This document shows positions 1-64,000 of a stretch of 64,000 nucleotides of DNA, piece after piece. The DNA is taken from NCBI RefSeq assembly GCF_023516505.1, contig NZ_JAMGBB010000001.1:1-64000 (forward strand), read 5' to 3'. Under the pieces are notes generated by a model. It had not been told where the DNA came from, ran no database searches, and was given only the letters and a program-made list of their open reading frames with translations. The position numbers and the translations under genes are program-made. Every line of letters starts with the position of its first letter. Within the stretch, counting starts at the first letter, position 1. The stretch comes from Sphingomonas brevis. Its GTDB lineage: Bacteria; Pseudomonadota; Alphaproteobacteria; Sphingomonadales; Sphingomonadaceae.

Positions 1-2277
1 ATCACCGTCAACCAGAATAGCGGGGCCAACAACCTCGACCTGCTGGCCAACGACACGTTCGAAAGCGCGGCGCGGTTCATTAGCGCGGTCACCCAGGGCG
101 CCAAGGGAACAGTAACGATCAACAACAACGGAACAGTGGGCAATACGGCCGACGATTTCGTGGTCTACACGCCGACCGCCGGGCAGAGTGGCAGTGACAG
201 CTTCACCTACACGGTGACGTCGGGCGGAGTTACCGAGACGGCAACGGTGAGTGTGACGATCAATGCAGCCGGACGAGTCCAGCCAACCGATATCAAGCTG
301 ACACCCGCCGTTCCCGCTGGCGATGTCAATCTTAACCAGTTCGATTTCACTGGCAGTCTCACCGCGACCGACCCCGACCCTGGCGCAATTACGTTCTCAG
401 TCGTTACTCAAAGTCAGCCCGGATTGTTTTCGATCAGCGGGAATACTTTGTCAGCGCTCGACATCGGAGTGAACAAAACCATCAGCGTCACTGTACGTGC
501 GACTCAAACCGGCGATCCGGCAGGCGTGTTCACTGACGAAGTTTTCACGATCCTAACGGGCTCCAACGGAAATTCGGGAGATCCCTTGAATGGTGTGACT
601 GGCGACGACGTGCTCTACGGTAACTCTGGCAACGATGTCTTGATGGGCCTCGGTGGGAACGACACTCTGTTCGGGCAGAATGGTAACGACAATCTCCAAG
701 GCGGCGATGGCAATGACGTCCTGAACGGTGGAGCTGACGTCGACACTCTCACCGGCGGAAACGGCAACGACACGTTCGTGCTCATCAATAGTCCAGCTGG
801 CAGCGTTGACTCGATTTTGGATTACAGCAACGTCGCGGGCAACGCTGACACCATTGACGTCACTGAGCTACTGAGTGTTACCGCCGGCACCAACGTTATC
901 ACAGGTGGGTTCCTGCGCGTTACAACGACTGGCCTAATTCAAGTCGACGCGAACGGCTCGGCGGTTGGCGGTCAAGTTTGGACGACGGTGGGCAACGTCA
1001 ACACCGGCGCCGGCCCATATGCGATCACTTATTTGTCGGGTGGCGCGGCGACGACGGTTAACGTCAACGCGGTGGCTCCCCCCATCGCCCTCGATCTCGA
1101 CGGCGACGGGCAGGTCAGTTTCCTCGGTACCGATGCGGGGGCGCACTTCGACTATGGCGGCGGCGCCGTGGCGACGGCCTGGGTCGCAGGTAATGACGGC
1201 CTATTGGTCCGCGACGCCAACCATGACGGGCAAGTGAGTGCCGACGAGATCGTGTTCGCAACCAGCGGCAGCGACCTCGAAGGGCTGGCCCGCTACGACA
1301 GCAATGGCGACGGGCAGCTGTCCGATGCCGACGCGGGCTTCGGCGATTTCGGGGTGTGGCAGGACGCCGACGGCGACGGCCGGGTCGACGCCGGCGAGCT
1401 ACAATCGCTGGCAGCGCACAGTATTGCCGGCATCTCCTTGACCAGCGACGGGGTGCCCTATTCGGCGGCGGGCGGAGATGTCCAGGTAGTGGGTACGGGC
1501 AGTTTCACGCGGACCGACGGTTCTACCGGCGTGCTGGCCGACGCGGTGTTCAATACCGGCGTACGGGTTGAAGCAGATGCCAAGACGGTCGCTGCCAACG
1601 GCAATAATGCGGTGTTGCTGGCCGCTGTCGCAGCCGCGGGATTGGCGTCGTCCTACGCGGCTGCCGCTCAACCCGTCCATGAAGGCGCGGGCGATGGCCG
1701 CGATACCGAAGCATTCGCCGCGACGTCATCGACCCATGTCCTGTCGGCGTTGCATGGTGCCGAGCCGGCCGAGACCTCGGCGGTCGCGGTTCAGCGAGAG
1801 GCGGCCGTGTCGATGGATCATGGCAATGAGGCATCTCATGTGATGCATCAGGCCGACTCCAGCCACTCGCTGATCGGATCGGAGACGGTCATGCGGGTCG
1901 ATGCCGCGCCAGTGTCGCCTCAGGCTTCCGATGCACCAGACCATGGCTTCATGTTCGCATCGCCCCCGATGGTGGCGATGCCCTCGGCGGAGCAGCTGCC
2001 GGCCGTCCTTGCGGAACATGGCAACGCACCAAGCTCAAGTGTGGTCGAGCTAGTCGCCGAAGCACTTGCCGATGGGCAGCGGGGACAGGCGATCGACAAC
2101 CTGCTCAATGCGGTGGTCCCCGCTCACGCAGGCGACGCGCAGCCGCTGGCGATGCTCGCGGCGGGGCCGGACGGATCGGCTGGCTTTGCCTTGCCGATCA
2201 TGCACGGCTTCACGCTCGATCATTTGATGATGGAGCATGCCGCGGCGGTCCATCCGGATGCGTTGCCGCAGGCCTAG
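1..2277 (+). CDS. RTX/EF-hand secreted adhesin-like protein, 5' end missing
   Basis: The reading frame is open from base 1, so the gene starts upstream of the window; 758 residues are visible. A cadherin/Ig-like beta-rich part comes first. RTX calcium-binding nonapeptides (GGNGNDT-type) follow at about 586-783. Several EF-hand-like acidic loops (DLDGDGQ, DANHDGQ, DSNGDGQ, DADGDGR) lie at about 1090-1400. The C-terminal third is rich in Ala, His and Met and shows no recognised domain. RTX proteins are usually exported by type I secretion and fold on binding calcium outside the cell; no ABC/MFP exporter genes are visible here. Base composition rises sharply inside the gene (see findings). It could equally be called a calcium-binding surface or biofilm protein; no enzymatic domain is seen. 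Confidence 0.85.
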   Translation: MTVNQNSGANNLDLLANDTFESAARFISAVTQGAKGTVTINNNGTVGNTADDFVVYTPTAGQSGSDSFTYTVTSGGVTETATVSVTINAAGRVQPTDIKLTPAVPAGDVNLNQFDFTGSLTATDPDPGAITFSVVTQSQPGLFSISGNTLSALDIGVNKTISVTVRATQTGDPAGVFTDEVFTILTGSNGNSGDPLNGVTGDDVLYGNSGNDVLMGLGGNDTLFGQNGNDNLQGGDGNDVLNGGADVDTLTGGNGNDTFVLINSPAGSVDSILDYSNVAGNADTIDVTELLSVTAGTNVITGGFLRVTTTGLIQVDANGSAVGGQVWTTVGNVNTGAGPYAITYLSGGAATTVNVNAVAPPIALDLDGDGQVSFLGTDAGAHFDYGGGAVATAWVAGNDGLLVRDANHDGQVSADEIVFATSGSDLEGLARYDSNGDGQLSDADAGFGDFGVWQDADGDGRVDAGELQSLAAHSIAGISLTSDGVPYSAAGGDVQVVGTGSFTRTDGSTGVLADAVFNTGVRVEADAKTVAANGNNAVLLAAVAAAGLASSYAAAAQPVHEGAGDGRDTEAFAATSSTHVLSALHGAEPAETSAVAVQREAAVSMDHGNEASHVMHQADSSHSLIGSETVMRVDAAPVSPQASDAPDHGFMFASPPMVAMPSAEQLPAVLAEHGNAPSSSVVELVAEALADGQRGQAIDNLLNAVVPAHAGDAQPLAMLAAGPDGSAGFALPIMHGFTLDHLMMEHAAAVHPDALPQA

Positions 2278-2301
2278 GCCTTAGGCGCGAGGGCGTAAAC
2301 T

Positions 2302-2928
2302 TCAGGGGACGGCGAGGAATTCGCCAGCGCGGATGGCCAGCTCCGTCCGGCTGCTGACTCCGAGCTTTTCGAAAATCGCGTGGAGGTACGCCTTGACCGT
2401 GCCCTCCGTCACGCCGAGCTGCTCCGCTATCTCGCGGTTGCGCAGGCCCCGGCGGACGAAATCGACCAGCTGCCGCTCGCGCGGGGCGAGGCTGCGATGA
2501 GCGCTGCGCTTGCCGGCCTTGGCGAGGTCGGCGGCGCGCTCCGCCAGCTCGGGATCGATCCAGTTGCGGCCGAGGCGAACACTGTCGAGGCAGTCGAGCA
2601 AATATGCCGGGTCGCTGTTCTTGAGGACCATCCCGTGTACCTTGAGCGCCTTTGCCTCGAGCAACGTATGGTCGTCGATCGCAGCGGTCAGCAAGATCAC
2701 CTTGACCGGCTTCTTCCTGGCTCGCACCGCCCTCAGCACATCCATGCCGGTGCCTCCCGGCATTTGCAGGTCGAGCAGCAAGATTTCCGGGTCGAGCCGC
2801 TCCAGCTCCTCAAGCGCGGCCTCGCCGGTGCCGGCGATCCCGGCCAGCTCATAGCTGGTGTCGCCGAGCAGCACTTCGAGCGCAGTGCGGATCATCGGAT
2901 GATCGTCGGCCAGCAATACCCGGGTCAT
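2302..2928 (-). CDS. NarL/FixJ-family response regulator
   Basis: This 208-residue protein has an N-terminal receiver domain and a C-terminal LuxR-type helix-turn-helix. The acidic pocket D8-D9, the phospho-acceptor D53, T81 and K103 are all in place. The DNA-binding part (about 145-205) holds the ERQ...GLRNREIAEQLGV...TVKAYL pattern of the GerE/LuxR fold. Its ATG overlaps the stop of the kinase gene upstream (ATGA), so the pair is almost certainly co-translated and forms one phosphorelay. The target genes are unknown. The adjacent RTX gene is convergent, 24 bases away, so it shares no promoter with the pair. Confidence 0.93.
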   Translation of the reverse strand: MTRVLLADDHPMIRTALEVLLGDTSYELAGIAGTGEAALEELERLDPEILLLDLQMPGGTGMDVLRAVRARKKPVKVILLTAAIDDHTLLEAKALKVHGMVLKNSDPAYLLDCLDSVRLGRNWIDPELAERAADLAKAGKRSAHRSLAPRERQLVDFVRRGLRNREIAEQLGVTEGTVKAYLHAIFEKLGVSSRTELAIRAGEFLAVP

Positions 2929-4568
2929 GCGAGCTCTTCTCCGATCGGCAGCGTTATCGACAATTTGGTAACTCCCATTCCGCGCGCCATGTCGATCTCG
3001 CCCCCAGCCTGCTGAACCCGCTCCTGGAGCGAAGTCGGCATTTCCATCCGCCCGCCGCGCTTTTTGAATTCGGCGCCATCATTGACCACCACCAGCTTCA
3101 GCTGATTGGCCGCCGCGGCAAGTTCGATCTCGATCGACTTGGCCTCGGCATGGCGAACGGCGTTAGCGACCGCTTCCCTGAGTAGCTGGTGAGCGTCAAG
3201 GCGAAGGCGGGTCGGGATCATCATTTCCGCAGCGCTGGACGAGAAGGTGCAGCCGATATCCCATTGCCGCGCCAGCCGTTCGGCCAAGCCCTTGAGTTCG
3301 GCGGCGAGGTCGTTGAGCGCGACCAGCGGACCGCTGCGCAGCGCGGCAATAAAGGTTCGAAGCTCGCGCTGCTCCTGCAGCATTAGCCGCTTCAGCTCGT
3401 CGAGCTGCGGCTCGATATCGCGGCCGGCGCCGGTTGTGCGCTTCATCGCCTCCAGCCGAAAGGCAGCTCCGGCGAGGAACTGCACCACGCTGTCGTGAAG
3501 GTCGCGCGCAAGGGTCAGGCGGGAGCGGGCCTCGGCGCTGTCCTCGGCCGCCTTGAACAGCGCATGACGCTGGATATGGACCGAGACGTCGGCGGCGATC
3601 TGCTTGCCGAGGTCGATATGATCGGTCGACAGGTTGGCGACCTGCTCCAGAAAAAGCTGCCCGTCGCCGCGGTCGGAGCGGACCGCAACTGCCAGGCCTT
3701 CGCTGAGCTGCAGCGCAGCGATCATCCGCTGGCCGATCACCTGCCGCGGCTGCAACTGTTCGAGGTTGCGCTCGGAATCGCGGCGCAGGCCGCGGTTGCG
3801 CTCCATGTCGTAGACGAATGGACCATTGGTCCAGTCAGCGGTCAGCTCCGCGCCCGACAGCTTGACCTGGTCGACCTCGCCGTCGCGGATGGTGAGGGCA
3901 GAGAGTTCGTCTCGCCCAGGCTCATGCCAGACGAAGGCGCCGCGGGCAGCGCGGACGCCCGCCATGGCTGCACGCAGGCCATTTTCCAGCGGCGAATCCT
4001 CCGGCTCCGGACGGGAAAGCAGATATTCGTCAGGCATGTAATAGGCGGTACGCCACTGGTTGGCGCCGAACCAGATCAAGATCAGCGACAGGATTACCAG
4101 CTGGCCGGCGCGGACGATGAAACGTTGCAGTTCGAACGGTTGGTCAGGGGTCGCGACCAGCATACCTACGATGAGGTAAAGGAGGGCGAGCAGGATGGCG
4201 GTGGCGGCGGTAAGGTTCCAGCCCCAGCGGATCGCCGCCGACAGCAATACGAAGATGAAAAAGGCGAAGAAGGGGCTGGTGAAACCGGCAGTGAGCAAAA
4301 CCAGGGCCGTGAACAGCGAAATGTCGATAGCATGCGCCGGTCCGGCCAGACGGGCGTCGAGCCACCAGTTGCGCCAGGTCAATGCGACCACGGCCGCCGC
4401 GAACAGCAGATAGGCGCCGAGCAAGGCATAGGCCGCTCTCGGGGCATAGGTTGGCTGGCTGACGTCGATCAGGACCGTGACCCAAAACAGCACGGCCAGC
4501 ATCAGCCGGCCCAAGGCAATCACCCGTCCCGATGGATGTTGAAGTCCCTTCCCCACACTGGCGTTCAT
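2925..4568 (-). CDS. Membrane sensor histidine kinase, HisKA_3 (NarX/DesK) type
   Basis: This is the partner kinase of the NarL-type regulator, with a 4-base overlap at its stop. About six hydrophobic segments fill the first 180 residues, followed by a GAF-like linker. The dimerisation helix carries the phospho-accepting His in LARDLHDSVVQ. The ATPase domain has an N box (REAVANAVRHAE), but the G boxes look worn: VNDGAEFKKRGG replaces the usual DNGxG. I placed the start at the ATG at 4568, giving 547 residues. An in-frame ATG at 4616 would add 16 residues without a hydrophobic stretch, and neither site has a strong Shine-Dalgarno sequence. The ligand cannot be told from sequence. Confidence 0.88.
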   Translation of the reverse strand: MNASVGKGLQHPSGRVIALGRLMLAVLFWVTVLIDVSQPTYAPRAAYALLGAYLLFAAAVVALTWRNWWLDARLAGPAHAIDISLFTALVLLTAGFTSPFFAFFIFVLLSAAIRWGWNLTAATAILLALLYLIVGMLVATPDQPFELQRFIVRAGQLVILSLILIWFGANQWRTAYYMPDEYLLSRPEPEDSPLENGLRAAMAGVRAARGAFVWHEPGRDELSALTIRDGEVDQVKLSGAELTADWTNGPFVYDMERNRGLRRDSERNLEQLQPRQVIGQRMIAALQLSEGLAVAVRSDRGDGQLFLEQVANLSTDHIDLGKQIAADVSVHIQRHALFKAAEDSAEARSRLTLARDLHDSVVQFLAGAAFRLEAMKRTTGAGRDIEPQLDELKRLMLQEQRELRTFIAALRSGPLVALNDLAAELKGLAERLARQWDIGCTFSSSAAEMMIPTRLRLDAHQLLREAVANAVRHAEAKSIEIELAAAANQLKLVVVNDGAEFKKRGGRMEMPTSLQERVQQAGGEIDMARGMGVTKLSITLPIGEELA

Positions 4569-4698
4569 ATCGCATCGTCGAGGGACGGCACAGCCCAATG
4601 CTGAGAGGCATCCCATGCCGAGACTTTTTTCGCCGCCTTATCTTTCGATAACTTCAGAAGGGCATGGCTTGGCGGTAGTCAGAAGCCGTCCGAACCCC

Positions 4699-4732
4699 GG
4701 GGAGCATGGGCCGCCGCTCATGCTCCCCTTTT
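4699..4732 (+). terminator. Orphan intrinsic terminator-like hairpin
   Basis: GGGGAGCATG (4699-4708) pairs perfectly with CATGCTCCCC (4719-4728) around a 10-base loop, and TTTT follows. It points rightward, yet no rightward gene ends nearby: the sequence just left of it is the upstream region of a leftward kinase gene. It may end a small RNA or act as an attenuator in the leader of the gene at 4832. Confidence 0.6.
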
Positions 4733-4831
4733 CGTTGGGCTTGGTTCCTCTCAAATCTAGCCGCATCCTTTTCGGATATGTAACGTTATTGGCGAGGGCT
4801 CGTGTCGCCTGGCGTCAATCAAGGAGGGAAA

Positions 4832-5350
4832 ATGTCGGAAGGGTTCAAGTATTTCGCTGGCGCTGCCGGCCTGGCCATTGCGCTTGGCGCAGCGATGCCC
4901 GCGCAGGCGCAATATTATCCGCAGCAGCCCAACCCGGGCGGATTCCTCGGCGCGGTCATCAATCAGTATCGTTACGGCCAATATCCCTACGGAAATTATG
5001 GCTATAACCAATATGGCGGCGAACAATATGGCGTCGACCGTTGCGCACGGGCGGTTGAGCAGCGGCTTGGCGGCTACAACAATTATTACCAGGGCAACCG
5101 CTACAACCGTTATCGCAACTACGGACGGGTCGAGGGCATTACGCGCGTCGAGCGCAAAAGCTATGGGCTGAAGGTGATCGGCGTCGCCAGTTCCGGCTAC
5201 GGGGGTTACGACGGCTGGAACCGCCGCGGCTACGGCAATTATGGCTATAACGCCGGCGCGGACCTGCGGTTCGAATGCAAGGTCTACAGGAGTGGTCAGA
5301 TCCGAGACATCGACATCAAGCGGCGGACCGCGAACTGGCAGGGATATTAA
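4832..5350 (+). CDS. Secreted Tyr/Gly/Asn-rich protein, paralog 1 of 3
   Basis: The product has 172 residues and no recognised family. A signal peptide ends near AQAQYY. Next comes a low-complexity Tyr/Gly/Asn/Gln stretch, then a conserved core shared with the next two genes: VDRCARAVEQRL, GRVEGITRVERKSYGLKV, ADLRFEC and GQIRDIDIKRR. Two cysteines in the core (in RCARAV and FECKV) could form a disulfide in the periplasm. The start is the ATG at 4832, which has AAGGAGGG a few bases upstream; an in-frame GTG at 4802 lacks such a site. The role is unknown; an exported envelope or extracellular protein is an inference. Confidence 0.85.
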   Translation: MSEGFKYFAGAAGLAIALGAAMPAQAQYYPQQPNPGGFLGAVINQYRYGQYPYGNYGYNQYGGEQYGVDRCARAVEQRLGGYNNYYQGNRYNRYRNYGRVEGITRVERKSYGLKVIGVASSGYGGYDGWNRRGYGNYGYNAGADLRFECKVYRSGQIRDIDIKRRTANWQGY

Positions 5351-5503
5351 GCCCAAGCTGCTGATTGGCGTGGCGGGCGCCCCCGTTAACCAAGCTGAAC
5401 GAAAGGCATCGACTGCATTCAGCGGCGATGCATCCGCTGGTCCTTAAAAGCGTTCTTATTCCCGGGACTCCGGGTGAGAGTTGCGTATTTAAGGAGAAAG
5501 CCG

Positions 5504-6151
5504 ATGTCGGCGAAGATTAAACTACTGGCCGGGGCAGCCGGTTTGGCAGCGCTGGTTGGGGTCGCAAGCCCGGCAGCGGCCCAGTATCCCGGCTCCCAGT
5601 ATCCGGGCTATGGATACGGCAACAATCCGGTTGGCCAAATTCTTGGCCAGGTCCTGGGTTACGGCCGCTATCCGTATGGCAATTACGGCTACAATCAATA
5701 TTCCAACCAGTCCGGCGTGGTCGACCAGTGCGCCCGTGCCGTCGATGCCCGCCTGAACGGCCATCGCGGCTATTATGGTTACGGTAGCGTCCCTTATGGT
5801 GGCGGCTACGGCAATTACGGCAACCCCTATGGCGGCGGCTACGGTTACAACCAGGGCTACGGCTACAACCAGGGCTACGGCTACAACCAGGGCTACGGCT
5901 ACAACCAGGCCAACGCCGGTGGCGGCAGAGTCCAGGGCATCACCCGCGTCGAGCGGAAGAGCTATGGGCTCAAGGTATATGGCGTCGCCACTTCGGGCTA
6001 TCGCGGTTACGAGGGCTACGGCCGCAGCGGTTACGGCAACTACGGCTACGGCGCCGGCGCGGACCTCAGCTTCAACTGCGAAGTCCGTTACGACGGCCAG
6101 ATCCGCGATATCAACATCAAGCGTCGTACCGCTTATTATCGCGGCTACTAA
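5504..6151 (+). CDS. Secreted Tyr/Gly-rich protein, paralog 2 of 3
   Basis: This 215-residue protein has the same layout as its neighbours: signal peptide (cut near SPAAAQYP), Tyr/Gly/Asn-rich repeats, then the conserved two-cysteine core (VDQCARAVDARL, GRVQGITRVERKSYGLKV, ADLSFNCEV, GQIRDINIKRRT). Its low-complexity part is the longest and contains a perfect GYGYNQ repeat encoded by an 18-base tandem array. The start is the ATG at 5504 after AAGGAG; the in-frame GTG at 5474 is weaker. A strong hairpin terminator follows the stop. Function is unknown. Confidence 0.87.
   Translation: MSAKIKLLAGAAGLAALVGVASPAAAQYPGSQYPGYGYGNNPVGQILGQVLGYGRYPYGNYGYNQYSNQSGVVDQCARAVDARLNGHRGYYGYGSVPYGGGYGNYGNPYGGGYGYNQGYGYNQGYGYNQGYGYNQANAGGGRVQGITRVERKSYGLKVYGVATSGYRGYEGYGRSGYGNYGYGAGADLSFNCEVRYDGQIRDINIKRRTAYYRGY
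5837..5908 (+). repeat. Four tandem 18-base units encoding GYGYNQ
   Basis: Units of GGCTACGGCTACAACCAG repeat four times in register (5837-5854, 5855-5872, 5873-5890, 5891-5908). Only the first differs, by one synonymous base (GGT for GGC). Near-identity at the DNA level implies recent expansion by slippage or recombination, and each unit keeps the frame. Confidence 0.95.
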
Positions 6152-6183
6152 CTGACCGAGAACCTCTTCACCGGGGGAACGGG

Positions 6184-6217
6184 ATGCGCGGGAATCTTCG
6201 GATTCCCGCGCATTTTT
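6184..6217 (+). terminator. Rho-independent terminator with UUCG loop
   Basis: ATGCGCGGGAATC (6184-6196) pairs without mismatch with GATTCCCGCGCAT (6201-6213) around the very stable TTCG tetraloop, followed by a T-rich run. It ends the transcript of the second paralog. Confidence 0.9.
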
Positions 6218-6364
6218 GTTGGTCGTTAGGGAGGCGTCATAAACCCATGATGAACCGCGCCTCGACCGTCCGTGGTTGTCAGGCGGTGAATGGCTGACCG
6301 CCCCCGCCAATCCGCGCGTTTTATGATCGAAGGGTTTAGACCCAACGAGAAGGAGAATGTCGCC

Positions 6365-6778
6365 ATGACCATGGCAAAAATCCTGATTGGTGGCGTGGGC
6401 TTCGCCGCGCTTGCCAGCGCAGCGCCCTCGGCAGCTCAATATTACCCCTACGGCAACGCCTATGGGTATGACAATTACGGCATCAACAGCCAGGCGGCTG
6501 TGAACCGGTGCACTGCCGCGGTCCAGAACCGCCTAAGCTATCGCACCGCGTACAATGGTTATTATGGTGCCTATAACACCGGTCGAGTGCTCAGCGTCAC
6601 CCGCGTTGACCCCAACCGCAACAGCATCCGAGTTCGCGGCCTGGCGACCAGCGGTCGCGTCAATAATGGCCTCAACCTGTTCGGCCTGCTCGGCTCCAAT
6701 TATCGAGCCGACCTGTCCTACTCATGCACGGTTGATTATCGCGGCCGCGTCCGCGACGTCGACATCAACCGTCGCTAA
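6365..6778 (+). CDS. Secreted protein, paralog 3 of 3
   Basis: This 137-residue exported protein is the shortest and most divergent member of the tandem family. A signal peptide ends near PSAAQYY. Little of the Tyr/Gly-rich region remains. The core is recognisable as VNRCTAAVQNRL, GRVLSVTRVD, ADLSYSCTV and GRVRDVDINRR, with both cysteines kept. The start is the ATG at 6365, nine bases after AAGGAG; an in-frame ATG at 6290 would put 25 hydrophilic residues before the signal peptide. It lies between two terminators, so it is probably transcribed alone. Confidence 0.83.
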   Translation: MTMAKILIGGVGFAALASAAPSAAQYYPYGNAYGYDNYGINSQAAVNRCTAAVQNRLSYRTAYNGYYGAYNTGRVLSVTRVDPNRNSIRVRGLATSGRVNNGLNLFGLLGSNYRADLSYSCTVDYRGRVRDVDINRR

Positions 6779-6797
6779 AAGCTGAGCTGAAAAGTCG

Positions 6798-6829
6798 GGC
6801 GGGAGTCGAAAGGCTCCCGCCTTTTTTTT
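6798..6829 (+). terminator. Rho-independent terminator
   Basis: GGCGGGAG (6798-6805) pairs with CTCCCGCC (6814-6821) around an 8-base loop, then eight T follow. It separates paralog 3 from the convergent kinase gene. Confidence 0.92.
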
Positions 6830-9242
6830 ATACCGAACGAAGCCTTGGCTTGCCCCGCGGTCTCGAACTTTCGATAAGCAATTCGGCGACTGCCCTGGCC
6901 AGGTCGGCTTCGCGGAATGGCTTGGACAAGCGCGGCAATCCGGAGCCTTCGCCCTTGGCCAGATTGGCGTAGCCCGTCAGCAGCAGCGCAGGTAGGCCAG
7001 GCCGAATGGTCCGGGCATCCTCGACCAATTGGCTGCCGCGCATGCCCGGCATCAGATAGTCGGAGATCAGCAGGTCGAATTCCTCGCCCGATGACAGCAT
7101 CTCGAGCGCCGCTGATCCCGTCGCCGCCTCTTTCACCGAGTGGCCCATTTCGCGCAGCATCTCCGCGGTTGCGGCACGCACCAGCCCTTCGTCGTCGACG
7201 ATCAGGATCGAGGCGCGGCGGGGCTGATCCGGCAAGCGCTCGTCGGTGCCTTCAGTAGCATCGACCTCGCCGGTTGCCGCCGGCAGCCAGAGCTCGGCAA
7301 TAGTTCCCTTACCGACTTTGCTGCTGATCCTCAGCGCCCCTCCGGACTGGGCGGCCAGGCCATGGACCATCGACAGGCCAAGGCCCGTCCCTTCGCCCTG
7401 TCCCTTGGTCGTGAAGAACGGCTCGATCGCGCGATGGAGTGTCGCTTCATCCATGCCCACGCCGGTGTCGCTGACCGAAAGCCGGATGTAGATGCCGGGA
7501 TCCAGGGAATCATTGTCCAATGGCCGCACCTCGGCCTGATCGAGCGTCAGCCGCAGCTGGCCGCCGCCGGGCATCGCATCGCGGGCATTGACCGCTAGGT
7601 TGAGCAGGGCGAGTTCGAGCTGGCCCGGATCGACCCGGGCCGCAGGAAGGTTGGCCGCCGTTTCGACACGCACCGCGATATGCGGGCCGATCGTTCGCTG
7701 CATTAGATCGTGCATGCCCTCGACCAGCAACTTTACATCGACCGTTCGGGCCTCCAGATGCTGCCGGCGGGCAAATGAGAGCAGGCGCTGGACCAGGGTA
7801 GCGGCGCGTTCCGCAGCCTGCATTGCTCCTGAAATCAGCCGGCTCGAGCGCTCGTCCGATTCATGCTGGCGGCGAAGCATGTCGAGAGCGCCGACGATCG
7901 GGGTCAGCAGATTATTGAAGTCGTGGGCGACGCCGCCAGTCAGCTGCCCTAGTGTTTCGAGCTTGGCCATTTCATGCATTCGCGCGGTTGCTTCGGCCAA
8001 CTGCTGCTGGCCGCGCAGCCGGTCGGTCACGTCGTTGGCAAATTGGTACGCGCCAATCAGTTCGCCGCCTGGCCCGTAAAGCGGACTGAACTTCATCTCG
8101 AAGAAGCGTGAACTGCGCTGCCCGTCGACTTCGGCGACTTCGGTGAATGCTTCGCCATTCAGCGCTCGCTGCCAAATTCGGCGCATCTGTTCATATGCCT
8201 CCGGCTTGTCCTTGATGAGGTCCAGCTTACTGTCACCGACCTTTGGCCGGATCCCGTGGATGCGCTCATATTCGTCCAGCGCGGCGCGGTTGATTGCGAG
8301 GATTCGGAAACTGGGATCGACCACCTGAACGACGGCGTCGGTGCCCTCGACCAGCTCGGCGAGCAGCTTGCGCTCCGCCAGCGCGTCGGAAATGCGCTGC
8401 TCGAGCGTCACGTTGAGCTGCTGAAGCGCGATCTCCGCCTGCCGGCGGGCAGTGATGTCCTGGAACAATACTGCGACCTGCCGCCGTTCAGGGGGCTCCA
8501 GCCGGAACGCAGCAAGTTCGAGATGGCGGCCAGTCGCAACCAGTTCCTGCTCGAAGCGGATTGGCTCGCCAGTCTCCAATACTGCGCGGTAGCGCTCGGC
8601 CCAGGAGTCGGCTTCGTCGGGCACCATCTCGCGCAGACGTTGGCCGACGACATCGGTGATGCCGGAGTGACGAGCGTAGGCGTCATTGGCCTCGATATGG
8701 ACATAGTCACTCAACGGGCCGGCCGGGCCATCGAGGAACTCGATGATGCAGAACCCTTCGTCCATTGTATTGAACAGGTCGCGGTATTTCGCCTCACTCT
8801 CGCGGACCCGCTGCTCGCTCAGTTCCAGTTCGGCGACATATTGTTCGGCCTCATGCTGACGCGCCCTGGCGCGAAGGGCGGCGCGCGCTGCCGAAACCAG
8901 CGTAACTGGATGGAGCGGGCGTTCGAGTATCGTGACATTGCCGAGGCGGCCGGCAATGGCGATGTTGGCGTCCGGGCCAGCACGTCCGCGAGTCAGCAGG
9001 ACGATCGGCAAGTCGGACCAGGGAGGCTGGCCGTCGAGCCATCGCTGCAGGATGATCAGGCCATCCTCGCCGAGCGCTTCCTCAGCCAGAATCAGTCCGC
9101 CGGCACGCGGCTCGTCCAACGCTTCAATTAGCGATCCGATGTCGGGCTCGACACACGTAGCAACGGTGGCGCCCTTGAGGATGCTGCGAATGACGGTCGC
9201 GTCGCGCCCGGATGGCGCCAAAATGGCGAGTTGTTGCGGCAC
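6828..9242 (-). CDS. Hybrid histidine kinase with two PAS domains and C-terminal receiver
   Basis: The 804-residue protein appears soluble. Its order is a receiver-like domain (about 1-125), a short coiled coil, PAS (150-270), PAS (295-410), HisKA with H440 in GGVAHDFNN, HATPase_c (NLAVNARDAMP, DTGVGMDE, GTGLGLSMV), and a receiver with phospho-acceptor D728. The N-terminal receiver lacks the Asp (LILAEEAL), so it is probably a pseudo-receiver used for protein contact. The GTG start lies 4 bases after the stop of the KaiC-like gene, with GAGGA upstream, which implies translational coupling. The pair likely forms one signalling unit. The signal sensed by the PAS domains is unknown. Confidence 0.9.
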   Translation of the reverse strand: MPQQLAILAPSGRDATVIRSILKGATVATCVEPDIGSLIEALDEPRAGGLILAEEALGEDGLIILQRWLDGQPPWSDLPIVLLTRGRAGPDANIAIAGRLGNVTILERPLHPVTLVSAARAALRARARQHEAEQYVAELELSEQRVRESEAKYRDLFNTMDEGFCIIEFLDGPAGPLSDYVHIEANDAYARHSGITDVVGQRLREMVPDEADSWAERYRAVLETGEPIRFEQELVATGRHLELAAFRLEPPERRQVAVLFQDITARRQAEIALQQLNVTLEQRISDALAERKLLAELVEGTDAVVQVVDPSFRILAINRAALDEYERIHGIRPKVGDSKLDLIKDKPEAYEQMRRIWQRALNGEAFTEVAEVDGQRSSRFFEMKFSPLYGPGGELIGAYQFANDVTDRLRGQQQLAEATARMHEMAKLETLGQLTGGVAHDFNNLLTPIVGALDMLRRQHESDERSSRLISGAMQAAERAATLVQRLLSFARRQHLEARTVDVKLLVEGMHDLMQRTIGPHIAVRVETAANLPAARVDPGQLELALLNLAVNARDAMPGGGQLRLTLDQAEVRPLDNDSLDPGIYIRLSVSDTGVGMDEATLHRAIEPFFTTKGQGEGTGLGLSMVHGLAAQSGGALRISSKVGKGTIAELWLPAATGEVDATEGTDERLPDQPRRASILIVDDEGLVRAATAEMLREMGHSVKEAATGSAALEMLSSGEEFDLLISDYLMPGMRGSQLVEDARTIRPGLPALLLTGYANLAKGEGSGLPRLSKPFREADLARAVAELLIESSRPRGKPRLRSV

Positions 9243-9246
9243 TCTG

Positions 9247-10746
9247 CTAGGCGTCCTCGCGCTGGCGCAAAAGCGTATCGCTCTTCCCAGAAAATCTCGG
9301 AACGCCGGTCAGAATGCCGCTGAACTGGGTAAGTGGCTCGCCCACCCGAACGCCGAGCTTGTCGATCCGATATTCGCGGATCGACGGCTCGTGGCCGCCG
9401 GTGCGCTTCTTCAACACGGATATGGCACGGCGCAGTTGGCCGGCCGCCTCGAAATAGCGCAGCAGAAGGACGTTGTCCGAAAGATAGGTGAGGTCGATCG
9501 GGGACTGCATCTGGCCGACCAGCCCATGCTGGGCGAGGACCAGGATCGTCAGCACGCCCTGTTGGTTGAGGTAGGTCAGCATCTCATGCATCTGGAGCAG
9601 CAGGAACTGCTCCTCGGGCATGGCATTTTGGTAGCCTGACAGGCTGTCGAGCACGACGATGCTGGTCCCCCGGGAGACGTGATCGCGGACCATCCCGGAC
9701 AATTCGCCTGGGCTCAGCTCTGCCGGATCGACCTGCTGGAATGTGAACTGATCTTGCCACTTGGCGAGCTCGATATGGAGCCCGCCCGCACGCTTGTAGA
9801 AGTTGCGCCGGGTTTCATCGAAGCTGATGAACAGCGCCGTCTCGCCCCGGGCCAGTCCGGCGCAGACATATTGCAGCGCCAGCGTCGACTTGCCGCAGCC
9901 TGCGGGACCCATGATTAGGGTAGCCGTGCCGCGATCGAGGCCGCCCTTCAGCAGGCTGTCGAGGTCGGGGAGGCCGCTGCTTACCGGCTTGTCATCGAGA
10001 TTAGCGACAACATGCTCGGAGGCGATTAGGCGGGGGAAAATGACCAGGCCTCCGGTGCGAATGATATAGTCGTGGAAGCCGCCGCGGAAGGCCCGCCCGC
10101 GCATCTTGTAGACGCGCAAGCGGCGGCGTTCGGCTCCATAGGCAATGGTCAGTTGCTCCAGGCGGGTGACGCCATGAACCAGGCTGTGCAAATTTGCGTC
10201 GTCCATTTCCTCGGTGAGGTCGTCGACGAAGATCGTCGTGATGCCCTTGCCGGTGAAATAATGCTTCAGCGCCAGCACTTGCCGGCGATAGCGCAGCGGG
10301 GAGCCGGCCAGCAGGCGGATATCGGACAGGCTGTCAAACACAACGCAGTCGGGCTTCAGCCGTTCGACGCAATCCATCACGAGCTTGACCGTCTCGCCCA
10401 GTTCAAGATCGGACGAATAGACAACCGACTGCTCGCGCGTGGGATCCAGGCTGAGCTCGGCCGGGACCAGTTCGTAGATCTCGATCCCATCGAGCGACCA
10501 CCCGTGGGTCGCGGCCGAAGCCAATAGCTCCTCCCGGCCCTCGGACAGGGTGACGTAGAGCGTGCTTTCGCCACGCTCTCGCGCGGCCATCAGAAACTGC
10601 AGGGCTAGCGTCGTCTTGCCCGACCCGGGCCGGCCCTCGACCAGGTGAACGCGGGCCCGGCCGTAGCCGCCGGCCAGAATGTCATCAAATGCTTCGATGC
10701 CGGTCGAAATGCCGGTCTCCGGCTTGATTGCTTTCTTCGCTGTCAT
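9247..10746 (-). CDS. KaiC-like double-domain RecA-fold ATPase
   Basis: This 499-residue protein has two KaiC/RadA-type domains in tandem. Walker A is GRPGSGKTT at 38-46 and GPAGCGKST at about 280-288. Walker B strands end in VVFDSL and VVLDSL, and an acidic pair DE follows the second P-loop domain at 310-311. Length and layout match KaiC (about 500-520 residues), but no kaiA or kaiB lies nearby. Non-cyanobacterial KaiC homologues commonly sit beside histidine kinases and are linked to stress or light signalling. Here the gene is the first of an operon with the hybrid kinase. Proposing that it modulates the kinase is inference. Confidence 0.9.
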   Translation of the reverse strand: MTAKKAIKPETGISTGIEAFDDILAGGYGRARVHLVEGRPGSGKTTLALQFLMAARERGESTLYVTLSEGREELLASAATHGWSLDGIEIYELVPAELSLDPTREQSVVYSSDLELGETVKLVMDCVERLKPDCVVFDSLSDIRLLAGSPLRYRRQVLALKHYFTGKGITTIFVDDLTEEMDDANLHSLVHGVTRLEQLTIAYGAERRRLRVYKMRGRAFRGGFHDYIIRTGGLVIFPRLIASEHVVANLDDKPVSSGLPDLDSLLKGGLDRGTATLIMGPAGCGKSTLALQYVCAGLARGETALFISFDETRRNFYKRAGGLHIELAKWQDQFTFQQVDPAELSPGELSGMVRDHVSRGTSIVVLDSLSGYQNAMPEEQFLLLQMHEMLTYLNQQGVLTILVLAQHGLVGQMQSPIDLTYLSDNVLLLRYFEAAGQLRRAISVLKKRTGGHEPSIREYRIDKLGVRVGEPLTQFSGILTGVPRFSGKSDTLLRQREDA

Positions 10747-10767
10747 AGAGATCCTGTATCACCCCGC

Positions 10768-10784
10768 TTCCCCTGTTTGGGGAA
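10768..10784. promoter_or_regulatory. Inverted repeat before the KaiC-like gene
   Basis: TTCCCC and GGGGAA form perfect 6-base arms around a 5-base spacer, ending 21 bases before the start codon of the leftward KaiC-like gene. No T-run follows, so an operator is more likely than a terminator. The binding factor is unknown. Confidence 0.4.
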
Positions 10785-10894
10785 ACGCAACGCGGCAATG
10801 CAGGAAGAGTTGCCGTTAATTTTCCGCGCGGCAACGAAATGTGAGCCGGCCACGCCTCTGGGCGCGACCGACTCCAACTTCACCGGGCCAATGT

Positions 10895-11395
10895 TCAGGC
10901 GTTGGCGCGAAGCGTCGCGGCATATTCCTCGAGCTGGCCGGCAACCGTACCCCAGCCATCGTGGAAGCCCATCTGCTCATGGGTTAGGCGGTCGGCTTCG
11001 CTCTTGTGGAGCGCGACGGCCTTGTAGGCGGTTTTGCCGTTGCCATCGTCCTCGAAGGTGACGATCGCGGTCATCGGGAAGCTTTCGCAACCTTCACCTG
11101 CTTCGTTGGGGCGATAGCCCGGCCCGAGCGCGCTGGTCCATGACAGCTTCCGGTTCTCGACCACTTCGAGCACGCAGCCCGGCACGCCGTGGCCGGTGTC
11201 GAAATTGTCGGGACCGACCATGCGAATACGGAAGATGCCGCCGGGTTGAAGGTCGAGTTCGCATTCGGTGATCTGGTAGGGCCGAGGCGCGAACCATTGC
11301 TTCAGATGTTCCGGATCGGTGTAAGCCTTCCACACCAGTTCCACGGGCGCGTCGATGGTGCGCTCAAGCACCAGGTCCAGCTTGTCAGTCATCAT
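10895..11395 (-). CDS. AHSA1/SRPBCC-domain protein (module 1)
   Basis: This 166-residue START-like fold protein of the AHSA1/polyketide-cyclase group shows the family pattern: IDAPVELVWKAYTDPEHLKQWF near the N-terminus, GGIFRIRM in the middle, and a C-terminal GWGTVAGQLEEYA helix. The start overlaps the ArsR stop as TGATG. Two ATGs are adjacent (11395 and 11392), and AAGGGAGA spacing slightly favours the second. ArsR-AHSA1 pairs are common in proteobacteria; the SRPBCC pocket binds a hydrophobic ligand or carries out an unknown detoxification. The ligand is not predictable here. Confidence 0.88.
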   Translation of the reverse strand: MMTDKLDLVLERTIDAPVELVWKAYTDPEHLKQWFAPRPYQITECELDLQPGGIFRIRMVGPDNFDTGHGVPGCVLEVVENRKLSWTSALGPGYRPNEAGEGCESFPMTAIVTFEDDGNGKTAYKAVALHKSEADRLTHEQMGFHDGWGTVAGQLEEYAATLRANA

Positions 11396-11733
11396 CAATC
11401 TCCCTTGTCCTTCAATTCCATCACATATTCTTCGAAGCGGTCGTGGCGCTTTTCCCATTCGGAGCGGCGGTCGACCAACCATTGCTCGGCCGCGGCCAGC
11501 ACTCCGGGCTGAAGCCGGCAGGTGCGAACCCGGCCCTTCTTCTCGCTGCGGATCAGCCCGCTGTCCTCGAGCGCCTTCAGGTGCTGCATCACCGCCGGCA
11601 GGCTCATCTCGAACGGCTGGGCCAATTCGCTGACCGACGCCGGGCCCCGGGCCAGCCGCGACAGCATGCCGCGGCGGGCGGGATCGGCGAGCGCCTGAAA
11701 AGCACGGTCGAGGCGAGTCAAATCCTTAAGCAT
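11395..11733 (-). CDS. ArsR-family winged-helix repressor (module 1)
   Basis: The 112-residue regulator has the ArsR fold: DPARRGMLSRLARGPASVSELA, the recognition helix MSLPAVMQHLKALEDSGLI, and a beta-wing RSEKKGRVRTCRL. No metal-binding CxC motif is seen, so it likely responds to something other than a thiophilic metal. It is the first gene of the pair with the AHSA1 gene. A palindrome spans its own start codon and a second similar one lies 47 bases upstream, which points to autorepression (inference). Confidence 0.92.
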   Translation of the reverse strand: MLKDLTRLDRAFQALADPARRGMLSRLARGPASVSELAQPFEMSLPAVMQHLKALEDSGLIRSEKKGRVRTCRLQPGVLAAAEQWLVDRRSEWEKRHDRFEEYVMELKDKGD

Positions 11734-11741
11734 GTGCTTAA
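11726..11741. promoter_or_regulatory. Putative ArsR-1 operator O1 on the start codon
   Basis: TTAAGC-ATGT-GCTTAA: perfect 6-base arms. The regulator's start codon (complement of 11731-11733) lies inside the site. Binding here would block translation initiation or early elongation of the autoregulated transcript. Confidence 0.6.
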
Positions 11742-11772
11742 CTATCGAGTCGCGATGCAGGTGTCAAGACAG

Positions 11773-11788
11773 TTAAGCCATTGCCTAA
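11773..11788. promoter_or_regulatory. Putative ArsR-1 operator O2
   Basis: TTAAGC-CATT-GCCTAA repeats the O1 pattern with one arm mismatch. It lies 47 bases (centre to centre) upstream of O1, between the ArsR start and the TIR gene stop, so the pair would bracket the promoter. Confidence 0.55.
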
Positions 11789-12502
11789 CTATTGTTCGGG
11801 ATGGGGGATTGCCGGCGGATCGGGTGGAGTGACGTCGATCTTCACATCCGCCTTCTCGCGCACTCGGTCGGAATCCGCTCCACTTATTGCGATCGCGCCG
11901 AGGGTGATGATCAGCGCAAGCAGCAGGATCCAGCGGCCGAGCGACTTCCAGTTGATCGCCTCGATTGCAGCGACCGTGGCCGGTTGGGGAGCCGGGGACG
12001 GCGCGACCGTGGCCGGCGGAGCGCCGGCCGGATCGATCTGCAACCTGAGGTCACGAACGAGGCGGGACAGCTGGGAATGGAAGTCGCGGCCGCTGTCGAC
12101 CGGCAAGGCGTTGCGGCGGAGCAGCGGCCACAGGCTCTCGGGAAGCTGGTCGCGACCCGGCAGGGCTGCGCCATCGATCAGCAAGGGGACGACCGGGATG
12201 CCACGTTCCAGCGCGGTCTCGACCTCGATCCTGACCCAGTCGTCGGGGTCCATGATCCGGGGCAGCTGGCCCTTTCGCTGCGAGCGCCAGCCCTTGCCGA
12301 TCACCACCAGCAACGCGCCGCAATCGGCCAGAATCTCCTGAAGATGGTCGTGAAAATCGACTCCGGCAGGCATGGAATCAATGTCCATGAAAACGCGGCC
12401 GGAGCCGAATTCCTGGATTAGCCGGTCGAAGATGCGGCCGGTCACCCCGGCGCTGTCCTCGCGGCGGTATGAGAGGATGATGGTCGACTGCGCCCCTGCC
12501 AT
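11789..12502 (-). CDS. TIR-domain protein with C-terminal membrane anchor
   Basis: The 237-residue protein begins with a TIR_2-type domain (about 6-150): [10 protein letters not shown], a [14 protein letters not shown] box, LLVVIGKGW, and [10 protein letters not shown], where E93 sits at the position of the catalytic Glu of TIR NADases. A Pro/Ala-rich linker follows. One hydrophobic helix (about 187-206) comes next, with a short charged, Pro-rich tail. The start is the ATG at 12502; a GTG two codons earlier is also possible. TIR proteins act in NAD+ cleavage or as scaffolds, often in phage defence, but no defence partner gene is nearby. NADase activity is inferred, not shown. Confidence 0.85.
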
Positions 12503-12583
12503 CGGCACCGACTAGCAAGCTTTCGGATGACCGAGAAGCGTGCCGAGGTTTACAGTTCGGGCGAGCCTCACTATCGGCCCGAC

Positions 12584-14149
12584 ATGGAGCCCCAAGAAAC
12601 CATCCTCATCGTCGACTTTGGCAGCCAGGTGACGCAGTTGATCGCGCGCCGGGTGCGCGAAGCCGGCGTCTACTGCGAGATTGCGCCGTTCAGCCTGGCA
12701 TCGGCCGCCTGCGACCGGTTAAAGCCCAAGGGCATCATCCTGTCGGGCTCGCCCGCCGGTGTCCCCGAAGAGGGTAGCCCGCGCGCCCCGCAGGAGCTCT
12801 TCGACAAGGGCGTCCCGATCCTCGGCATCTGCTACGGCCAGCAGGTGATGAGCCACCAGCTTGGCGGGCGGGTCGAGCCCGGCAACCAGGGCGAATGGGA
12901 CGGCGAGTTCGGCCGCGCCTTCATCACCATCACCGAGGAATGTGCGCTGTTCGACGGCCTGTGGGCGGTCGGGGAGCGGCACCAGGTGTGGATGAGCCAC
13001 GGCGACAAGGTCACCGCCTTCGCGCCGGGCTTCCGGATTGTCGCGGTGAGCGACGGTGCGCCCTTCGCGGTAATCGCCGATGAGGAGCGCCAGTTCTACG
13101 GCACCCAATTCCACCCCGAGGTGGCGCACACGCCAGACGGGGCCCGGCTGATCGCCAATTTCGTCCACCGCGTGTGCGGCCTCGCCGGCGACTGGACCAT
13201 GGCCGCCTATCGCGAGACCAAGGTCGCTGAAATTCGCGATCAAGTCGGTGCTGGCAAGGTGATCTGCGGCCTTTCCGGCGGCGTCGACAGCTCGGTCGCG
13301 GCCATCCTGATCCACGAGGCGATCGGCGACCAGCTGACCTGCGTGTTCGTCGATCACGGCCTGCTACGCCTCAATGAACGCCAGCAGGTCGAGACGCTGT
13401 TCCGCGATCATTACAACATCCCCCTCGTGGTGGTGGACGCCGAGGAACGGTTCATGGCCGGCCTCGCCGGGGTCACTGACCCCGAAGCCAAGCGCAAGTT
13501 CATCGGCGCCGAGTTCATTGCCGTGTTCGAGGAAGAAGCGAATAAGCTGGGAGGGGCCGACTTCCTGGCCCAGGGCACGCTTTACCCCGACGTGATTGAG
13601 AGCGTCAGTTTCACCGGCGGGCCGTCGGTGACGATTAAGAGCCATCACAATGTCGGCGGGCTCCCCGACCGGATGAACATGAAGCTGGTCGAGCCCTTGC
13701 GCGAGCTGTTCAAGGACGAGGTCCGCGATCTCGGCCGCGAGCTGGGGCTCAACGACCAGTTCGTCGGGCGCCACCCTTTCCCGGGACCGGGCCTCGCCAT
13801 CCGTATCCCGGGCGAAGTCACCAAGGACCGTTGCGACATTCTTCGCAAGGCCGATGCGGTTTACCTCGAAGAAATCCGGAGCGCCGGTCTTTACGATACG
13901 ATTTGGCAGGCGTTCGCCGTGCTGCTTCCAGTGCGGACGGTCGGAGTAATGGGCGATTACCGCACCTATGACAGCGTCTGCGCACTGCGCGCCGTCACCA
14001 GCGTCGACGGCATGACCGCCGACATCTACCCGTTCGACGCCGCCTTCCTTTCGCGCTGCGCGACGCGGATCATCAACGAGGTCAAAGGGATCAACCGCGT
14101 GGTCTACGACTATACGTCGAAACCGCCCGGCACGATCGAGTGGGAGTGA
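12584..14149 (+). CDS. guaA: GMP synthase (glutamine-hydrolysing)
   Basis: This enzyme converts XMP to GMP using ATP and glutamine in purine synthesis. The N-terminal class I amidotransferase has the nucleophile Cys in GICYGQQ and the His-Glu pair in FHPEVAHT. The ATP-pyrophosphatase P-loop is GLSGGVDSS. The C-terminal dimerisation domain ends in KPPGTIEWE, as in other GuaA proteins. From the ATG at 12584 the length is 521 residues, the usual size. An in-frame ATG at 12527 would add 19 residues that look unrelated to the family. A large palindrome covers the stop codon. Confidence 0.97.
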
Positions 14150-14188
14150 TGAAATCGGGCAGTGTGGGGTACTGTCCGATTTCATCAC
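14146..14188. repeat. Long palindrome covering the guaA stop codon
   Basis: GTGATGAAATCGGGCAGT (14146-14163) pairs with 14171-14188 over 18 positions, with one G-U wobble and a 7-base loop. No T-run follows on either side, so it is not a standard intrinsic terminator. It could be a REP-like extragenic palindrome or a 3'-end stabiliser. Confidence 0.7.
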
Positions 14189-14241
14189 TGGCCGGATTGA
14201 CCGTGCGGGACACGATCAACCGAGGCTCACTCAATCCTTAT

Positions 14242-14775
14242 TCAAGCCTGAAGGCGCCGCTCATATTCGGCCTTGAGCGCGACCCAATTGTCCCAGAAGG
14301 GCGGGGGCTCTTCGCCACCGAGGCGGGCGGCGAGCACATCGAAATGAGCGTGCCATCCGGCGCTTACCTTCAGTATCGTCGTACGATCGGGCAATCGGCG
14401 ATGGGTCAGGGTAAGGCGCACCATGTCGCCGACCGGTTCCAGGTCGAACGTAACCTCGCCGGCGTTCCCGAAGGTGAATCCCAGCCGGTGGGGAGGTTCG
14501 AGCTCGGTGATTTCGCTTTGCATCTCGTGCCGGCCGTCGAGGCCGTCAGGCGGCGTGCCGGGATTGTCCATTAGTTCATTGTTGCGCCAGACCAGCTCGA
14601 CCGGCGCGCCGACGCGCATTTCCATCGTACCCGCGGCCAGCCATTGGCGGCGAAGATCGCTTTCGGTGAGATAGGCCCAGACCCGGTCGATGGAGCCGGG
14701 CAGCAGCCGCTCGATAGTCAATGTGGCGGGCGCGCTCAGCACGCCATATTCCTGGGAAGTTGCCAGTTCGGTCAT
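14242..14775 (-). CDS. AHSA1/SRPBCC-domain protein (module 2)
   Basis: This 177-residue START-like protein shows LTIERLLPGSIDRVWAYLTE, LRRQWLAAG, VELVWRNNEL and a C-terminal GWHAHFDVLAARL helix, typical of AHSA1 homologues. The start was chosen by the ribosome site: AAGGAG sits one base from the ATG at 14781 but seven bases from the ATG at 14775, so the latter is preferred. It begins 2 bases after the stop of its ArsR partner. It is only distantly similar to the module 1 protein, so the two modules are old paralogs or independent acquisitions. Confidence 0.87.
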   Translation of the reverse strand: MTELATSQEYGVLSAPATLTIERLLPGSIDRVWAYLTESDLRRQWLAAGTMEMRVGAPVELVWRNNELMDNPGTPPDGLDGRHEMQSEITELEPPHRLGFTFGNAGEVTFDLEPVGDMVRLTLTHRRLPDRTTILKVSAGWHAHFDVLAARLGGEEPPPFWDNWVALKAEYERRLQA

Positions 14776-14777
14776 CG

Positions 14778-15152
14778 TCATTCTCCTTGTGGGGGTCGGT
14801 TCTTTCGGTTGGCCGTCTTTCGGGCGTCGTCCTCGCGCAACAGCTGCTCGAGGGTATCGAGGCGGCCGGTCCAGAAGCGCTCGTAATGGCTGAGCCACTG
14901 GTCCGCGCTGGCCAGCGGGGCAGCCTCGAGCCGGCAGATATGGGTGCGCCCGCGCACCTCGCGCCGAACCAGGCCCGCGTCCTCAAGCACCTTCACATGC
15001 TTGGAGGCACCGGCGAAGCTCATCGCAAACGGTTCGGCCAGCTCTCCGATCGATTTCTCGCCAAGCGCCAGCCTTGCCAGTATGCCGCGACGCGTGGCGT
15101 CGCCGAGAGCACGGAAGATTACATCCAGACGGGGCGAATCATTATCAACCAT
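14778..15152 (-). CDS. ArsR-family winged-helix repressor (module 2)
   Basis: The 124-residue regulator follows the ArsR pattern: FRALGDATRRGILARLALGEKSI, the recognition helix FAGASKHVKVLEDAGLV, and wing RREVRGRTHICRL. The start is taken as the ATG at 15152; a TTG further upstream at 15188 is open but lies within an operator-like palindrome. Like module 1 it has a palindrome exactly on the start codon and another about 40 bases upstream, but with different arms (TCAACC instead of TTAAGC), implying a distinct DNA specificity. Confidence 0.9.
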   Translation of the reverse strand: MVDNDSPRLDVIFRALGDATRRGILARLALGEKSIGELAEPFAMSFAGASKHVKVLEDAGLVRREVRGRTHICRLEAAPLASADQWLSHYERFWTGRLDTLEQLLREDDARKTANRKNRPPQGE

Positions 15153-15160
15153 GTGGTTGA
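15145..15160. promoter_or_regulatory. Putative ArsR-2 operator O1 on the start codon
   Basis: TCAACC-ATGT-GGTTGA: perfect 6-base arms with the same 4-base centre as in module 1, placed at the same offset to the start codon (complement of 15150-15152). Confidence 0.6.
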
Positions 15161-15184
15161 ATATGGATATGTCAGATTTGATTG

Positions 15185-15200
15185 TCAACTATTTGGTTTA
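15185..15200. promoter_or_regulatory. Putative ArsR-2 operator O2
   Basis: TCAACT-ATTT-GGTTTA keeps the arm pattern of O1 with a mismatch, 40 bases upstream centre to centre. Confidence 0.5.
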
Positions 15201-15228
15201 ATAAAGCCGCTGGGCGGACGCAGCTTTG

Positions 15229-16233
15229 CTAGGCGGCCTTGGGCAGGTGGATACGGTGGCGCGTTCCGCCCTCGCCGGTTTCCACTTCGTAGCGGGCGCG
15301 GAGTTGCTTGGTGAAAGTATCGACCAGCCGTGTGCCAAGCCCGGTGCCGCGGGAGCGACTATTTCCCTGCATGCCGACGCCATTGTCGGCAATCTCCAGC
15401 AACATGCCGCCGTTCGATCGGCCCAAGAACACGCGGATCTCGCCCTGGCGATCGTCGGGAAAGGCATGTTTCAACGCGTTGGTGACGAGCTCGTTGACCA
15501 GGATCGACATGGCGATCGCCTGCTCGGCCCCAACGGCGATATCGTCGATATGGCATTCGACGCTTACCCCGGGGCGAGTCAGGCCCTGGCGGATCTGTGT
15601 GCAGAGTTCCCCAAGGTGATGGGTAACGCGCACCTGCTCTAGGCTTTCGCTGTTGAGCGCCAACTGCTTGGAGGCAAGCGCGATGGCGTTGATTCGGTCC
15701 GCAACCTGGTTGAGCGCTTCCTTGACCGAGGGGTCGGCGCGGCGGGCCTGGGCCTGAACCAAGGCCAGCACCGTCTGATAATTGTTGCTGGTGCGATGAT
15801 CGATTTCCGCAAGCGCCTGATGGAGCAAGTCGATCTGAACTTCGCGCCGGGCCCAGGCCCGATCCACCTCGCGCTGGTAGAGCCAGACGATGAGCAAAAT
15901 GAACAATTGCGAGAATGTCGAGACGAGAAAGCTCTCGAAATATTGCTGGCTGCGCAGCGCATAGGTGACCGGATCGACGACAAAGTACCATGCTAGCAAC
16001 TGGCCGCACACCAAAGTCAGTAGCCCGCTGCGCCAGCCGGCCAGCACCGTGGCCCCGACCATCGCGACGTAAACCAAGGCGAACGGTGCGCGGTCGCCAA
16101 TGATCGGGTGCAGCAGCACGCGAACAAGCGTCATCAAAACGGGTATGCCAATTCCGACCGCAATCTCGACGATCAGCGGCGGAACCCTGTCTGCAAAACG
16201 CTCCGGCAGCCTGGATCGCAAGATCCGCTTCAT
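15229..16233 (-). CDS. Membrane histidine kinase, DUF4118 plus HisKA_2
   Basis: The 334-residue sensor has four hydrophobic segments in the first 130 residues (DUF4118/KdpD-like membrane block), then a HisKA_2-type phosphoacceptor helix (AEIDHRTSNNYQTVLALV) and an ATPase domain (NELVTNALKHAFP, DNGVGM, GTGLGTRLV). Kinases of this group often feed single-domain or PhyR-type regulators in alphaproteobacteria. No partner regulator is adjacent. The start is the ATG at 16233; the open frame extends to a TTG at 16311, but that part carries no hydrophobic or family signal. Confidence 0.88.
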   Translation of the reverse strand: MKRILRSRLPERFADRVPPLIVEIAVGIGIPVLMTLVRVLLHPIIGDRAPFALVYVAMVGATVLAGWRSGLLTLVCGQLLAWYFVVDPVTYALRSQQYFESFLVSTFSQLFILLIVWLYQREVDRAWARREVQIDLLHQALAEIDHRTSNNYQTVLALVQAQARRADPSVKEALNQVADRINAIALASKQLALNSESLEQVRVTHHLGELCTQIRQGLTRPGVSVECHIDDIAVGAEQAIAMSILVNELVTNALKHAFPDDRQGEIRVFLGRSNGGMLLEIADNGVGMQGNSRSRGTGLGTRLVDTFTKQLRARYEVETGEGGTRHRIHLPKAA

Positions 16234-16406
16234 GGCTCCGACCCCCCTACGCACCGCGCCGGCCCTAGTCCGGCAGATGCTGTTGTGCACCGAATTGTCG
16301 CGGAATCGCAAGGGTTTCCATGGCTAATCACCGACCGCGGCCAACTCGCTTGATTTGGAGCCGGGTGACGCGCAGTCTCCACTGCGGCAATGTGTGGAGG
16401 GGGATT

Positions 16407-16856
16407 ATGAGCGACGAAAATGCGACGGCCGCAGCAGGCGGCAGTCCTCCAACCTGGTATTGGGTGGCCGCCGTCGCGGCGCTGCTGTTCGAATGCCTGG
16501 GCTGCTTTTTTTATCTTGCCGAGGTCCGGCTGACGCCCGAGCAAGTCGCGACCCTGCCGCTCGACCAAGCTGCGATGCTGGGCGCCCGGCCCAGCTGGTA
16601 TTATGCGGCGTTCGGTACGGCCGTGTGGGTCGGGCTGGCTGGAACGGTCGGGCTGCTGCTGCGCCGCACCTGGGCGGTGCTGTTACTGCTGATCTCCCTG
16701 ATCGCGGTCGTCGTCCAGTTCAGCGCCGTGTTCATTGTCCCGGAAATGCGGGTCGTGACCTCGGACGCTTTGCTCGGCCCGATCGTAGTGATGGTCGTCT
16801 GCTACGGAATCTTCATGCTTTCGAGGTTGGCCAAACGGCGCGGCTGGCTGCGCTGA
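16407..16856 (+). CDS. Small four-helix membrane protein
   Basis: This 149-residue protein has four predicted membrane helices: WVAAVAALLFECLGCFFYL, AAFGTAVWVGLAGTVGLLL, AVLLLLISLIAVVVQFSA and IVVMVVCYGIFMLS. The ends are short and basic at the C-terminus (KRRGWLR). The start is the ATG at 16407 after GGAGGGGG; the longer frame from 16320 is less likely. It resembles uncharacterised sphingomonad membrane proteins, some labelled sugar-transporter-like, but nothing supports transport. It is divergent from the kinase across 173 bases. Confidence 0.75.
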   Translation: MSDENATAAAGGSPPTWYWVAAVAALLFECLGCFFYLAEVRLTPEQVATLPLDQAAMLGARPSWYYAAFGTAVWVGLAGTVGLLLRRTWAVLLLLISLIAVVVQFSAVFIVPEMRVVTSDALLGPIVVMVVCYGIFMLSRLAKRRGWLR

Positions 16857-16923
16857 ACGCGTAGGAGCGCACCGGACCGGCACGGGGCTGGTTGCGGCAC
16901 TGCACAATCGCTAATAGGCGGGC

Positions 16924-17793
16924 ATGTCGACCTTCACCATCGATACGGCAACGAGCCGAGCAACGCCCAGCCCGGTGCCGGGAAAGCGCATGACCGTTCC
17001 GGCGATCCGGTCGCGCAAGAAAGACGGCAAGACCGACCAGCCGCTGGTGATGCTGACCGCCTACACCATGCGGATGGCCCAGCTTCTCGACCCGCATTGC
17101 GAGATGCTGCTGGTAGGCGACAGCCTTGGCCAGGTAATCTACGGCCTTCCGTCGACCGTGCCGGTGACGATGGAAATGATGTGCGCCCATGGAGCCGCGG
17201 TCGTACGCGGCAGCTGGCACGCGCTGGTCGCGGTCGACATGCCGTTCGGCAGCTATGAAGGCTCGCCCGAGCAGGCATTCGCCAGCGCATCGCGGGTCAT
17301 GAAGGAAACCGGCTGCGCCGCGGTCAAGCTGGAGGGCGGCGAGGCGATGGCCCCGACCATCGACTTCCTCACCCATCGCGGAATTCCGGTGATCGGGCAT
17401 GTCGGACTGACCCCGCAGGCGGTCAATGTGCTCGGCGGATATGGCGCGCGCGGCAAGAGCGCCGACGAGGCCAAGAAGATATTGACCGACGCCAGGGCGG
17501 TAGCCGACGCGGGCGCCTTCTGCATCGTTGCCGAGGGGGTGATGGAGCAGATCGCCGAGCAGGTGACCGAGGCGGTCGGGGTGCCGATCATCGGCATTGG
17601 CGCCTCGCCCCGATGCGATGGGCAAGTGCTGGTGACCGAGGATATGCTGGGCCTGTTCGAACGCACGCCGCGTTTCGTGAAGCGCTATGCCGACATGGCG
17701 ACCGAGATCGGCGCGGCCGTCGGTCAATATGCCGAGGAGGTGCGGAGCCGTGCTTTCCCGACCGGGGACCAGACTTACCGCCCGAAAGAGTAG
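16924..17793 (+). CDS. panB: 3-methyl-2-oxobutanoate hydroxymethyltransferase
   Basis: PanB makes ketopantoate from 2-oxoisovalerate and methylenetetrahydrofolate, the first committed step to pantothenate and CoA. The product has 289 residues. It shows the barrel motifs [45 protein letters not shown] (with the following GGYGARGKS) and [16 protein letters not shown]. The Mg-binding Asp lies in GDSLG, and the catalytic Glu is likely in VAEGV. No panC is adjacent. The next gene starts 3 bases after its stop, so the two are probably co-transcribed although functionally unlike. Confidence 0.96.
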
Positions 17794-17796
17794 CCC

Positions 17797-19473
17797 ATGA
17801 CCGAGACCAGCCAGTCGATCATCTCTACTCGCGGAGCGCAGATGTTCCCGCGGCTGACCGACGACGAGCTGGCGCGGCTGTCGCGGTTCGGCGAGCCGGT
17901 GCGCTATGCCGCCCGCGAGACGATTGCGCGGCCCGGCGAGGTCGGACCGGGCCTGCTGCTGGTGTTGTCGGGCCGGGCCGAGGTCATGCAGCAAAGCCAT
18001 CCGCCGACCCATATCGTCACGCACGAGCGGGGCAATTTCATGGGCGAACTGGCGCAGCTGTCGGGGCGGCCATCGCTGGTCGAGGTGACGGCACTTGAAG
18101 ATGTCGAAGCGATCGCTGTTGCACCGGATCGCCTGCGCGCGATGCTGATCGCCGAGGCCGAACTGGGCGAGCGGATCATGCGCGCACTGATCCTGCGCCG
18201 GGTCGGGCTGATCGAGGCTGGGGCGGGCCCGATCATCGTCGGTCATGAAAGCAATGCCGATGTGCTGAGGCTGATCAATTTCCTGCGCCGCAACGGACAT
18301 CCCTACCAGAACCTCGACCCCGCCAGTGACAGCTGCGGCGCAACGTTGATCGAGCGATTCCAGATCGAGCCGAAGGAATTGCCGATCGTGCTTTGCCCCG
18401 GTGGACAGCTGCTCAGGAACCCGAGCGAGGCGCAGCTCGCGCGTTGCGTCGGGCTGGTCGGGCAAATCGACTCCGACAAGCTGTACGACCTGGTGATTAT
18501 CGGCGCGGGACCGGCAGGCCTCGCGACATCGGTCTATGCCGCATCTGAAGGGCTGTCCGTGCTGGCCATCGACTGCCGCTCGTTCGGAGGACAGGCCGGT
18601 GCCTCTGCCCGGATCGAGAATTATCTTGGTTTCCCGACCGGGATCAGCGGCATGGCGCTAATGGGCCGCGCCTATAGCCAGGCGCAAAAATTCGGAGTCG
18701 AGCTGGCCATTCCAGATGAAGCAACAAGGCTCGAGTGCGGCAACGACCCCTGCCATGTGCTGCTGGCGACCGGCGAACGCGTCCAGGCGAAGAGCGTCGT
18801 CCTGGCCACGGGTGCGCGCTACCGCCGGCTGGAAGTCGACCGGCTCGAGGAGTTCGAAGGCAGCTGTGTTCATTATTGGGCCTCGCCGCTTGAAGCGGAT
18901 CTGTGCGCCGGTCAGGACGTGGCGCTCGTCGGTGGTGGTAATTCGGCCGGCCAGGCGGTCGTCTATCTTGCGGCGCGGGCCCGGCGGGTGGGCCTGATCG
19001 CACGGCGACCGCTCAGCGAAACCATGTCGCAATATCTGATCGAACGGATCGAAAGCCTGCCCAATGTCGAGGTGGTTATCGGTTGCGAGATCAAATCGCT
19101 CGACGGCGAGCCGGGTGCGCTGGAAGGGATCACGGTCCGCGAGCGCTCAACCGGCAAGGAGATCCGCTGCCCGTCGCGGTTCCTCTTCTCCTTCATCGGC
19201 GCCGAGCCCAACACCGATTGGCTGCAAAGCTCCGGAATCAAGCTCGACAATCGCGGCTTCGTCCTGACCGGGGAAGCCGCCGGCGACGATCGACTGCCTC
19301 TGGAAACCAGCCGGCGCGGCATATTCGCCATCGGTGATGTCCGATCGGGATCGGTCAAGCGGGTCGCGGCATCGGTCGGCGACGGAGCGCAGGTCGTAGC
19401 GGCCATTCACGGCTACCTTGCCGACCAGCAGCAGATCGCCGTTCCGGTGCCGCTGGCCGTTCCTGCCGAATAG
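17797..19473 (+). CDS. cNMP-binding / thioredoxin-reductase-like fusion
   Basis: The 558-residue protein has three parts. An N-terminal cyclic-nucleotide-binding-like beta roll (about 10-130) includes GNFMGELAQLSGRPS. A thioredoxin/glutaredoxin-like insert (about 143-222) has C180 and C200. A class II pyridine-nucleotide oxidoreductase (about 228-545) carries FAD motif GAGPAG (236-241), NAD(P) motif GGGNSAGQ (379-386) and FAD motif AIGD. The CxxC of thioredoxin reductase is broken: only C357 remains in GSCVHY, so a classical thioredoxin-reducing cycle is unlikely. It may pass electrons through the insert or respond to a nucleotide; both are inference. Confidence 0.85.
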   Translation: MTETSQSIISTRGAQMFPRLTDDELARLSRFGEPVRYAARETIARPGEVGPGLLLVLSGRAEVMQQSHPPTHIVTHERGNFMGELAQLSGRPSLVEVTALEDVEAIAVAPDRLRAMLIAEAELGERIMRALILRRVGLIEAGAGPIIVGHESNADVLRLINFLRRNGHPYQNLDPASDSCGATLIERFQIEPKELPIVLCPGGQLLRNPSEAQLARCVGLVGQIDSDKLYDLVIIGAGPAGLATSVYAASEGLSVLAIDCRSFGGQAGASARIENYLGFPTGISGMALMGRAYSQAQKFGVELAIPDEATRLECGNDPCHVLLATGERVQAKSVVLATGARYRRLEVDRLEEFEGSCVHYWASPLEADLCAGQDVALVGGGNSAGQAVVYLAARARRVGLIARRPLSETMSQYLIERIESLPNVEVVIGCEIKSLDGEPGALEGITVRERSTGKEIRCPSRFLFSFIGAEPNTDWLQSSGIKLDNRGFVLTGEAAGDDRLPLETSRRGIFAIGDVRSGSVKRVAASVGDGAQVVAAIHGYLADQQQIAVPVPLAVPAE

Positions 19474-19593
19474 AGCGCTTTCCGCCTTTGCCTTTGCCGT
19501 CCAAGCGGCTAGACGGCTTCCCGCCAGCTTCTGTTCATTTGGGGTGGGGAAAGAAGCGGCCAGCGTCCCCCACGGACAGTTTTGAGGATTAAC

Positions 19594-20307
19594 TTGGCGC
19601 TTCCTACCGATCCGGCCGAAGCCTTCGTCCGCGAAGTCGATGAAAATCTCCGCCGCGACCAGATGGCCGATATGGCCAAGTCGTACGGCAAGTGGATTGT
19701 CGTTGCCGTTATTCTGTTCCTGGCTGCCGTCGGCGGCTTCCTTTATTGGCAGACCTACCAGCAAAAAAAGGCCAAGGCCGAAGCCGAGACCGTATCGGCC
19801 GCCCTCGACAAGGTGGCATCGGGCAATCTCAAGGGTGCGCAAGCCGAACTGACGTCGCTCAGCACCTCATCCAACGATGTCACGCGCGCATCGGCATTGC
19901 TGGGCCGCGCCGCGACCGCACTCCGCCAGAACGACCGCAAGACCGCGGCCGAGCTCTATAAGCAGGTAGAGGCAGACGATGGCCTGCCGCAACCTTACCG
20001 CGACCTTGCCACCGTCCGGCGGACAATGACCGAATATGATAATCTCAAGCCCGACGAGGTGATCGCGCGCCTGGCGCCTCTGTCGCAGCCCGGTAATCCT
20101 TTCTTCGGCAGCGCCGGCGAAATGACCGGCCTGGCAATGCTCGCCAAGGGCGACCGCAATGGCGCCGGCCAGCTGTTCGCCAAGATCGCCGCCGACAAAC
20201 AAGTTCCCCAATCGATCCGCGGCCGAGCAGTTCAGCTCGCCGGCTCGCTTGGAGTCGACGCCACGGCCTCGATGCCGGTCGACCTTACCGCCACTCCTGC
20301 CCAGTAG
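19594..20307 (+). CDS. YfgM-like tetratricopeptide membrane protein
   Basis: This 237-residue protein has a cytoplasmic start (EAFVREVDENLRRDQ), one membrane helix (IVVAVILFLAAVGGFLYW), then a periplasmic TPR-like helical repeat domain. YfgM of E. coli has the same layout and the same neighbours (bamB, der); it is a periplasmic chaperone-type protein linked to the SecYEG exit. The start is the TTG at 19594, five bases after GAGGA; a TTG at 19582 would sit before that site. It is separated from bamB by 3 bases and is surely in the same operon. Confidence 0.85.
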   Translation: MALPTDPAEAFVREVDENLRRDQMADMAKSYGKWIVVAVILFLAAVGGFLYWQTYQQKKAKAEAETVSAALDKVASGNLKGAQAELTSLSTSSNDVTRASALLGRAATALRQNDRKTAAELYKQVEADDGLPQPYRDLATVRRTMTEYDNLKPDEVIARLAPLSQPGNPFFGSAGEMTGLAMLAKGDRNGAGQLFAKIAADKQVPQSIRGRAVQLAGSLGVDATASMPVDLTATPAQ

Positions 20308-20310
20308 GAC

Positions 20311-21660
20311 ATGAATTCCATGCGTCACGTATCCCGCGTTGCTCTTCTTCTGATTTCGGCTTCGTTGCTGGCCGGTTGCGGCGGCGGCGGTCCGCTCGGC
20401 GTGTTCAAGAAGAAGGACAAGCTCACTGTTCCGGGCGACCGCGTTGCGGTGCTGGTCAACGAAGCCGACATCGACATCGACCCGGAGACTGCAGCGCTGC
20501 CGATGAGCCTGCCCGCGGCCGAGACCAATAGTGAATGGGCCCAGTCCGGCGGCAATGCCCGCAAATCGGTCGGTCATGTCTCGCTGGGCCAGTCGCTCGG
20601 CGTCGCCTGGACCGCGTCGATCGGTCAGGGCAGCGGCAAGGATGGCCGCCTGGGCGGAGGCCCGGTCGTCGCCGACGGCAAGGTGTTTACCATCGACACG
20701 ATGGGCGTGGTGCGCGCGTTCGATGGCAGCTCCGGCAGCCAGCTGTGGTCGACCAGGTTCGGCGATGCTGGCGAGAATAGCTCGTCGCTCTACGGCGGCG
20801 GCGTCGCCTATGAGGGTGGCCGCGTTTATGCCACCAATGGCCTTGGCTATGTCGCTGCGCTCGACGCCGGCAATGGCGGGCTGGTGTGGACCGTACGGCC
20901 GGGCGGTCCGCTTCGCGGAGAGCCATCGGTGGCCGAAGGCTCCGTCTATGTGATGAGCCAGGACAACCAGATTTACTCGCTGAAGGCTGCTGACGGCACG
21001 ACCAACTGGTCGAATGCCGCCGCGCTGGAAATCGCGGGCGTGTTCGGATCGGCCGCGCCATCGGTCGCCCAAGGCACGGTGGTTGCCGGTTTCTCCAGCG
21101 GCGAGCTCAACGCCTATCGATACGAAAATGGCCGGCAGGTGTGGCAGGACGCGTTGGCGCGGACCTCCATCACCACCAGCGTTGCGTCGCTGAGCGACAT
21201 CGATGCCGATCCGGTAATCGACGGCGGCGTGGTTTATGCGGTCGGCCAAGGCGGCCGGATGGTCGCGCTCGACCTTTTCTCGGGCCAGCGCATCTGGGAA
21301 TTGAACTTCGGCGGAATCGCCACGCCCTGGGTCGCCGGCGACTGGGTGTTCGCAGTCAACGACCGCGCCCAGCTGATCTCGGTCAACCGCGCCAACGGTA
21401 AGATTCGCTGGATCAACCAATTGCCGCGCTGGGAGAAGATGAAGGCCAAGTCAGGCCTTATCACCTATGTCGGGCCGGTGCTTGCCGGCGAGCGGCTGAT
21501 CGTCGCCGGGTCGAACGGCGCATTGATCAACGTCAGCCCAGCCGACGGCAGCTTCCAGAGCCAGGTCGACCTCAAGGACGGGATCAGCTTTCAGCCGGTG
21601 GTGGCCAATAATACGCTCTATATCCTGACCGACAGCGGCAGGCTGGTCGCCTACCGCTAG
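20311..21660 (+). CDS. bamB: Outer membrane protein assembly factor BamB
   Basis: The 449-residue lipoprotein has lipobox LLAGC with C23. Repeated beta-propeller blades follow, seen as recurring VYATNGLGYVAALDAGNGGLVW-like strands with Trp and Gly-Asp turns (GNGGLVW, DGTTNW, NGRQVW, SGQRIW, NGKIRW). BamB supports the BamA machine that inserts beta-barrel proteins in the outer membrane. It lies between the YfgM-like gene and der, the conserved proteobacterial order. Confidence 0.94.
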   Translation: MNSMRHVSRVALLLISASLLAGCGGGGPLGVFKKKDKLTVPGDRVAVLVNEADIDIDPETAALPMSLPAAETNSEWAQSGGNARKSVGHVSLGQSLGVAWTASIGQGSGKDGRLGGGPVVADGKVFTIDTMGVVRAFDGSSGSQLWSTRFGDAGENSSSLYGGGVAYEGGRVYATNGLGYVAALDAGNGGLVWTVRPGGPLRGEPSVAEGSVYVMSQDNQIYSLKAADGTTNWSNAAALEIAGVFGSAAPSVAQGTVVAGFSSGELNAYRYENGRQVWQDALARTSITTSVASLSDIDADPVIDGGVVYAVGQGGRMVALDLFSGQRIWELNFGGIATPWVAGDWVFAVNDRAQLISVNRANGKIRWINQLPRWEKMKAKSGLITYVGPVLAGERLIVAGSNGALINVSPADGSFQSQVDLKDGISFQPVVANNTLYILTDSGRLVAYR

Positions 21661-21696
21661 TTGACGCATCAGCAGCAGGCGGGCAGGGGCGACGCC

Positions 21697-23049
21697 ATGC
21701 CCCTTCCCACTGTTGCAATTATCGGCCGTCCCAACGTCGGCAAATCGACGCTGTTCAACCGGCTGGTTGGCAAGCGCGTCGCGCTGGTCGACGACCGGCC
21801 GGGAGTGACTCGCGACCGGCGCGAGGGCGAAGGGCGTCTGCTCGACCTCAAGTTCAGGGTGATGGATACGGCCGGGTTCGAGGACCAGGACCCGCTTAGC
21901 CTGCCCGGTCGAATGCGCGCCCAGACCGAGGCGGCGGTGCGCGAAGCCGATGTGGCACTGTTTCTGATCGATGGCCGCGAAGGGTTGACCCCGCTCGACG
22001 AGGAAATCGCACGCTGGTTGCGCGGCCATGCCACGCCGGTCGTCGTCGCCGCCAACAAGTCAGAGGGCAATGCCGGCGAGTCGGGCCGGCTGGAAGCCTT
22101 TTCGCTGGGTCTGGGCGAGCCATTCGCTTTATCGGCCGAGCATGGCGAAGGGCTGGTCGACCTGTTCGAGGCCATTCGCCCGCACGTCGAGCATGAGCAT
22201 TTCCTGACCGAGGCCGAGGAAGGCGAAGAAGGCGGTGGACCGCTCAAGCTGGCAATCGTCGGCCGGCCCAACGCCGGCAAGTCGACCCTGGTGAACAAGA
22301 TGCTGGGTGAGGAGCGGATGATCACCGGTCCCGAAGCCGGCATCACCCGCGACAGCATCAGTATCGACTGGGCGTGGCACGACCGTCCAGTTCAGCTGGT
22401 CGACACCGCGGGCCTGAGGAAACGGGCCAAAGTCGAAGACAAGCTGGAGAAATTGTCGGCGTTCGATACCAAACGGGCGATCGACTATGCGGAAGTGGTG
22501 GTGCTTCTGCTCGACGCGACCCGCGGGCTTGAATCACAGGATTTGAGGATCGCCGACCAGGTGCTGGAAGAGGGCCGGGCGCTCGTCATCGCGCTCAACA
22601 AATGGGATGTGGCCGAAAATGCGTCATCGCTGTTCAATGGCGTCAAGGCAGCACTGGAAGAGGGGCTCAGCCAGCTGAAGGGCGTGCCGGTGCTGACCGT
22701 TTCCGGAAAAACCGGCAAGGGCATCGACCAGCTGCTAGGCGCCGCCTTCGAAGTGCGCGACAAATGGTCGCAGCGCGTGACGACCGGCGAGCTAAATCGT
22801 TGGTTCGAGCGCGCGGTCGAACAAAATCCACCGCCAGCGCCGGGCGGCAAGCGGATCAAGCTGCGCTACATCACCCAGGTAAAGTCCCGGCCGCCGACCT
22901 TCGTGGTGTTTGGAACAAGGGTCGACCAGCTCCCGACCAGCTACCAGCGCTACCTCCTGAATTCGATGCGGCGCGAGCTGGGGCTTGGACCGGTGCCGTT
23001 GCGCCTGACCATGCGCTCCCCGAAGAACCCATTTCACAACAAGGGTTAA
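21697..23049 (+). CDS. der: Ribosome biogenesis GTPase Der
   Basis: This 450-residue protein has two consecutive GTPase domains (P-loops GRPNVGKS and GRPNAGKS; DTAGFED and DTAGLRK switch regions; NKSE and NKWD specificity motifs) and a C-terminal KH-like domain (RIKLRYITQVKSRPPTFVVF). Der acts in 50S subunit maturation. The ATG at 21697 gives the usual start (PLPTVAIIGRPNVGKS); an open TTG at 21661 directly after the bamB stop is unlikely. Hairpin sequence follows the stop. Confidence 0.97.
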   Translation: MPLPTVAIIGRPNVGKSTLFNRLVGKRVALVDDRPGVTRDRREGEGRLLDLKFRVMDTAGFEDQDPLSLPGRMRAQTEAAVREADVALFLIDGREGLTPLDEEIARWLRGHATPVVVAANKSEGNAGESGRLEAFSLGLGEPFALSAEHGEGLVDLFEAIRPHVEHEHFLTEAEEGEEGGGPLKLAIVGRPNAGKSTLVNKMLGEERMITGPEAGITRDSISIDWAWHDRPVQLVDTAGLRKRAKVEDKLEKLSAFDTKRAIDYAEVVVLLLDATRGLESQDLRIADQVLEEGRALVIALNKWDVAENASSLFNGVKAALEEGLSQLKGVPVLTVSGKTGKGIDQLLGAAFEVRDKWSQRVTTGELNRWFERAVEQNPPPAPGGKRIKLRYITQVKSRPPTFVVFGTRVDQLPTSYQRYLLNSMRRELGLGPVPLRLTMRSPKNPFHNKG

Positions 23050-23052
23050 GTA

Positions 23053-23089
23053 AGGGACCAGGCCCGCGGTGATGGCGGGTTTGGTCCCT
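23053..23089 (+). terminator. Hairpin after der, possible terminator
   Basis: AGGGACCA plus CCCGC pair with GCGGG plus TGGTCCCT, joined by two G-U pairs, to give a 15-pair stem. The downstream run is A-rich rather than T-rich, so termination would need Rho or a different mechanism. Confidence 0.4.
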
Positions 23090-23179
23090 CAAAAAATAAC
23101 CGCTCCTTTACCCTTTTGGGCTTAGTCAGGTGCGGTGGGACTGCGCCTGGACCAGAGGCGCCTGGGAGCATGGGATCAA

Positions 23180-23614
23180 GTGGACGAAGGCTCGGACATC
23201 ATCGACTGGGGTCATTTCGAGAAGAGCCGGGCAGAGCTTGGCCCGGGCTTCATTCGGATTTTGGCCTATTTCCGCGAGGACGGGGCGAAGAGCCTGGCCG
23301 CGATCGAGCAGGCGATGCACGACCATGACACGGTCGCGCTGGTAATCCCGGCACATACGCTGAAAGGCGAGGCCCGCCAGTTCGGCGCCGAGCCTCTATC
23401 GATGGTCGCCGAGAAGATCGAGCAGACCGCGCGCTTCTGCATCGAATCCCACCGCTTCCCCGACGAGATGGTGCCCGATGTTGTGGAGCTTCGCCGCCTG
23501 TGGAACCGGACCGTCGAGCTGTTCGACAAGGCGACCAACCCGCTGCAGAGCCGGGCGCCCGCCGCTGGCGGGTTCGGGAAGAAGGTTGGCAACCAGGGCT
23601 TCGGCCGGATTTAG
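23180..23614 (+). CDS. Single-domain Hpt phosphotransfer protein
   Basis: This 144-residue protein is a histidine phosphotransfer domain. The active-site motif is AHTLKGEARQFGAE with H59, in the second of four helices, and the C-terminal tail is basic and Gly-rich. The start is the GTG at 23180 (MDEGSDIIDWGHFEKSRAELG), with a GGGAG site upstream and a family-like N-terminus; a GTG at 23135 gives an extra 15 residues. Such proteins pass phosphate between a hybrid kinase receiver and a response regulator. No kinase is adjacent; the hybrid kinase 14 kb away is a possible partner only. Confidence 0.88.
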   Translation: MDEGSDIIDWGHFEKSRAELGPGFIRILAYFREDGAKSLAAIEQAMHDHDTVALVIPAHTLKGEARQFGAEPLSMVAEKIEQTARFCIESHRFPDEMVPDVVELRRLWNRTVELFDKATNPLQSRAPAAGGFGKKVGNQGFGRI

Positions 23615-24267
23615 TCGCCCGCGCCCAAAAGCGGGAACAGCACATTGGGCGTGAAATCGACCAGGAAGTGGGCGGTAATGGTCGCCAGAAGATCGCGCTT
23701 CCACATATAAAATAGCGTAATTACGCCGCCCACGACGAGGGCGATAAATACGCCCGCAAACCCCTGCCGGTAATGAAAGCCGGCAAAGAGCAGCAGCGAA
23801 ACGGCGGCCGCAATCCATTTGCTGCCGCTCAATGACTGCAAACGCTCGAGCGCAAATCCTCGATAGAAAACTTCCTCGGAAATCCCGGCCCGAATGACGG
23901 TCAGCAGTGCCACGAGCAAAGACGGCGCTATCTTGGCGCCCTCGCCATATTTGATGCCGAGCGAGCTGTAGACCGCGAGAATGGCGAGTATCACGGCGAA
24001 AAGGACGATCGCCAGCACCAGGCCCCAGCCGAGTGACTTTCCGGGCCGATCAAACCGAAGGCCGATCGACGACAAAGGCAGTTGCTCGCGCTTGACCACG
24101 ATCCACAGGAGGAACCCGGTCAACGTGAGGATGGCGATTTCCCGGACTGTTATCGTCGCGTTGGTCGGCGCGGCAACTTGCCAATTATAGGCGGTCACGA
24201 TTGCCGGAAGGCCAAAAAGCGCGATCGCAAGTCCGACCAGGGTCCAGTTCCGGGATTTGCTGTCCAT
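23611..24267 (-). CDS. CPBP-family intramembrane metalloprotease
   Basis: The 218-residue membrane protein carries the CPBP (Rce1/YdiL-type) motifs: EEVFYRG with E131-E132 and R136, FAGFHYRQG with a zinc-ligand His, and HFLVDF near the C-terminus. Six or more hydrophobic segments are visible. The family includes bacteriocin-immunity and prenyl-protease-like proteins; the substrate here is unknown. Its stop overlaps the convergent Hpt gene stop by 4 bases (TTAG), leaving no room for a terminator. Confidence 0.88.
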   Translation of the reverse strand: MDSKSRNWTLVGLAIALFGLPAIVTAYNWQVAAPTNATITVREIAILTLTGFLLWIVVKREQLPLSSIGLRFDRPGKSLGWGLVLAIVLFAVILAILAVYSSLGIKYGEGAKIAPSLLVALLTVIRAGISEEVFYRGFALERLQSLSGSKWIAAAVSLLLFAGFHYRQGFAGVFIALVVGGVITLFYMWKRDLLATITAHFLVDFTPNVLFPLLGAGD

Positions 24268-24312
24268 TCTTCCCTCCTTCGGCCAGTTGAGACTTGGTTA
24301 GCTAGCACGCCC

Positions 24313-25566
24313 TCATGCCGGAAGCGTCCGCGACCGCTTCCTCCGCATCGCTTGCAACTGGCCTCGCGAAAGGCTGCGCCACGCCCATTCGAGCGGGCCA
24401 TATTCAAAATGCTCAAGCCACGGCTTCGACCAGGCCAGCATGACCGCCCATACCAACGGCACCAGCAGCCATGCCTGCCAGCGCGACAATGACCCGTAGT
24501 AACCGAGACCCCAGCCGTAGAAGATGAAAGTCGCGATGAGCGACGTGCCGAGATAGTTGGTGAAGGCGCAGCGTCCCGCCGCGGCGATGCGCTGGGCGAT
24601 CCAGCCATGCCTGCGCGACAGCAGGATGATCAGCGCTGCATAGCCGAACGCCATAATCGTGATGAACGGAGTAGCCAATATGATGAAAGCGACGAAGACG
24701 CCGATGATGTAGAAGTTGGCCAAGACGTCATAGGCGATGATTGCCGCGCCGGCGGCAAGGCCGATGGGAATGGCGATGCTGGCGATGCGGGTATAATCGG
24801 CGTCGGCCCAGTCGCCGGTCAGGAAGCCCGACTTGTACCCGGCCATTCCGAGCAGCATCAGCCCGATCGTTTCGGGCATGAACACCAAGGTTTGGCCGAT
24901 CTGTTCGGTCCAATGTGCAAGGTTATGCCTGACAAATTCGAGCCAGGACCCAAGGTGCAGCGCCCTGTCCTTGGCTATTTCGGCGGCAGTGGGGAAGAAA
25001 TTTCCCAGCCCGTCATTCCATTCCCTGATCGCCGCTTGCGTGGCGCCCGGCGCATGGGCGGCAATGTCGGCCTGGTACTGGGTGAAGATGAATCCGGAAA
25101 AGAGCATCATGCTGCCGAGCAGGAAGGCCGATCCAAGCGCAACCAATCGATAAACCGGGAGCCTTCGGAAGAGGAAGGCGATGAGGCCGCTCGTCGCGTA
25201 AAGGGTGAGGATGTCTCCGAACCAGATGAGATAATAATGGATCAGGCCAAAGCACAGCAGCACCAACATCCGGCGAATATGGACCTTGGGACCGCTGAGG
25301 CCGGCTGCCTCCGCCCGTTCGATTACCAGCAGGGTCGAGGCCCCGAACAGCATCGAGAATAGCGTGCGCATCTTGCCGTCGATGACCAGCATATTGGTTG
25401 CCCACAGGCCGAGATCGGCGCCGTGCCAGCCGCCATATGCGGGCGGGTTGAAATAGGCCGCCTCGATCATCGCGAAGGCGATGACGTTGACCGAAAAGAT
25501 GCCCATCACCGCGACGCCGCGGATCATGTCGAGACTGAAGATGCGATTGGTTGATGTCGTGGCCAT
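24313..25566 (-). CDS. DUF418-family multi-pass membrane protein
   Basis: The 417-residue protein has about ten membrane helices and the DUF418 signature: an N-terminal RIFSLDMIRGVAVMGI, an internal GRCAFTNYLGTSLIATFIF and a C-terminal FEYGPLEWAWRSLS. The family (YeiB/YxaH) is uncharacterised but proposed to be transport-related. The start is the ATG at 25566, four bases after GGGGGAG; an ATG at 25587 is less likely. A dispersed extragenic palindrome lies just upstream. Confidence 0.9.
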   Translation of the reverse strand: MATTSTNRIFSLDMIRGVAVMGIFSVNVIAFAMIEAAYFNPPAYGGWHGADLGLWATNMLVIDGKMRTLFSMLFGASTLLVIERAEAAGLSGPKVHIRRMLVLLCFGLIHYYLIWFGDILTLYATSGLIAFLFRRLPVYRLVALGSAFLLGSMMLFSGFIFTQYQADIAAHAPGATQAAIREWNDGLGNFFPTAAEIAKDRALHLGSWLEFVRHNLAHWTEQIGQTLVFMPETIGLMLLGMAGYKSGFLTGDWADADYTRIASIAIPIGLAAGAAIIAYDVLANFYIIGVFVAFIILATPFITIMAFGYAALIILLSRRHGWIAQRIAAAGRCAFTNYLGTSLIATFIFYGWGLGYYGSLSRWQAWLLVPLVWAVMLAWSKPWLEHFEYGPLEWAWRSLSRGQLQAMRRKRSRTLPA

Positions 25567-25591
25567 CGGCTCCCCCAGAAAGAACACCTAT

Positions 25592-25659
25592 CGTCATTCC
25601 CGCGAAAGCGGGAACCTAGATTCTTGTTTCGCTGGGTCCCCACCTGCGCGGGGATGACG
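25592..25659. repeat. REP-like extragenic palindrome
   Basis: The outer arms CGTCATTCCCGCG and CGCGGGGATGACG pair, and each half folds again (TTCCCGC-GAAA-GCGGGAA on the left). Elements of this type (CGTCATTCCCGCGAAAGCGG...) are widely dispersed in sphingomonad genomes. No open frame is inside. Confidence 0.75.
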
Positions 25660-25667
25660 GAAGGAAG

Positions 25668-26147
25668 CTAATCTTCAGTCGCTTCGGACTGAAGCTGAAT
25701 GTAATTCTGCAGACCCATCCGGGAGATCATGTCGAACTGCTTCTCGAGCGTGTCGACATGCTCTTCCTCATTCTGGAGGATCTCGCTGAACAGGTCGCGG
25801 CTGACATAGTCCTGGACCTTTTCGCAGTGAGCGATGGCGCCCTTGAGCTGGGTCAGCGCCTCCAGCTCCAGCGCATAGTCGCACTTCAGCATTTCCTCGA
25901 CGCTCTCGCCGATCCTAAGCTTGCCCAGCAGCTGGAAATTGGGAAGGCCGTCCAGGAACAGGATGCGTTCCGACAATTTGTCGGCATGTTTCATCTCGTC
26001 GATCGACTCATGCCGCTCGAACTCGGCCAGCTTGGCGATGCCCCAATTGTCGAGCATCCGATAATGCAGCCAATATTGGTTGACCGCGGTCAGCTCATTC
26101 TTGAGCGCTTCGTTGAGGAGCTGAATGACCTTCTTGTCGCCCTTCAT
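25668..26147 (-). CDS. bfr: Bacterioferritin
   Basis: This 159-residue iron-storage protein assembles into 24-mers. Every ferroxidase ligand is in place: E18, E51, H54, E94, E127, H130. M52, the haem ligand, is also present. An AGGAGA site lies 5 bases before the ATG. It follows bfd with 104 bases between, and an iron-box-like palindrome sits in that gap, so it may have its own regulated start in addition to read-through from bfd. Confidence 0.97.
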
Positions 26148-26235
26148 GCGCGGTCTCCTGTGGAGGTGGCATGGCGTCTAACGCTTGGGCACGCCAAAGG
26201 GAAGCGAAAAACTGGCGGAAATCAGCGAAAAATAA

Positions 26236-26250
26236 TGCGACTTAATCGCA
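26236..26250. promoter_or_regulatory. Iron-box-like palindrome between bfd and bfr
   Basis: TGCGA-CTTAA-TCGCA: 5-base arms identical to those in the site upstream of bfd (26492-26506). It lies just after the bfd stop codon and about 90 bases before bfr. Confidence 0.5.
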
Positions 26251-26251
26251 G

Positions 26252-26470
26252 CTAGGCGGCCTTTGGGAACGTCACGACTACCGACGAGCGATTGCGCCGG
26301 GCAGGCTTCCTCTGCTCGTCGTCGATCACTTCCTGGGCGTAGTCGAGGCAGCATCCGCAAAGCGGCTCGCAGCCGAGCACCTTGTAGGCGGCAAGCGGCT
26401 CGGCCGCGCCATCACGGGCAACGGCGCGCAGCTCATCCTCGCGAATCGCATTGCAGACACAAACGATCAT
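26252..26470 (-). CDS. bfd: Bacterioferritin-associated ferredoxin
   Basis: The 72-residue [2Fe-2S] protein has the Bfd cysteine pattern CVCN...CxxxCGCC, which holds the cluster that reduces and releases iron stored in bacterioferritin. The basic tail (RKPARRNRSS) is an extra compared with short Bfd. The start is the ATG at 26470 (MIVCVCNAIREDEL, the usual family start); an ATG four codons earlier at 26482 is also open. It is first in the bfd-bfr unit. Confidence 0.93.
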   Translation of the reverse strand: MIVCVCNAIREDELRAVARDGAAEPLAAYKVLGCEPLCGCCLDYAQEVIDDEQRKPARRNRSSVVVTFPKAA

Positions 26471-26491
26471 GGCGTTCGTCATACTCGATAA

Positions 26492-26506
26492 TGCGAACCA
26501 TTCGCA
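26492..26506. promoter_or_regulatory. Putative Fur-type site upstream of bfd
   Basis: TGCGAA-CCA-TTCGCA is a perfect 15-base palindrome. It resembles alphaproteobacterial Fur-type boxes and lies just upstream of the iron-release gene bfd. The regulator itself is not in the window. Confidence 0.5.
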
Positions 26507-26579
26507 AGAGAGAAAATGCAGGATATCCGGGGGCTATCCGAGCACTTCGCTCACTAGCCGGAGGCGTGGGCGTGAATCC

Positions 26580-27032
26580 TTAAGCGAAGGCGGGACGCTT
26601 GATGAGCCTTGCGGCGATGAGGGCGATCGGGATGCCGACCAGAACGATATGGGCGAACAGCTGGGTCGCAATCGACAGCGGTTTGGGAGGAAGCGGCGTG
26701 TCGAAGCGCAGCGGGACGACGATCCAGTTCATGATGACATAGGTGACCAGGCCATAGATGATCCCCCACTGGACCGGTCTTGCCAGCAGCTGCGGACGGT
26801 GGCTGGCGATCGCGATGTAGGCGGCCGCCATGATCGCCATCAGCCCATAATGGGTGACGAGGCCGAGCGCGGCGCCGGCGGTGCCCATGTCGGTCGCGGC
26901 GGGAAAGGGGCCGGAGCCGACGTATCGCAGCATGTTGGGGATTTCGCGCCCGAACCAGAGGGTCAGGATCATCGCGAATAATATGTCGAGCGTTCCGGCT
27001 ATCAGTGTCGCGAGGCCGATTGCGCGTCCCAT
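26580..27032 (-). CDS. Four-helix inner membrane protein, YagU/DUF1440-like
   Basis: The product has 150 residues and four hydrophobic helices (IGLATLIAGTLDILFAMIL, AALGLVTHYGLMAIMAAAYI, GIIYGLVTYVIMNWIVVPL, ATQLFAHIVLVGIPIALIAARL). The pattern of a Gly-rich first helix and an H-x-G motif is typical of YagU-like proteins of unknown role. A GGAGA site precedes the ATG. It is transcribed leftward behind the DUF3052-like gene, 52 bases away. Confidence 0.8.
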   Translation of the reverse strand: MGRAIGLATLIAGTLDILFAMILTLWFGREIPNMLRYVGSGPFPAATDMGTAGAALGLVTHYGLMAIMAAAYIAIASHRPQLLARPVQWGIIYGLVTYVIMNWIVVPLRFDTPLPPKPLSIATQLFAHIVLVGIPIALIAARLIKRPAFA

Positions 27033-27084
27033 CGTCCATCTCCCCAGCTTCGATCGCGGGAAGCTGCCACCGGGCGCGGCTAAG

Positions 27085-27492
27085 TCAACGCTCTGTTCGA
27101 CGAATGACCAGCTTCAGCCCTGACCAGATTTCGTCGACCGCGCAGACCTTGACGTCGACCAGGTGAAGCGGGAGCGCAATGGCGCGGATGACATCCTCGG
27201 TGATGTCGGTAGGGACCTTGCTCGCCTTCTTCGGCCAGCTGACCCAGATCATGCCGTCGCGGGCGATCAGCGGCAGCAGCAGGCGCAGTTCGCAATCGAG
27301 CGCGGCGACGGACGTGACGAAGATATGGGCGAACGTGAGCGGCGGATCGGGCTGGGCGAGCCAGTCGACGTCGGGCGCATCGCGATCGATCTCGGCGCGC
27401 ACGTTGCCGGGCATGTCGAGCGGCCAGGCGCGCATGCCAGGTTTGAGGCCCAGCTTTTTCGCCAGCGGAGTGCCCGAATATCCGGCGGTCAT
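27085..27492 (-). CDS. DUF3052-like protein
   Basis: This 135-residue soluble protein begins MTAGYSGTPLAKKLGLKPGMRAW and ends WSGLKLVIRR, with a central GMIWVSWPKKASKVPTD segment typical of DUF3052. The role is unknown. The ATG at 27492 overlaps the GDPD stop by 4 bases (ATGA), so the two are co-translated. The longer open frame upstream is only the end of the GDPD gene in another frame. Confidence 0.83.
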   Translation of the reverse strand: MTAGYSGTPLAKKLGLKPGMRAWPLDMPGNVRAEIDRDAPDVDWLAQPDPPLTFAHIFVTSVAALDCELRLLLPLIARDGMIWVSWPKKASKVPTDITEDVIRAIALPLHLVDVKVCAVDEIWSGLKLVIRRTER

Positions 27493-28271
27493 CTTGCTAC
27501 GATTAGGTCGGGCCGGTTGGTGATCAAGCCTTGCGGGTAGGTAGCAAGCATGCGGCTGTGAAGCGCGCTCCACTCGGCGGCATTGGCAGGCAGGCGCCGG
27601 CCGATCATCACCCAGGCATCCGTACCTAGTCTCTGTGTGCGGGCGACGAGTGCCGGGTCCGCGCCAACCCAGTCGGACCAGAGGCGGATGATATCGACAC
27701 CGGCCTTGGCAAATGCGGGGGCATCGTCGACCTTCGGCATGAAGCCGAGGATCATGACGCCGGGCAGCGCGGTGCGGGCCTGCGATATCTCGCTGGCACT
27801 GCGGAGACCAAGAATGACTTTTCGTTCGGCATGAAGCTCGCGAACTTCCGCGAGCACGGCGTCGAGGGGCGTAGCCGGCTTGATGTCGAGCAGGAGCCGG
27901 GCCGGGCCGTGTTCGACCAGCGCGATTGCCTCGGCCAGCGTCGGCACTCGCTCGCCTTGGTGGGTTGGCCAGCCGGCATCGCAGGCCTTGAGGCGGACAA
28001 GAGTGAAGCTCGACAGCGGGCCGCTGCAGTCGGTGGTGCGATCGAGCGTTGCGTCATGGAGGATAACCAACTGCCGGTCCCGGGTGACCCGCACGTCAAG
28101 CTCGATCACCTTGATGCCGCGATCAATCGACTGGCGGAACGCGGCGAGGGTATTCTCCGGCAATCCTTCCGCCAGCCCGCGATGGGCAACGATCGTGACC
28201 GGTTGCGCTGGGGGCGGTGCCGCGGGCGCGGGTCCGGCCAGATTCGCCAGAAGCAGCGCGGCGAGCCTCAT
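27489..28271 (-). CDS. Glycerophosphodiester phosphodiesterase, exported
   Basis: This 260-residue GDPD-family enzyme hydrolyses glycerophosphodiesters to an alcohol and glycerol-3-phosphate. The catalytic and metal motifs are VAHRG, PENTLAAF, ELDVRVTRD and LHDATLDRTTD, the last with the general-acid His. The signal peptide (LAALLLANLAGPAPA) places it in the periplasm. The ATG at 28271 is chosen; a GTG at 28289 inside the end of purL is an alternative. It lies directly downstream of purL. Confidence 0.92.
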   Translation of the reverse strand: MRLAALLLANLAGPAPAAPPPAQPVTIVAHRGLAEGLPENTLAAFRQSIDRGIKVIELDVRVTRDRQLVILHDATLDRTTDCSGPLSSFTLVRLKACDAGWPTHQGERVPTLAEAIALVEHGPARLLLDIKPATPLDAVLAEVRELHAERKVILGLRSASEISQARTALPGVMILGFMPKVDDAPAFAKAGVDIIRLWSDWVGADPALVARTQRLGTDAWVMIGRRLPANAAEWSALHSRMLATYPQGLITNRPDLIVAR

Positions 28272-28278
28272 CCCGCGA

Positions 28279-30525
<2,247 letters not shown>

Positions 30526-30646
30526 TCGCGGGCCTTTAACGGCGATAGGTGCCTAGGGCTAGGCCAGTCGCGAGTCGTTGCATTGAGCTTGTCATGATTG
30601 AGGCGGATATCGGCGGCGGCGGGGGGAATCGGACAAGGAGGCAACC

Positions 30647-31123
30647 ATGCCCAAACCAATTCCCGAAGGATATCGCAGCGTGAACGTCGTTCTGACGGTC
30701 GACGATGCGGCCAAGGCAATCGATTTCTACAAGCAGGCGTTCGGCGCCAAGGAGCTTTCACGCCTGCCGATGGGCGACAAGATCGGCCATGCCGAGCTGC
30801 AGATCGGCGACACCAGGTTCATGCTCAATGATGAATTCCCCGAGCGCGGGAACCTGGGACCCAAGGCGCGCGGCGGTTCGTCAACCGGGCTGATCGTCTA
30901 TCTCGACGACGTCGATACGGCGTTCCAGAAAGCGATCGCGGCTGGCGGCACCCAGACGATGCCGGTCGAGGATCAATTCTGGGGCGATCGGATGGGAACG
31001 CTGAACGACCCGTTCGGCCATGGATGGAGTCTGGCGACCCATATCGAGGATGTGCCGGATTCTGAGCTTCCCGAGCGGATGCAGGCGTTCTTTTCCAAGC
31101 AGAAGGAATCCGAGCCTGCCTAA
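30647..31123 (+). CDS. VOC-family (glyoxalase/PhnB-like) protein
   Basis: This 158-residue protein has the paired beta-alpha-beta-beta-beta units of the VOC fold: VLTVDDAAKAIDFYKQAFGAKE and an LIVYLDDVDTAF repeat, then DPFGHGWSLATH as in PhnB/YdcJ-like members. Metal ligands (His/Glu) are probable but not assigned. The substrate is unknown. AAGGAGG lies six bases before the ATG, and a strong terminator follows. Confidence 0.88.
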   Translation: MPKPIPEGYRSVNVVLTVDDAAKAIDFYKQAFGAKELSRLPMGDKIGHAELQIGDTRFMLNDEFPERGNLGPKARGGSSTGLIVYLDDVDTAFQKAIAAGGTQTMPVEDQFWGDRMGTLNDPFGHGWSLATHIEDVPDSELPERMQAFFSKQKESEPA

Positions 31124-31128
31124 ACGAA

Positions 31129-31159
31129 AAGGGCCCCGGCGATCCCGGGGCCCTTCTTC
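31129..31159. terminator. Bidirectional intrinsic terminator
   Basis: AAGGGCCCCGG (31129-31139) pairs with CCGGGGCCCTT (31145-31155). T-rich tracts flank it on the right and, on the other strand, on the left. It serves the converging VOC and lipoprotein genes. Confidence 0.9.
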
Positions 31160-31168
31160 AATTCCAGG

Positions 31169-31570
31169 TTAGCCTTTGCAGGATTGAGTGCCCTTGCCGG
31201 GCACGGTCAGTGTGACAGTCGACGCTTTGGCTTCGCCTTTCAGCACGAAGCCGCCTTCGGCCGTGAGGTCGGTGCTGGCCGGCTTGCCCTCGGCAGCTTC
31301 CGCCGCCTTGAGATGTGTTTGATCGTGTCCCTCGCCATGGAGGTAGGCTCCCTTGCCGCCCTGCAGCCAATCGATGCGGACCAGGCTGTTGTCCTTGCAG
31401 CGGTAAGTCTTGCTGGCTTCGATGGCCGGCGGCAGCTCGACCGGAGCGGCCTTCGCCAGTTCTTCCTTCATCGGGTCAGGCGTTTCGCCGCCGACGATGG
31501 TGTGGGATTCCTTGTTGCAGGCGGCGAGCGCCACGGCTCCGAGGAGGATGAGAGATAGGTTGCGATTCAT
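31169..31570 (-). CDS. Lipoprotein with MliC-like C-terminal domain
   Basis: The 133-residue lipoprotein has lipobox LAAC (C18). The C-terminal half (YRCKDNSLVRIDW...ATVTL-like strands...SCKG) has the small beta-barrel pattern and terminal cysteine pair of MliC/PliC lysozyme inhibitors. The fit is partial, so inhibitor function is tentative. It converges on the VOC gene with a shared terminator. Confidence 0.7.
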   Translation of the reverse strand: MNRNLSLILLGAVALAACNKESHTIVGGETPDPMKEELAKAAPVELPPAIEASKTYRCKDNSLVRIDWLQGGKGAYLHGEGHDQTHLKAAEAAEGKPASTDLTAEGGFVLKGEAKASTVTLTVPGKGTQSCKG

Positions 31571-31653
31571 TCGTCGCCCTTAATCAAGCGTGCTGCGCCG
31601 CGTAAAGCGCAGCTTCGTTGCAATGACACCCCGCGCCGCATAAGTTGCACAGG

Positions 31654-31911
31654 ATGAACCGTGTCGACAAGGAGGAACGGATTCAACGGATCCGTATCGG
31701 CCTGACCGGCCTCGCGTTCGTGTTCCTGCTGGTGCTGCTGGGAACGGCCATCAGCCGGTCGAGCAACGACGCTCCGCCGACCGCCGAACAGAATGAAATG
31801 TTCGCCAACCAGGAGCCCAATGAGCCGCTGGCGGAAATCGGTGCGGCGCCGGGCACGGGTACTTCGACCAACCAGGCGGACGACCAATCCAACCAAGCCA
31901 AGGATCAGTGA
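31654..31911 (+). CDS. Small single-helix membrane protein
   Basis: This 85-residue protein has a basic N-terminus (KEERIQRIRIG), one helix (LTGLAFVFLLVLLGTAI), and a polar, Asn/Gln/Pro-rich tail facing the periplasm. No family was recognised. The start is the ATG at 31654. The stop overlaps the next gene by 4 bases (GTGA), so it is likely a partner of the DUF4350-like protein. Confidence 0.72.
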   Translation: MNRVDKEERIQRIRIGLTGLAFVFLLVLLGTAISRSSNDAPPTAEQNEMFANQEPNEPLAEIGAAPGTGTSTNQADDQSNQAKDQ

Positions 31912-32564
31912 GGGTCAGGCTACTGCTGGCGGTTGCGGCGACGTTCGCCATTGCCGGCCTTGGATGGCTCGGGCGACCCCATGAGAGCGGTGACGTCCCT
32001 GGACCTCGGCCAGCCGCCGAAAGGCCGGAGCTCGCATTGCTCACCAGCCTGCCGCTGGTGTTCGGCGAGAGTTTTTCGATCGAGGGCGGCGGATCGCCGG
32101 CTTTGACCCGACTCGAACAGCGTTACCGGGTGGTGCCGATCGGCGTGGCGGACGAAGCCAGCCTGAAAGGCAAGAGCTTGTTGCTGATGGCGCATCCGCG
32201 GGCCCAGCCGGCCGAGGCTCTGGTCGATTTGGACAATTGGCTGCGCGAAGGCGGCCATCTGCTGCTTCTGGCCGACCCGAAGCTTGACTGGCCGAGCGAA
32301 CGACCGCTGGGCGACCTGCTGCGCTCGCCGCCGGTGTTCGCCGACACCGGGTTGCTCGACCATTGGGGTCTCCAGCTGTCGTCGGCGGGACTTGCAAGTA
32401 AGGGCAAGTGTGATGTTTCGGATGAGGGGCTGATCGCCCACTGTAACATCGGTCGGGGACAGGCCACGGTGATCGCCGATGCCGATTTCCTCAATGTCGA
32501 TGCGCCGGATGCCGACGGGCTGGACCTGTTGGCGAGCGAACTGGATCGCCTTGAGACTCGTTGA
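31908..32564 (+). CDS. DUF4350/ABC-accessory-like exported protein
   Basis: The 218-residue protein has an N-terminal signal anchor (LLLAVAATFAIAGLGWL). A glutamine-amidotransferase-like Rossmann pattern follows (LLTSLPLVFGES, LEQRYRVVPI, LLLMAHPRAQPAEALVDLDNWLREGGHLLLLADP), as found in DUF4350 and GldG-type accessory domains. No catalytic triad is visible. The GTG start overlaps the previous gene. It lies upstream of the division cluster across a 289-base gap. Confidence 0.75.
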   Translation: MRVRLLLAVAATFAIAGLGWLGRPHESGDVPGPRPAAERPELALLTSLPLVFGESFSIEGGGSPALTRLEQRYRVVPIGVADEASLKGKSLLLMAHPRAQPAEALVDLDNWLREGGHLLLLADPKLDWPSERPLGDLLRSPPVFADTGLLDHWGLQLSSAGLASKGKCDVSDEGLIAHCNIGRGQATVIADADFLNVDAPDADGLDLLASELDRLETR

Positions 32565-32596
32565 ACCGCGCAGAGTCGCGCGCTTTTCCAACAATC

Positions 32597-32605
32597 TTAT
32601 CCACA
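32597..32605 (+). promoter_or_regulatory. DnaA box
   Basis: TTATCCACA, the exact consensus DnaA 9-mer, is intergenic and 249 bases before mraZ. A single box is not an origin. Confidence 0.55.
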
Positions 32606-32718
32606 GGCTTGTCCCGCAAGAACGGGCGTGGAACAAATGGTAAAGAAAGTCTGAAAAACCGTTGAAAATCCGCCACACGGCATGAATTCCCACGATATGG
32701 CATCGAAATCCATTGTAT

Positions 32719-32759
32719 CCCGCGCCTGCTTGAGTTACCAACAAACTCAGTAGCGCGGG
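32719..32759 (+). promoter_or_regulatory. Two-part palindrome upstream of mraZ
   Basis: CCCGCGC (32719-32725) pairs with GCGCGGG (32753-32759), and inside it TGAGTT (32731-32736) pairs with AACTCA (32744-32749). No T-run follows. It could be a 5'-leader hairpin or an operator. Confidence 0.5.
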
Positions 32760-32853
32760 GCAAACCTGTATTGAGTCGATCAGTACGTCAGGCGCACGGG
32801 GAACCCGTGCACCTGCGAGCAGGGGAGCTGTGCCCGCGCCCGAGGGATGGGAC

Positions 32854-33339
32854 GTGGCACTAGAGCATCTGTTCCAAGGCAGTGCTTTGAATGCGGTCGA
32901 CGCCAAGGGGCGTGTGTCCGTGCCCGCATTCCTGCGCTCGGTAATCGAGCGCCGCGGTGATGCCCGCACCATCGTCCTGGCCAAGCATGACGCCTTTCCC
33001 TGCCTCAGCGCATATGACCCCGCCTACGCGGCGCTGAAGCATGAAAAGATCGAGCGACTGCTGGAAAAGCAGGAGACCGATCCCGCCGCCGAGCTGGAGC
33101 ATGCCCGGCGGACAATGATGGCGTTCGGCGCGACCGAGGAAGTGCCTTACGACAGCTCGGGCCGGATCATCGTGCCGCCGATGATGCGCCGCAAGGGCCA
33201 GCTCGACGACCTCGCCCTGTTCGTCGGCGTCGGCGAGACATTCCAGATCTGGAACCCCAAGCTGTTCCTGGCCGACAAGAACGTCCCCGAAGACATGAAG
33301 GATATCGCGCGCTTCCGGCTGGAGGAGCGCGGCCAATGA
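32854..33339 (+). CDS. mraZ: Transcriptional regulator MraZ
   Basis: The 161-residue AbrB/SpoVT-like protein has two MraZ repeats: [19 protein letters not shown] at the N-terminus and [19 protein letters not shown] in the second half. MraZ represses its own operon in E. coli. The start is taken as the GTG at 32854, with GAGGGA upstream; a GTG at 32830 is too close to its AGGGGAG. Its stop overlaps rsmH (ATGA). Confidence 0.92.
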
Positions 33340-34304
33340 CCAGCGGCGCCGCCCATCTGCCGGTGCTGCTTCAAGAGGTCGTAACGGGTCTCGCCGTCGT
33401 CCCCGGCGAGACCCTAGTCGACGGCACCTTCGGAGCAGGCGGCTACGCCAGGGCCATTTTGGCGGCCGGTGCGGGCCGGGTGATCGGGTTCGACCGCGAT
33501 CCCGACGCCATCGCCAACGGCCCCTCGCTGATCGACGACGACCGGCTAACCCTGATCGAGGAGCGGTTCAGCCAGATGGACCGCGTGTTGGCCGAACGTG
33601 GCTTGCTGCCGGTCGACGGTATAGCGCTCGACATCGGCGTGTCGTCGATGCAACTCGACCAGGGCGATCGCGGCTTTTCATTCCAGAAAGACGGCCCGCT
33701 CGACATGCGGATGAGCCAGTCGGGCGAAACCGCAGCCGAATTCCTTAACCATGCCGAAGAGGGCGAGATTGCCCGCGTCCTCAAGGACTATGGGGAGGAG
33801 CCGCGCGCTCGCGCGGTTGCCCGCGCCATCGTCGCTGCAAGACCGTTGACCCGAACGGCCGAGCTGGCGGCGGTGGTGCGCAGGGCGCTGGGTTATCGCC
33901 AGGGTCAGAAGAGCGACCCGGCGACCCGCACCTTCCAGGCCATCCGAATCCATTTGAACGCAGAGCTTGACGAGCTGGAGCAAGGACTCCGGGCCGCCGA
34001 GCGGTCGCTTCGTCCCGGCGGCCGCTTGGCGGTGGTCACTTTCCACAGCCTGGAAGACCGGATCGTCAAACGCTTCCTCAAGACTCGCAGCGGAGACGTT
34101 CCCGCAGGATCGCGCCATCGGCCGATGATCGCGCCCGGGCCCGCCCCGACTTTCGAACAAGTTGCCAAGCCGGTCTCGCCATCCGAGGCCGAGCTGGCCC
34201 GAAACCCGCGCGCGCGCTCGGCGCGACTCCGTACCGCAATTCGAACCGCGGCGCCCGCGTGGGACCAGGAGAGGGGGGTGCAAACCCGGAGGGCTGTACA
34301 ATGA
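33336..34304 (+). CDS. rsmH: 16S rRNA (cytosine1402-N4)-methyltransferase
   Basis: RsmH methylates C1402 of 16S rRNA with S-adenosylmethionine. The 322-residue product starts [10 protein letters not shown] and has the SAM site [15 protein letters not shown], the FDRDP motif, [24 protein letters not shown] and [13 protein letters not shown]. It is the standard second gene of the cluster. Confidence 0.97.
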
Positions 34305-34975
34305 GCGCGCGTGGCTTTGGATCTGTGTTGTCGGCAGGGGCAGTGGTGGGAGCGGCGCTCGGCTTCTACCTCGTGTCGCTGCGGGTCGCTTCGGAGCGCG
34401 CCGCGCTCGAAGAGGTCGAGACCAGGATCGCCCTGACCCAGCGCGACATCCGGCTGTTGCAGACCGAGATTGGTACGCGCGGTCGGCTGGCCCAGCTTGA
34501 GCGGTGGAACGTCAAGTTCATCCGCCTATCGGCGCCCAACGCCGACCAGTTCGTCGACGGCGGCTTCCAGTTGGCGACGCTGGTTGCGCCCCACAAGACT
34601 CCGGTAATGGAAGCGCCGGTGGTGCTCGCCGCCGCCCCGATCCCGCAGACCGGCGGGCAGCCTAAGCTAACCGGAGACGCGGACGAGCCGGGCGTCGTGG
34701 CCGCGCCGCCGTCCCGCCCGATCGGCGAGATGATGCATGTTGCGAGCTACACCGTGCTGCCGTCAAAGACGGTCAAGGTTGCGCCGCCCAGGCCAGCAGT
34801 AAGCGGTCCGGCGACCTTGCCTGCAAAAACGAGCGCCGTGACTGCGACGAAGTCGGTCAAAACCGCGACGGCCGATCCGTTGGCGCCCTTGCCAGGGGCC
34901 GGCGCAAAAGCCAAAGGCAGCGCGCCCACCGCGGCTTCTACTAAAAAGCGCACGCTCAAGGACAGCGACGACTAG
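34301..34975 (+). CDS. ftsL: FtsL-like division protein
   Basis: This 224-residue bitopic protein has a short cytoplasmic end, one helix ([15 protein letters not shown]), then a heptad-rich coiled coil ([29 protein letters not shown]). This is the position and layout of FtsL, which works with FtsB and FtsQ to activate FtsWI. The Pro/Ala/Lys-rich tail of over 100 residues is much longer than that of E. coli FtsL (121 residues) and is low complexity. GGAGGG precedes the ATG, which overlaps the rsmH stop. Assignment rests on synteny and topology. Confidence 0.8.
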
Positions 34976-34978
34976 CAC

Positions 34979-36688
34979 ATGAACGCCCCGACGCCCGCTC
35001 TCGTCGCCCGGCCCGAGCGGCTCCGTCTGGTCGGACAGCGGCGGCAGATACTTGCCGTAATGCACCAGCGGCTGATGTTCGGCATGCTGGTCTATGCCGG
35101 AATTGTCGCGATCATCGCTCTCAGGCTGATTTATCTTGCTGCGTTCGGCGATCATGCCGGCCGCAAGAACGGCCTCGTCAACCTGACGCCAGAACGCGGC
35201 GACATCGTCGATCGCGAAGGCCAGGCCCTGGCCCGGACAATCGATGCCTGGACCATCGGCCTGCAGCCGGGGAAGGTTATCGGCAACAAGCTCGACGTGG
35301 CCGAGAAGCTGGCCGTGCTGATGCCCGAAAAGGACACGGCGACCTATCTCGCCATGCTGCGCTCAGGGCGCAATTTCTATTACCTCCGGCGGCGGGCGCC
35401 GCCGCGGCTGGTGGCGGCGATCAACACGCTGGGCGAGCCGGGCCTGGCGCTGGAGCGCGAGCCCGACCGACTCTATCCGCAGACGAGCCTCGCCGCGCAC
35501 GTCGTCGGCTTTACCGACATCGACGGCAAGGGGAATGCCGGGATCGAGCGCGCGTTCGACGAGCAGTTGCGCGATCCCGCCCGGCGCGGCCAGCCGATTG
35601 TGCTCAGCATTTCCAGCCGAATCCAGCAGGCGCTGGAACATGAGCTGGGCGAGGCGATGACCCACTTCTCGGCGATCGGCGCCGCCGGCGTGGTCATGGA
35701 CATCCATACTGGCGAGGTGCTGGCGATGACGTCGCTGCCGCAACTCAATCCGAACGCGGCCGGGCAAGGCACGCCGGAGGCTCGGTTCAACCGCGCTACC
35801 CTTGGCGTTTATGAGCTCGGCTCGACCTTCAAGCCGTTCACCGTGGCGATGGCGATGGATTCGGGCGTCGTCCGTTCGATGGGGCAAATGTATCCCTGTC
35901 CCGATGCGCTTCACGCCTATGGCCACAGCATTACGGATACCCACCCGTTCGGGCGCCCTTGCTCGGTAGCCGAGATCATGAAGGAGAGCTCCAATATCGG
36001 CACGGCGCAGATTGCCGCGCAGCTGGGCAAAACCCGCCAGGAGGCTTTCCTCCGGAAAATGGGCTTTCTCGACAAGGTCAACATCGAGCTCAAGGAGCGC
36101 GGCCGTACGCTTACGCCGGGTTCGCGCTGGGGCCCGTTCGAGACGATGACTGTCGGCTTCGGCCACGCCATCGCCGTGACCCCGCTGCACCTCGCAACAG
36201 GCTACGCGACCCTGTTCAATGGTGGCATCTACCGCCCGGCGACCCTCCTCAAAGTCGACCGCAATCACCCGGTCGGGCAGGGGCACCGCGTGTTCACCGA
36301 GGATACCAGCTACAAGATGCGCGCTCTGCTCCGCCTCGTGGTGACCGAAGGCACTGGCAAGAAGGCCGACGCGCCCGGCTATCGCATTGGCGGCAAGACC
36401 GGCACTGCAGAAAAGATTGTCGGCGGCCGCTACACGTCGGCGGCAGTAGTCACGTCATTCGCGGGCGTGTTCCCGATGGACGAACCGCGCTATGTAATCG
36501 TCGTCATGCTCGACGAGCCCAAGGCCACGGCCGAAACCTATGGCTTCCACACGGCCGGCTGGAACGTGGCGCCGGTAGTGTCGAAAACCGTTAGCCGGAT
36601 TGCACCGATGCTCGGCGTCCGGCCTGACAAGCGCCGTGAGCCGAACCTGGCTGAAGTGCTTCCCTACGTTCACGAAAAAGCGGAATAG
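34979..36688 (+). CDS. ftsI: Septal transpeptidase FtsI (PBP3)
   Basis: The 569-residue class B penicillin-binding protein cross-links septal peptidoglycan. One membrane helix (VYAGIVAIIALRLIYLAAF) is followed by the dimerisation domain and then the transpeptidase with motifs STFK (ELGSTFKPF), SSN (KESSNIG) and KTG (GGKTGTAEK). It works with FtsW. Confidence 0.96.
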   Translation: MNAPTPALVARPERLRLVGQRRQILAVMHQRLMFGMLVYAGIVAIIALRLIYLAAFGDHAGRKNGLVNLTPERGDIVDREGQALARTIDAWTIGLQPGKVIGNKLDVAEKLAVLMPEKDTATYLAMLRSGRNFYYLRRRAPPRLVAAINTLGEPGLALEREPDRLYPQTSLAAHVVGFTDIDGKGNAGIERAFDEQLRDPARRGQPIVLSISSRIQQALEHELGEAMTHFSAIGAAGVVMDIHTGEVLAMTSLPQLNPNAAGQGTPEARFNRATLGVYELGSTFKPFTVAMAMDSGVVRSMGQMYPCPDALHAYGHSITDTHPFGRPCSVAEIMKESSNIGTAQIAAQLGKTRQEAFLRKMGFLDKVNIELKERGRTLTPGSRWGPFETMTVGFGHAIAVTPLHLATGYATLFNGGIYRPATLLKVDRNHPVGQGHRVFTEDTSYKMRALLRLVVTEGTGKKADAPGYRIGGKTGTAEKIVGGRYTSAAVVTSFAGVFPMDEPRYVIVVMLDEPKATAETYGFHTAGWNVAPVVSKTVSRIAPMLGVRPDKRREPNLAEVLPYVHEKAE

Positions 36689-36694
36689 CTCGGC

Positions 36695-38110
36695 ATGCAA
36701 TTGGGCGAGCTCGCCGATATCATCAGCGATTCCGAAGTGACCGGCTTTGCGCTCGACCACCGCAAGGTCGCGCCCGGCAATATATTCGGGGCCTTCCGGG
36801 GATCTCGGTTCAACGGCGAGGATTTTATCGGCGAGGCGATACGGCGCGGCGCCTCGGCGATCGTCGCCCGGCCCGACGCCAGGGTAGACGGTGTCCCCCA
36901 TCTGGCGGACGACGAGCCCCGCAGGCTGTTCGCGCAGCTCGCGGCAAGGTTTTTTGCGCCGTATCCGGACGCAATCGTCGCGGTTACCGGGACCAACGGC
37001 AAGACTTCGACGGTCGAGCTGACGCGGCAGCTGTGGCGGATGGCGGGCTACCGGTCGGCTTCGATCGGCACGCTCGGCGTCACGACGGCAGATGACCAGG
37101 TGAAGACCGGGCTCACGACGCCCGACATCGTCACCTTCCTCAGCAACATGGCCGGCATGGATCGAATGGGGATAAGCCATGTCGCCTATGAGGCATCGAG
37201 CCACGGCCTCGACCAATATCGTGCGGAGGGTGTGCCGGTGAAGGCCGCGGCATTCACCAATTTCAGCCGCGACCATCTCGATTATCACTCGTCGATGGAG
37301 GAGTATTTCGCGGCCAAGATGCGGCTGTTCGACGAGGTAGTCGAAGACGATGGCGTTGCGGTCGTGTGGACCGGAGACGCCCGGTCGGAAGAGGTGATTG
37401 GCCATGCCAGGCGGCGCGGACTGAAGCTGGTCACGGTCGGGCCGGACGGGGAGACGATCGAGCTCAAATCGCGCACGTCGACGCCGCTGGGGCAAGCGCT
37501 CGTGCTTCGCCACGAGGGCAAGGAACATAAGCTCGCGCTGCCGCTGATCGGCGCCTACCAGATGAACAATGTGCTGACTGCCGCCGGGCTGGTGCTGGCG
37601 ACAGGCGGCGACTGGGCCACGACTCTGGCCGGAATGGCACGCGTATCGCCGGTGCGCGGCCGGCTCGAGCGGGCGGTGATCAGCCACGCCGGGGCGCCGG
37701 TCTATGTCGATTATGCCCATACGCCCGACGCGATCGAGGCGGCGATTGCTGCCCTGCGGCCGCATGTGGAAGGCCGGCTGATCACCGTGCTCGGCGCCGG
37801 CGGCGACCGCGACGAAGGCAAAAGACCCGAGATGGGTGCGGTCGCGGCGCGGCTAAGCGACATCGTGATCGTCACCGACGACAATCCAAGAAGCGAGGAT
37901 CCGGCGGCCATCCGTAAGGCGGTGCTGGCCGGCGCTCCCACTGCCATCGAAGTTGGCGACAGGCGCGCGGCGATCGGCGAAGCAATCGCCATGGCCAAGG
38001 CGGGCGACATCGTGTTGGTGGCGGGCAAGGGGCATGAACAAGGACAGATCATAGGGGACCAGGTGCTTCCGTTCGACGATGTGAATGTGGCGCGGGAGTG
38101 CGCCGCGTGA
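36695..38110 (+). CDS. murE: UDP-MurNAc-tripeptide synthetase (meso-DAP adding)
   Basis: MurE adds meso-diaminopimelate to UDP-MurNAc-L-Ala-D-Glu. The product has 471 residues. ATP loop GTNGKTST, the carbamylated-lysine region, and the DNPRSEDP motif, which marks DAP (not lysine) specificity, are present, plus AGKGHEQGQ near the end. The stop overlaps the murF start (GTGA). Confidence 0.96.
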   Translation: MQLGELADIISDSEVTGFALDHRKVAPGNIFGAFRGSRFNGEDFIGEAIRRGASAIVARPDARVDGVPHLADDEPRRLFAQLAARFFAPYPDAIVAVTGTNGKTSTVELTRQLWRMAGYRSASIGTLGVTTADDQVKTGLTTPDIVTFLSNMAGMDRMGISHVAYEASSHGLDQYRAEGVPVKAAAFTNFSRDHLDYHSSMEEYFAAKMRLFDEVVEDDGVAVVWTGDARSEEVIGHARRRGLKLVTVGPDGETIELKSRTSTPLGQALVLRHEGKEHKLALPLIGAYQMNNVLTAAGLVLATGGDWATTLAGMARVSPVRGRLERAVISHAGAPVYVDYAHTPDAIEAAIAALRPHVEGRLITVLGAGGDRDEGKRPEMGAVAARLSDIVIVTDDNPRSEDPAAIRKAVLAGAPTAIEVGDRRAAIGEAIAMAKAGDIVLVAGKGHEQGQIIGDQVLPFDDVNVARECAA

Positions 38111-39522
38111 CCGCCCAGAGCCCCCAACTTTGGACGTCGCAAGAGATTGTCGCGGCCACCGGCGGCATACTGCAAGGTGACTCGTTCGAAGTTTCGGGTG
38201 TCACCTTTGACAGCAGGGAAGTGGAGCCTGGCTGGCTGTTCGTGGCGATGCCGGGAACGGTCGCGGATGGACATGATTATGTTGCCAGGGCGCTGGCGGC
38301 TGGGGCGGCGGGATTGCTCGTATCCAGGCCGGGCGCCAATAGTTACGGGGGCCCGCATATCCTCGTTGACGATGTTCCCAGGGCGTTGATCGACCTTGCA
38401 ATTGCATCACGCAATCGTTGTGGGGGTAAAATAATTGGCGTAACCGGTTCGGTCGGCAAGACCTCGACCAAGGAAGCGCTTTATGAAGCGCTGGAGCGCT
38501 ACTCCAAAGGCCGGGTTCACCGCTCGGTAAAAAGCTACAACAACCACACCGGCGTCCCGCTGAGCCTGGCGCGGATGCCGCGCGACTGCGAGTTTGCCGT
38601 GCTGGAGATGGGCATGAACGCGGCCGGCGAGATTGCGGCGCTGACCCGGCTCATCCGTCCGCATGTCGCGATGGTCACGACGATCGCTTCGGCCCATATC
38701 GAGCATCTCGGGTCGATGGAGGCAATTGCCGACGCCAAGGCCGAGATTTTCTGGGGGCTGGAGCCGAACGGCCTGGCCATCGTGCCGGAGGACAGCGTCT
38801 ACCGCGACCGGCTGGTAAAGGCGGCGCGCAAACATGCCGCAAGGACGATCACCTTTGGGCATGGCGAAGCCGATGTCGCGGTGGTGCATGCGGTGCGGTC
38901 CGAACATGGCGGCAGCCTCGTGACGGCGCGGCTGGTCGAGAGCGACCTGACCTACACGATTGCCCAAAGGGGCGATCATTGGGTGACCAATTCGCTCGCG
39001 GTGCTGGCAGCGGTCGAAGCGGTCGGCGCCGATCTTGCAATTGCCGGACTGGCGCTGGCCGACATGGGCGGGCTCAAGGGCCGCGGTGAACGGCACCGGA
39101 TCGCGGTCGACGGTGGAAGCTATCTGCTGATCGATGAAAGCTACAACGCCAATGCGGCGTCGATGGCGGCGACGCTAAAGGCGCTGGGCGAGGAGCAGGG
39201 CGTCGAGCGGCGGATCGCTGTGCTGGGGCCGATGCGCGAGCTTGGCGAACATGCCGAGGAAATCCATGCCGGACTGGCGCCTTCGGTGCTGGACGCCAAG
39301 GTGGACCAGCTGATTTTGGTCGGAGAAGATATGCGGCCGTTGGAACGGGCGATCGGCGCCGCGGTGCCGATGACCCGAGCCGACAATGTCGATCAGGCTT
39401 GCGCGGCGCTGGCCGCGATGGTCCGACCAGGCGACGCGGTGTTGGTCAAGGCGTCGAACTCGATCGGGCTTGCCAAACTGGTCGAGTACATGGTGAAGGA
39501 ACCGGCATGCTCTATTGGATAG
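38107..39522 (+). CDS. murF: UDP-MurNAc-pentapeptide synthetase
   Basis: MurF joins D-Ala-D-Ala to the tripeptide precursor. The product has 471 residues, with [21 protein letters not shown] loop [24 protein letters not shown] and [11 protein letters not shown]. The GTG at 38107 overlaps the murE stop and has GGGAG eight bases upstream. The 3' end overlaps mraY by 16 bases. Confidence 0.96.
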
Positions 39523-40577
39523 CCGAGCAGCTCGGTTTCCCCGGCCTCCTCAACCTGATCCGCTACATCAGCTTCCGCGCCGGTGCGGCAACCGCGACGG
39601 CGCTCGCCATCGGCCTGCTGCTAGGCCCGGTGTTCATCCGCTGGCTTCGCGCCAAGCAGGGCAAGGGTCAGCCGATCCGCGCCGACGGGCCGCAGAGCCA
39701 CCTCGCCAAGCGCGGCACGCCGACCATGGGCGGCCTCCTGATCCTGATCAGCGTCGCCATCTCGGTATTGCTGTGGATGGATTTGACCAATGTCTATGTC
39801 TGGGCCTGCCTGTTGGTCACCGGCGGGTTCGGGCTGATCGGGTTCCTCGACGATTACGACAAGGTGAAGAAGGCGCATCATGCCGGACTGTCGGCGCGCA
39901 TGCGGCTGTTCCTGGAGTTCGCCATCGCGGGCCTCGCCACCTGGCTGATGGTGCGGATGTCGGGGACGCACCTTTACATGCCGTTCGTCCAGGGCGCGGT
40001 GATCGACCTTAGCTGGGCCTATATCGCTTTTGGTGCCTTTGTGATCGTCGCCTTTGGCAATTCGGTGAATTTGACCGACGGGCTCGATGGGCTGGCGACC
40101 ATGCCCGTAATCATCGCCTGCATGGCGTTCACGCTGATTACCTACCTGGTCGGCAACGTGAAGTACGCGACCTACCTCGGCCTGCCGCATGTGCCGGGCG
40201 CCGGCGATCTGACCGTACTCCTGCTGGCGGTGGTCGGCGCGGGCCTTGCCTTCCTCTGGTTCAATGCGCCGCCGGCGGCTGTGTTCATGGGCGATACCGG
40301 CAGCCTCGCGCTGGGCGGAGCGCTAGGCGCGGTCGCGGTCGCGACCCATCATGAGTTCGTGCTGGTGATCGTCGGCGGGCTGTTCGTGCTGGAAGCGGTC
40401 AGCGTCGTCGTCCAGGTGTTCTGGTTCAAGCGGTTCGGCAAGCGCATCTTCCGGATGGCGCCCATCCACCATCACTTCGAGCATTTAGGATGGAGCGAGC
40501 CGACCGTGGTCATCCGCTTCTGGATTATCAGCTTCATCCTGGCGCTGGCCGGGCTATCCACACTCAAACTCAGGTGA
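39507..40577 (+). CDS. mraY: Phospho-MurNAc-pentapeptide translocase
   Basis: MraY transfers phospho-MurNAc-pentapeptide to undecaprenyl phosphate, making lipid I. The 356-residue product has about ten helices. Motifs are [30 protein letters not shown] and [11 protein letters not shown]. The ATG at 39507 has GAAGGA six bases upstream, inside the end of murF. Confidence 0.96.
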
Positions 40578-41863
40578 TCGCAGCCCGGGCCTTCGCCGGA
40601 AAACATTATGCTGTCCTTGGGTTAGCGCGCAGCGGCCTGGCGACGGTCGAGGCGCTATTGGCCAGCGGTGCAAAGGTCACGGCGTGGGACGATAAGGAGG
40701 AGGCCAGGGCCAAGGCGCCCGCGGGCGTCGAGCTGGAAGACTTTGTCGATGGCGACCTCAAGCGCTTCGACTCCATCGTCGTTACGCCGGGCCTGCCCCT
40801 CAACCGCCACTCGATCGCCCAGCGGGCTCGCGAAGCCGGGGTCGAAATCATCGGCGATATCGAGCTGTTCGCCCGGGCGCGGGCGGAGCTTCCGCCGCAC
40901 AAGGTGGTCGGGATCACCGGCACCAACGGCAAGTCGACCACCACCGCACTGGTCCATCACATTTTGAAGACGGCGGGCTGGCCGACTGAGATGGGCGGCA
41001 ATATCGGCCTGCCGATCCTGGCCCAGGACCCGCTCCCCGAAGGCGGAGTCTATGTGCTGGAACTGTCGAGCTACCAGATCGACCTGACCAAGAGCCTCGA
41101 TTGCGACGTCGCGGTGCTGCTCAACATCACGCCCGACCATCTCGATAGGTATGAAGATTTCGAGGCCTATGCGGCGTCGAAGCTGCGGTTGTTTGAGATG
41201 CAAACGCCCGAGCACAACATGGTTGTTAGCGTTACCGAGGCTCGCGACTTTGACATCCCTAGCCAAGGCGTTGTCGCGAGCTTCATCGAAGACGTCTTCG
41301 ACTTCAAAGCCCTAAAGCCGAGCGAGCAGCGGAACTGGGCTGCACTTCAAGGTCCTCACAACCTAGAAAATGCTTCGGCTTCCGTAGAGGTTTGTGACAT
41401 TCTTAAACTCTCAATTGAGCAAATCCGGGATGGCCTCCGCACCTACCCCGGCCTCCCGCATCGGATGGAGCGCATCCGCGAAAAAGAGGGCGTCCTCTAC
41501 GTCAACGACAGCAAGGCGACCAACCCGACCGCGACCGCTCCGGCGCTTGCCGCCTTCCCAAAAATCCGCTGGATCCTCGGCGGGCAGGCCAAGACGGACA
41601 ATCTCGACGAATGCGCCCCGCACTTCGGCCATGTCGTCAAGGCCTATACCATTGGCGAAGCGGGAGAAATGTTCGCCACCCTCTTGTCCCCGCAGATGGA
41701 AGTGGCAGAGTGCGTGACGCTGGATGAGGCGGTTCGCGCCGCCGCGTCGGAGGCTCTTGCTGGAGAGACGGTTTTGCTGTCACCGGCCTGCGCTTCCTTC
41801 GACCAGTTTCGGGATTTCGAGGCGCGCGGGGATGCGTTTCGTGCCCTGGTGGGGGAATTATGA
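40574..41863 (+). CDS. murD: UDP-MurNAc-L-Ala:D-Glu ligase
   Basis: MurD adds D-glutamate to UDP-MurNAc-L-alanine. The product has 429 residues. Motifs are [43 protein letters not shown] and [16 protein letters not shown]. The GTG at 40574 overlaps the mraY stop (GTGA). A low-GC patch lies at about 41340-41420; the protein is intact. Confidence 0.96.
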
Positions 41864-43083
41864 ACCAGACGATTACCGGCCGTATCAAGGACGCGACCGC
41901 GCTGGTCGATCCCAACCGTTATGGCCGGTCCGATCGCTCGACCGTCGGCCGCTGGTTCTGGGAGATCGACCGCGTCCTGCTGCTCCTGCTGGCGGTGCTG
42001 ATCGGCGTCGGCCTGATCGCGGTCGCGGCCGCAAGCCCGGCGGCGGCGCAGCGCTACTCGGGTGGCAATGTCCGCGTGCCCGAGCTTTACTATTTCTACC
42101 GCCAGATCGCCTGGATCGCGCTGTCGATGCCGGTGATGATCGCCATTTCGATGCAACCGCGAGAACGATTGAAGCGCCTGTCGCTGGTCGGTGCGCTGAT
42201 ATGCCTCGTGGCGCTGGCGCTGGTCCCCTGGCTGGGGGCCGAGGTGAACGGCGCCAAGCGCTGGCTCAACCTGGGAATCGGCCAGTTCCAGCCGTCGGAG
42301 TTTCTGAAGCCCTTCTTCGTCATTTCGCTGGCCTGGCTGCTATCCTTGCGCGAACAGGACAAATCGCTGCCGATTTTCACCCTGTCGGCGGTGGTTACCG
42401 GCATTGTCGCATTCCTGCTGATGCGCCAGCCAGACTTCGGATCGACCATCATCTTTAGCGCAGTGTGGATCGCGATGCTGGCGATCGCCGGGCTCAACCT
42501 CCGCATCCTTGTCGTGCTGGGCTTGGTCGGGCTGATCGGCGTGGTGATGGCCTATTTCTTCTATGATGTAGCGACGGCGCGGATCGATGCCTTCCTGTTC
42601 GGCACCGGCGACAATTTCCAAACCGAAAATGCGATGCGGACGCTGACCGCAGGCGGCCTGTTCGGAATGGGGCCGGGAGCGGGGACGCGGAAGTTCGGGC
42701 TACCCGAGCCTCAGACCGACTATATTTTCTCGGTTATCGGCGAGGAGTTCGGCCTGATTGCCTGCCTGGCCATCGCCTTGCTCTATCTCGGCATCGTCGC
42801 CCGGGTGCTGGTGAAGCTGCTCGACGAGGAATCGAGCTTTGCGATTCTCGCCGCCGCCGGGCTGGTGATCGAATTCGGGTTGCAGGCGCTGATCAACATG
42901 GCCGTCAACGTCCAGATCGCGCCGTCCAAGGGCATGACCCTTCCGTTCATCAGCTATGGCGGCTCGTCGATGCTTGCTCTGTCGATTGCGATGGGATTGC
43001 TGCTCGCCTTCACGCGGCGAAACCCTTATCTGACCCGCTCGCCCTATGTGGTGAAATGGGGCGGGGAGAATATCGCTAGATGA
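41860..43083 (+). CDS. ftsW: Septal glycosyltransferase FtsW
   Basis: FtsW, a SEDS-family lipid II polymerase at the septum, acts with FtsI. The 407-residue product has about ten helices, with GAKRWLNLGIGQFQPSEFLK, QPDFGSTIIF and KGMTLPFISYGGSS motifs. Its ATG overlaps the murD stop and its stop overlaps murG. Confidence 0.96.
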   Translation: MNQTITGRIKDATALVDPNRYGRSDRSTVGRWFWEIDRVLLLLLAVLIGVGLIAVAAASPAAAQRYSGGNVRVPELYYFYRQIAWIALSMPVMIAISMQPRERLKRLSLVGALICLVALALVPWLGAEVNGAKRWLNLGIGQFQPSEFLKPFFVISLAWLLSLREQDKSLPIFTLSAVVTGIVAFLLMRQPDFGSTIIFSAVWIAMLAIAGLNLRILVVLGLVGLIGVVMAYFFYDVATARIDAFLFGTGDNFQTENAMRTLTAGGLFGMGPGAGTRKFGLPEPQTDYIFSVIGEEFGLIACLAIALLYLGIVARVLVKLLDEESSFAILAAAGLVIEFGLQALINMAVNVQIAPSKGMTLPFISYGGSSMLALSIAMGLLLAFTRRNPYLTRSPYVVKWGGENIAR

Positions 43084-44234
43084 ATATTACCCTCGCCGCC
43101 GGGGGCACCGGCGGGCATATGGTTCCGGCCCATGCGCTTGCCGCCGAGCTGAAGCGGCGCGGCCATGGCGTAATGCTGGTCACCGACGAGCGCGGAGCGC
43201 GCATCCCGGCGCTGTTTCAAGACGTGCCGACGCATATCCTCCCCGCCGGGCGGCTGGGCGGGGGACCAATCGGCTGGATCAAGGCGGCCAGCGCGGTGCT
43301 GGCGGGGAGGCGCGAAGCCAAGGCGCTGTATCGCGAATTCACGCCTGACGCCGTGGTCGGCTTCGGTGGCTATCCGGCCTTCCCGGCGCTGTTGGCGGCA
43401 AGCGCGCTCAACATCCCGACCATCTTGCACGAGCAAAATGCGGTGCTCGGCCGGGTCAACCGGCTGCTGGCCGGGAGCGCCGACGCTATCGCCACATCCT
43501 ATCCTGACGTCGAGCGGCTAAAGCCGCGCTTCCGGCGGAAAGTGGCGCTAGTCGGCAATCCGGTGCGGGAATCGGTGTCGCGGCTGGGGACCATGCCCTT
43601 TCCCGAATTCGACGAGACCGCGCCGCTCAAGATTCTGGTTACCGGGGGAAGCCAGGGCGCAACGGTGCTCGGTTCCGTGGTCCCGGATGCGCTGGGCATG
43701 CTGCAGCCCAAGCTCCGTCACCGCCTGCAGGTCGTGCAGCAATGCCGGCCCGACGATATCGAAGCGGTCCGCAATCGTTATGCCGCGCTCAACATCCCGG
43801 CCGAGCTGCTGACTTATATCGAGGACATGCCTGACAAGCTGGCCGAGGCGCATTTGATCATTGCCCGGGCCGGGGCATCAACAATTGCCGAGCTGACCGC
43901 GGCGGGACGACCCGCGATCCTGATTCCGCTGCCGATCGCCACCGACGATCACCAGACCGTCAATGCGCGGGAAATGGCCAAGGCAGGCGGGGCGCGGATG
44001 ATCCCGCAGGACGAGTTCATGCCGGAAGTGCTGGCGGCGCAAATCGAGGCGGTGGCGGGCGACCCGCAGGCGCTCTCCAATGCCGCCGAGCGGTCGCTGT
44101 CGGTCGGCCGACCGCATGCCACCAAGGACCTCGCCGACCTGGTCGAGCGGATCGCCGCGGGAGCCGCGCCGCTGATGGTCGGGCGGGTCGTTCAGCCGGC
44201 TCGCGAGGCTCCGGGCATAGGGGTGCCGGCATGA
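43080..44234 (+). CDS. murG: Lipid II synthase MurG
   Basis: MurG adds GlcNAc from UDP-GlcNAc to lipid I on the inner face of the membrane. The 384-residue GT-B enzyme has the N-terminal glycine loop [38 protein letters not shown] and [18 protein letters not shown]. It overlaps both neighbours by 4 bases. Confidence 0.96.
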
Positions 44235-45646
44235 AAGCGATGGGCACCGAGATCGGCACGATCCACTTCGTCGGCATCGGCGGGATCGGTATGTCGGGCA
44301 TCGCCGAGGTGATGCATCATCTGGGCTACAAGGTGCAGGGTAGCGACCGGCAGGAAAGCTATGTCACCGAAGGCCTGAGGAAGCGCGGCATCCCCGTGAT
44401 GATCGGGCAGAGCGCCGACAATCTGGGCGATGCGACGGTGGTGGTCTGCTCGACCGCCATCCGCGAGGACAATCCCGAAATTCAGGCGGCTGCCGAGCGG
44501 AGGCTGCCGCGGGTGCGGCGGGCAGAAATGCTGGCCGAGCTGATGCGGATGCAGATGACCATCGCGGTCGCAGGCACGCACGGTAAAACCACCACCACCT
44601 CGATGATCGCGGCGATGCTCGATGCCGGCGGGATCGATCCGACCGTGATCAACGGCGGCATCATCAACGCCTATGGCTCCAACGCCCGCCTCGGCAAATC
44701 CGACTGGATGGTAGTCGAGGCCGACGAGAGCGACGGCAGCTTCCTGAGGCTCGACGGGACGATCGCGGTGGTGACCAACATCGATCCCGAGCATCTCGAA
44801 CATTACGGCGACTTCGACGCGGTCAAGAAGGCGTTCTGCGAATTCATCGAGAATGTGCCCTTTTATGGGCTGGCAGTGATGTGTGTCGACGACCCCGACG
44901 TGCAGGGGGTGCTGAGCCACATCCGCGACCGGCGGATCGTGACCTATGGCACGTCGGCGCTGGCTGACCTTCGTGCCGACAATGTCGTGCCCGAAAAGGG
45001 CGGCAGCCGGTTCGACGTATCCGTATTGGGCAAGGACGGCGAACGCCGCACCATCGAAGGCATGTTCGTGCCGATGCCCGGAAAGCATAATGTGCTGAAT
45101 GCGCTGGCGGCGATCGCTGTCGGATTGGAATTCGGCTTCTCCGACGAAGTGCTGAAGAGCGGTTTCAATAATTTCACTGGCGTCAAGCGCCGCTTCACGA
45201 AAGTTGGCGAGGTCGACGGCGCGGACATCATCGACGATTATGCCCATCATCCGGTTGAGATCAGGGCCGTACTGGCGGCGGCGCGTGAAGCGGCCTCCGA
45301 GCGGGTCATCGCGGTGGTCCAGCCGCACCGCTATTCGCGACTTCATGATCTGATGGAAGGCTTCCAGAATGCGTTCAATGACGCCGATGTGGTGTTCGTT
45401 GCACCGGTCTATCCGGCGGGCGAGGAACCGATCGAAGGGGTCGACGCCAATGCGCTGGCGGAAGGGTTGCGCTCGCGCGGCCACCGGCTGGTGAAAACGG
45501 TCGAGGACTCTGCTGACCTGGCGCGCAATCTGCGCGACCTGGCGGCGGAGGGCGATATTATTATCTGCATGGGCGCCGGCGATATCACCAAATGGGCGGG
45601 CGGCCTGGCCGACGGCATCGCCGAGGCACGCAAAAGCAAGAAATGA
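44231..45646 (+). CDS. murC: UDP-MurNAc:L-alanine ligase
   Basis: MurC adds the first amino acid, L-alanine, to UDP-MurNAc. The 471-residue product has [19 protein letters not shown] loop [31 protein letters not shown] and [10 protein letters not shown]. It overlaps murG and murB by 4 bases each. Confidence 0.97.
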
Positions 45647-46539
45647 GCAGCGCGCCGGCCATTCCCGCCGTTCGGGGCAAGCTGAAGGCCGATGCGGCGC
45701 TGGCGCCACTGGTGTGGTTCAAGTCCGGCGGCAATGCGGAATGGCTCTTCGAGCCGGCCGACCGCGATGACCTGGTGGATTACCTGAGGGTGTTGGATGC
45801 CGACACGCCGGTGATGGCCCTGGGCCTTGGATCCAACATGATCGTTCGCGACGGCGGTGTGCCGGGCGTGACCGTCCGGCTGGGCAAGGCCTTTTCGAAG
45901 ATCGAACGGCTCGACGAGGTCACGCTGAGGTGCGGCGGCGGGGCAAGCGGCATATTGGTCAGCTCGACCGCGCGCGATGCCGGAATCGCGGGACTCGAAT
46001 TCCTGCGCGGTATCCCCGGGACGGTCGGCGGCTTCGTCAGGATGAACGGCGGCGCCTATGGCCGCGAAGTGCAGGACATCCTCGTTTCATGTACGGTGGT
46101 GCTCCACGACGGAACGGTGGAAGAATGGCCCGCGGAGCGGCTCGGCTACACCTACCGCCACAGCGAGCTGCCCGATGGCGCGGTGGTAGTGGAAGCCATA
46201 TTCCGCGGCATCAAAGGCGATCCGTTGATTATCGGCCAGGAGATGGACCGGATCGCCCAGGCGCGCGAGGAATCGCAGCCCCTTCGCAGCCGTACGGGCG
46301 GTTCGACGTTCAAGAACCCGTCCGGGCACAAGGCCTGGGCGCTGGTCGATGCGGCGGGCTGCCGCGGGCTTCGGATCGGTGACGCGCAAGTGTCGGAGAA
46401 GCATTGCAATTTCCTCCTCAATCTCGGTAACGCTAGCTCGTCCGAAATCGAGGAGCTGGGAGAGGAAGTCCGGCGCCGGGTGCAGGACAAGACCAACATT
46501 ACCCTTGAATGGGAAATCCAGCGGATCGGAGTAGCGTAA
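45643..46539 (+). CDS. murB: UDP-N-acetylenolpyruvoylglucosamine reductase
   Basis: MurB, an FAD enzyme, reduces enolpyruvyl-UDP-GlcNAc to UDP-MurNAc. The 298-residue product has [46 protein letters not shown], and the catalytic Ser in RTGGSTF. The type I length suits alphaproteobacteria. The ATG at 45643 overlaps the murC stop. Confidence 0.96.
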
Positions 46540-46541
46540 GC

Positions 46542-47510
46542 GTGGCCAGTGAGCTCGACCGGAACCTGAATATCGTCGTGCTGATGGGCGGCTGGTCGTC
46601 CGAACGCTCGGTTTCGCTGATGAGCGGTGAGGGCATCGTCAAGGCGCTGAAGGAGCGCGGCTTCGTGCATGTCACGCCGGTCGACATGGACCGCAACGTC
46701 GCACGGGTACTGGCGGGGATCAGGCCCGACGTGGTGTTCAACGCGCTGCACGGGACGCCGGGCGAGGACGGGACGATCCAGGGACTCCTGGACCTGATGC
46801 AGATCCCCTACACCCACAGCGGCCTCGAAACCTCTGTCATCGCCATCGACAAGGAGCTGACCAAGATGGTGCTGGTGCCGCATGGCATCCGCATGCCCAA
46901 GGGCAAGGTGGTCGAAAGCCGCACGCTCTACGAAGGCGATCCAATGGCGCGGCCCTATGTGCTGAAGCCGGTCAACGAAGGCTCGTCAGTCGGGGTCGCG
47001 ATCGTGACCGACGAGGGCAATTACGGCCATCCAATCAGCCAGAAGGCTGAAGGGCCCTGGCTGCATTTCGACCGGCTGCTGGCCGAGCCGTTCATTCGCG
47101 GTCGCGAGCTGACCGTGGCGGTGCTCGGCGACGAGGCGATGTGCGTCACTGAGTTGAAGCCCAAGGCCGGTTTCTACGATTTCGATGCCAAATATACCGA
47201 CGGTCTCACCGAGCACGTCTGCCCTGCCGACGTACCTGGCAATGTCGCCAAGGAGATGATGGACATGGCGCTGGCCGCCCACAGGCTGCTGGGCTGCAAG
47301 GGCGCGTCGCGGTCCGACTTCCGGTGGGACGACAGCCAGGGCGAGGCAGGTGTCTATCTGCTCGAAGTCAATACGCAGCCAGGAATGACGCCGCTGAGCC
47401 TGGTGCCCGAACAAGCGAAGCAGAAGGGTATCAGTTACGGCGAGTTGGTCGAGCGAATCATCGCCGAAGCGCTGGCCGACGTCAGGCAAGAGGAGGAAGC
47501 AGCGACGTGA
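46542..47510 (+). CDS. ddl: D-alanine:D-alanine ligase
   Basis: Ddl makes the D-Ala-D-Ala dipeptide used by MurF. The 322-residue ATP-grasp enzyme has VLMGGWSSERSVSLMSG, NALHGTPGEDG, PYVLKPVNEGSSVGV and LLEVNTQPGMTPLSL. The GTG at 46542 has GGAG 11 bases upstream. Its stop overlaps ftsQ (GTGA). Confidence 0.95.
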   Translation: MASELDRNLNIVVLMGGWSSERSVSLMSGEGIVKALKERGFVHVTPVDMDRNVARVLAGIRPDVVFNALHGTPGEDGTIQGLLDLMQIPYTHSGLETSVIAIDKELTKMVLVPHGIRMPKGKVVESRTLYEGDPMARPYVLKPVNEGSSVGVAIVTDEGNYGHPISQKAEGPWLHFDRLLAEPFIRGRELTVAVLGDEAMCVTELKPKAGFYDFDAKYTDGLTEHVCPADVPGNVAKEMMDMALAAHRLLGCKGASRSDFRWDDSQGEAGVYLLEVNTQPGMTPLSLVPEQAKQKGISYGELVERIIAEALADVRQEEEAAT

Positions 47511-48388
47511 GCGCGGCGCATGTCCGGCGGGGGGCGTCGGGCCGGTCACGACCGAAGAAGTCGGCGCGCGTCTCCGTTCCCAAGAAGCTGGCATCCAAGC
47601 TACCGGTCGAGCAGGCCCAGGCCAACCGCATGGCCGCCTGGGCTTTCGGCCTGTTCGCACTGGGCGTTGTTGGAATGGCGTTGTTGGCGCTCGACATTCC
47701 GCACAAAGCTGGCCTGGCCGTCGGCGAGGCCGTCGGAAACGCCGGCTTCAGGGTGAAGAGCGTCGACGTCCAGGGTATCAAGCGCATGGACCCCCGGCCG
47801 GTCTATGAAATCGCGCTCGATCAGAAGACCACCGCCATGCCGTTGGTCGACGTTACCGACATTCGCAAGCGTTTGCTCGAATTTGGCTGGGTCAAGGATG
47901 CGCGCGTTTCGCGCCGCTTCCCGGATACTTTGGTGATCGACATCGTCGAGCGTACGCCCGCCGCATTGTGGCAGGACGAGGACCGGCTGACGCTGATCGA
48001 CGCGGAAGGCGTCGTGCTGGACCGGGTTCCGGTGGCCCAAATGCCCGACTTGCCATTGCTGATCGGCCGGGGCGCCAATGCCCAGGCCGTGCCGCTCGAC
48101 CAGTTGCTGGCCAAGGTCCCGTCACTGAAAGCGCAACTGGTGTCGGCGACCTGGGTCGGGCGGCGCCGTTGGGACCTGAGTTTCCAGTCAGGCGAGACTG
48201 TTGCCCTGCCAGAAGGCGCGTCGGCGGCCAGCGATGCGCTTGTGCGTTTCGCCAAGATGGACCAGTCGGCAGGACTTCTGGGCCGTGGTATCGTCCGGTT
48301 CGACCTTCGCATCCCCGGCAAGATGACGGTTCGGCTGCCGCGCGAACCCGGCGAGCCGATCGTTCCCCAATCCGCGTCCGAGAGTTAA
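47507..48388 (+). CDS. ftsQ: Division protein FtsQ
   Basis: The 293-residue bitopic protein has a basic cytoplasmic tail (RPKKSARVSVPKK), one helix (AWAFGLFALGVVGMALLAL), then a POTRA domain (FRVKSVDVQGIKR) and a beta domain (VKDARVSRRFPDTLVIDIVERTPAALWQ). FtsQ links FtsL/FtsB to the divisome. AGGAGGAAG precedes the GTG, which overlaps the ddl stop. Confidence 0.94.
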   Translation: MSAAHVRRGASGRSRPKKSARVSVPKKLASKLPVEQAQANRMAAWAFGLFALGVVGMALLALDIPHKAGLAVGEAVGNAGFRVKSVDVQGIKRMDPRPVYEIALDQKTTAMPLVDVTDIRKRLLEFGWVKDARVSRRFPDTLVIDIVERTPAALWQDEDRLTLIDAEGVVLDRVPVAQMPDLPLLIGRGANAQAVPLDQLLAKVPSLKAQLVSATWVGRRRWDLSFQSGETVALPEGASAASDALVRFAKMDQSAGLLGRGIVRFDLRIPGKMTVRLPREPGEPIVPQSASES

Positions 48389-48398
48389 TAACAGCAGC

Positions 48399-49655
48399 AT
48401 GGCCGCCAACAACGACCAACCCCTGATTGCCGCGCTCGACATCGGCTCGTCCAAAGTCAGCGCGCTGATCGTCACGCTCGACCCTGACGGGCGGCTGCGT
48501 GTGCTCGGCACCGGCCAGCGGGAGAGCCGCGGGGTCAAGCGTGGCTATGTCACCGACATGGAGGCAAGCGAGGTGGCGGTTCGCGAGGCTGTCGAGATCG
48601 CCGAGCGGATCAGCGGAGTGACGATCGACGATGTCTGGGCGAGCTTTGCCGCAGGCGGACTGGTCAGCGACATTGCCAATGTCGAGGTTGAGCTGGGCGG
48701 ACACCAGGTCGAGCAATCCGACATCGACGAGCTGCTTGCCGTCGGCCGCGGGGCGATCGATCGCAACGGCCAGGTCGTGTTGCATGCCCATCCGGCGCTC
48801 TACACGATCGACGGAGTCGAAGGTGTAAATCATCCGATTGGCCTTCACGCCGACCGGCTGGGAGTCGATATCCATGTCGTCGCGGCCGACCCGGCGCCGC
48901 TCCGCAATATCGATTATGTGATCCGCTCGGCGCACCTCGGTGTGAAGGCGATCGTCGCTTCGCCGGTTGCGGCGGCAATGTCCTGCCTGACGCCCGAAGA
49001 GCGGGAGCTGGGCGTCGCGCTGGTCGAGATGGGCGCGGAGGTGACCAATGTCTCGCTTCACGCGGGTGGCATGCTTGTCGGCCTGCGCTCGATCCCGCTC
49101 GGAGCAAAGGACGTTACCGACGACATCGCCTGCGCTTTCGGAGTCCAACGGCGCGAGGCGGAACGGATGAAGTGCCGGTTCGGGTCGGCGATGACCTCCC
49201 CGCGCGATAATCATGAGATGGTCGAGGCAGCACCAATCGGCGGCGAGGACGGCGGCGAGCCGCTACGGATCACCCATGCCCAGCTGATCACCGTGATCCG
49301 CCAACGGACCGAGCAGATCACCAACGAGATTGAGGCGGCGCTGAAGGGCCTCGGTTTCTCCGGGCCGGTCGGGCGGCAGGTCGTGCTGACCGGCGGCGGC
49401 GCCGAACTTAAGAATATCGCAGACTATATGCAGGGCGTGCTCGGCCGAGCAGTGCGTGTCGGACGCCCAAGGACGATTACGGGGTTGCCGGAAGCGCATA
49501 GCGGCCCGGCATTTTCGACCCTGGTCGGGCTGGCGATGCTGGCCGGTGCAGGGAGCGGCGACATTCGCGACCTGGCGATGGGCGCCGCGCGCGAGCGCAA
49601 GCCGGCAACCGGTATGGTCGGCCGCCTGATTGCAGCAATGCGAGGTGGCTTCTAG
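48399..49655 (+). CDS. ftsA: Division actin homologue FtsA
   Basis: FtsA tethers FtsZ to the membrane. The 418-residue product has ALDIGSSKVSALIV, GYVTDMEASEVAVREAVE, VLTGGGAELKNIADY, and a C-terminal amphipathic helix (GRLIAAMRGGF) that binds the membrane. It is normally followed directly by ftsZ; here a transporter gene intervenes. Confidence 0.97.
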   Translation: MAANNDQPLIAALDIGSSKVSALIVTLDPDGRLRVLGTGQRESRGVKRGYVTDMEASEVAVREAVEIAERISGVTIDDVWASFAAGGLVSDIANVEVELGGHQVEQSDIDELLAVGRGAIDRNGQVVLHAHPALYTIDGVEGVNHPIGLHADRLGVDIHVVAADPAPLRNIDYVIRSAHLGVKAIVASPVAAAMSCLTPEERELGVALVEMGAEVTNVSLHAGGMLVGLRSIPLGAKDVTDDIACAFGVQRREAERMKCRFGSAMTSPRDNHEMVEAAPIGGEDGGEPLRITHAQLITVIRQRTEQITNEIEAALKGLGFSGPVGRQVVLTGGGAELKNIADYMQGVLGRAVRVGRPRTITGLPEAHSGPAFSTLVGLAMLAGAGSGDIRDLAMGAARERKPATGMVGRLIAAMRGGF

Positions 49656-49679
49656 AGTCTCGAAACGCGGGGGGCATCG

Positions 49680-50909
49680 ATGGCGACGGTTGCGACTACA
49701 ACGGCACGGCCGGCTACCCTGGCGCTAGTCCTGCTGATCGGCCTGGCGATCCTCCTCAACTATATCGACCGGGGGGCAATCGCGATCGCTTCGCCGGTGC
49801 TCAAACCGGAACTCGGCCTTAGCAACACCGAATATGGCTATGCGGTGTCGGCCTTCTTCTGGACTTATGTGCCGATCCAATTCTTCATCGGCTGGGCCTG
49901 CGACCGCTGGTGTGTCTACCGGCTGATCGCCATCGGCATCGCCGTCTGGGCGCTTAGCACGCTGGCCATGGGCCTGGTGGGCGGCCTGCTGTCGCTGGTC
50001 ATATTTCGGCTGTTTCTCGGTCTTGGGGAAAGCATCACTTTTCCCGGAGCGTCTAAAGTTATCGCCCGCCACGTCGCGCCTGAAAATAGGGGGCTGGCAA
50101 ATAGTGTTGTGGCAGCGGGGATCGCGCTGGGTCCGGTGGTTGGCACGTTTGCCGGTGGATTGATGGTCGCATCCTATGGGTGGCGGCCAATGTTCGTGGT
50201 TTTCGGCCTGATCACCCTGTTGTGGGTTATTCCCTGGCTGCTGACAGCCCGGCGATTGCCGACCTTTGCCCCGGCCGGCCGCGAACCGCCGGTGCCGATA
50301 AGGATCACCGCCCGAACCAAGGAGGTATGGGCGATGGGCATCGGCCATTTCGGCGCGACCTACCCGCTCTACTTCATCATTATCTGGGTGCCGCTGTACC
50401 TGACCAAGACGCGCGGCTTTTCAATCACCGACATGACCTACCTGGCGACGCTCGGCTTCATTGCGCAGGCGTTGAGCGCTGTCGGGCAAGGCTGGCTGTC
50501 CGATCGATTGGTCCGCGCCGGCCGCGACGAGGCCCTGGTCCGACGAACGCTGATGGTCGGCGGCAACGTGATGATGGCGGTATCGATCCTGGCGCTGATG
50601 CAAGCGGAGGACGCAGCAACGATCGGCTTATGGCTGGTCATATTCGGCGCGGCGGCGGCAACCGGCGGGGTGAACCTATACGCCATCGCCCAGATATTCG
50701 CCGGCCCGCGGGCGTCGGGTACGTTCATCGGCATTCAGAACGGCCTCGGCAACGTACCCGGGATCATCATGCCGATCGTCACCGGCCTGATCATCGACTG
50801 GACGGGTTCCTATGACAACGCCTTCAAGTTGACGGCAGCTGTCTGCGCGGCAGCGGCGCTTTGGTGGCTAATCGGCGTCCCCAAGATCCGCCGAGTAATT
50901 CCGGACTAA
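49680..50909 (+). CDS. MFS transporter, anion:cation symporter-like
   Basis: The 409-residue protein has twelve membrane helices and major-facilitator motifs: NYIDRGAIAIASPVL at the first helix, a GWACDRWCVYR loop, RLFLGLGESITFPGASKVIARHV, and PENRGLANSVVAAG. The pattern matches the ACS family (hexuronate, phthalate or organic-anion uptake), but the substrate is unknown. It starts 24 bases after ftsA and ends 230 bases before ftsZ, on the same strand, breaking the usual ftsA-ftsZ adjacency. A low-GC stretch is visible around 50020-50130, which may mark acquired DNA. Confidence 0.88.
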   Translation: MATVATTTARPATLALVLLIGLAILLNYIDRGAIAIASPVLKPELGLSNTEYGYAVSAFFWTYVPIQFFIGWACDRWCVYRLIAIGIAVWALSTLAMGLVGGLLSLVIFRLFLGLGESITFPGASKVIARHVAPENRGLANSVVAAGIALGPVVGTFAGGLMVASYGWRPMFVVFGLITLLWVIPWLLTARRLPTFAPAGREPPVPIRITARTKEVWAMGIGHFGATYPLYFIIIWVPLYLTKTRGFSITDMTYLATLGFIAQALSAVGQGWLSDRLVRAGRDEALVRRTLMVGGNVMMAVSILALMQAEDAATIGLWLVIFGAAAATGGVNLYAIAQIFAGPRASGTFIGIQNGLGNVPGIIMPIVTGLIIDWTGSYDNAFKLTAAVCAAAALWWLIGVPKIRRVIPD

Positions 50910-51139
50910 TATTAACGTTAACGGCGAGTAGCCGCATGGCCGGCATGCCCCCAGCATGCTGGAACGGCTGTTGGATTTTCTTGCCTGTCCCATATTGAAT
51001 CATGGTGAGTCTATAGGGGCACAATCCACGAGTTTTTTCGTTGTCCGTTAACTTTTCCGCTTGTCGCGAGACTCGCAATGATTCATGGATTCTCGTTGAC
51101 GGTTCAACGCGCTAGCAGCGCAGGGGGAGGGGTTAGTCC
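50910..51139 (+). promoter_or_regulatory. ftsZ promoter region with five GANTC sites
   Basis: This 230-base region has no gene. GANTC sites lie at 50997, 51007, 51070, 51080 and 51088. TTAACGTTAA (50912-50921) follows the transporter stop. The ribosome site GGGGAGGGG lies before the ftsZ ATG. CcrM methylates GANTC in Caulobacter, where ftsZ transcription depends on it; a similar control here is inference. Confidence 0.6.
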
Positions 51140-52531
51140 ATGAGCATTGATTTCATCCGGCCGGAAGTTGACGAACTTCGCCCGAGGATCAGTGTCATTG
51201 GTGTCGGAGGCGCCGGCGGCAACGCAATCGCCAACATGATCCGCTCCGACGTCCAGGGCGTCGAGTTCCTGGTCGCCAATACCGACGCGCAGGCGCTCAA
51301 TGCGTCGGCTGCCGACCGCCGCATCCAGCTTGGGCTCAAGATTACCCAGGGGTTGGGCGCGGGCTCGCGCCCCGAGATCGGCCGCGCCGCAGCCGAAGAG
51401 ACGCTCGACGAGATTGAGCGGATGCTCGACGGTGCGCACATGTGCTTCATCGCAGCCGGCATGGGCGGCGGTACCGGGACCGGCGCCGCTCCGGTGATCG
51501 CCAAGGCCGCGCGCGACAAGGGCATCCTGACCGTCGGCGTGGTGACTAAACCGTTCGCCTTCGAAGGCGCCCGCCGCGGCCGTGCCGCCGAGTCCGGCAT
51601 CGAAGAGCTGCAAAAGCATGTCGATACGCTAATCGTCATCCCCAACCAGAATCTGTTCCGCCTTGCCACTTCGGAAACGACCTTCAAGGAAGCGTTCGAG
51701 ATGGCCGACGAGGTACTGCAGCAGGGCGTTCGCGGGATCACCGACCTGATGGTCATGCCCGGCTTGATCAACCTCGATTTCGCCGACGTCCGTTCGGTGA
51801 TGGGCGAAATGGGCAAGGCAATGATGGGAACCGGCGAGGCGTCGGGCGACAATCGCGCGATCGAGGCCGCCGAAAAGGCGATCTCCAACCCGTTGCTCGA
51901 CGGAGTCAGCATGAAGGGCGCCAAGGGCGTCATCATTTCGATCACCGGTGGCGAGGACATGCGTTTGATGGAAGTCGACGAGGCTGCCAGCCATATCAAG
52001 GAGCTGGTCGACCCCGACGCCAACATTATTTGGGGATCGGCGTTCAATAACGACCTTGGCGGCAAGATCCGCGTATCGGTGGTTGCCACGGGCATCGAGG
52101 CCGAGGCTCTCGTCCAGCCGACCCAGGGCAAGGTATTCACCTTCCCGACCGCGAGCCGGCCAGCGGCAACACCGGCCGCGGAGCCGGCCCCGGCGCCGAT
52201 CGCCACCACCAGCGCTCCGCAGGATGAGGAAGAGCCGCTCGACCTTGGTGAGGACGAAGAGGTGACTGACGAGCTGCTTCTCGACAGCGAGGACATCCTC
52301 GCCGACCCAGTCCTGGGGACGCCGATCGCTCCGCCGGTAGACGAGGAAGAGATTGCGGAAATCGATGCGGACGAGATCAAGCCCGCCGCCGCGTCCGGAA
52401 CGTTATTCGAGCGGATGTCGAACATCGCCAGGGGCGCGGCCCAGGCCAAAATCGATGAAGAGCCGACGCCGGGCTTCCGCCGCGAACCGCTCGACATCCC
52501 GCGCTTCCTCAATCGGCAGAATAATCAGTAA
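51140..52531 (+). CDS. ftsZ: Division GTPase FtsZ
   Basis: FtsZ is the tubulin homologue that forms the Z-ring. The 463-residue product has [14 protein letters not shown], the GTP loop [13 protein letters not shown] and the T7 region [10 protein letters not shown] long acidic, Pro/Ala-rich linker (about 320-445) follows, and the C-terminal binding peptide ends in [10 protein letters not shown]. The linker is longer than in E. coli FtsZ, as is common in alphaproteobacteria. Confidence 0.98.
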
Positions 52532-52543
52532 CCACGGTTAAGC

Positions 52544-52570
52544 TGCGGCCCGGTTTGTCGCCGGGCCGCA
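52544..52570 (+). terminator. Hairpin after ftsZ
   Basis: TGCGGCCCGG (52544-52553) pairs perfectly with CCGGGCCGCA (52561-52570) around a 7-base loop. No T-run follows, so it is a terminator only if Rho or pausing suffices; it may instead protect the 3' end. Confidence 0.55.
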
Positions 52571-52636
52571 ACGTTCCGTCGCGCCGGCCCTTTCCATGAC
52601 AGCTTTGCGAAAGCTTGGAGCCAGCATGAGAATAAC

Positions 52637-54241
52637 ATGCTGAAACGAGCTTTGGTGAATGCCTCAGTGGCCGCGCTGCTAATTGCCGGAACCTGCGTAA
52701 CTTCATCCCCCGCAATTGCCCAGGCTGCCGCCGAGACCGCGGCGGACGCACTGTCGCGCAACATTCGCGTGCTGGCGGCATCCCCGCGCGACTTCAATGC
52801 ATTGATCGGCGCCGGCAAGGCCGCGCTTGAGCTGGGCGACGTCCAGGCCGCTGCCGGCTTCTTCGGCCGGGCCGAAGAGGTCAATCCAAACGCCGCGGCG
52901 GCCAAGGTCGGGCTGGGCGCGGCGATGGCGCATATGGGCGACGCCGACGGCGCGATCTTCTACTTCAACCAGGCAAGCCGGCTTGGTGCTCAACCGATGG
53001 TGATGGCCGCCGATCGCGGCATGGCGCATGACCTGCAGGGCGACCTCAAGGCGGCTCAGGCGGACTATCGGTTGGCGATTGCATCGCTCGGGTCCGACGA
53101 GGCTCGCCGGCGGCTGGCGCTGAGCCTGGCGATCGGCCGCGACCGCAAGGGGGCGCTGGACACGATCCAGCCGCTGCTCAACCGGCGCGATGCGGCGGCT
53201 CAACGCACGCGGGCGTTCGTGCTGGCTCTGGTCGGCGACCAGATTGCCGCGGCGGAAGCGATCGAGGCAGTGATGCCGGGCGGGTCGGCCCGGTTCGCGC
53301 CCTTCTTCCGGTACCTTCCCAACCTCAGCACCACCGAAAAAGCTGCGGCGGTCCACCTCGGTATCTTCCCGGAAAATCCCGAAGAGCGAGTGGCGCTGGC
53401 GCAGGCCTCCAACAGCACCCCGGAACTTCCGGCCGCGCTGCGGGCCAACCAGCCTACCGTGTCGGTGCGTGGCCCGGCCGCGGACAGCGGCCGACCTTTG
53501 AGCCCGCCGGTTACGAAGCCGCAGCAGCCGGTCAAGCTGGCGTCGGCCGATCCGCCGCCGGTGAAAGCCGCACCTTCGCCAGCTTTCACGCTGCCGTCAG
53601 ACAGGGTTGCCACGGCCTCCCCGTCTTTTAGCCTGCCGTCGGCCAATGGCGCCGCGCCGACGGCAATCAACCAGGCGCCTGTCGAGACCAAGGCGAAACC
53701 GGCCCAGCCCGAACCTCAGTTGGCCGCCGGGGAGGAAAGCGCTGCCGAAAGCAATTTGACCGGGATCGACAAGCTGCTGGCGACACTGGCGGAGGCGCCT
53801 CCCGCGCCTGAGCCGAAAGTGGAACCAAAGAAGCCGGCTGCCACCGCCTCCAACGACAAGGCAGTCAAGGCGGCCGCTGCCAAGAAAGCAGCCGAGAAGA
53901 AGGCGCGCGAGGAGAAGCTGGCCGCGGAAAAGAAGGCCAAGGAGGAGGCTGCCAGGCTCGGCGTTGCCGGAACCCATTGGGTCCAGCTGGCGGGTGGGTC
54001 CAACCAGGACCGCATGGCGATCGAATATCGGAAGCTGTCGGCCAAGGCCGGCAAGCTGCTCAAGTCGCGCGCTGGCTATGTCACCGGCGGCAAGGACTAT
54101 TTCCGCCTGCTGGTCGGCCCGTTCGACAGCAAGAGCGAGTCCCAGGCGTTCGTCAACAAGCTTGAAAAGGAAGGCGTCGACGGCTTTAGCTGGACCCGCA
54201 CACCGGCAAAGATCAAGATCGAGAAACTCTCCAAGACATGA
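52637..54241 (+). CDS. Periplasmic TPR and SPOR-domain protein
   Basis: This 534-residue protein has a signal peptide (VAALLIAGTCVTSSPAIAQ), TPR-like repeats over about 35-220, and a Pro/Ala/Lys-rich linker with an EKK/AEKKAKEEAA helix. A C-terminal SPOR domain follows (about 440-530; WVQLAGGSNQDRM, YFRLLVGPFDSKSES). SPOR domains bind denuded septal glycans, so a role at the division site fits its place after ftsZ. Its stop overlaps dgt by 4 bases. No close named homologue was recognised. Confidence 0.85.
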   Translation: MLKRALVNASVAALLIAGTCVTSSPAIAQAAAETAADALSRNIRVLAASPRDFNALIGAGKAALELGDVQAAAGFFGRAEEVNPNAAAAKVGLGAAMAHMGDADGAIFYFNQASRLGAQPMVMAADRGMAHDLQGDLKAAQADYRLAIASLGSDEARRRLALSLAIGRDRKGALDTIQPLLNRRDAAAQRTRAFVLALVGDQIAAAEAIEAVMPGGSARFAPFFRYLPNLSTTEKAAAVHLGIFPENPEERVALAQASNSTPELPAALRANQPTVSVRGPAADSGRPLSPPVTKPQQPVKLASADPPPVKAAPSPAFTLPSDRVATASPSFSLPSANGAAPTAINQAPVETKAKPAQPEPQLAAGEESAAESNLTGIDKLLATLAEAPPAPEPKVEPKKPAATASNDKAVKAAAAKKAAEKKAREEKLAAEKKAKEEAARLGVAGTHWVQLAGGSNQDRMAIEYRKLSAKAGKLLKSRAGYVTGGKDYFRLLVGPFDSKSESQAFVNKLEKEGVDGFSWTRTPAKIKIEKLSKT

Positions 54242-55398
54242 CCCTCCCCAAGGCCCTCGCCGCGCAGCCATCGCAATCGCGCGGACGGGCCTTCGCCGAG
54301 GAGGACCGGGCGCCGCGTGGGCCGCGAGACCTGTTCCAGCGCGACCGCGACCGAATCGTCCACTCCGTCGCCTTCCGTCGCCTGCGGCACAAGACGCAGG
54401 TGTTCGTCGCGCCCGACGGCGACCATTTCAGGGTCCGCCTGACCCATTCGATCGAAGTGGCGCAAATCGGGCGGACCATGGCCCGTGCGCTGGGGTTGAA
54501 CGAGGATCTGACAGAAGCCCTGTGCCTGGCCCACGACCTGGGCCACCCGCCGTTTGGCCATGGCGGCGAGGAAGCGCTCGACGAAGCGCTGACCGACGCC
54601 GGCGGGTTCGACCATAATGGCCATACGCTGCGGCTCGTGACCTGCCTCGAAAATCCATATCCGGGGTTCGACGGCCTCAACCTGACTTGGGAGACGCTTG
54701 AGGGGCTGGCCAAGCATAATGGGCCGGTCGCCAAGCCCAAATGGGCGATGGCTGAAGCAAATGCGGCAGTCGACCTGGAACTTGGCAGCTGGCCCAGCCT
54801 GGAAGCGCAGGTTGCGGCGATCGCGGACGATATCGCTTACGACAATCATGACATCGACGACGGGTTGAGATCCGGCATCCTCAATCTCGACGCGCTGGTC
54901 AGCGAGCCGTTTGTCGCGCGTCACTGGGCCGACATCGAGCTGCGCCATCCCGGACTGGACCGGGGGAAGAAGCTGAAGGCACTGGTTCGCGACGGAATCG
55001 GATCGATGGTTGGCGACGTGCTGGAAGAAACCCGGCTTAGGGTGGTCGAATCGGGGGTCGAGACGATCGACGACATCCGCAATGCCGGACGTTCGCTAGT
55101 CGGCTTTTCGGCGCGGTTGGAGGACGAGGAGCGCAGCCTCAAGCGCCACCTTTATGCCAATCTTTACGATAGCGACGCCCTTCGGCCCATCCGCATCGAG
55201 GCGCAGCGGATCGTTGGCGACCTCGCGCAATTCTACCGCGATCATTCATCCGCCTTGCCAGCGGGCTGGCAGCGCGCGGAGGGAGAAGAGCAGCGGCTTC
55301 GGGGGATCGGCGACTATCTGGCGGGAATGACCGATCGCTTCGCAATTGCCCGCCACCAGGAACTCGTCGGACCGGTCAATCTACCTGACCGATTCTAA
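54238..55398 (+). CDS. Deoxyguanosinetriphosphate triphosphohydrolase-like
   Basis: The 386-residue HD-domain dNTPase (type 2, shorter than E. coli Dgt) cleaves dNTPs to nucleoside and triphosphate. Motifs are RRLRHKTQVF, THSIEVAQIG, LAHDLGHPPFGHGGEEAL and DDIAYDNHDIDDG, giving the HD metal ligands. The ATG overlaps the SPOR gene stop. It may tune dNTP pools; close homologues are annotated dgt. Confidence 0.93.
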   Translation: MTLPKALAAQPSQSRGRAFAEEDRAPRGPRDLFQRDRDRIVHSVAFRRLRHKTQVFVAPDGDHFRVRLTHSIEVAQIGRTMARALGLNEDLTEALCLAHDLGHPPFGHGGEEALDEALTDAGGFDHNGHTLRLVTCLENPYPGFDGLNLTWETLEGLAKHNGPVAKPKWAMAEANAAVDLELGSWPSLEAQVAAIADDIAYDNHDIDDGLRSGILNLDALVSEPFVARHWADIELRHPGLDRGKKLKALVRDGIGSMVGDVLEETRLRVVESGVETIDDIRNAGRSLVGFSARLEDEERSLKRHLYANLYDSDALRPIRIEAQRIVGDLAQFYRDHSSALPAGWQRAEGEEQRLRGIGDYLAGMTDRFAIARHQELVGPVNLPDRF

Positions 55399-55462
55399 CC
55401 TGTGCGCCATTGACTCTCCGGGTCGGTTTGGCTCCTTGATGAAGGCGAGGGGAGATTATTAG

Positions 55463-55828
55463 GTGGGTAAGCCTGTGCGTCCAAAACTCTCATGGTGGTA
55501 TCTGGCTGCCAATGCGGTGGCGTTGGCCGGAATGTGGGCCTTTCTGGAAGATATCATCAAGGCGGACTGGGTTGCCTGGCTGTTGCCGCCCTTGTTCATG
55601 ATCGCCTTCTTCGCGGTGTTGTGGCGGCTCAAATCGGGTAGCTTCGCGCGCGACCTGTCGTGGTTCTTGGCGCTGCTGGTGGTGGCGTTCGTGTCGATTT
55701 ACGATGTGCTCGACCTGATCCTTGATCCGCTGATCCGGTCAGACTTGCTGATTGCGGCGGCGGCGCTGGTCGTGCTGGTCGGCATTTGGATGTCGTTGTC
55801 GGCGGTGATCGCGGTCGAAGAAGGCTGA
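55463..55828 (+). CDS. Small four-helix membrane protein
   Basis: The 121-residue protein has four hydrophobic helices (AANAVALAGMWAFL, LLPPLFMIAFFAVLW, FLALLVVAFVSIYDVL, LLIAAAALVVLVGIWMSL). GGGGAG lies nine bases before the GTG start. No family was recognised. It ends 2 bases from the convergent secreted-protein gene. Confidence 0.75.
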   Translation: MGKPVRPKLSWWYLAANAVALAGMWAFLEDIIKADWVAWLLPPLFMIAFFAVLWRLKSGSFARDLSWFLALLVVAFVSIYDVLDLILDPLIRSDLLIAAAALVVLVGIWMSLSAVIAVEEG

Positions 55829-55830
55829 GT

Positions 55831-56193
55831 TCAGCGCAACCAGGGATCGAAGTATCGGTCTTTTTTGCCGAAATCGGTAGTTTCGAATGACATGGCGGCG
55901 AAGCCATCGCCGTCGAGTGGCGTGAACACAGTGCCGTAAATGGAACGATAGCCGCCCGTGCCGAGTGTAACCCCGACCTCGCCGTGAACCTGGACCGGTT
56001 GAGACCCAAGCTCCTCGGCCGTCGGAGCGACATGCTCGCGCTTGCGGGCAGCCGCGGCCTCCAGCACCTTCTCCTTCTCTTCGTCCGACAGTCGGATTTC
56101 GGAAGGTAGCGGTGCGGACTGTTCGGGCGCGGCCGTTGCGACCGCTGGCGTCAGCAGCGCCGCAGCGAGGAACAGGCTTCGGATGAGGTGCAT
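55831..56193 (-). CDS. Small exported protein
   Basis: The 120-residue protein has a signal peptide (FLAAALLTPAVATAAPEQ) and a charged helix (LSDEEKEKVLEAAAARKREH). A C-terminal beta segment contains GEVGVTLGTGGYRSIYGTVFTPL. No family is assigned; a periplasmic location is likely. Confidence 0.75.
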   Translation of the reverse strand: MHLIRSLFLAAALLTPAVATAAPEQSAPLPSEIRLSDEEKEKVLEAAAARKREHVAPTAEELGSQPVQVHGEVGVTLGTGGYRSIYGTVFTPLDGDGFAAMSFETTDFGKKDRYFDPWLR

Positions 56194-56344
56194 CGATAGT
56201 CCCCTACGCCACTGGAGATGCGCCCGGCAAGCTGTCGCGGCGGTGAACCGATGAACGCTTAGAATGGGCGCCTTGCCTCAACAGACTCCCAATCCACGTT
56301 AAATTTGGGTTATACGGAGCGCTGAGCGTGAAAAGGGGCAAGTC

Positions 56345-56899
56345 ATGGTGCGAGCGGGGATCGCATTGATGGTGCTGGCTTTCGCGACGGCTCCTGCCGC
56401 CGCGGAGACCAATTGGGGCATCCGCGAACTTGGGAAGCCGGTCCAGCCGGCCAAGCCCGTCCAGTGGGGCAAGCTGAAGACGGCCAGTAGTGAACCTTTG
56501 CCCGCGGGCACCTGGGCGATGGAGCAACCTGCCGGCCGCGCGGTCGACATGGGCAGCGTCAGGCAAATCGGCTCGCAATGGGGCCAGGTGACAAGCACTT
56601 ACCGCAGTCCCGAACATAACCGGCGCGTCGGCGGCGTCGCTAACAGTTATCATCTCCGCGGCAGGGCAATTGATATTGCGCGGCGTCCAGGCATCGCTCA
56701 CTGGCAGATCGCGGCGGCCTATCGCACCGCGGGCTATTCCCTCGCGGAGTCGCTCGATGAGGGCGATCACAGCCATTTCGCCTTCGGGCCGCCCAAGCAT
56801 AATCGCGCGCCGCAAGCGCAGATGGTGGCGGTCGCATCTGGCGAGAAGACCGAATGGCGGATCGTCTACGCGCCGCCGTCGTCGGCCGGCGGCAACTAG
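56345..56899 (+). CDS. M15-type peptidase (DD-carboxypeptidase-like), exported
   Basis: The 184-residue protein has a signal peptide (ALMVLAFATAPAAAE). A Peptidase_M15_3 domain follows with VTSTYRSPEHNRRVGG, SYHLRGRAIDIA (His and Asp zinc ligands) and DHSHFAFG (second His). Members cleave D-Ala peptide bonds of peptidoglycan in the periplasm. The catalytic Glu is probably in SLDEGDH. It fits with the nearby SPOR and nagZ cell-wall genes. Confidence 0.87.
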   Translation: MVRAGIALMVLAFATAPAAAETNWGIRELGKPVQPAKPVQWGKLKTASSEPLPAGTWAMEQPAGRAVDMGSVRQIGSQWGQVTSTYRSPEHNRRVGGVANSYHLRGRAIDIARRPGIAHWQIAAAYRTAGYSLAESLDEGDHSHFAFGPPKHNRAPQAQMVAVASGEKTEWRIVYAPPSSAGGN

Positions 56900-56978
56900 G
56901 GCTTTTATTTCCTAAAGTTGGCGAAGTGGCCATGAACCGCTAGAGCGCGCCGGATTCCTATTCGTTCGGTGAGCCAAA

Positions 56979-58712
56979 TTGTCCCTATACGCCCGCTATT
57001 CCGCGCTGCTCGACGGCATTCTCGATGAATTGACCGACGCCGGCCAGCTGCCAGCCGGACTGAACCGCAAGTCGGTGGCGGTCGAGCCGCCGCGCGATCC
57101 GTCGCACGGCGACCTTGCGACTAATGCGGCGATGGTGCTGGCCAAGGGCGCCGGGACCAATCCGCGCGCGTTGGCGGAAGCGATCAAGCCGAAGCTCGAG
57201 GCGTTGCCCAGCGTTACCTCGGTCGAAATTGCCGGACCGGGATTCATCAATCTGCGCCTGGCAGACTCCAGCTGGCGCGATGAACTGGTGACGATCCTGT
57301 CGGAAGGCGACGAATATGGCCTATCGGACGTCGGCAACAATGAGCGGGTCAACGTCGAATATGTGTCGGCCAACCCGACCGGGCCGATGCATATGGGACA
57401 TTGCCGCGGCGCGGTAGTTGGCGACGCGCTGGCCCGGCTGCTCGAGGCGGCGGGATTCCGGGTAACCAAGGAATATTATGTCAACGATGCCGGCTCGCAG
57501 GTCGATACGCTCGCCCGGTCGGCGCACCTCCGCTACCGCGAGGCGCTTGGCGAGGACATTGGCGAGATTCCCGAAGGTCTTTATCCGGGCGACTATCTAA
57601 AGCCGGTCGGGGTTTTGCTGGCGGGCGAATTCGGCGCCAGGTTCGTCGATGCGCCGGAAGCCGAATGGCTCGAGCAGTTCAAGGCCAAGACGGTTGCGGC
57701 GATGATCGAGCTCATCAGGCACGACCTTGGCCTGCTCAACATTCATCACGACATTTTTGCATCGGAAGCCGCGCTCCAGGCGTCGGGCAAAGTCGAACAG
57801 GCGATGGACAATCTCCGCGCCAAGGGGCTGGTCTATGAAGGGCAGCTGGAGCGGCCCAAAAGCCTTGATGAGCATGACGATTGGGAGCCGGTCGAGCTGA
57901 CGCTGTTCAGGTCGAGCCAGTTCGGTGACGACCAGGACCGGCCGATGAAAAAGTCGGACGGATCATGGACCTATTTCGGCGCCGATGCCGCCTATCATTT
58001 GCAGAAGACCGAGAATGCCGACCATCTGGTCAACATCTGGGGCGCCGACCATGCCGGAACCGTCAAGCGGGTCCAGGCAGCGGTCACTGCGCTGACTGAC
58101 GGCCGCGTCGACCTGGACGTCAAGATCATCCAGATGGTCAAGCTGCTCCGGGCCGGCGAGCCGATCAAGATGAGCAAGCGTGCCGGCAATTTCGTTACGC
58201 TGGCCGATGTTGTGCGCGAAGTCGGCAAGGATGTGGTCCGCTTCATGATGCTGACCAAGCGCGCTGACACGCCGCTCGATTTCGACTTCGCCAAGGTGGT
58301 CGAGGCGTCAAAGGACAATCCGGTATTCTACGTCCAATATGCCCATGCCCGGATCTGTTCGCTTAAGCGCAAGGCAGCCGAAGCCGGCGTTTCGCTCGGT
58401 AGCGAGGCAAATTTGTCTCTGCTCGACAGTGAAGAATTGGCACTGGTCAAGCTTGCCGCACAATATCCAAGGACGGTCGAGAGCGCGGCCATGGCCCATG
58501 AGCCTCACCGGATCGCCTTTTATCTCTATGACTTGGCGGCCGCTTTTCATGCGCTGTGGAATCGTGGAAACGACGATCCGGAGCGCCGCTTTCTCCTTGA
58601 AAATAATCCACAAATTTCTCGTAGCCGGCTGGAACTGGCGCAAGGAATTGGGCAGATTATCAGGAACGGCCTGGACCTGATGGGCGTGGAGGCCGCCGAG
58701 GAGATGCGATGA
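56979..58712 (+). CDS. argS: Arginyl-tRNA synthetase
   Basis: This class I synthetase of 577 residues has HMGH (HIGH) in [15 protein letters not shown], and the [10 protein letters not shown] loop. The arginyl N-terminal Add1-like domain precedes them. The start is the TTG at 56979 (GGTGAG six bases upstream; [17 protein letters not shown]). Its stop overlaps the SPOR gene by 4 bases. Confidence 0.97.
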
Positions 58713-59449
58713 TGGCCGATGCGGGGGTGGCACGGGATCCGGGACGACTGCCCTGGCTCGAACCCTACCGCGCGCCGCCACGCAAGACCTCGAACCGCAG
58801 CGCCGGCATGGCCGCGGCAATTGGTGCCATCGGGCTGGTGGCGGTCGTGACCCTGCTGATGCGCGATGTCTCGCTTTTTCCGACGGAGGAGCCAGCGGCG
58901 CCACAAGCCATTGTAGTGCTTCCGGCACCGGTCGAGATGCAGCCGCAAGTGGTCTTGCCGGCACTGTCCGCACCGCAACCGGTGATTGTTCCGGCGGCGC
59001 AGGCACCTGCCCCAGTACGTCGGACCAGGGCCAAGGTGCAGCGGCGGATCAAGGCGGTCCCGACTAGCGCCGCCTATCGCGAGGTTGTCGCCGAGCAAGC
59101 CGGAGAAGCGGCCGAGATCGAGCCCGTGACGTCGGATGCTGCCTCCGCAATCGCCGCGCTGCCGCCGCTGGCTGACCCGCTGCGGCCGACGGTCGACCCG
59201 ACCGCCCAGGTGGTTCGCGGCAAGACCGTGCAACTGGGCGTATACAAGAGTCAGGGGCAGGCGGAAGCCGCGTGGCGAAGCGCCGTTCGCGACTATACCT
59301 ACCTGGTAACCATGCCGAAGAGCATCGAGCCGATCTCGATCCGGTCGAAACGGTTCTACCGCCTGCAGCTCGGCACGCCTTCGAAGAAGCATGCGAAGCA
59401 GCTGTGCAGCAACCTGAAGTCGATCGGCCGTAGCTGCACGGTGGCCTAG
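58709..59449 (+). CDS. Membrane-anchored SPOR-domain protein
   Basis: The 246-residue protein has a cytoplasmic part, one helix ([17 protein letters not shown]), a Pro/Val/Ala-rich periplasmic linker and a C-terminal SPOR domain ([36 protein letters not shown]). Two cysteines lie near the end. A septal role is inferred from the domain. The ATG overlaps the argS stop. Confidence 0.87.
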
Positions 59450-59563
59450 CCTCCTCTCTCCCAAGGGGAATAGAGGATCGGTTGGAAAAATCTTCCCGGC
59501 CCCCTCCCATCTTAGCCGCGCGGCCCCTAGGATGCGCGAAGAGCGAGGGGAGAAGAGGAAAAG

Positions 59564-60241
59564 ATGAGCGACGCGCAGGCATATGACGACCAGTCACTGC
59601 CCTGGCTGGAGGCTGTCGAGAATGAGGACGGTCCACGCGCCATCTCCGCCCGTAAGATGCTGGTCGCTTTGTTGCTGGTGCTGCTGGCCGGAGCGATCGT
59701 TGCCGGTACGATGTTCTGGATCGGCCGGCAAAACCCGGATGTGGGCGGCGCTCCCGAACTGATCCGAGCCGATCCCGGACCCTACAAGGTCAAGCCAAGC
59801 GACCCAGGCGGGCTCGACGTCGCAGGGGACAGCGAGACGGCCTATTCGACCAGCGCCGGAGAGGATCCGGATTCGGCACTCGATACGCGCAAGCTGCCGG
59901 AAGAAATGACGCCGTTGGCCGTCGAGACACCGCAGGCTGCGACGCCGCCCAAGCCGAAGGAACCGCCCAAGCCGGCGGCCAGTGCACCCGCTTCCGCTGC
60001 GGGGCCGTCGGGCCCGAAGATCCAGCTCGGCGCCTACGCCTCGACGGTAAAGGCCGACACCGCATGGAAGCTGCTTTCCGACCGCTTCCCGGAGGTGGCC
60101 GCGCTCAACAAGGCGGTGGAGACAGCGACGGTCGGCGGCAAGTCGGTTTATCGGCTGCGCGCATCGGGGTCGTCCGACCAGACCAAGGCAGCCTGCACCG
60201 CGCTGAAGGCGGCGGGCGAGAGCTGCCTACCGGTGAATTGA
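59564..60241 (+). CDS. Membrane-anchored SPOR-domain protein
   Basis: The 225-residue protein has LPWLEAVENED at the N-terminus and one helix (MLVALLLVLLAGAIVAGTMFWI). A Pro/Lys-rich linker and a C-terminal SPOR domain (IQLGAYASTVKADTAWKLL, YRLRASGSSDQTKAACTAL) follow. The N-terminal LPWLE motif also occurs in the preceding SPOR gene, so the two are paralogs. Its stop overlaps nagZ by one base (TGATG). Confidence 0.87.
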   Translation: MSDAQAYDDQSLPWLEAVENEDGPRAISARKMLVALLLVLLAGAIVAGTMFWIGRQNPDVGGAPELIRADPGPYKVKPSDPGGLDVAGDSETAYSTSAGEDPDSALDTRKLPEEMTPLAVETPQAATPPKPKEPPKPAASAPASAAGPSGPKIQLGAYASTVKADTAWKLLSDRFPEVAALNKAVETATVGGKSVYRLRASGSSDQTKAACTALKAAGESCLPVN

Positions 60242-61248
60242 TGCAGGCGGTCATCTACGGTCTCGCGGGCATGCAATTATTGGCGGAAGAGCGGGATTTT
60301 TTTCGCGATGCCAAGCCAGCGGGCTATATTTTGTTCAAGCGAAATATTGAGTCGCGAGAACAATTGCGCGCCCTGACAAATGAGCTTCGCGACCTTGAAG
60401 GTCATGACGAGGTGCCGATCCTGATCGACCAGGAGGGCGGGCGGGTAGCGCGGATGCGTCCCCCGGAATGGCCGGCCTTCCCGAGCGGCGAAATGTTCGA
60501 CCGCCTCTACCAGCTGGCACCGTCGAGCGCGATCGAGGCTGCACGGGTCAACGCCCGGGCGCTGGGGCTGATGCTGAACGAGGTCGGGGTCAATATCGAC
60601 TGCTTGCCGATGCTCGATGTCCGCCAGCCGGGCGCGACCGACATTGTCGGCGACCGGGCCCTGGGATCGGAACCGATGCAAGTCGCGGCGCTCGGCAGGG
60701 CGATCCTCGACGGGCTGGCGAGTGCAGGCGCATTAGGCGTGATCAAGCATATCCCCGGCCATGGCCGGGCGCTGGTCGACAGCCACCACGAGCTGCCGAT
60801 CGTCGAGGCCAGCGAGGAGGAGCTGGCAATCGACCTCGAGCCGTTCGAACGGCTGCGCGACGCGGCGATGGGGATGACCAGCCATTTGCTTTACACCGCA
60901 TGGGACAAGGAGCACCCGGCGTCACAATCGCCGTTCGTCATCCACGAAATCATCCGCCAGCGGATCGGCTTCGACGGTTTCCTGATGAGCGACGATATCG
61001 GCATGGAAGCGCTTGGCGGCGATCATGGGTCGCGCGCGGCCGCCTGCGTTGCCGCGGGCTGCGATGTGGCGCTGCATTGCGACGGAAAGATGGAGAATAT
61101 GCTGCTGGTTGCCAAGGCGGTCGGCGAGATTTCGCCGGATGGCGCGGCGCGGTTGGCGCGGGCGATGGCGATGCGCTTCACGCCCGACGACGAAATGGAT
61201 TTTGCCGAGGCGCTCGCTAAGCGCGATGCGCTGCTGGCGCTGGTTTAG
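60241..61248 (+). CDS. nagZ: Beta-N-acetylhexosaminidase NagZ
   Basis: NagZ is a cytoplasmic GH3 enzyme that removes GlcNAc from anhydro-muropeptides during cell-wall recycling. The 335-residue product has LIDQEGGRVARM, KHIPGHG, DSHHELP and the catalytic Asp in FLMSDDIGMEAL. The ATG at 60241 overlaps the previous stop. No ampC or ampR is nearby, so the beta-lactamase link is not indicated. Confidence 0.95.
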   Translation: MQAVIYGLAGMQLLAEERDFFRDAKPAGYILFKRNIESREQLRALTNELRDLEGHDEVPILIDQEGGRVARMRPPEWPAFPSGEMFDRLYQLAPSSAIEAARVNARALGLMLNEVGVNIDCLPMLDVRQPGATDIVGDRALGSEPMQVAALGRAILDGLASAGALGVIKHIPGHGRALVDSHHELPIVEASEEELAIDLEPFERLRDAAMGMTSHLLYTAWDKEHPASQSPFVIHEIIRQRIGFDGFLMSDDIGMEALGGDHGSRAAACVAAGCDVALHCDGKMENMLLVAKAVGEISPDGAARLARAMAMRFTPDDEMDFAEALAKRDALLALV

Positions 61249-62363
61249 CCGGCCGATTGCCCAGCGAGATCGCGGCGCCAGACACGAAGCTGGACCCAAA
61301 GCCCGGCAAGCAATACCAGCGGCACGCAATGTGTGGCGACGAGGTTGGGCGCCGAAAACGCCAGCATCGCAACAATTCGTTCGGCCCAGTCCAGCTCGGC
61401 CCAATGGGCGTAGAGAATGATTGCAAATCCGATGCTGACCAACGCCATGTCATAGCCGAAGCTATAGGGGAGGACGAGAAAGGTCGCGGTAGCAACGGGG
61501 AATGCCAGGTCACTTAGGCTTGCAGCCCGGAACTGCCACAAGATCAGCAACGCGGCGATGGCGACGGCCGCTTGCGCCAGCCATTCGAGGCCCGTGTGGC
61601 GGAGCGCGACATAGGCCGAAGGCATGACGTTGAAATAGGCGGCGTCGAACCCCGTCCGCAGGACCAGCGCCTGGGTTTTCAGGCCTTCGTGCAGGAAGGC
61701 GGACCCCAGGCCGAATATCCATTCCGACACCAGCAAAAGGAGGACCGTCACCGCCAGTGCGATGAAGATTTGGCGAAACCGTTTCTTTACCGCCATTGCC
61801 GCCGCCAAGAGGATGCCGAGATGCGGCTTCATCGTGAGGAAGCCAGCGGCGACGCCCGATCCGCGCATAGCGAACAGAAAGAGGGCCGACGTAACGAGCC
61901 CGAATTGGCCATAGGGTATCCTTGCCAGCGAAGGCACGAGGAGCACGAGCCAGGGGCTGAAGGGAACGAAGGGCTTTGACGCGCGGTAGAGTAGAATCGA
62001 CCCTCCGGCGGCCCAGACAAAGAGCGCTATCGGATAAGGCAAGAAGGCCAGCATTGCGCCCAGAAGGAGGGTATGCGGGGGATAGGAGTAATTCTGGAAT
62101 GCCGTCGCGCCGAAGCCGCGAATGGCTTCGCGATAGGCAGCGTTATCGTAAACGTTCAGGCCATCCAGCGCGAGCTTTCCACCAAACCATTGATTGGAAA
62201 AATCCCTTCCCCACAACATTCCGGCCCGCGAGACGAAATGGCCGTCGAGGGCCAAAATGTCGGCGTAACTGAACAGCAGCCAGGGGAGGGCGTTAATGCC
62301 GAACAGCAAGATCCAGACGATTCTTGGGATCCTGCCGGGCCCGACACGCACAAACTCGCTCAA
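61245..62363 (-). CDS. DUF2029/GT87-like polytopic membrane protein
   Basis: The 372-residue protein has about ten membrane helices. An early SNQWFGGKLALDGLNVYDNAAYREA loop and NYSYPPHTLLLGAML match the DUF2029 (GT87, lipid-linked mannosyltransferase-like) family. The TTG start is supported by AAGGGGG six bases upstream. It lies on the opposite strand between nagZ and scpA, with a 4-base stop overlap with nagZ. Confidence 0.83.
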   Translation of the reverse strand: MSEFVRVGPGRIPRIVWILLFGINALPWLLFSYADILALDGHFVSRAGMLWGRDFSNQWFGGKLALDGLNVYDNAAYREAIRGFGATAFQNYSYPPHTLLLGAMLAFLPYPIALFVWAAGGSILLYRASKPFVPFSPWLVLLVPSLARIPYGQFGLVTSALFLFAMRGSGVAAGFLTMKPHLGILLAAAMAVKKRFRQIFIALAVTVLLLLVSEWIFGLGSAFLHEGLKTQALVLRTGFDAAYFNVMPSAYVALRHTGLEWLAQAAVAIAALLILWQFRAASLSDLAFPVATATFLVLPYSFGYDMALVSIGFAIILYAHWAELDWAERIVAMLAFSAPNLVATHCVPLVLLAGLWVQLRVWRRDLAGQSAG

Positions 62364-62481
62364 TGCGCCCCCTTAATTTCATTGACCGCGTCAACTTAAC
62401 GAGCTTCTGGCCTCGCGCAACTCAGCGAAATTCCCGGCCGATGATAGTTGGATTCTCGCCATCTTCGGCTAATCTCCATCC

Positions 62482-63243
62482 ATGGGGGATGAGGAACAAC
62501 TGTTCATTGCGCCGGTACGCGACGACGATGCGCTGAACCTGAGCCTCGACGGCTGGGAGGGGCCGCTCGACCTGCTTTTGAACCTGGCGCGGCAACAGAA
62601 GGTCGATCTCCACCAAATCTCGATCCTGGCGCTAGTCGAGCAATATCTTGCCTATATCGAGGGCGCCCGGACGCTGCGGCTGGAGATTGCCGCCGATTAT
62701 CTCGTGATGGCCGCGTGGCTGGCCTACCTCAAGAGCTGCCTATTGCTGCCGAAGGATCCGACGGTCGATCCGTCGCCGGAAGAATTGGCGCTCAGGCTTC
62801 AGCTCAGGCTGCAGCGGCTGGATGCGATGCGCGATGCCGGTGCCCGGCTGATGGGCCGCGACCGCCTGGGCCGCGACGTGTTTGGCCGCGGCGCGCCAGA
62901 GGGCCTGAAACTGGTGCGCAGGTCGGCATGGCAGGCGACAGCTTTCGACCTTTATGCTGCCTACGGCCGCGTCAAGGCGCGCACCGCGCCGGCAATGCAT
63001 GTCGTCGCCCACCGCGCGGTGATGACGCTTGAGGATGCGATTCAGCGAGTGGCGGCGTTGATCGGCCAGGCGCTCGACTGGACCACGCTGGAGGCGTTCC
63101 TGCCGGCGACGGCCGATCCGCAGTATCGCAAGTCGGCGTTGGCCAGCAGCTTCGTCGCCGCGCTGGAGCTCGCGCGGCAGGGCCGGCTCGAGCTTGAGCA
63201 GGACGGCGCGTTCGCCGAGCTGCTGGTGCGTAGGGCGGCCTAA
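62482..63243 (+). CDS. scpA: Chromosome segregation/condensation protein ScpA
   Basis: ScpA is the kleisin that links SMC heads. The 253-residue product has WEGPLDLLLNLARQQKVDL, QYLAYIEGARTLRLEIAADYLVMAAWLAYLKS, and a C-terminal winged-helix. It is followed immediately by scpB (stop and start adjacent). smc is not in the window. Confidence 0.95.
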   Translation: MGDEEQLFIAPVRDDDALNLSLDGWEGPLDLLLNLARQQKVDLHQISILALVEQYLAYIEGARTLRLEIAADYLVMAAWLAYLKSCLLLPKDPTVDPSPEELALRLQLRLQRLDAMRDAGARLMGRDRLGRDVFGRGAPEGLKLVRRSAWQATAFDLYAAYGRVKARTAPAMHVVAHRAVMTLEDAIQRVAALIGQALDWTTLEAFLPATADPQYRKSALASSFVAALELARQGRLELEQDGAFAELLVRRAA

Positions 63244-63810
63244 ATGGACGAATTCATCCGGGCGGTCGAAGCGGCAGTGTTCGCCAGTGACGAGCCGCTG
63301 ACGGTAGAGGACATTGCCGCCTATGCCGGGGAGGGCGACGTCCCGGCCGCGCTTCGGACCTTGGCCGAGCGCTACGCCGGACATGGGGTCGAGTTGGTCG
63401 AGCGCGGCGAGCGCTGGCATTTTCAGACCGCGCCGGACCTTGCCCATATTCTTCGACGGACGCGGGAGGACTCGCGCCGCCTGTCGCGAGCGGCGACCGA
63501 GACGCTGGCAATCATTGCCTATCATGAGCCGGTCAGCCGCGCGGAGATCGAGGCAATCCGCGGCGTGCAGATCAGCAAGGGCACGCTCGACGTGCTGATG
63601 GAGGCTGGCTGGGTCAAGACGGCAGGGCGGCGCGAGGCACCGGGGCGGCCACTGCTTTACGCGACGACGCCCGATTTCCTGACCCACTTCGGGCTTGGAT
63701 CGCGGCGCGACCTTCCCGGGATCGACGACCTGAAGGCCGCCGGCCTGCTCGACCCCCTCGAAGAAAGCTTGTTTCAGCTTCAGCTAGAAACTGACGGCGA
63801 AGAAGACTAA
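63244..63810 (+). CDS. scpB: Chromosome segregation/condensation protein ScpB
   Basis: ScpB binds ScpA in the SMC complex. The 188-residue product has two winged-helix units, with [15 protein letters not shown] and [24 protein letters not shown], and [23 protein letters not shown]. The ATG directly follows the scpA stop codon. Confidence 0.95.
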
Positions 63811-63845
63811 CTAGGCGTCAAATTTCCCCTTACCGGAGTTCCCTC

Positions 63846-64000
63846 ATGGGCGGTTTCAGCATTTGGCATATCCTGATCTTGGCGGTCCTCGTCCTGCTGC
63901 TTTTCGGTGGCAATCGCTTCTCGGCGATGATGGGCGACGTCGCCAAGGGGCTCAAAAGTTTCAAGCAGGGACTCAGCGACGAAGACAAGCCGGCCGAGCC
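63846..64000 (+). CDS. tatA: Twin-arginine translocase subunit TatA, 3' end missing
   Basis: The visible 51 residues begin [25 protein letters not shown] and continue with an amphipathic helix ([15 protein letters not shown]) and the acidic DEDKPAE tail, as in TatA. GGAG lies upstream of the ATG. The rest lies past the window end; tatB and tatC probably follow. Confidence 0.92.

Follow-up and report, generated by a model that had tools for sequence, protein, structure and literature searches.

The closest described system is the Rv2034-Rv2035-Rv2036 operon of Mycobacterium tuberculosis. According to the accessible portion of its report, Rv2034 is an autorepressing ArsR protein whose operon also includes a Polyketide_cyc2 gene of SRPBCC type, and its promoter contains the palindrome CCGTAAGT-N4-ACTTACGG, with a coding-strand footprint from -30 to +3 (PMC3338718). 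The two modules described here, ArsR1 and ArsR2 with their partners, resemble that operon, as far as the same excerpt describes it, in combining an ArsR gene and an SRPBCC-type partner with a palindrome at the regulator's own promoter, here recognized from sequence alone. Unlike at ArsR1 and ArsR2, the Rv2034 palindrome seems, from that excerpt, to be located immediately 5' of the start codon and not to be centred there, and its arms differ. The idea of a non-metal ArsR autorepressor is also common to the SdpR-type proteins (NCBIfam NF033789), whose model is matched by ArsR1 and ArsR2 with 59.1 and 53.0 bits respectively, below the cut-off of 100. The cI repressor gene of phage lambda is transcribed from PRM as a leaderless mRNA and has operators at this promoter; however, cI is an unrelated protein, and its operators are not centred on the start codon as they are at ArsR1 and ArsR2. 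For NolR, an ArsR-family regulator, a DNA complex and a role of Gln56 have reportedly been described, and its operator differs from those of ArsR1 and ArsR2; NolR is not known to belong to an AHSA1 operon. If the match to NolR is ungapped, position 56 of the chain (PDB 4omy) would lie one residue before residue 46 of ArsR1.

Regulator-operator co-evolution has been studied family-wide in LacI proteins through links between residues and motifs (PMC4052901, available portion), a similar approach to ours in a protein family different from ArsR. Brucella ArsR6 is described as an autorepressor in the part of its report available, and the report contains none of the terms 'palindrom', AHSA1 and SRPBCC (PMC8509827). 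Among the open-licence matches listed, no title or abstract dealt with start-codon placement or a residue code in ArsR-AHSA1 operons, and no study of regulator-operator co-evolution for ArsR-AHSA1 was found.

Two ArsR-AHSA1 modules and their palindromes

The window, i.e. the whole stretch of DNA analysed, comprises 64,000 nucleotides of Sphingomonas brevis, and all genes described lie on its reverse strand. ArsR1 (11395..11733, ATG at 11733-11731) is a winged-helix regulator of 112 residues that matches Pfam HTH_20 (4.6e-14) and HTH_5 (1.4e-12); its stop codon shares one base with the ATG of AHSA1/SRPBCC protein 1 (10895..11395; Pfam AHSA1, 9.1e-27). ArsR2 (14778..15152, ATG at 15152-15150) is a second winged-helix regulator (HTH_20, 9.6e-11), the end of which overlaps AHSA1/SRPBCC protein 2 (14242..14781; Pfam AHSA1, 5.4e-18) by 4 bases. 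The HTH_20 scores of 52.6 and 41.9 bits, against a gathering score of 27, place both regulators in the ArsR/SmtB winged-helix family; the top-scoring solved structure by sequence is 3f6o for both, and both modules show the overlapping, directly 3' AHSA1 gene of an ArsR-AHSA1 operon. The recognition helix is SLPAVMQHLKAL in ArsR1, with key residues P46, A47 and Q50, and SFAGASKHVKVL in ArsR2, with A46, G47 and K50 by ArsR1 numbering; the placement of these residues on the helix comes from the HTH-family alignment alone.

The candidate ArsR1 operator, TTAAGC-N4-GCTTAA (TTAAGCATGTGCTTAA, 11726..11741), lies on the start codon with its axis between 11733 and 11734, and a second copy with one mismatch (TTAAGCCATTGCCTAA, 11773..11788) is located upstream. 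The candidate ArsR2 operator, TCAACC-N4-GGTTGA (TCAACCATGTGGTTGA, 15145..15160), has its axis between 15152 and 15153, and its upstream copy (15185..15200) is a variant with two arm mismatches. The equal geometry claimed in the initial annotation is confirmed, as each axis coincides precisely with the boundary between base -1 and the ATG, and the upstream copies are indeed displaced by 47 bp (ArsR1) and 40 bp (ArsR2) axis to axis. Perfect 6-N4-6 palindromes are not rare, with 38 in the window; among these, only the ArsR1 and ArsR2 palindromes (2/38) are centred on the ATG of an ORF that is 80 codons or longer. At the sequence level, both genes carry, as does an Rv2034-like autorepressor, a palindrome at their own promoter, here positioned on the start codon.

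A -35-like TTGACA (11762..11767, reverse strand) precedes the ArsR1 ATG by 34 bp, with the upstream copy just 5' of it. The -10 element is weak, being either TAGTTA (11739-11744, 17 bp spacer) or GATAGT (11741-11746, 15 bp spacer), and this promoter was not picked up by a consensus promoter scan of 11300-15300. The scan did detect the ArsR2 promoter (10/12 matches, 17 bp spacer), with a -35 box TTGACA (15183..15188, reverse strand), the start of which falls within the right arm of the upstream copy, and a -10 box CATATT (15160..15165, reverse strand) followed by 7 bases and the ATG. It is the only promoter-like site in 11300-15300, where shuffles of the region average 0.6 such sites.

The genome was also searched for both 16-mers, as had been proposed, with limited yield. 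TTAAGCN4GCTTAA occurs once exactly and four times with up to one mismatch, including the reported pair (control pattern, 6), and TCAACCN4GGTTGA occurs twice exactly and 13 times with up to one mismatch (control, 1); the second exact copy of the latter, the sole other exact site, lies within a 124-residue ORF elsewhere in the genome. A genome-wide regulon defined by the 16-mers was rejected, since other genomic sites are few and the one further exact copy is inside an ORF. What distinguishes the operators is position, second copy and conservation; the 16-mer sequence by itself does not define a regulon.

Start-centred dyads and promoters across ArsR genes

Dyads were scored as start-centred when at least 6 of 8 pairs matched. 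The training set contained 192 ArsR genes (one of 193 proteins was dropped for a gap at the anchor column) and over-represents ArsR2 relatives owing to the close-relative search used in sampling. Start-centred dyads were found in 70/192 training and 55/140 hold-out genes, compared with 0–16 and 0–10 genes respectively at other offsets from -20 to +20; the remaining 122/192 and 85/140 genes have none. Of the 125 start-centred loci, a single one has a start codon other than ATG. All 43 ArsR2-like start-centred loci have a second copy, located at -37..-41, and 30 of the 81 others also have one, in 24 of these 30 at -47..-51 (one of the 125 loci was dropped because its upstream sequence was too short). 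An AHSA1 ORF lies downstream of 53/70 training and 46/55 hold-out start-centred genes, and also follows 75/122 and 61/85 of the other ArsR genes; thus, the partner does not discriminate the start-centred class.

Free variation of the arms among orthologues, named at the outset as a refutation, is not observed, and the arms are kept among close relatives. Within genomes, the arms differ in 16 of 16 pairs of start-centred operators among the fetched loci, a count of 0/16 alike that has no fair null, as the all-pairs figure of 20.7% alike includes orthologues.

The best TTGACA-like match falls at -37..-33 in 56/70 training loci (64/70 if ties are assigned to the site nearest -35, 56/70 without this rule) and in 33/55 hold-out loci, the best match being outside this interval in the other 22/55. 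Shine-Dalgarno-like 4-mers precede the candidate start in 4/125 start-centred loci, versus 48/203 other loci (4 of 207 were dropped for having no candidate start). The -35-like box, roughly 35 bp 5' of the ATG, and the scarcity of Shine-Dalgarno signals together suggest leaderless mRNAs, for which the proposed operator would cover the -10 region, +1 and the start codon together.

Recognition-helix residues and operator arms

With half-site positions counted outward from the axis and residues in ArsR1 numbering, covariation among the sequences pairs residue 50 with position 4, residue 47 with position 5 and residue 46 with position 7. The two proposed operators in the window are distinguished by positions 4 and 7 and no others, matching the differences between ArsR1 and ArsR2 at residues 50 and 46. 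The code was written down before the hold-out sequences were fetched, and it correctly predicted 100/106 (residue 50), 103/110 (residue 47) and 102/106 (residue 46) hold-out half-site bases, against majority baselines of 70 and 94 of 110; the code made no prediction for four half-site bases where residue 50 is L or G and for four where residue 46 is S. Counted once per unseen helix heptamer, the values are 17/18, 20/20 and 17/18, and for the non-coding half alone 53/53, 51/55 and 50/53, in the same order. By these predictions, the code also held in the hold-out, i.e. in other bacterial families. Four natural heptamer pairs differ only at residue 50 (SLPAVM, ALPSFM, ALPSFL and ALPSLM), and their majority bases at positions 3–8 differ only at position 4.

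Co-changes were ranked on a tree built without columns 44–50. When both halves are used, residue 50 is the top-ranked of 102 columns for position 4, as are residue 47 for position 5 and residue 46 for position 7; if the analysis is restricted to the left half, residue 46 takes second place for position 7. The raw association with position 7 is 1.28 bits for residue 46, versus 1.15 and 1.17 bits for residues 48 and 49. The tree contains few independent switches, with 2, 4 and 2 co-changes for residues 50, 47 and 46 among related rows (p = 4.9e-4, 4.3e-5 and 9.7e-4, uncorrected for 102 columns). Outside the start-centred set, the code performs much worse (60/92, 56/102 and 63/98 for residues 50, 47 and 46), and its use for dyads away from the start codon was rejected. 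For the Rv2034 arms, as given in the accessible portion of PMC3338718 (C at position 4, T at 5 and A at 7), it would predict Q50, A or G47 and P46.

Proposed mechanism and alternatives

We consider it highly probable that each module is a self-repressing ArsR-AHSA1 operon with a start-centred operator whose arms are read by residues of the recognition helix. The sequences themselves show the geometry, conservation and covariation, whereas leaderless transcription, binding, direct contacts, repression and release are inferred. An ArsR dimer would bind the palindrome whose axis is both transcription start and A of the ATG in a leaderless mRNA, covering the -10 region, +1 and the start codon, while a second dimer on the upstream copy would cover or abut the -35 box. 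The two bound dimers would exclude RNA polymerase, and ArsR would keep itself and AHSA1 low until some signal releases the repressor. The half-site bases at positions 4, 5 and 7 would be read by recognition-helix residues 50, 47 and 46, respectively, such that ArsR1 (P46, A47, Q50) may read GCTTAA and ArsR2 (A46, G47, K50) GGTTGA, the paralogues having kept the architecture and reading different arms.

The main competing explanation of the code, phylogenetic inertia, in which clades inherit helix and arms with no direct residue-base contact, is unlikely. The independent switches are few and most arm classes track clades in the tree-ordered list, yet the four heptamer pairs separated by residue 50 alone have operators that diverge only at position 4 within positions 3–8, residues 50, 47 and 46 rank first of all columns with both halves, and the hold-out families were predicted. 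There is little to recommend the view that the right half is conserved as N-terminal coding sequence, with the left half arising by chance or from the -10 overlap: right-half positions 4–9 are indeed codons 2 and 3, and the left half does overlap the -10 region, but the non-coding left half obeys the code equally well, and symmetry is maximal at offset 0.

The dyad could instead act in RNA, as a start-codon hairpin that blocks ribosomes, in keeping with an axis exactly on the ATG and the near absence of Shine-Dalgarno signals. This is very improbable, as the left arm would be untranscribed in a leaderless mRNA and no hairpin could form; moreover, the second copy around or upstream of -35 in every ArsR2-like start-centred locus and the link between arms and recognition-helix residues favour DNA binding. 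ArsR1 and ArsR2 both pass the NCBIfam HTH_metalloreg cut-off of 55 (77 and 71.2), as ordinary metal-sensing ArsR/SmtB repressors might. Metal-sensing members, however, carry metal-binding residues, for example paired cysteines in the third helix, and in the alignment of that helix, the one inspected, neither protein has a cysteine (SELAQPF and GELAEPF); given also the AHSA1 partner in the operon, metal sensing is hardly to be expected.

The start-centred, self-repressing operon is our preferred reading. That the regulators are paralogous repressors with diverged DNA specificity, as first annotated, is supported at the sequence level by arm conservation, the consistent within-genome arm differences and the match to helix residues. 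The accompanying proposal of a block of both promoter and start codon is retained for the predicted cover of the promoter; no additional translational block has to be invoked, since the promoters look leaderless, with transcription start and start codon coinciding, and start-codon cover would be a by-product of covering -10 and +1.

More generally, it seems fairly likely that ArsR-AHSA1 repressors follow a simple, transferable three-residue code and that a large subset places its dyad exactly on a leaderless start codon. If so, the same stretch of DNA would act as operator and transcription start while also supplying the start codon and the first codons of the regulator itself, a clear case of operator, promoter and coding sequence sharing bases, and paralogues would diverge via one or two helix residues and one or two bases per arm, rewriting their N-termini in the process. 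For many members of the abundant ArsR family, no target is known; a three-residue operator code would match many of them to target sites. It would also provide a natural set of paralogues whose DNA reading differs by single residues, in which how sister repressors avoid cross-talk would become directly testable.

Two ArsR modules and their surroundings

The gene of ArsR1 (11395–11733, minus strand), the winged-helix regulator of module 1, overlaps an AHSA1 gene encoded on that strand (10895–11395), and that of ArsR2 (14778–15152, minus strand), its counterpart in module 2, overlaps another, likewise on the minus strand (14242–14781). The initial annotation had placed two palindromes at each module, and inspection of the sequence located all four where it had put them (11726–11741 and 11773–11788; 15145–15160 and 15185–15200). 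On the coding strand, the start-site sequences are TTAAGCAC|ATGCTTAA and TCAACCAC|ATGGTTGA; in both, the dyad axis falls between base −1 and the A of ATG. Perfect 6-N4-6 palindromes are common, with 38 in the window; only the start-site palindromes of ArsR1 and ArsR2 are centered on the ATG of an open reading frame of at least 80 codons. Between the half-sites of the operators proposed here, GCTTAA for ArsR1 and GGTTGA for ArsR2, only the bases at positions 4 and 7 change (counted outward from the axis, with the A of ATG as 1). The proteins differ at residues 50 (Q and K, respectively) and 46 (P and A; ArsR1 numbering), with further helix differences elsewhere. The alignment shows no cysteine in the third helix of either protein, and neither attains the cut-off of the SdpR model.

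A TIR_2-domain protein (11789–12508) lies between guaA and ArsR1, with its end abutting the upstream palindrome. In two same-genus genomes (L068, L069), guaA is the neighbor and no TIR match was found beside the ArsR1 counterpart; at L068, guaA adjoins that gene with no TIR match between them. A tandem KaiC-like ATPase with two KaiC stretches (9247–10746) is located downstream of module 1. Upstream of ArsR2, and sharing its strand, is an HWE/HisKA_2 histidine kinase (15229–16233). An open frame of 467 residues that may encode a fusion contains a third ArsR-like helix, a distant one (L003, 1501–1683; 98543–98725 in the genome that holds the window), and has a dyad close by.

Recurrence of the start-centered dyad

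The training sample, drawn from 298 family genomes, a public-genome scan and fetched stretches, contained 193 distinct ArsR proteins, 192 of them anchorable. A dyad was called when six or more of the eight base pairs at offsets 2–9 from the axis were complementary. On this definition, the axis coincided exactly with the opening base of an in-frame start codon in 70 of the 192 genes (ATG in all 70; 43 genes at a stricter threshold of 7 of 8 pairs), while axes displaced by 1 to 20 bases were found at 0–16 loci. The peak of 16, at −4, probably arises from TTG triplets within the upstream copy that were taken for candidate starts. The architecture is absent in the other 122 genes, some of which have a dyad elsewhere near the start.

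The hold-out comprised 134 loci, all taken from other families within the class and phylum: 54 new loci from two lists (30 requested from each, some duplicating earlier loci) and, for the remainder, the first 40 further unfetched places per list with the home family excluded. Its 140 ArsR proteins were all absent from the first set. A start-centered dyad was present in 55 (54 ATG, one GTG), with 0–10 at other offsets. An AHSA1 frame lies downstream at 53/70 training and 46/55 hold-out start-centered loci; since it also follows 75/122 and 61/85 of the others, the AHSA1 partner is not what distinguishes this class.

Among the fetched loci, nine genomes carry two to four start-centered operators, and positions 4–8 are identical in none of the 16 within-genome operator pairs. 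One same-genus genome has three paralogues with three distinct arms (L068, L138 and L174); the first two are separated by ~6 kb, and their order and relative orientation match those in the window.

Correspondence between helix residues and operator bases

A code was written down before the hold-out was fetched: residue 50 sets position 4 (K/R, G; Q, C), residue 47 position 5 (A/G, T; S/T, C) and residue 46 position 7 (P, A; A/Q, G; T, C). In training half-sites, K50 occurred with G in 114/114 and Q50 with C in 16/16; R50 occurred with G in six and A in four of ten, and with A in 3/14 in the hold-out. The code was correct for 100/106, 103/110 and 102/106 hold-out bases at positions 4, 5 and 7. 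Because always guessing the commonest hold-out base scores 70, 67 and 94 of 110, positions 4 and 5 bear most of the test. Counting each previously unseen helix heptamer once gave 17/18, 20/20 and 17/18 for residues 50, 47 and 46 (Fisher p of 4e-5 and 8e-6 for residues 50 and 47); the test of residue 46 says little, as all 18 heptamers have P. The non-coding left half by itself gave 53/53, 51/55 and 50/53. For dyads off the start codon the code was poor (60/92, 56/102, 63/98), and many of these look like chance or differently phased dyads. The code is supported only for the start-centered architecture and the TTCAACC-type Actinobacteria rows of the off-start table, which belonged to the training material.

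Such a correspondence could reflect direct contact or shared descent. On a tree of 125 start-centered proteins built with columns 44–50 left out, residues 50, 47 and 46 each ranked first among 102 columns for co-change with positions 4, 5 and 7, respectively, when the two halves were taken together, and residue 46 ranked second for position 7 in the left half only. The co-changes are few (2, 4 and 2, respectively; p of 4.9e-4, 4.3e-5 and 9.7e-4, uncorrected for 102 columns). The clearest indication that the base may be read directly comes from natural heptamers (residues 44–50) differing at residue 50 only: in SLPAVMQ/SLPAVMK, ALPSFMQ/ALPSFMK, ALPSFLQ/ALPSFLK and ALPSLMQ/ALPSLMK (1 to 9 loci per heptamer), the majority half-site at positions 3–8 switches between C and G at position 4 only. 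For SQPTISK/SQPAISK (one locus each), the base at position 5 is C in one and T in the other, and position 9 also changes.

Promoter context and proposed mechanism

The putative ArsR2 promoter, TTGACA-17-CATATT followed by seven bases and ATG, is the sole promoter-like site detected in 11300–15300 (shuffles average 0.6). ArsR1 has TTGACA 34 bp upstream of ATG and a weak −10, and was missed by the same scan. The best TTGACA-like match lies at −37 to −33 in 56/70 training (64/70 with ties assigned to the site nearest −35) and 33/55 hold-out start-centered loci. Training composition (A at −12 in 56/70, T at −8 in 67/70) is fitting for a −10 box there. A Shine-Dalgarno-like 4-mer precedes the candidate start in 4/125 start-centered loci versus 48/203 others. 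Together, spacing, composition and scarce Shine-Dalgarno sequences argue that start codon and transcription start probably coincide, in which case the start-codon operator would be an operator on −10/+1. Leaderless mRNAs are common in Caulobacter crescentus, another alphaproteobacterium (375; PMC4117421).

A second copy was sought with each locus's own arms against 100 shuffles (p at most 0.02). It lies at −37 to −41 in 43/43 ArsR2-like start-centered loci, where its right arm mostly reaches into the TTGAC of the −35 box, and occurs in 30/81 others (1/11 in the TLTGM class), 24 of these 30 copies lying at −47 to −51. The window modules, with axis-to-axis distances of 40 (ArsR2) and 47 bp (ArsR1), thus represent two spacing classes. 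In four Actinobacteria loci (L046, L048, L050, L056), the downstream TTCAACC palindrome copy precedes the start codon; because its right arm continues into GAGGA, operator and Shine-Dalgarno sequence may have bases in common. At L167, L176, L198 and L200, with SAPA[VI]SQH-type regulators and TTGACTTAA-TTAAG dyads, a −35-like box forms part of a dyad arm.

Rv2034, an autorepressing ArsR whose operon includes a Polyketide_cyc2 gene, binds CCGTAAGT-N4-ACTTACGG with a footprint from −30 to +3 (PMC3338718). It works like the mechanism proposed here; by our reading of its numbering, however, its site lies beside the start codon, whereas the window sites are centered on it. Alongside the geometry, conservation and covariation observed, an ArsR dimer on the start-centered site would cover −10, +1 and ATG, and another dimer, bound at the upstream copy, would cover or abut −35. 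The operon would thereby repress itself, and the release signal may involve the AHSA1 partner.
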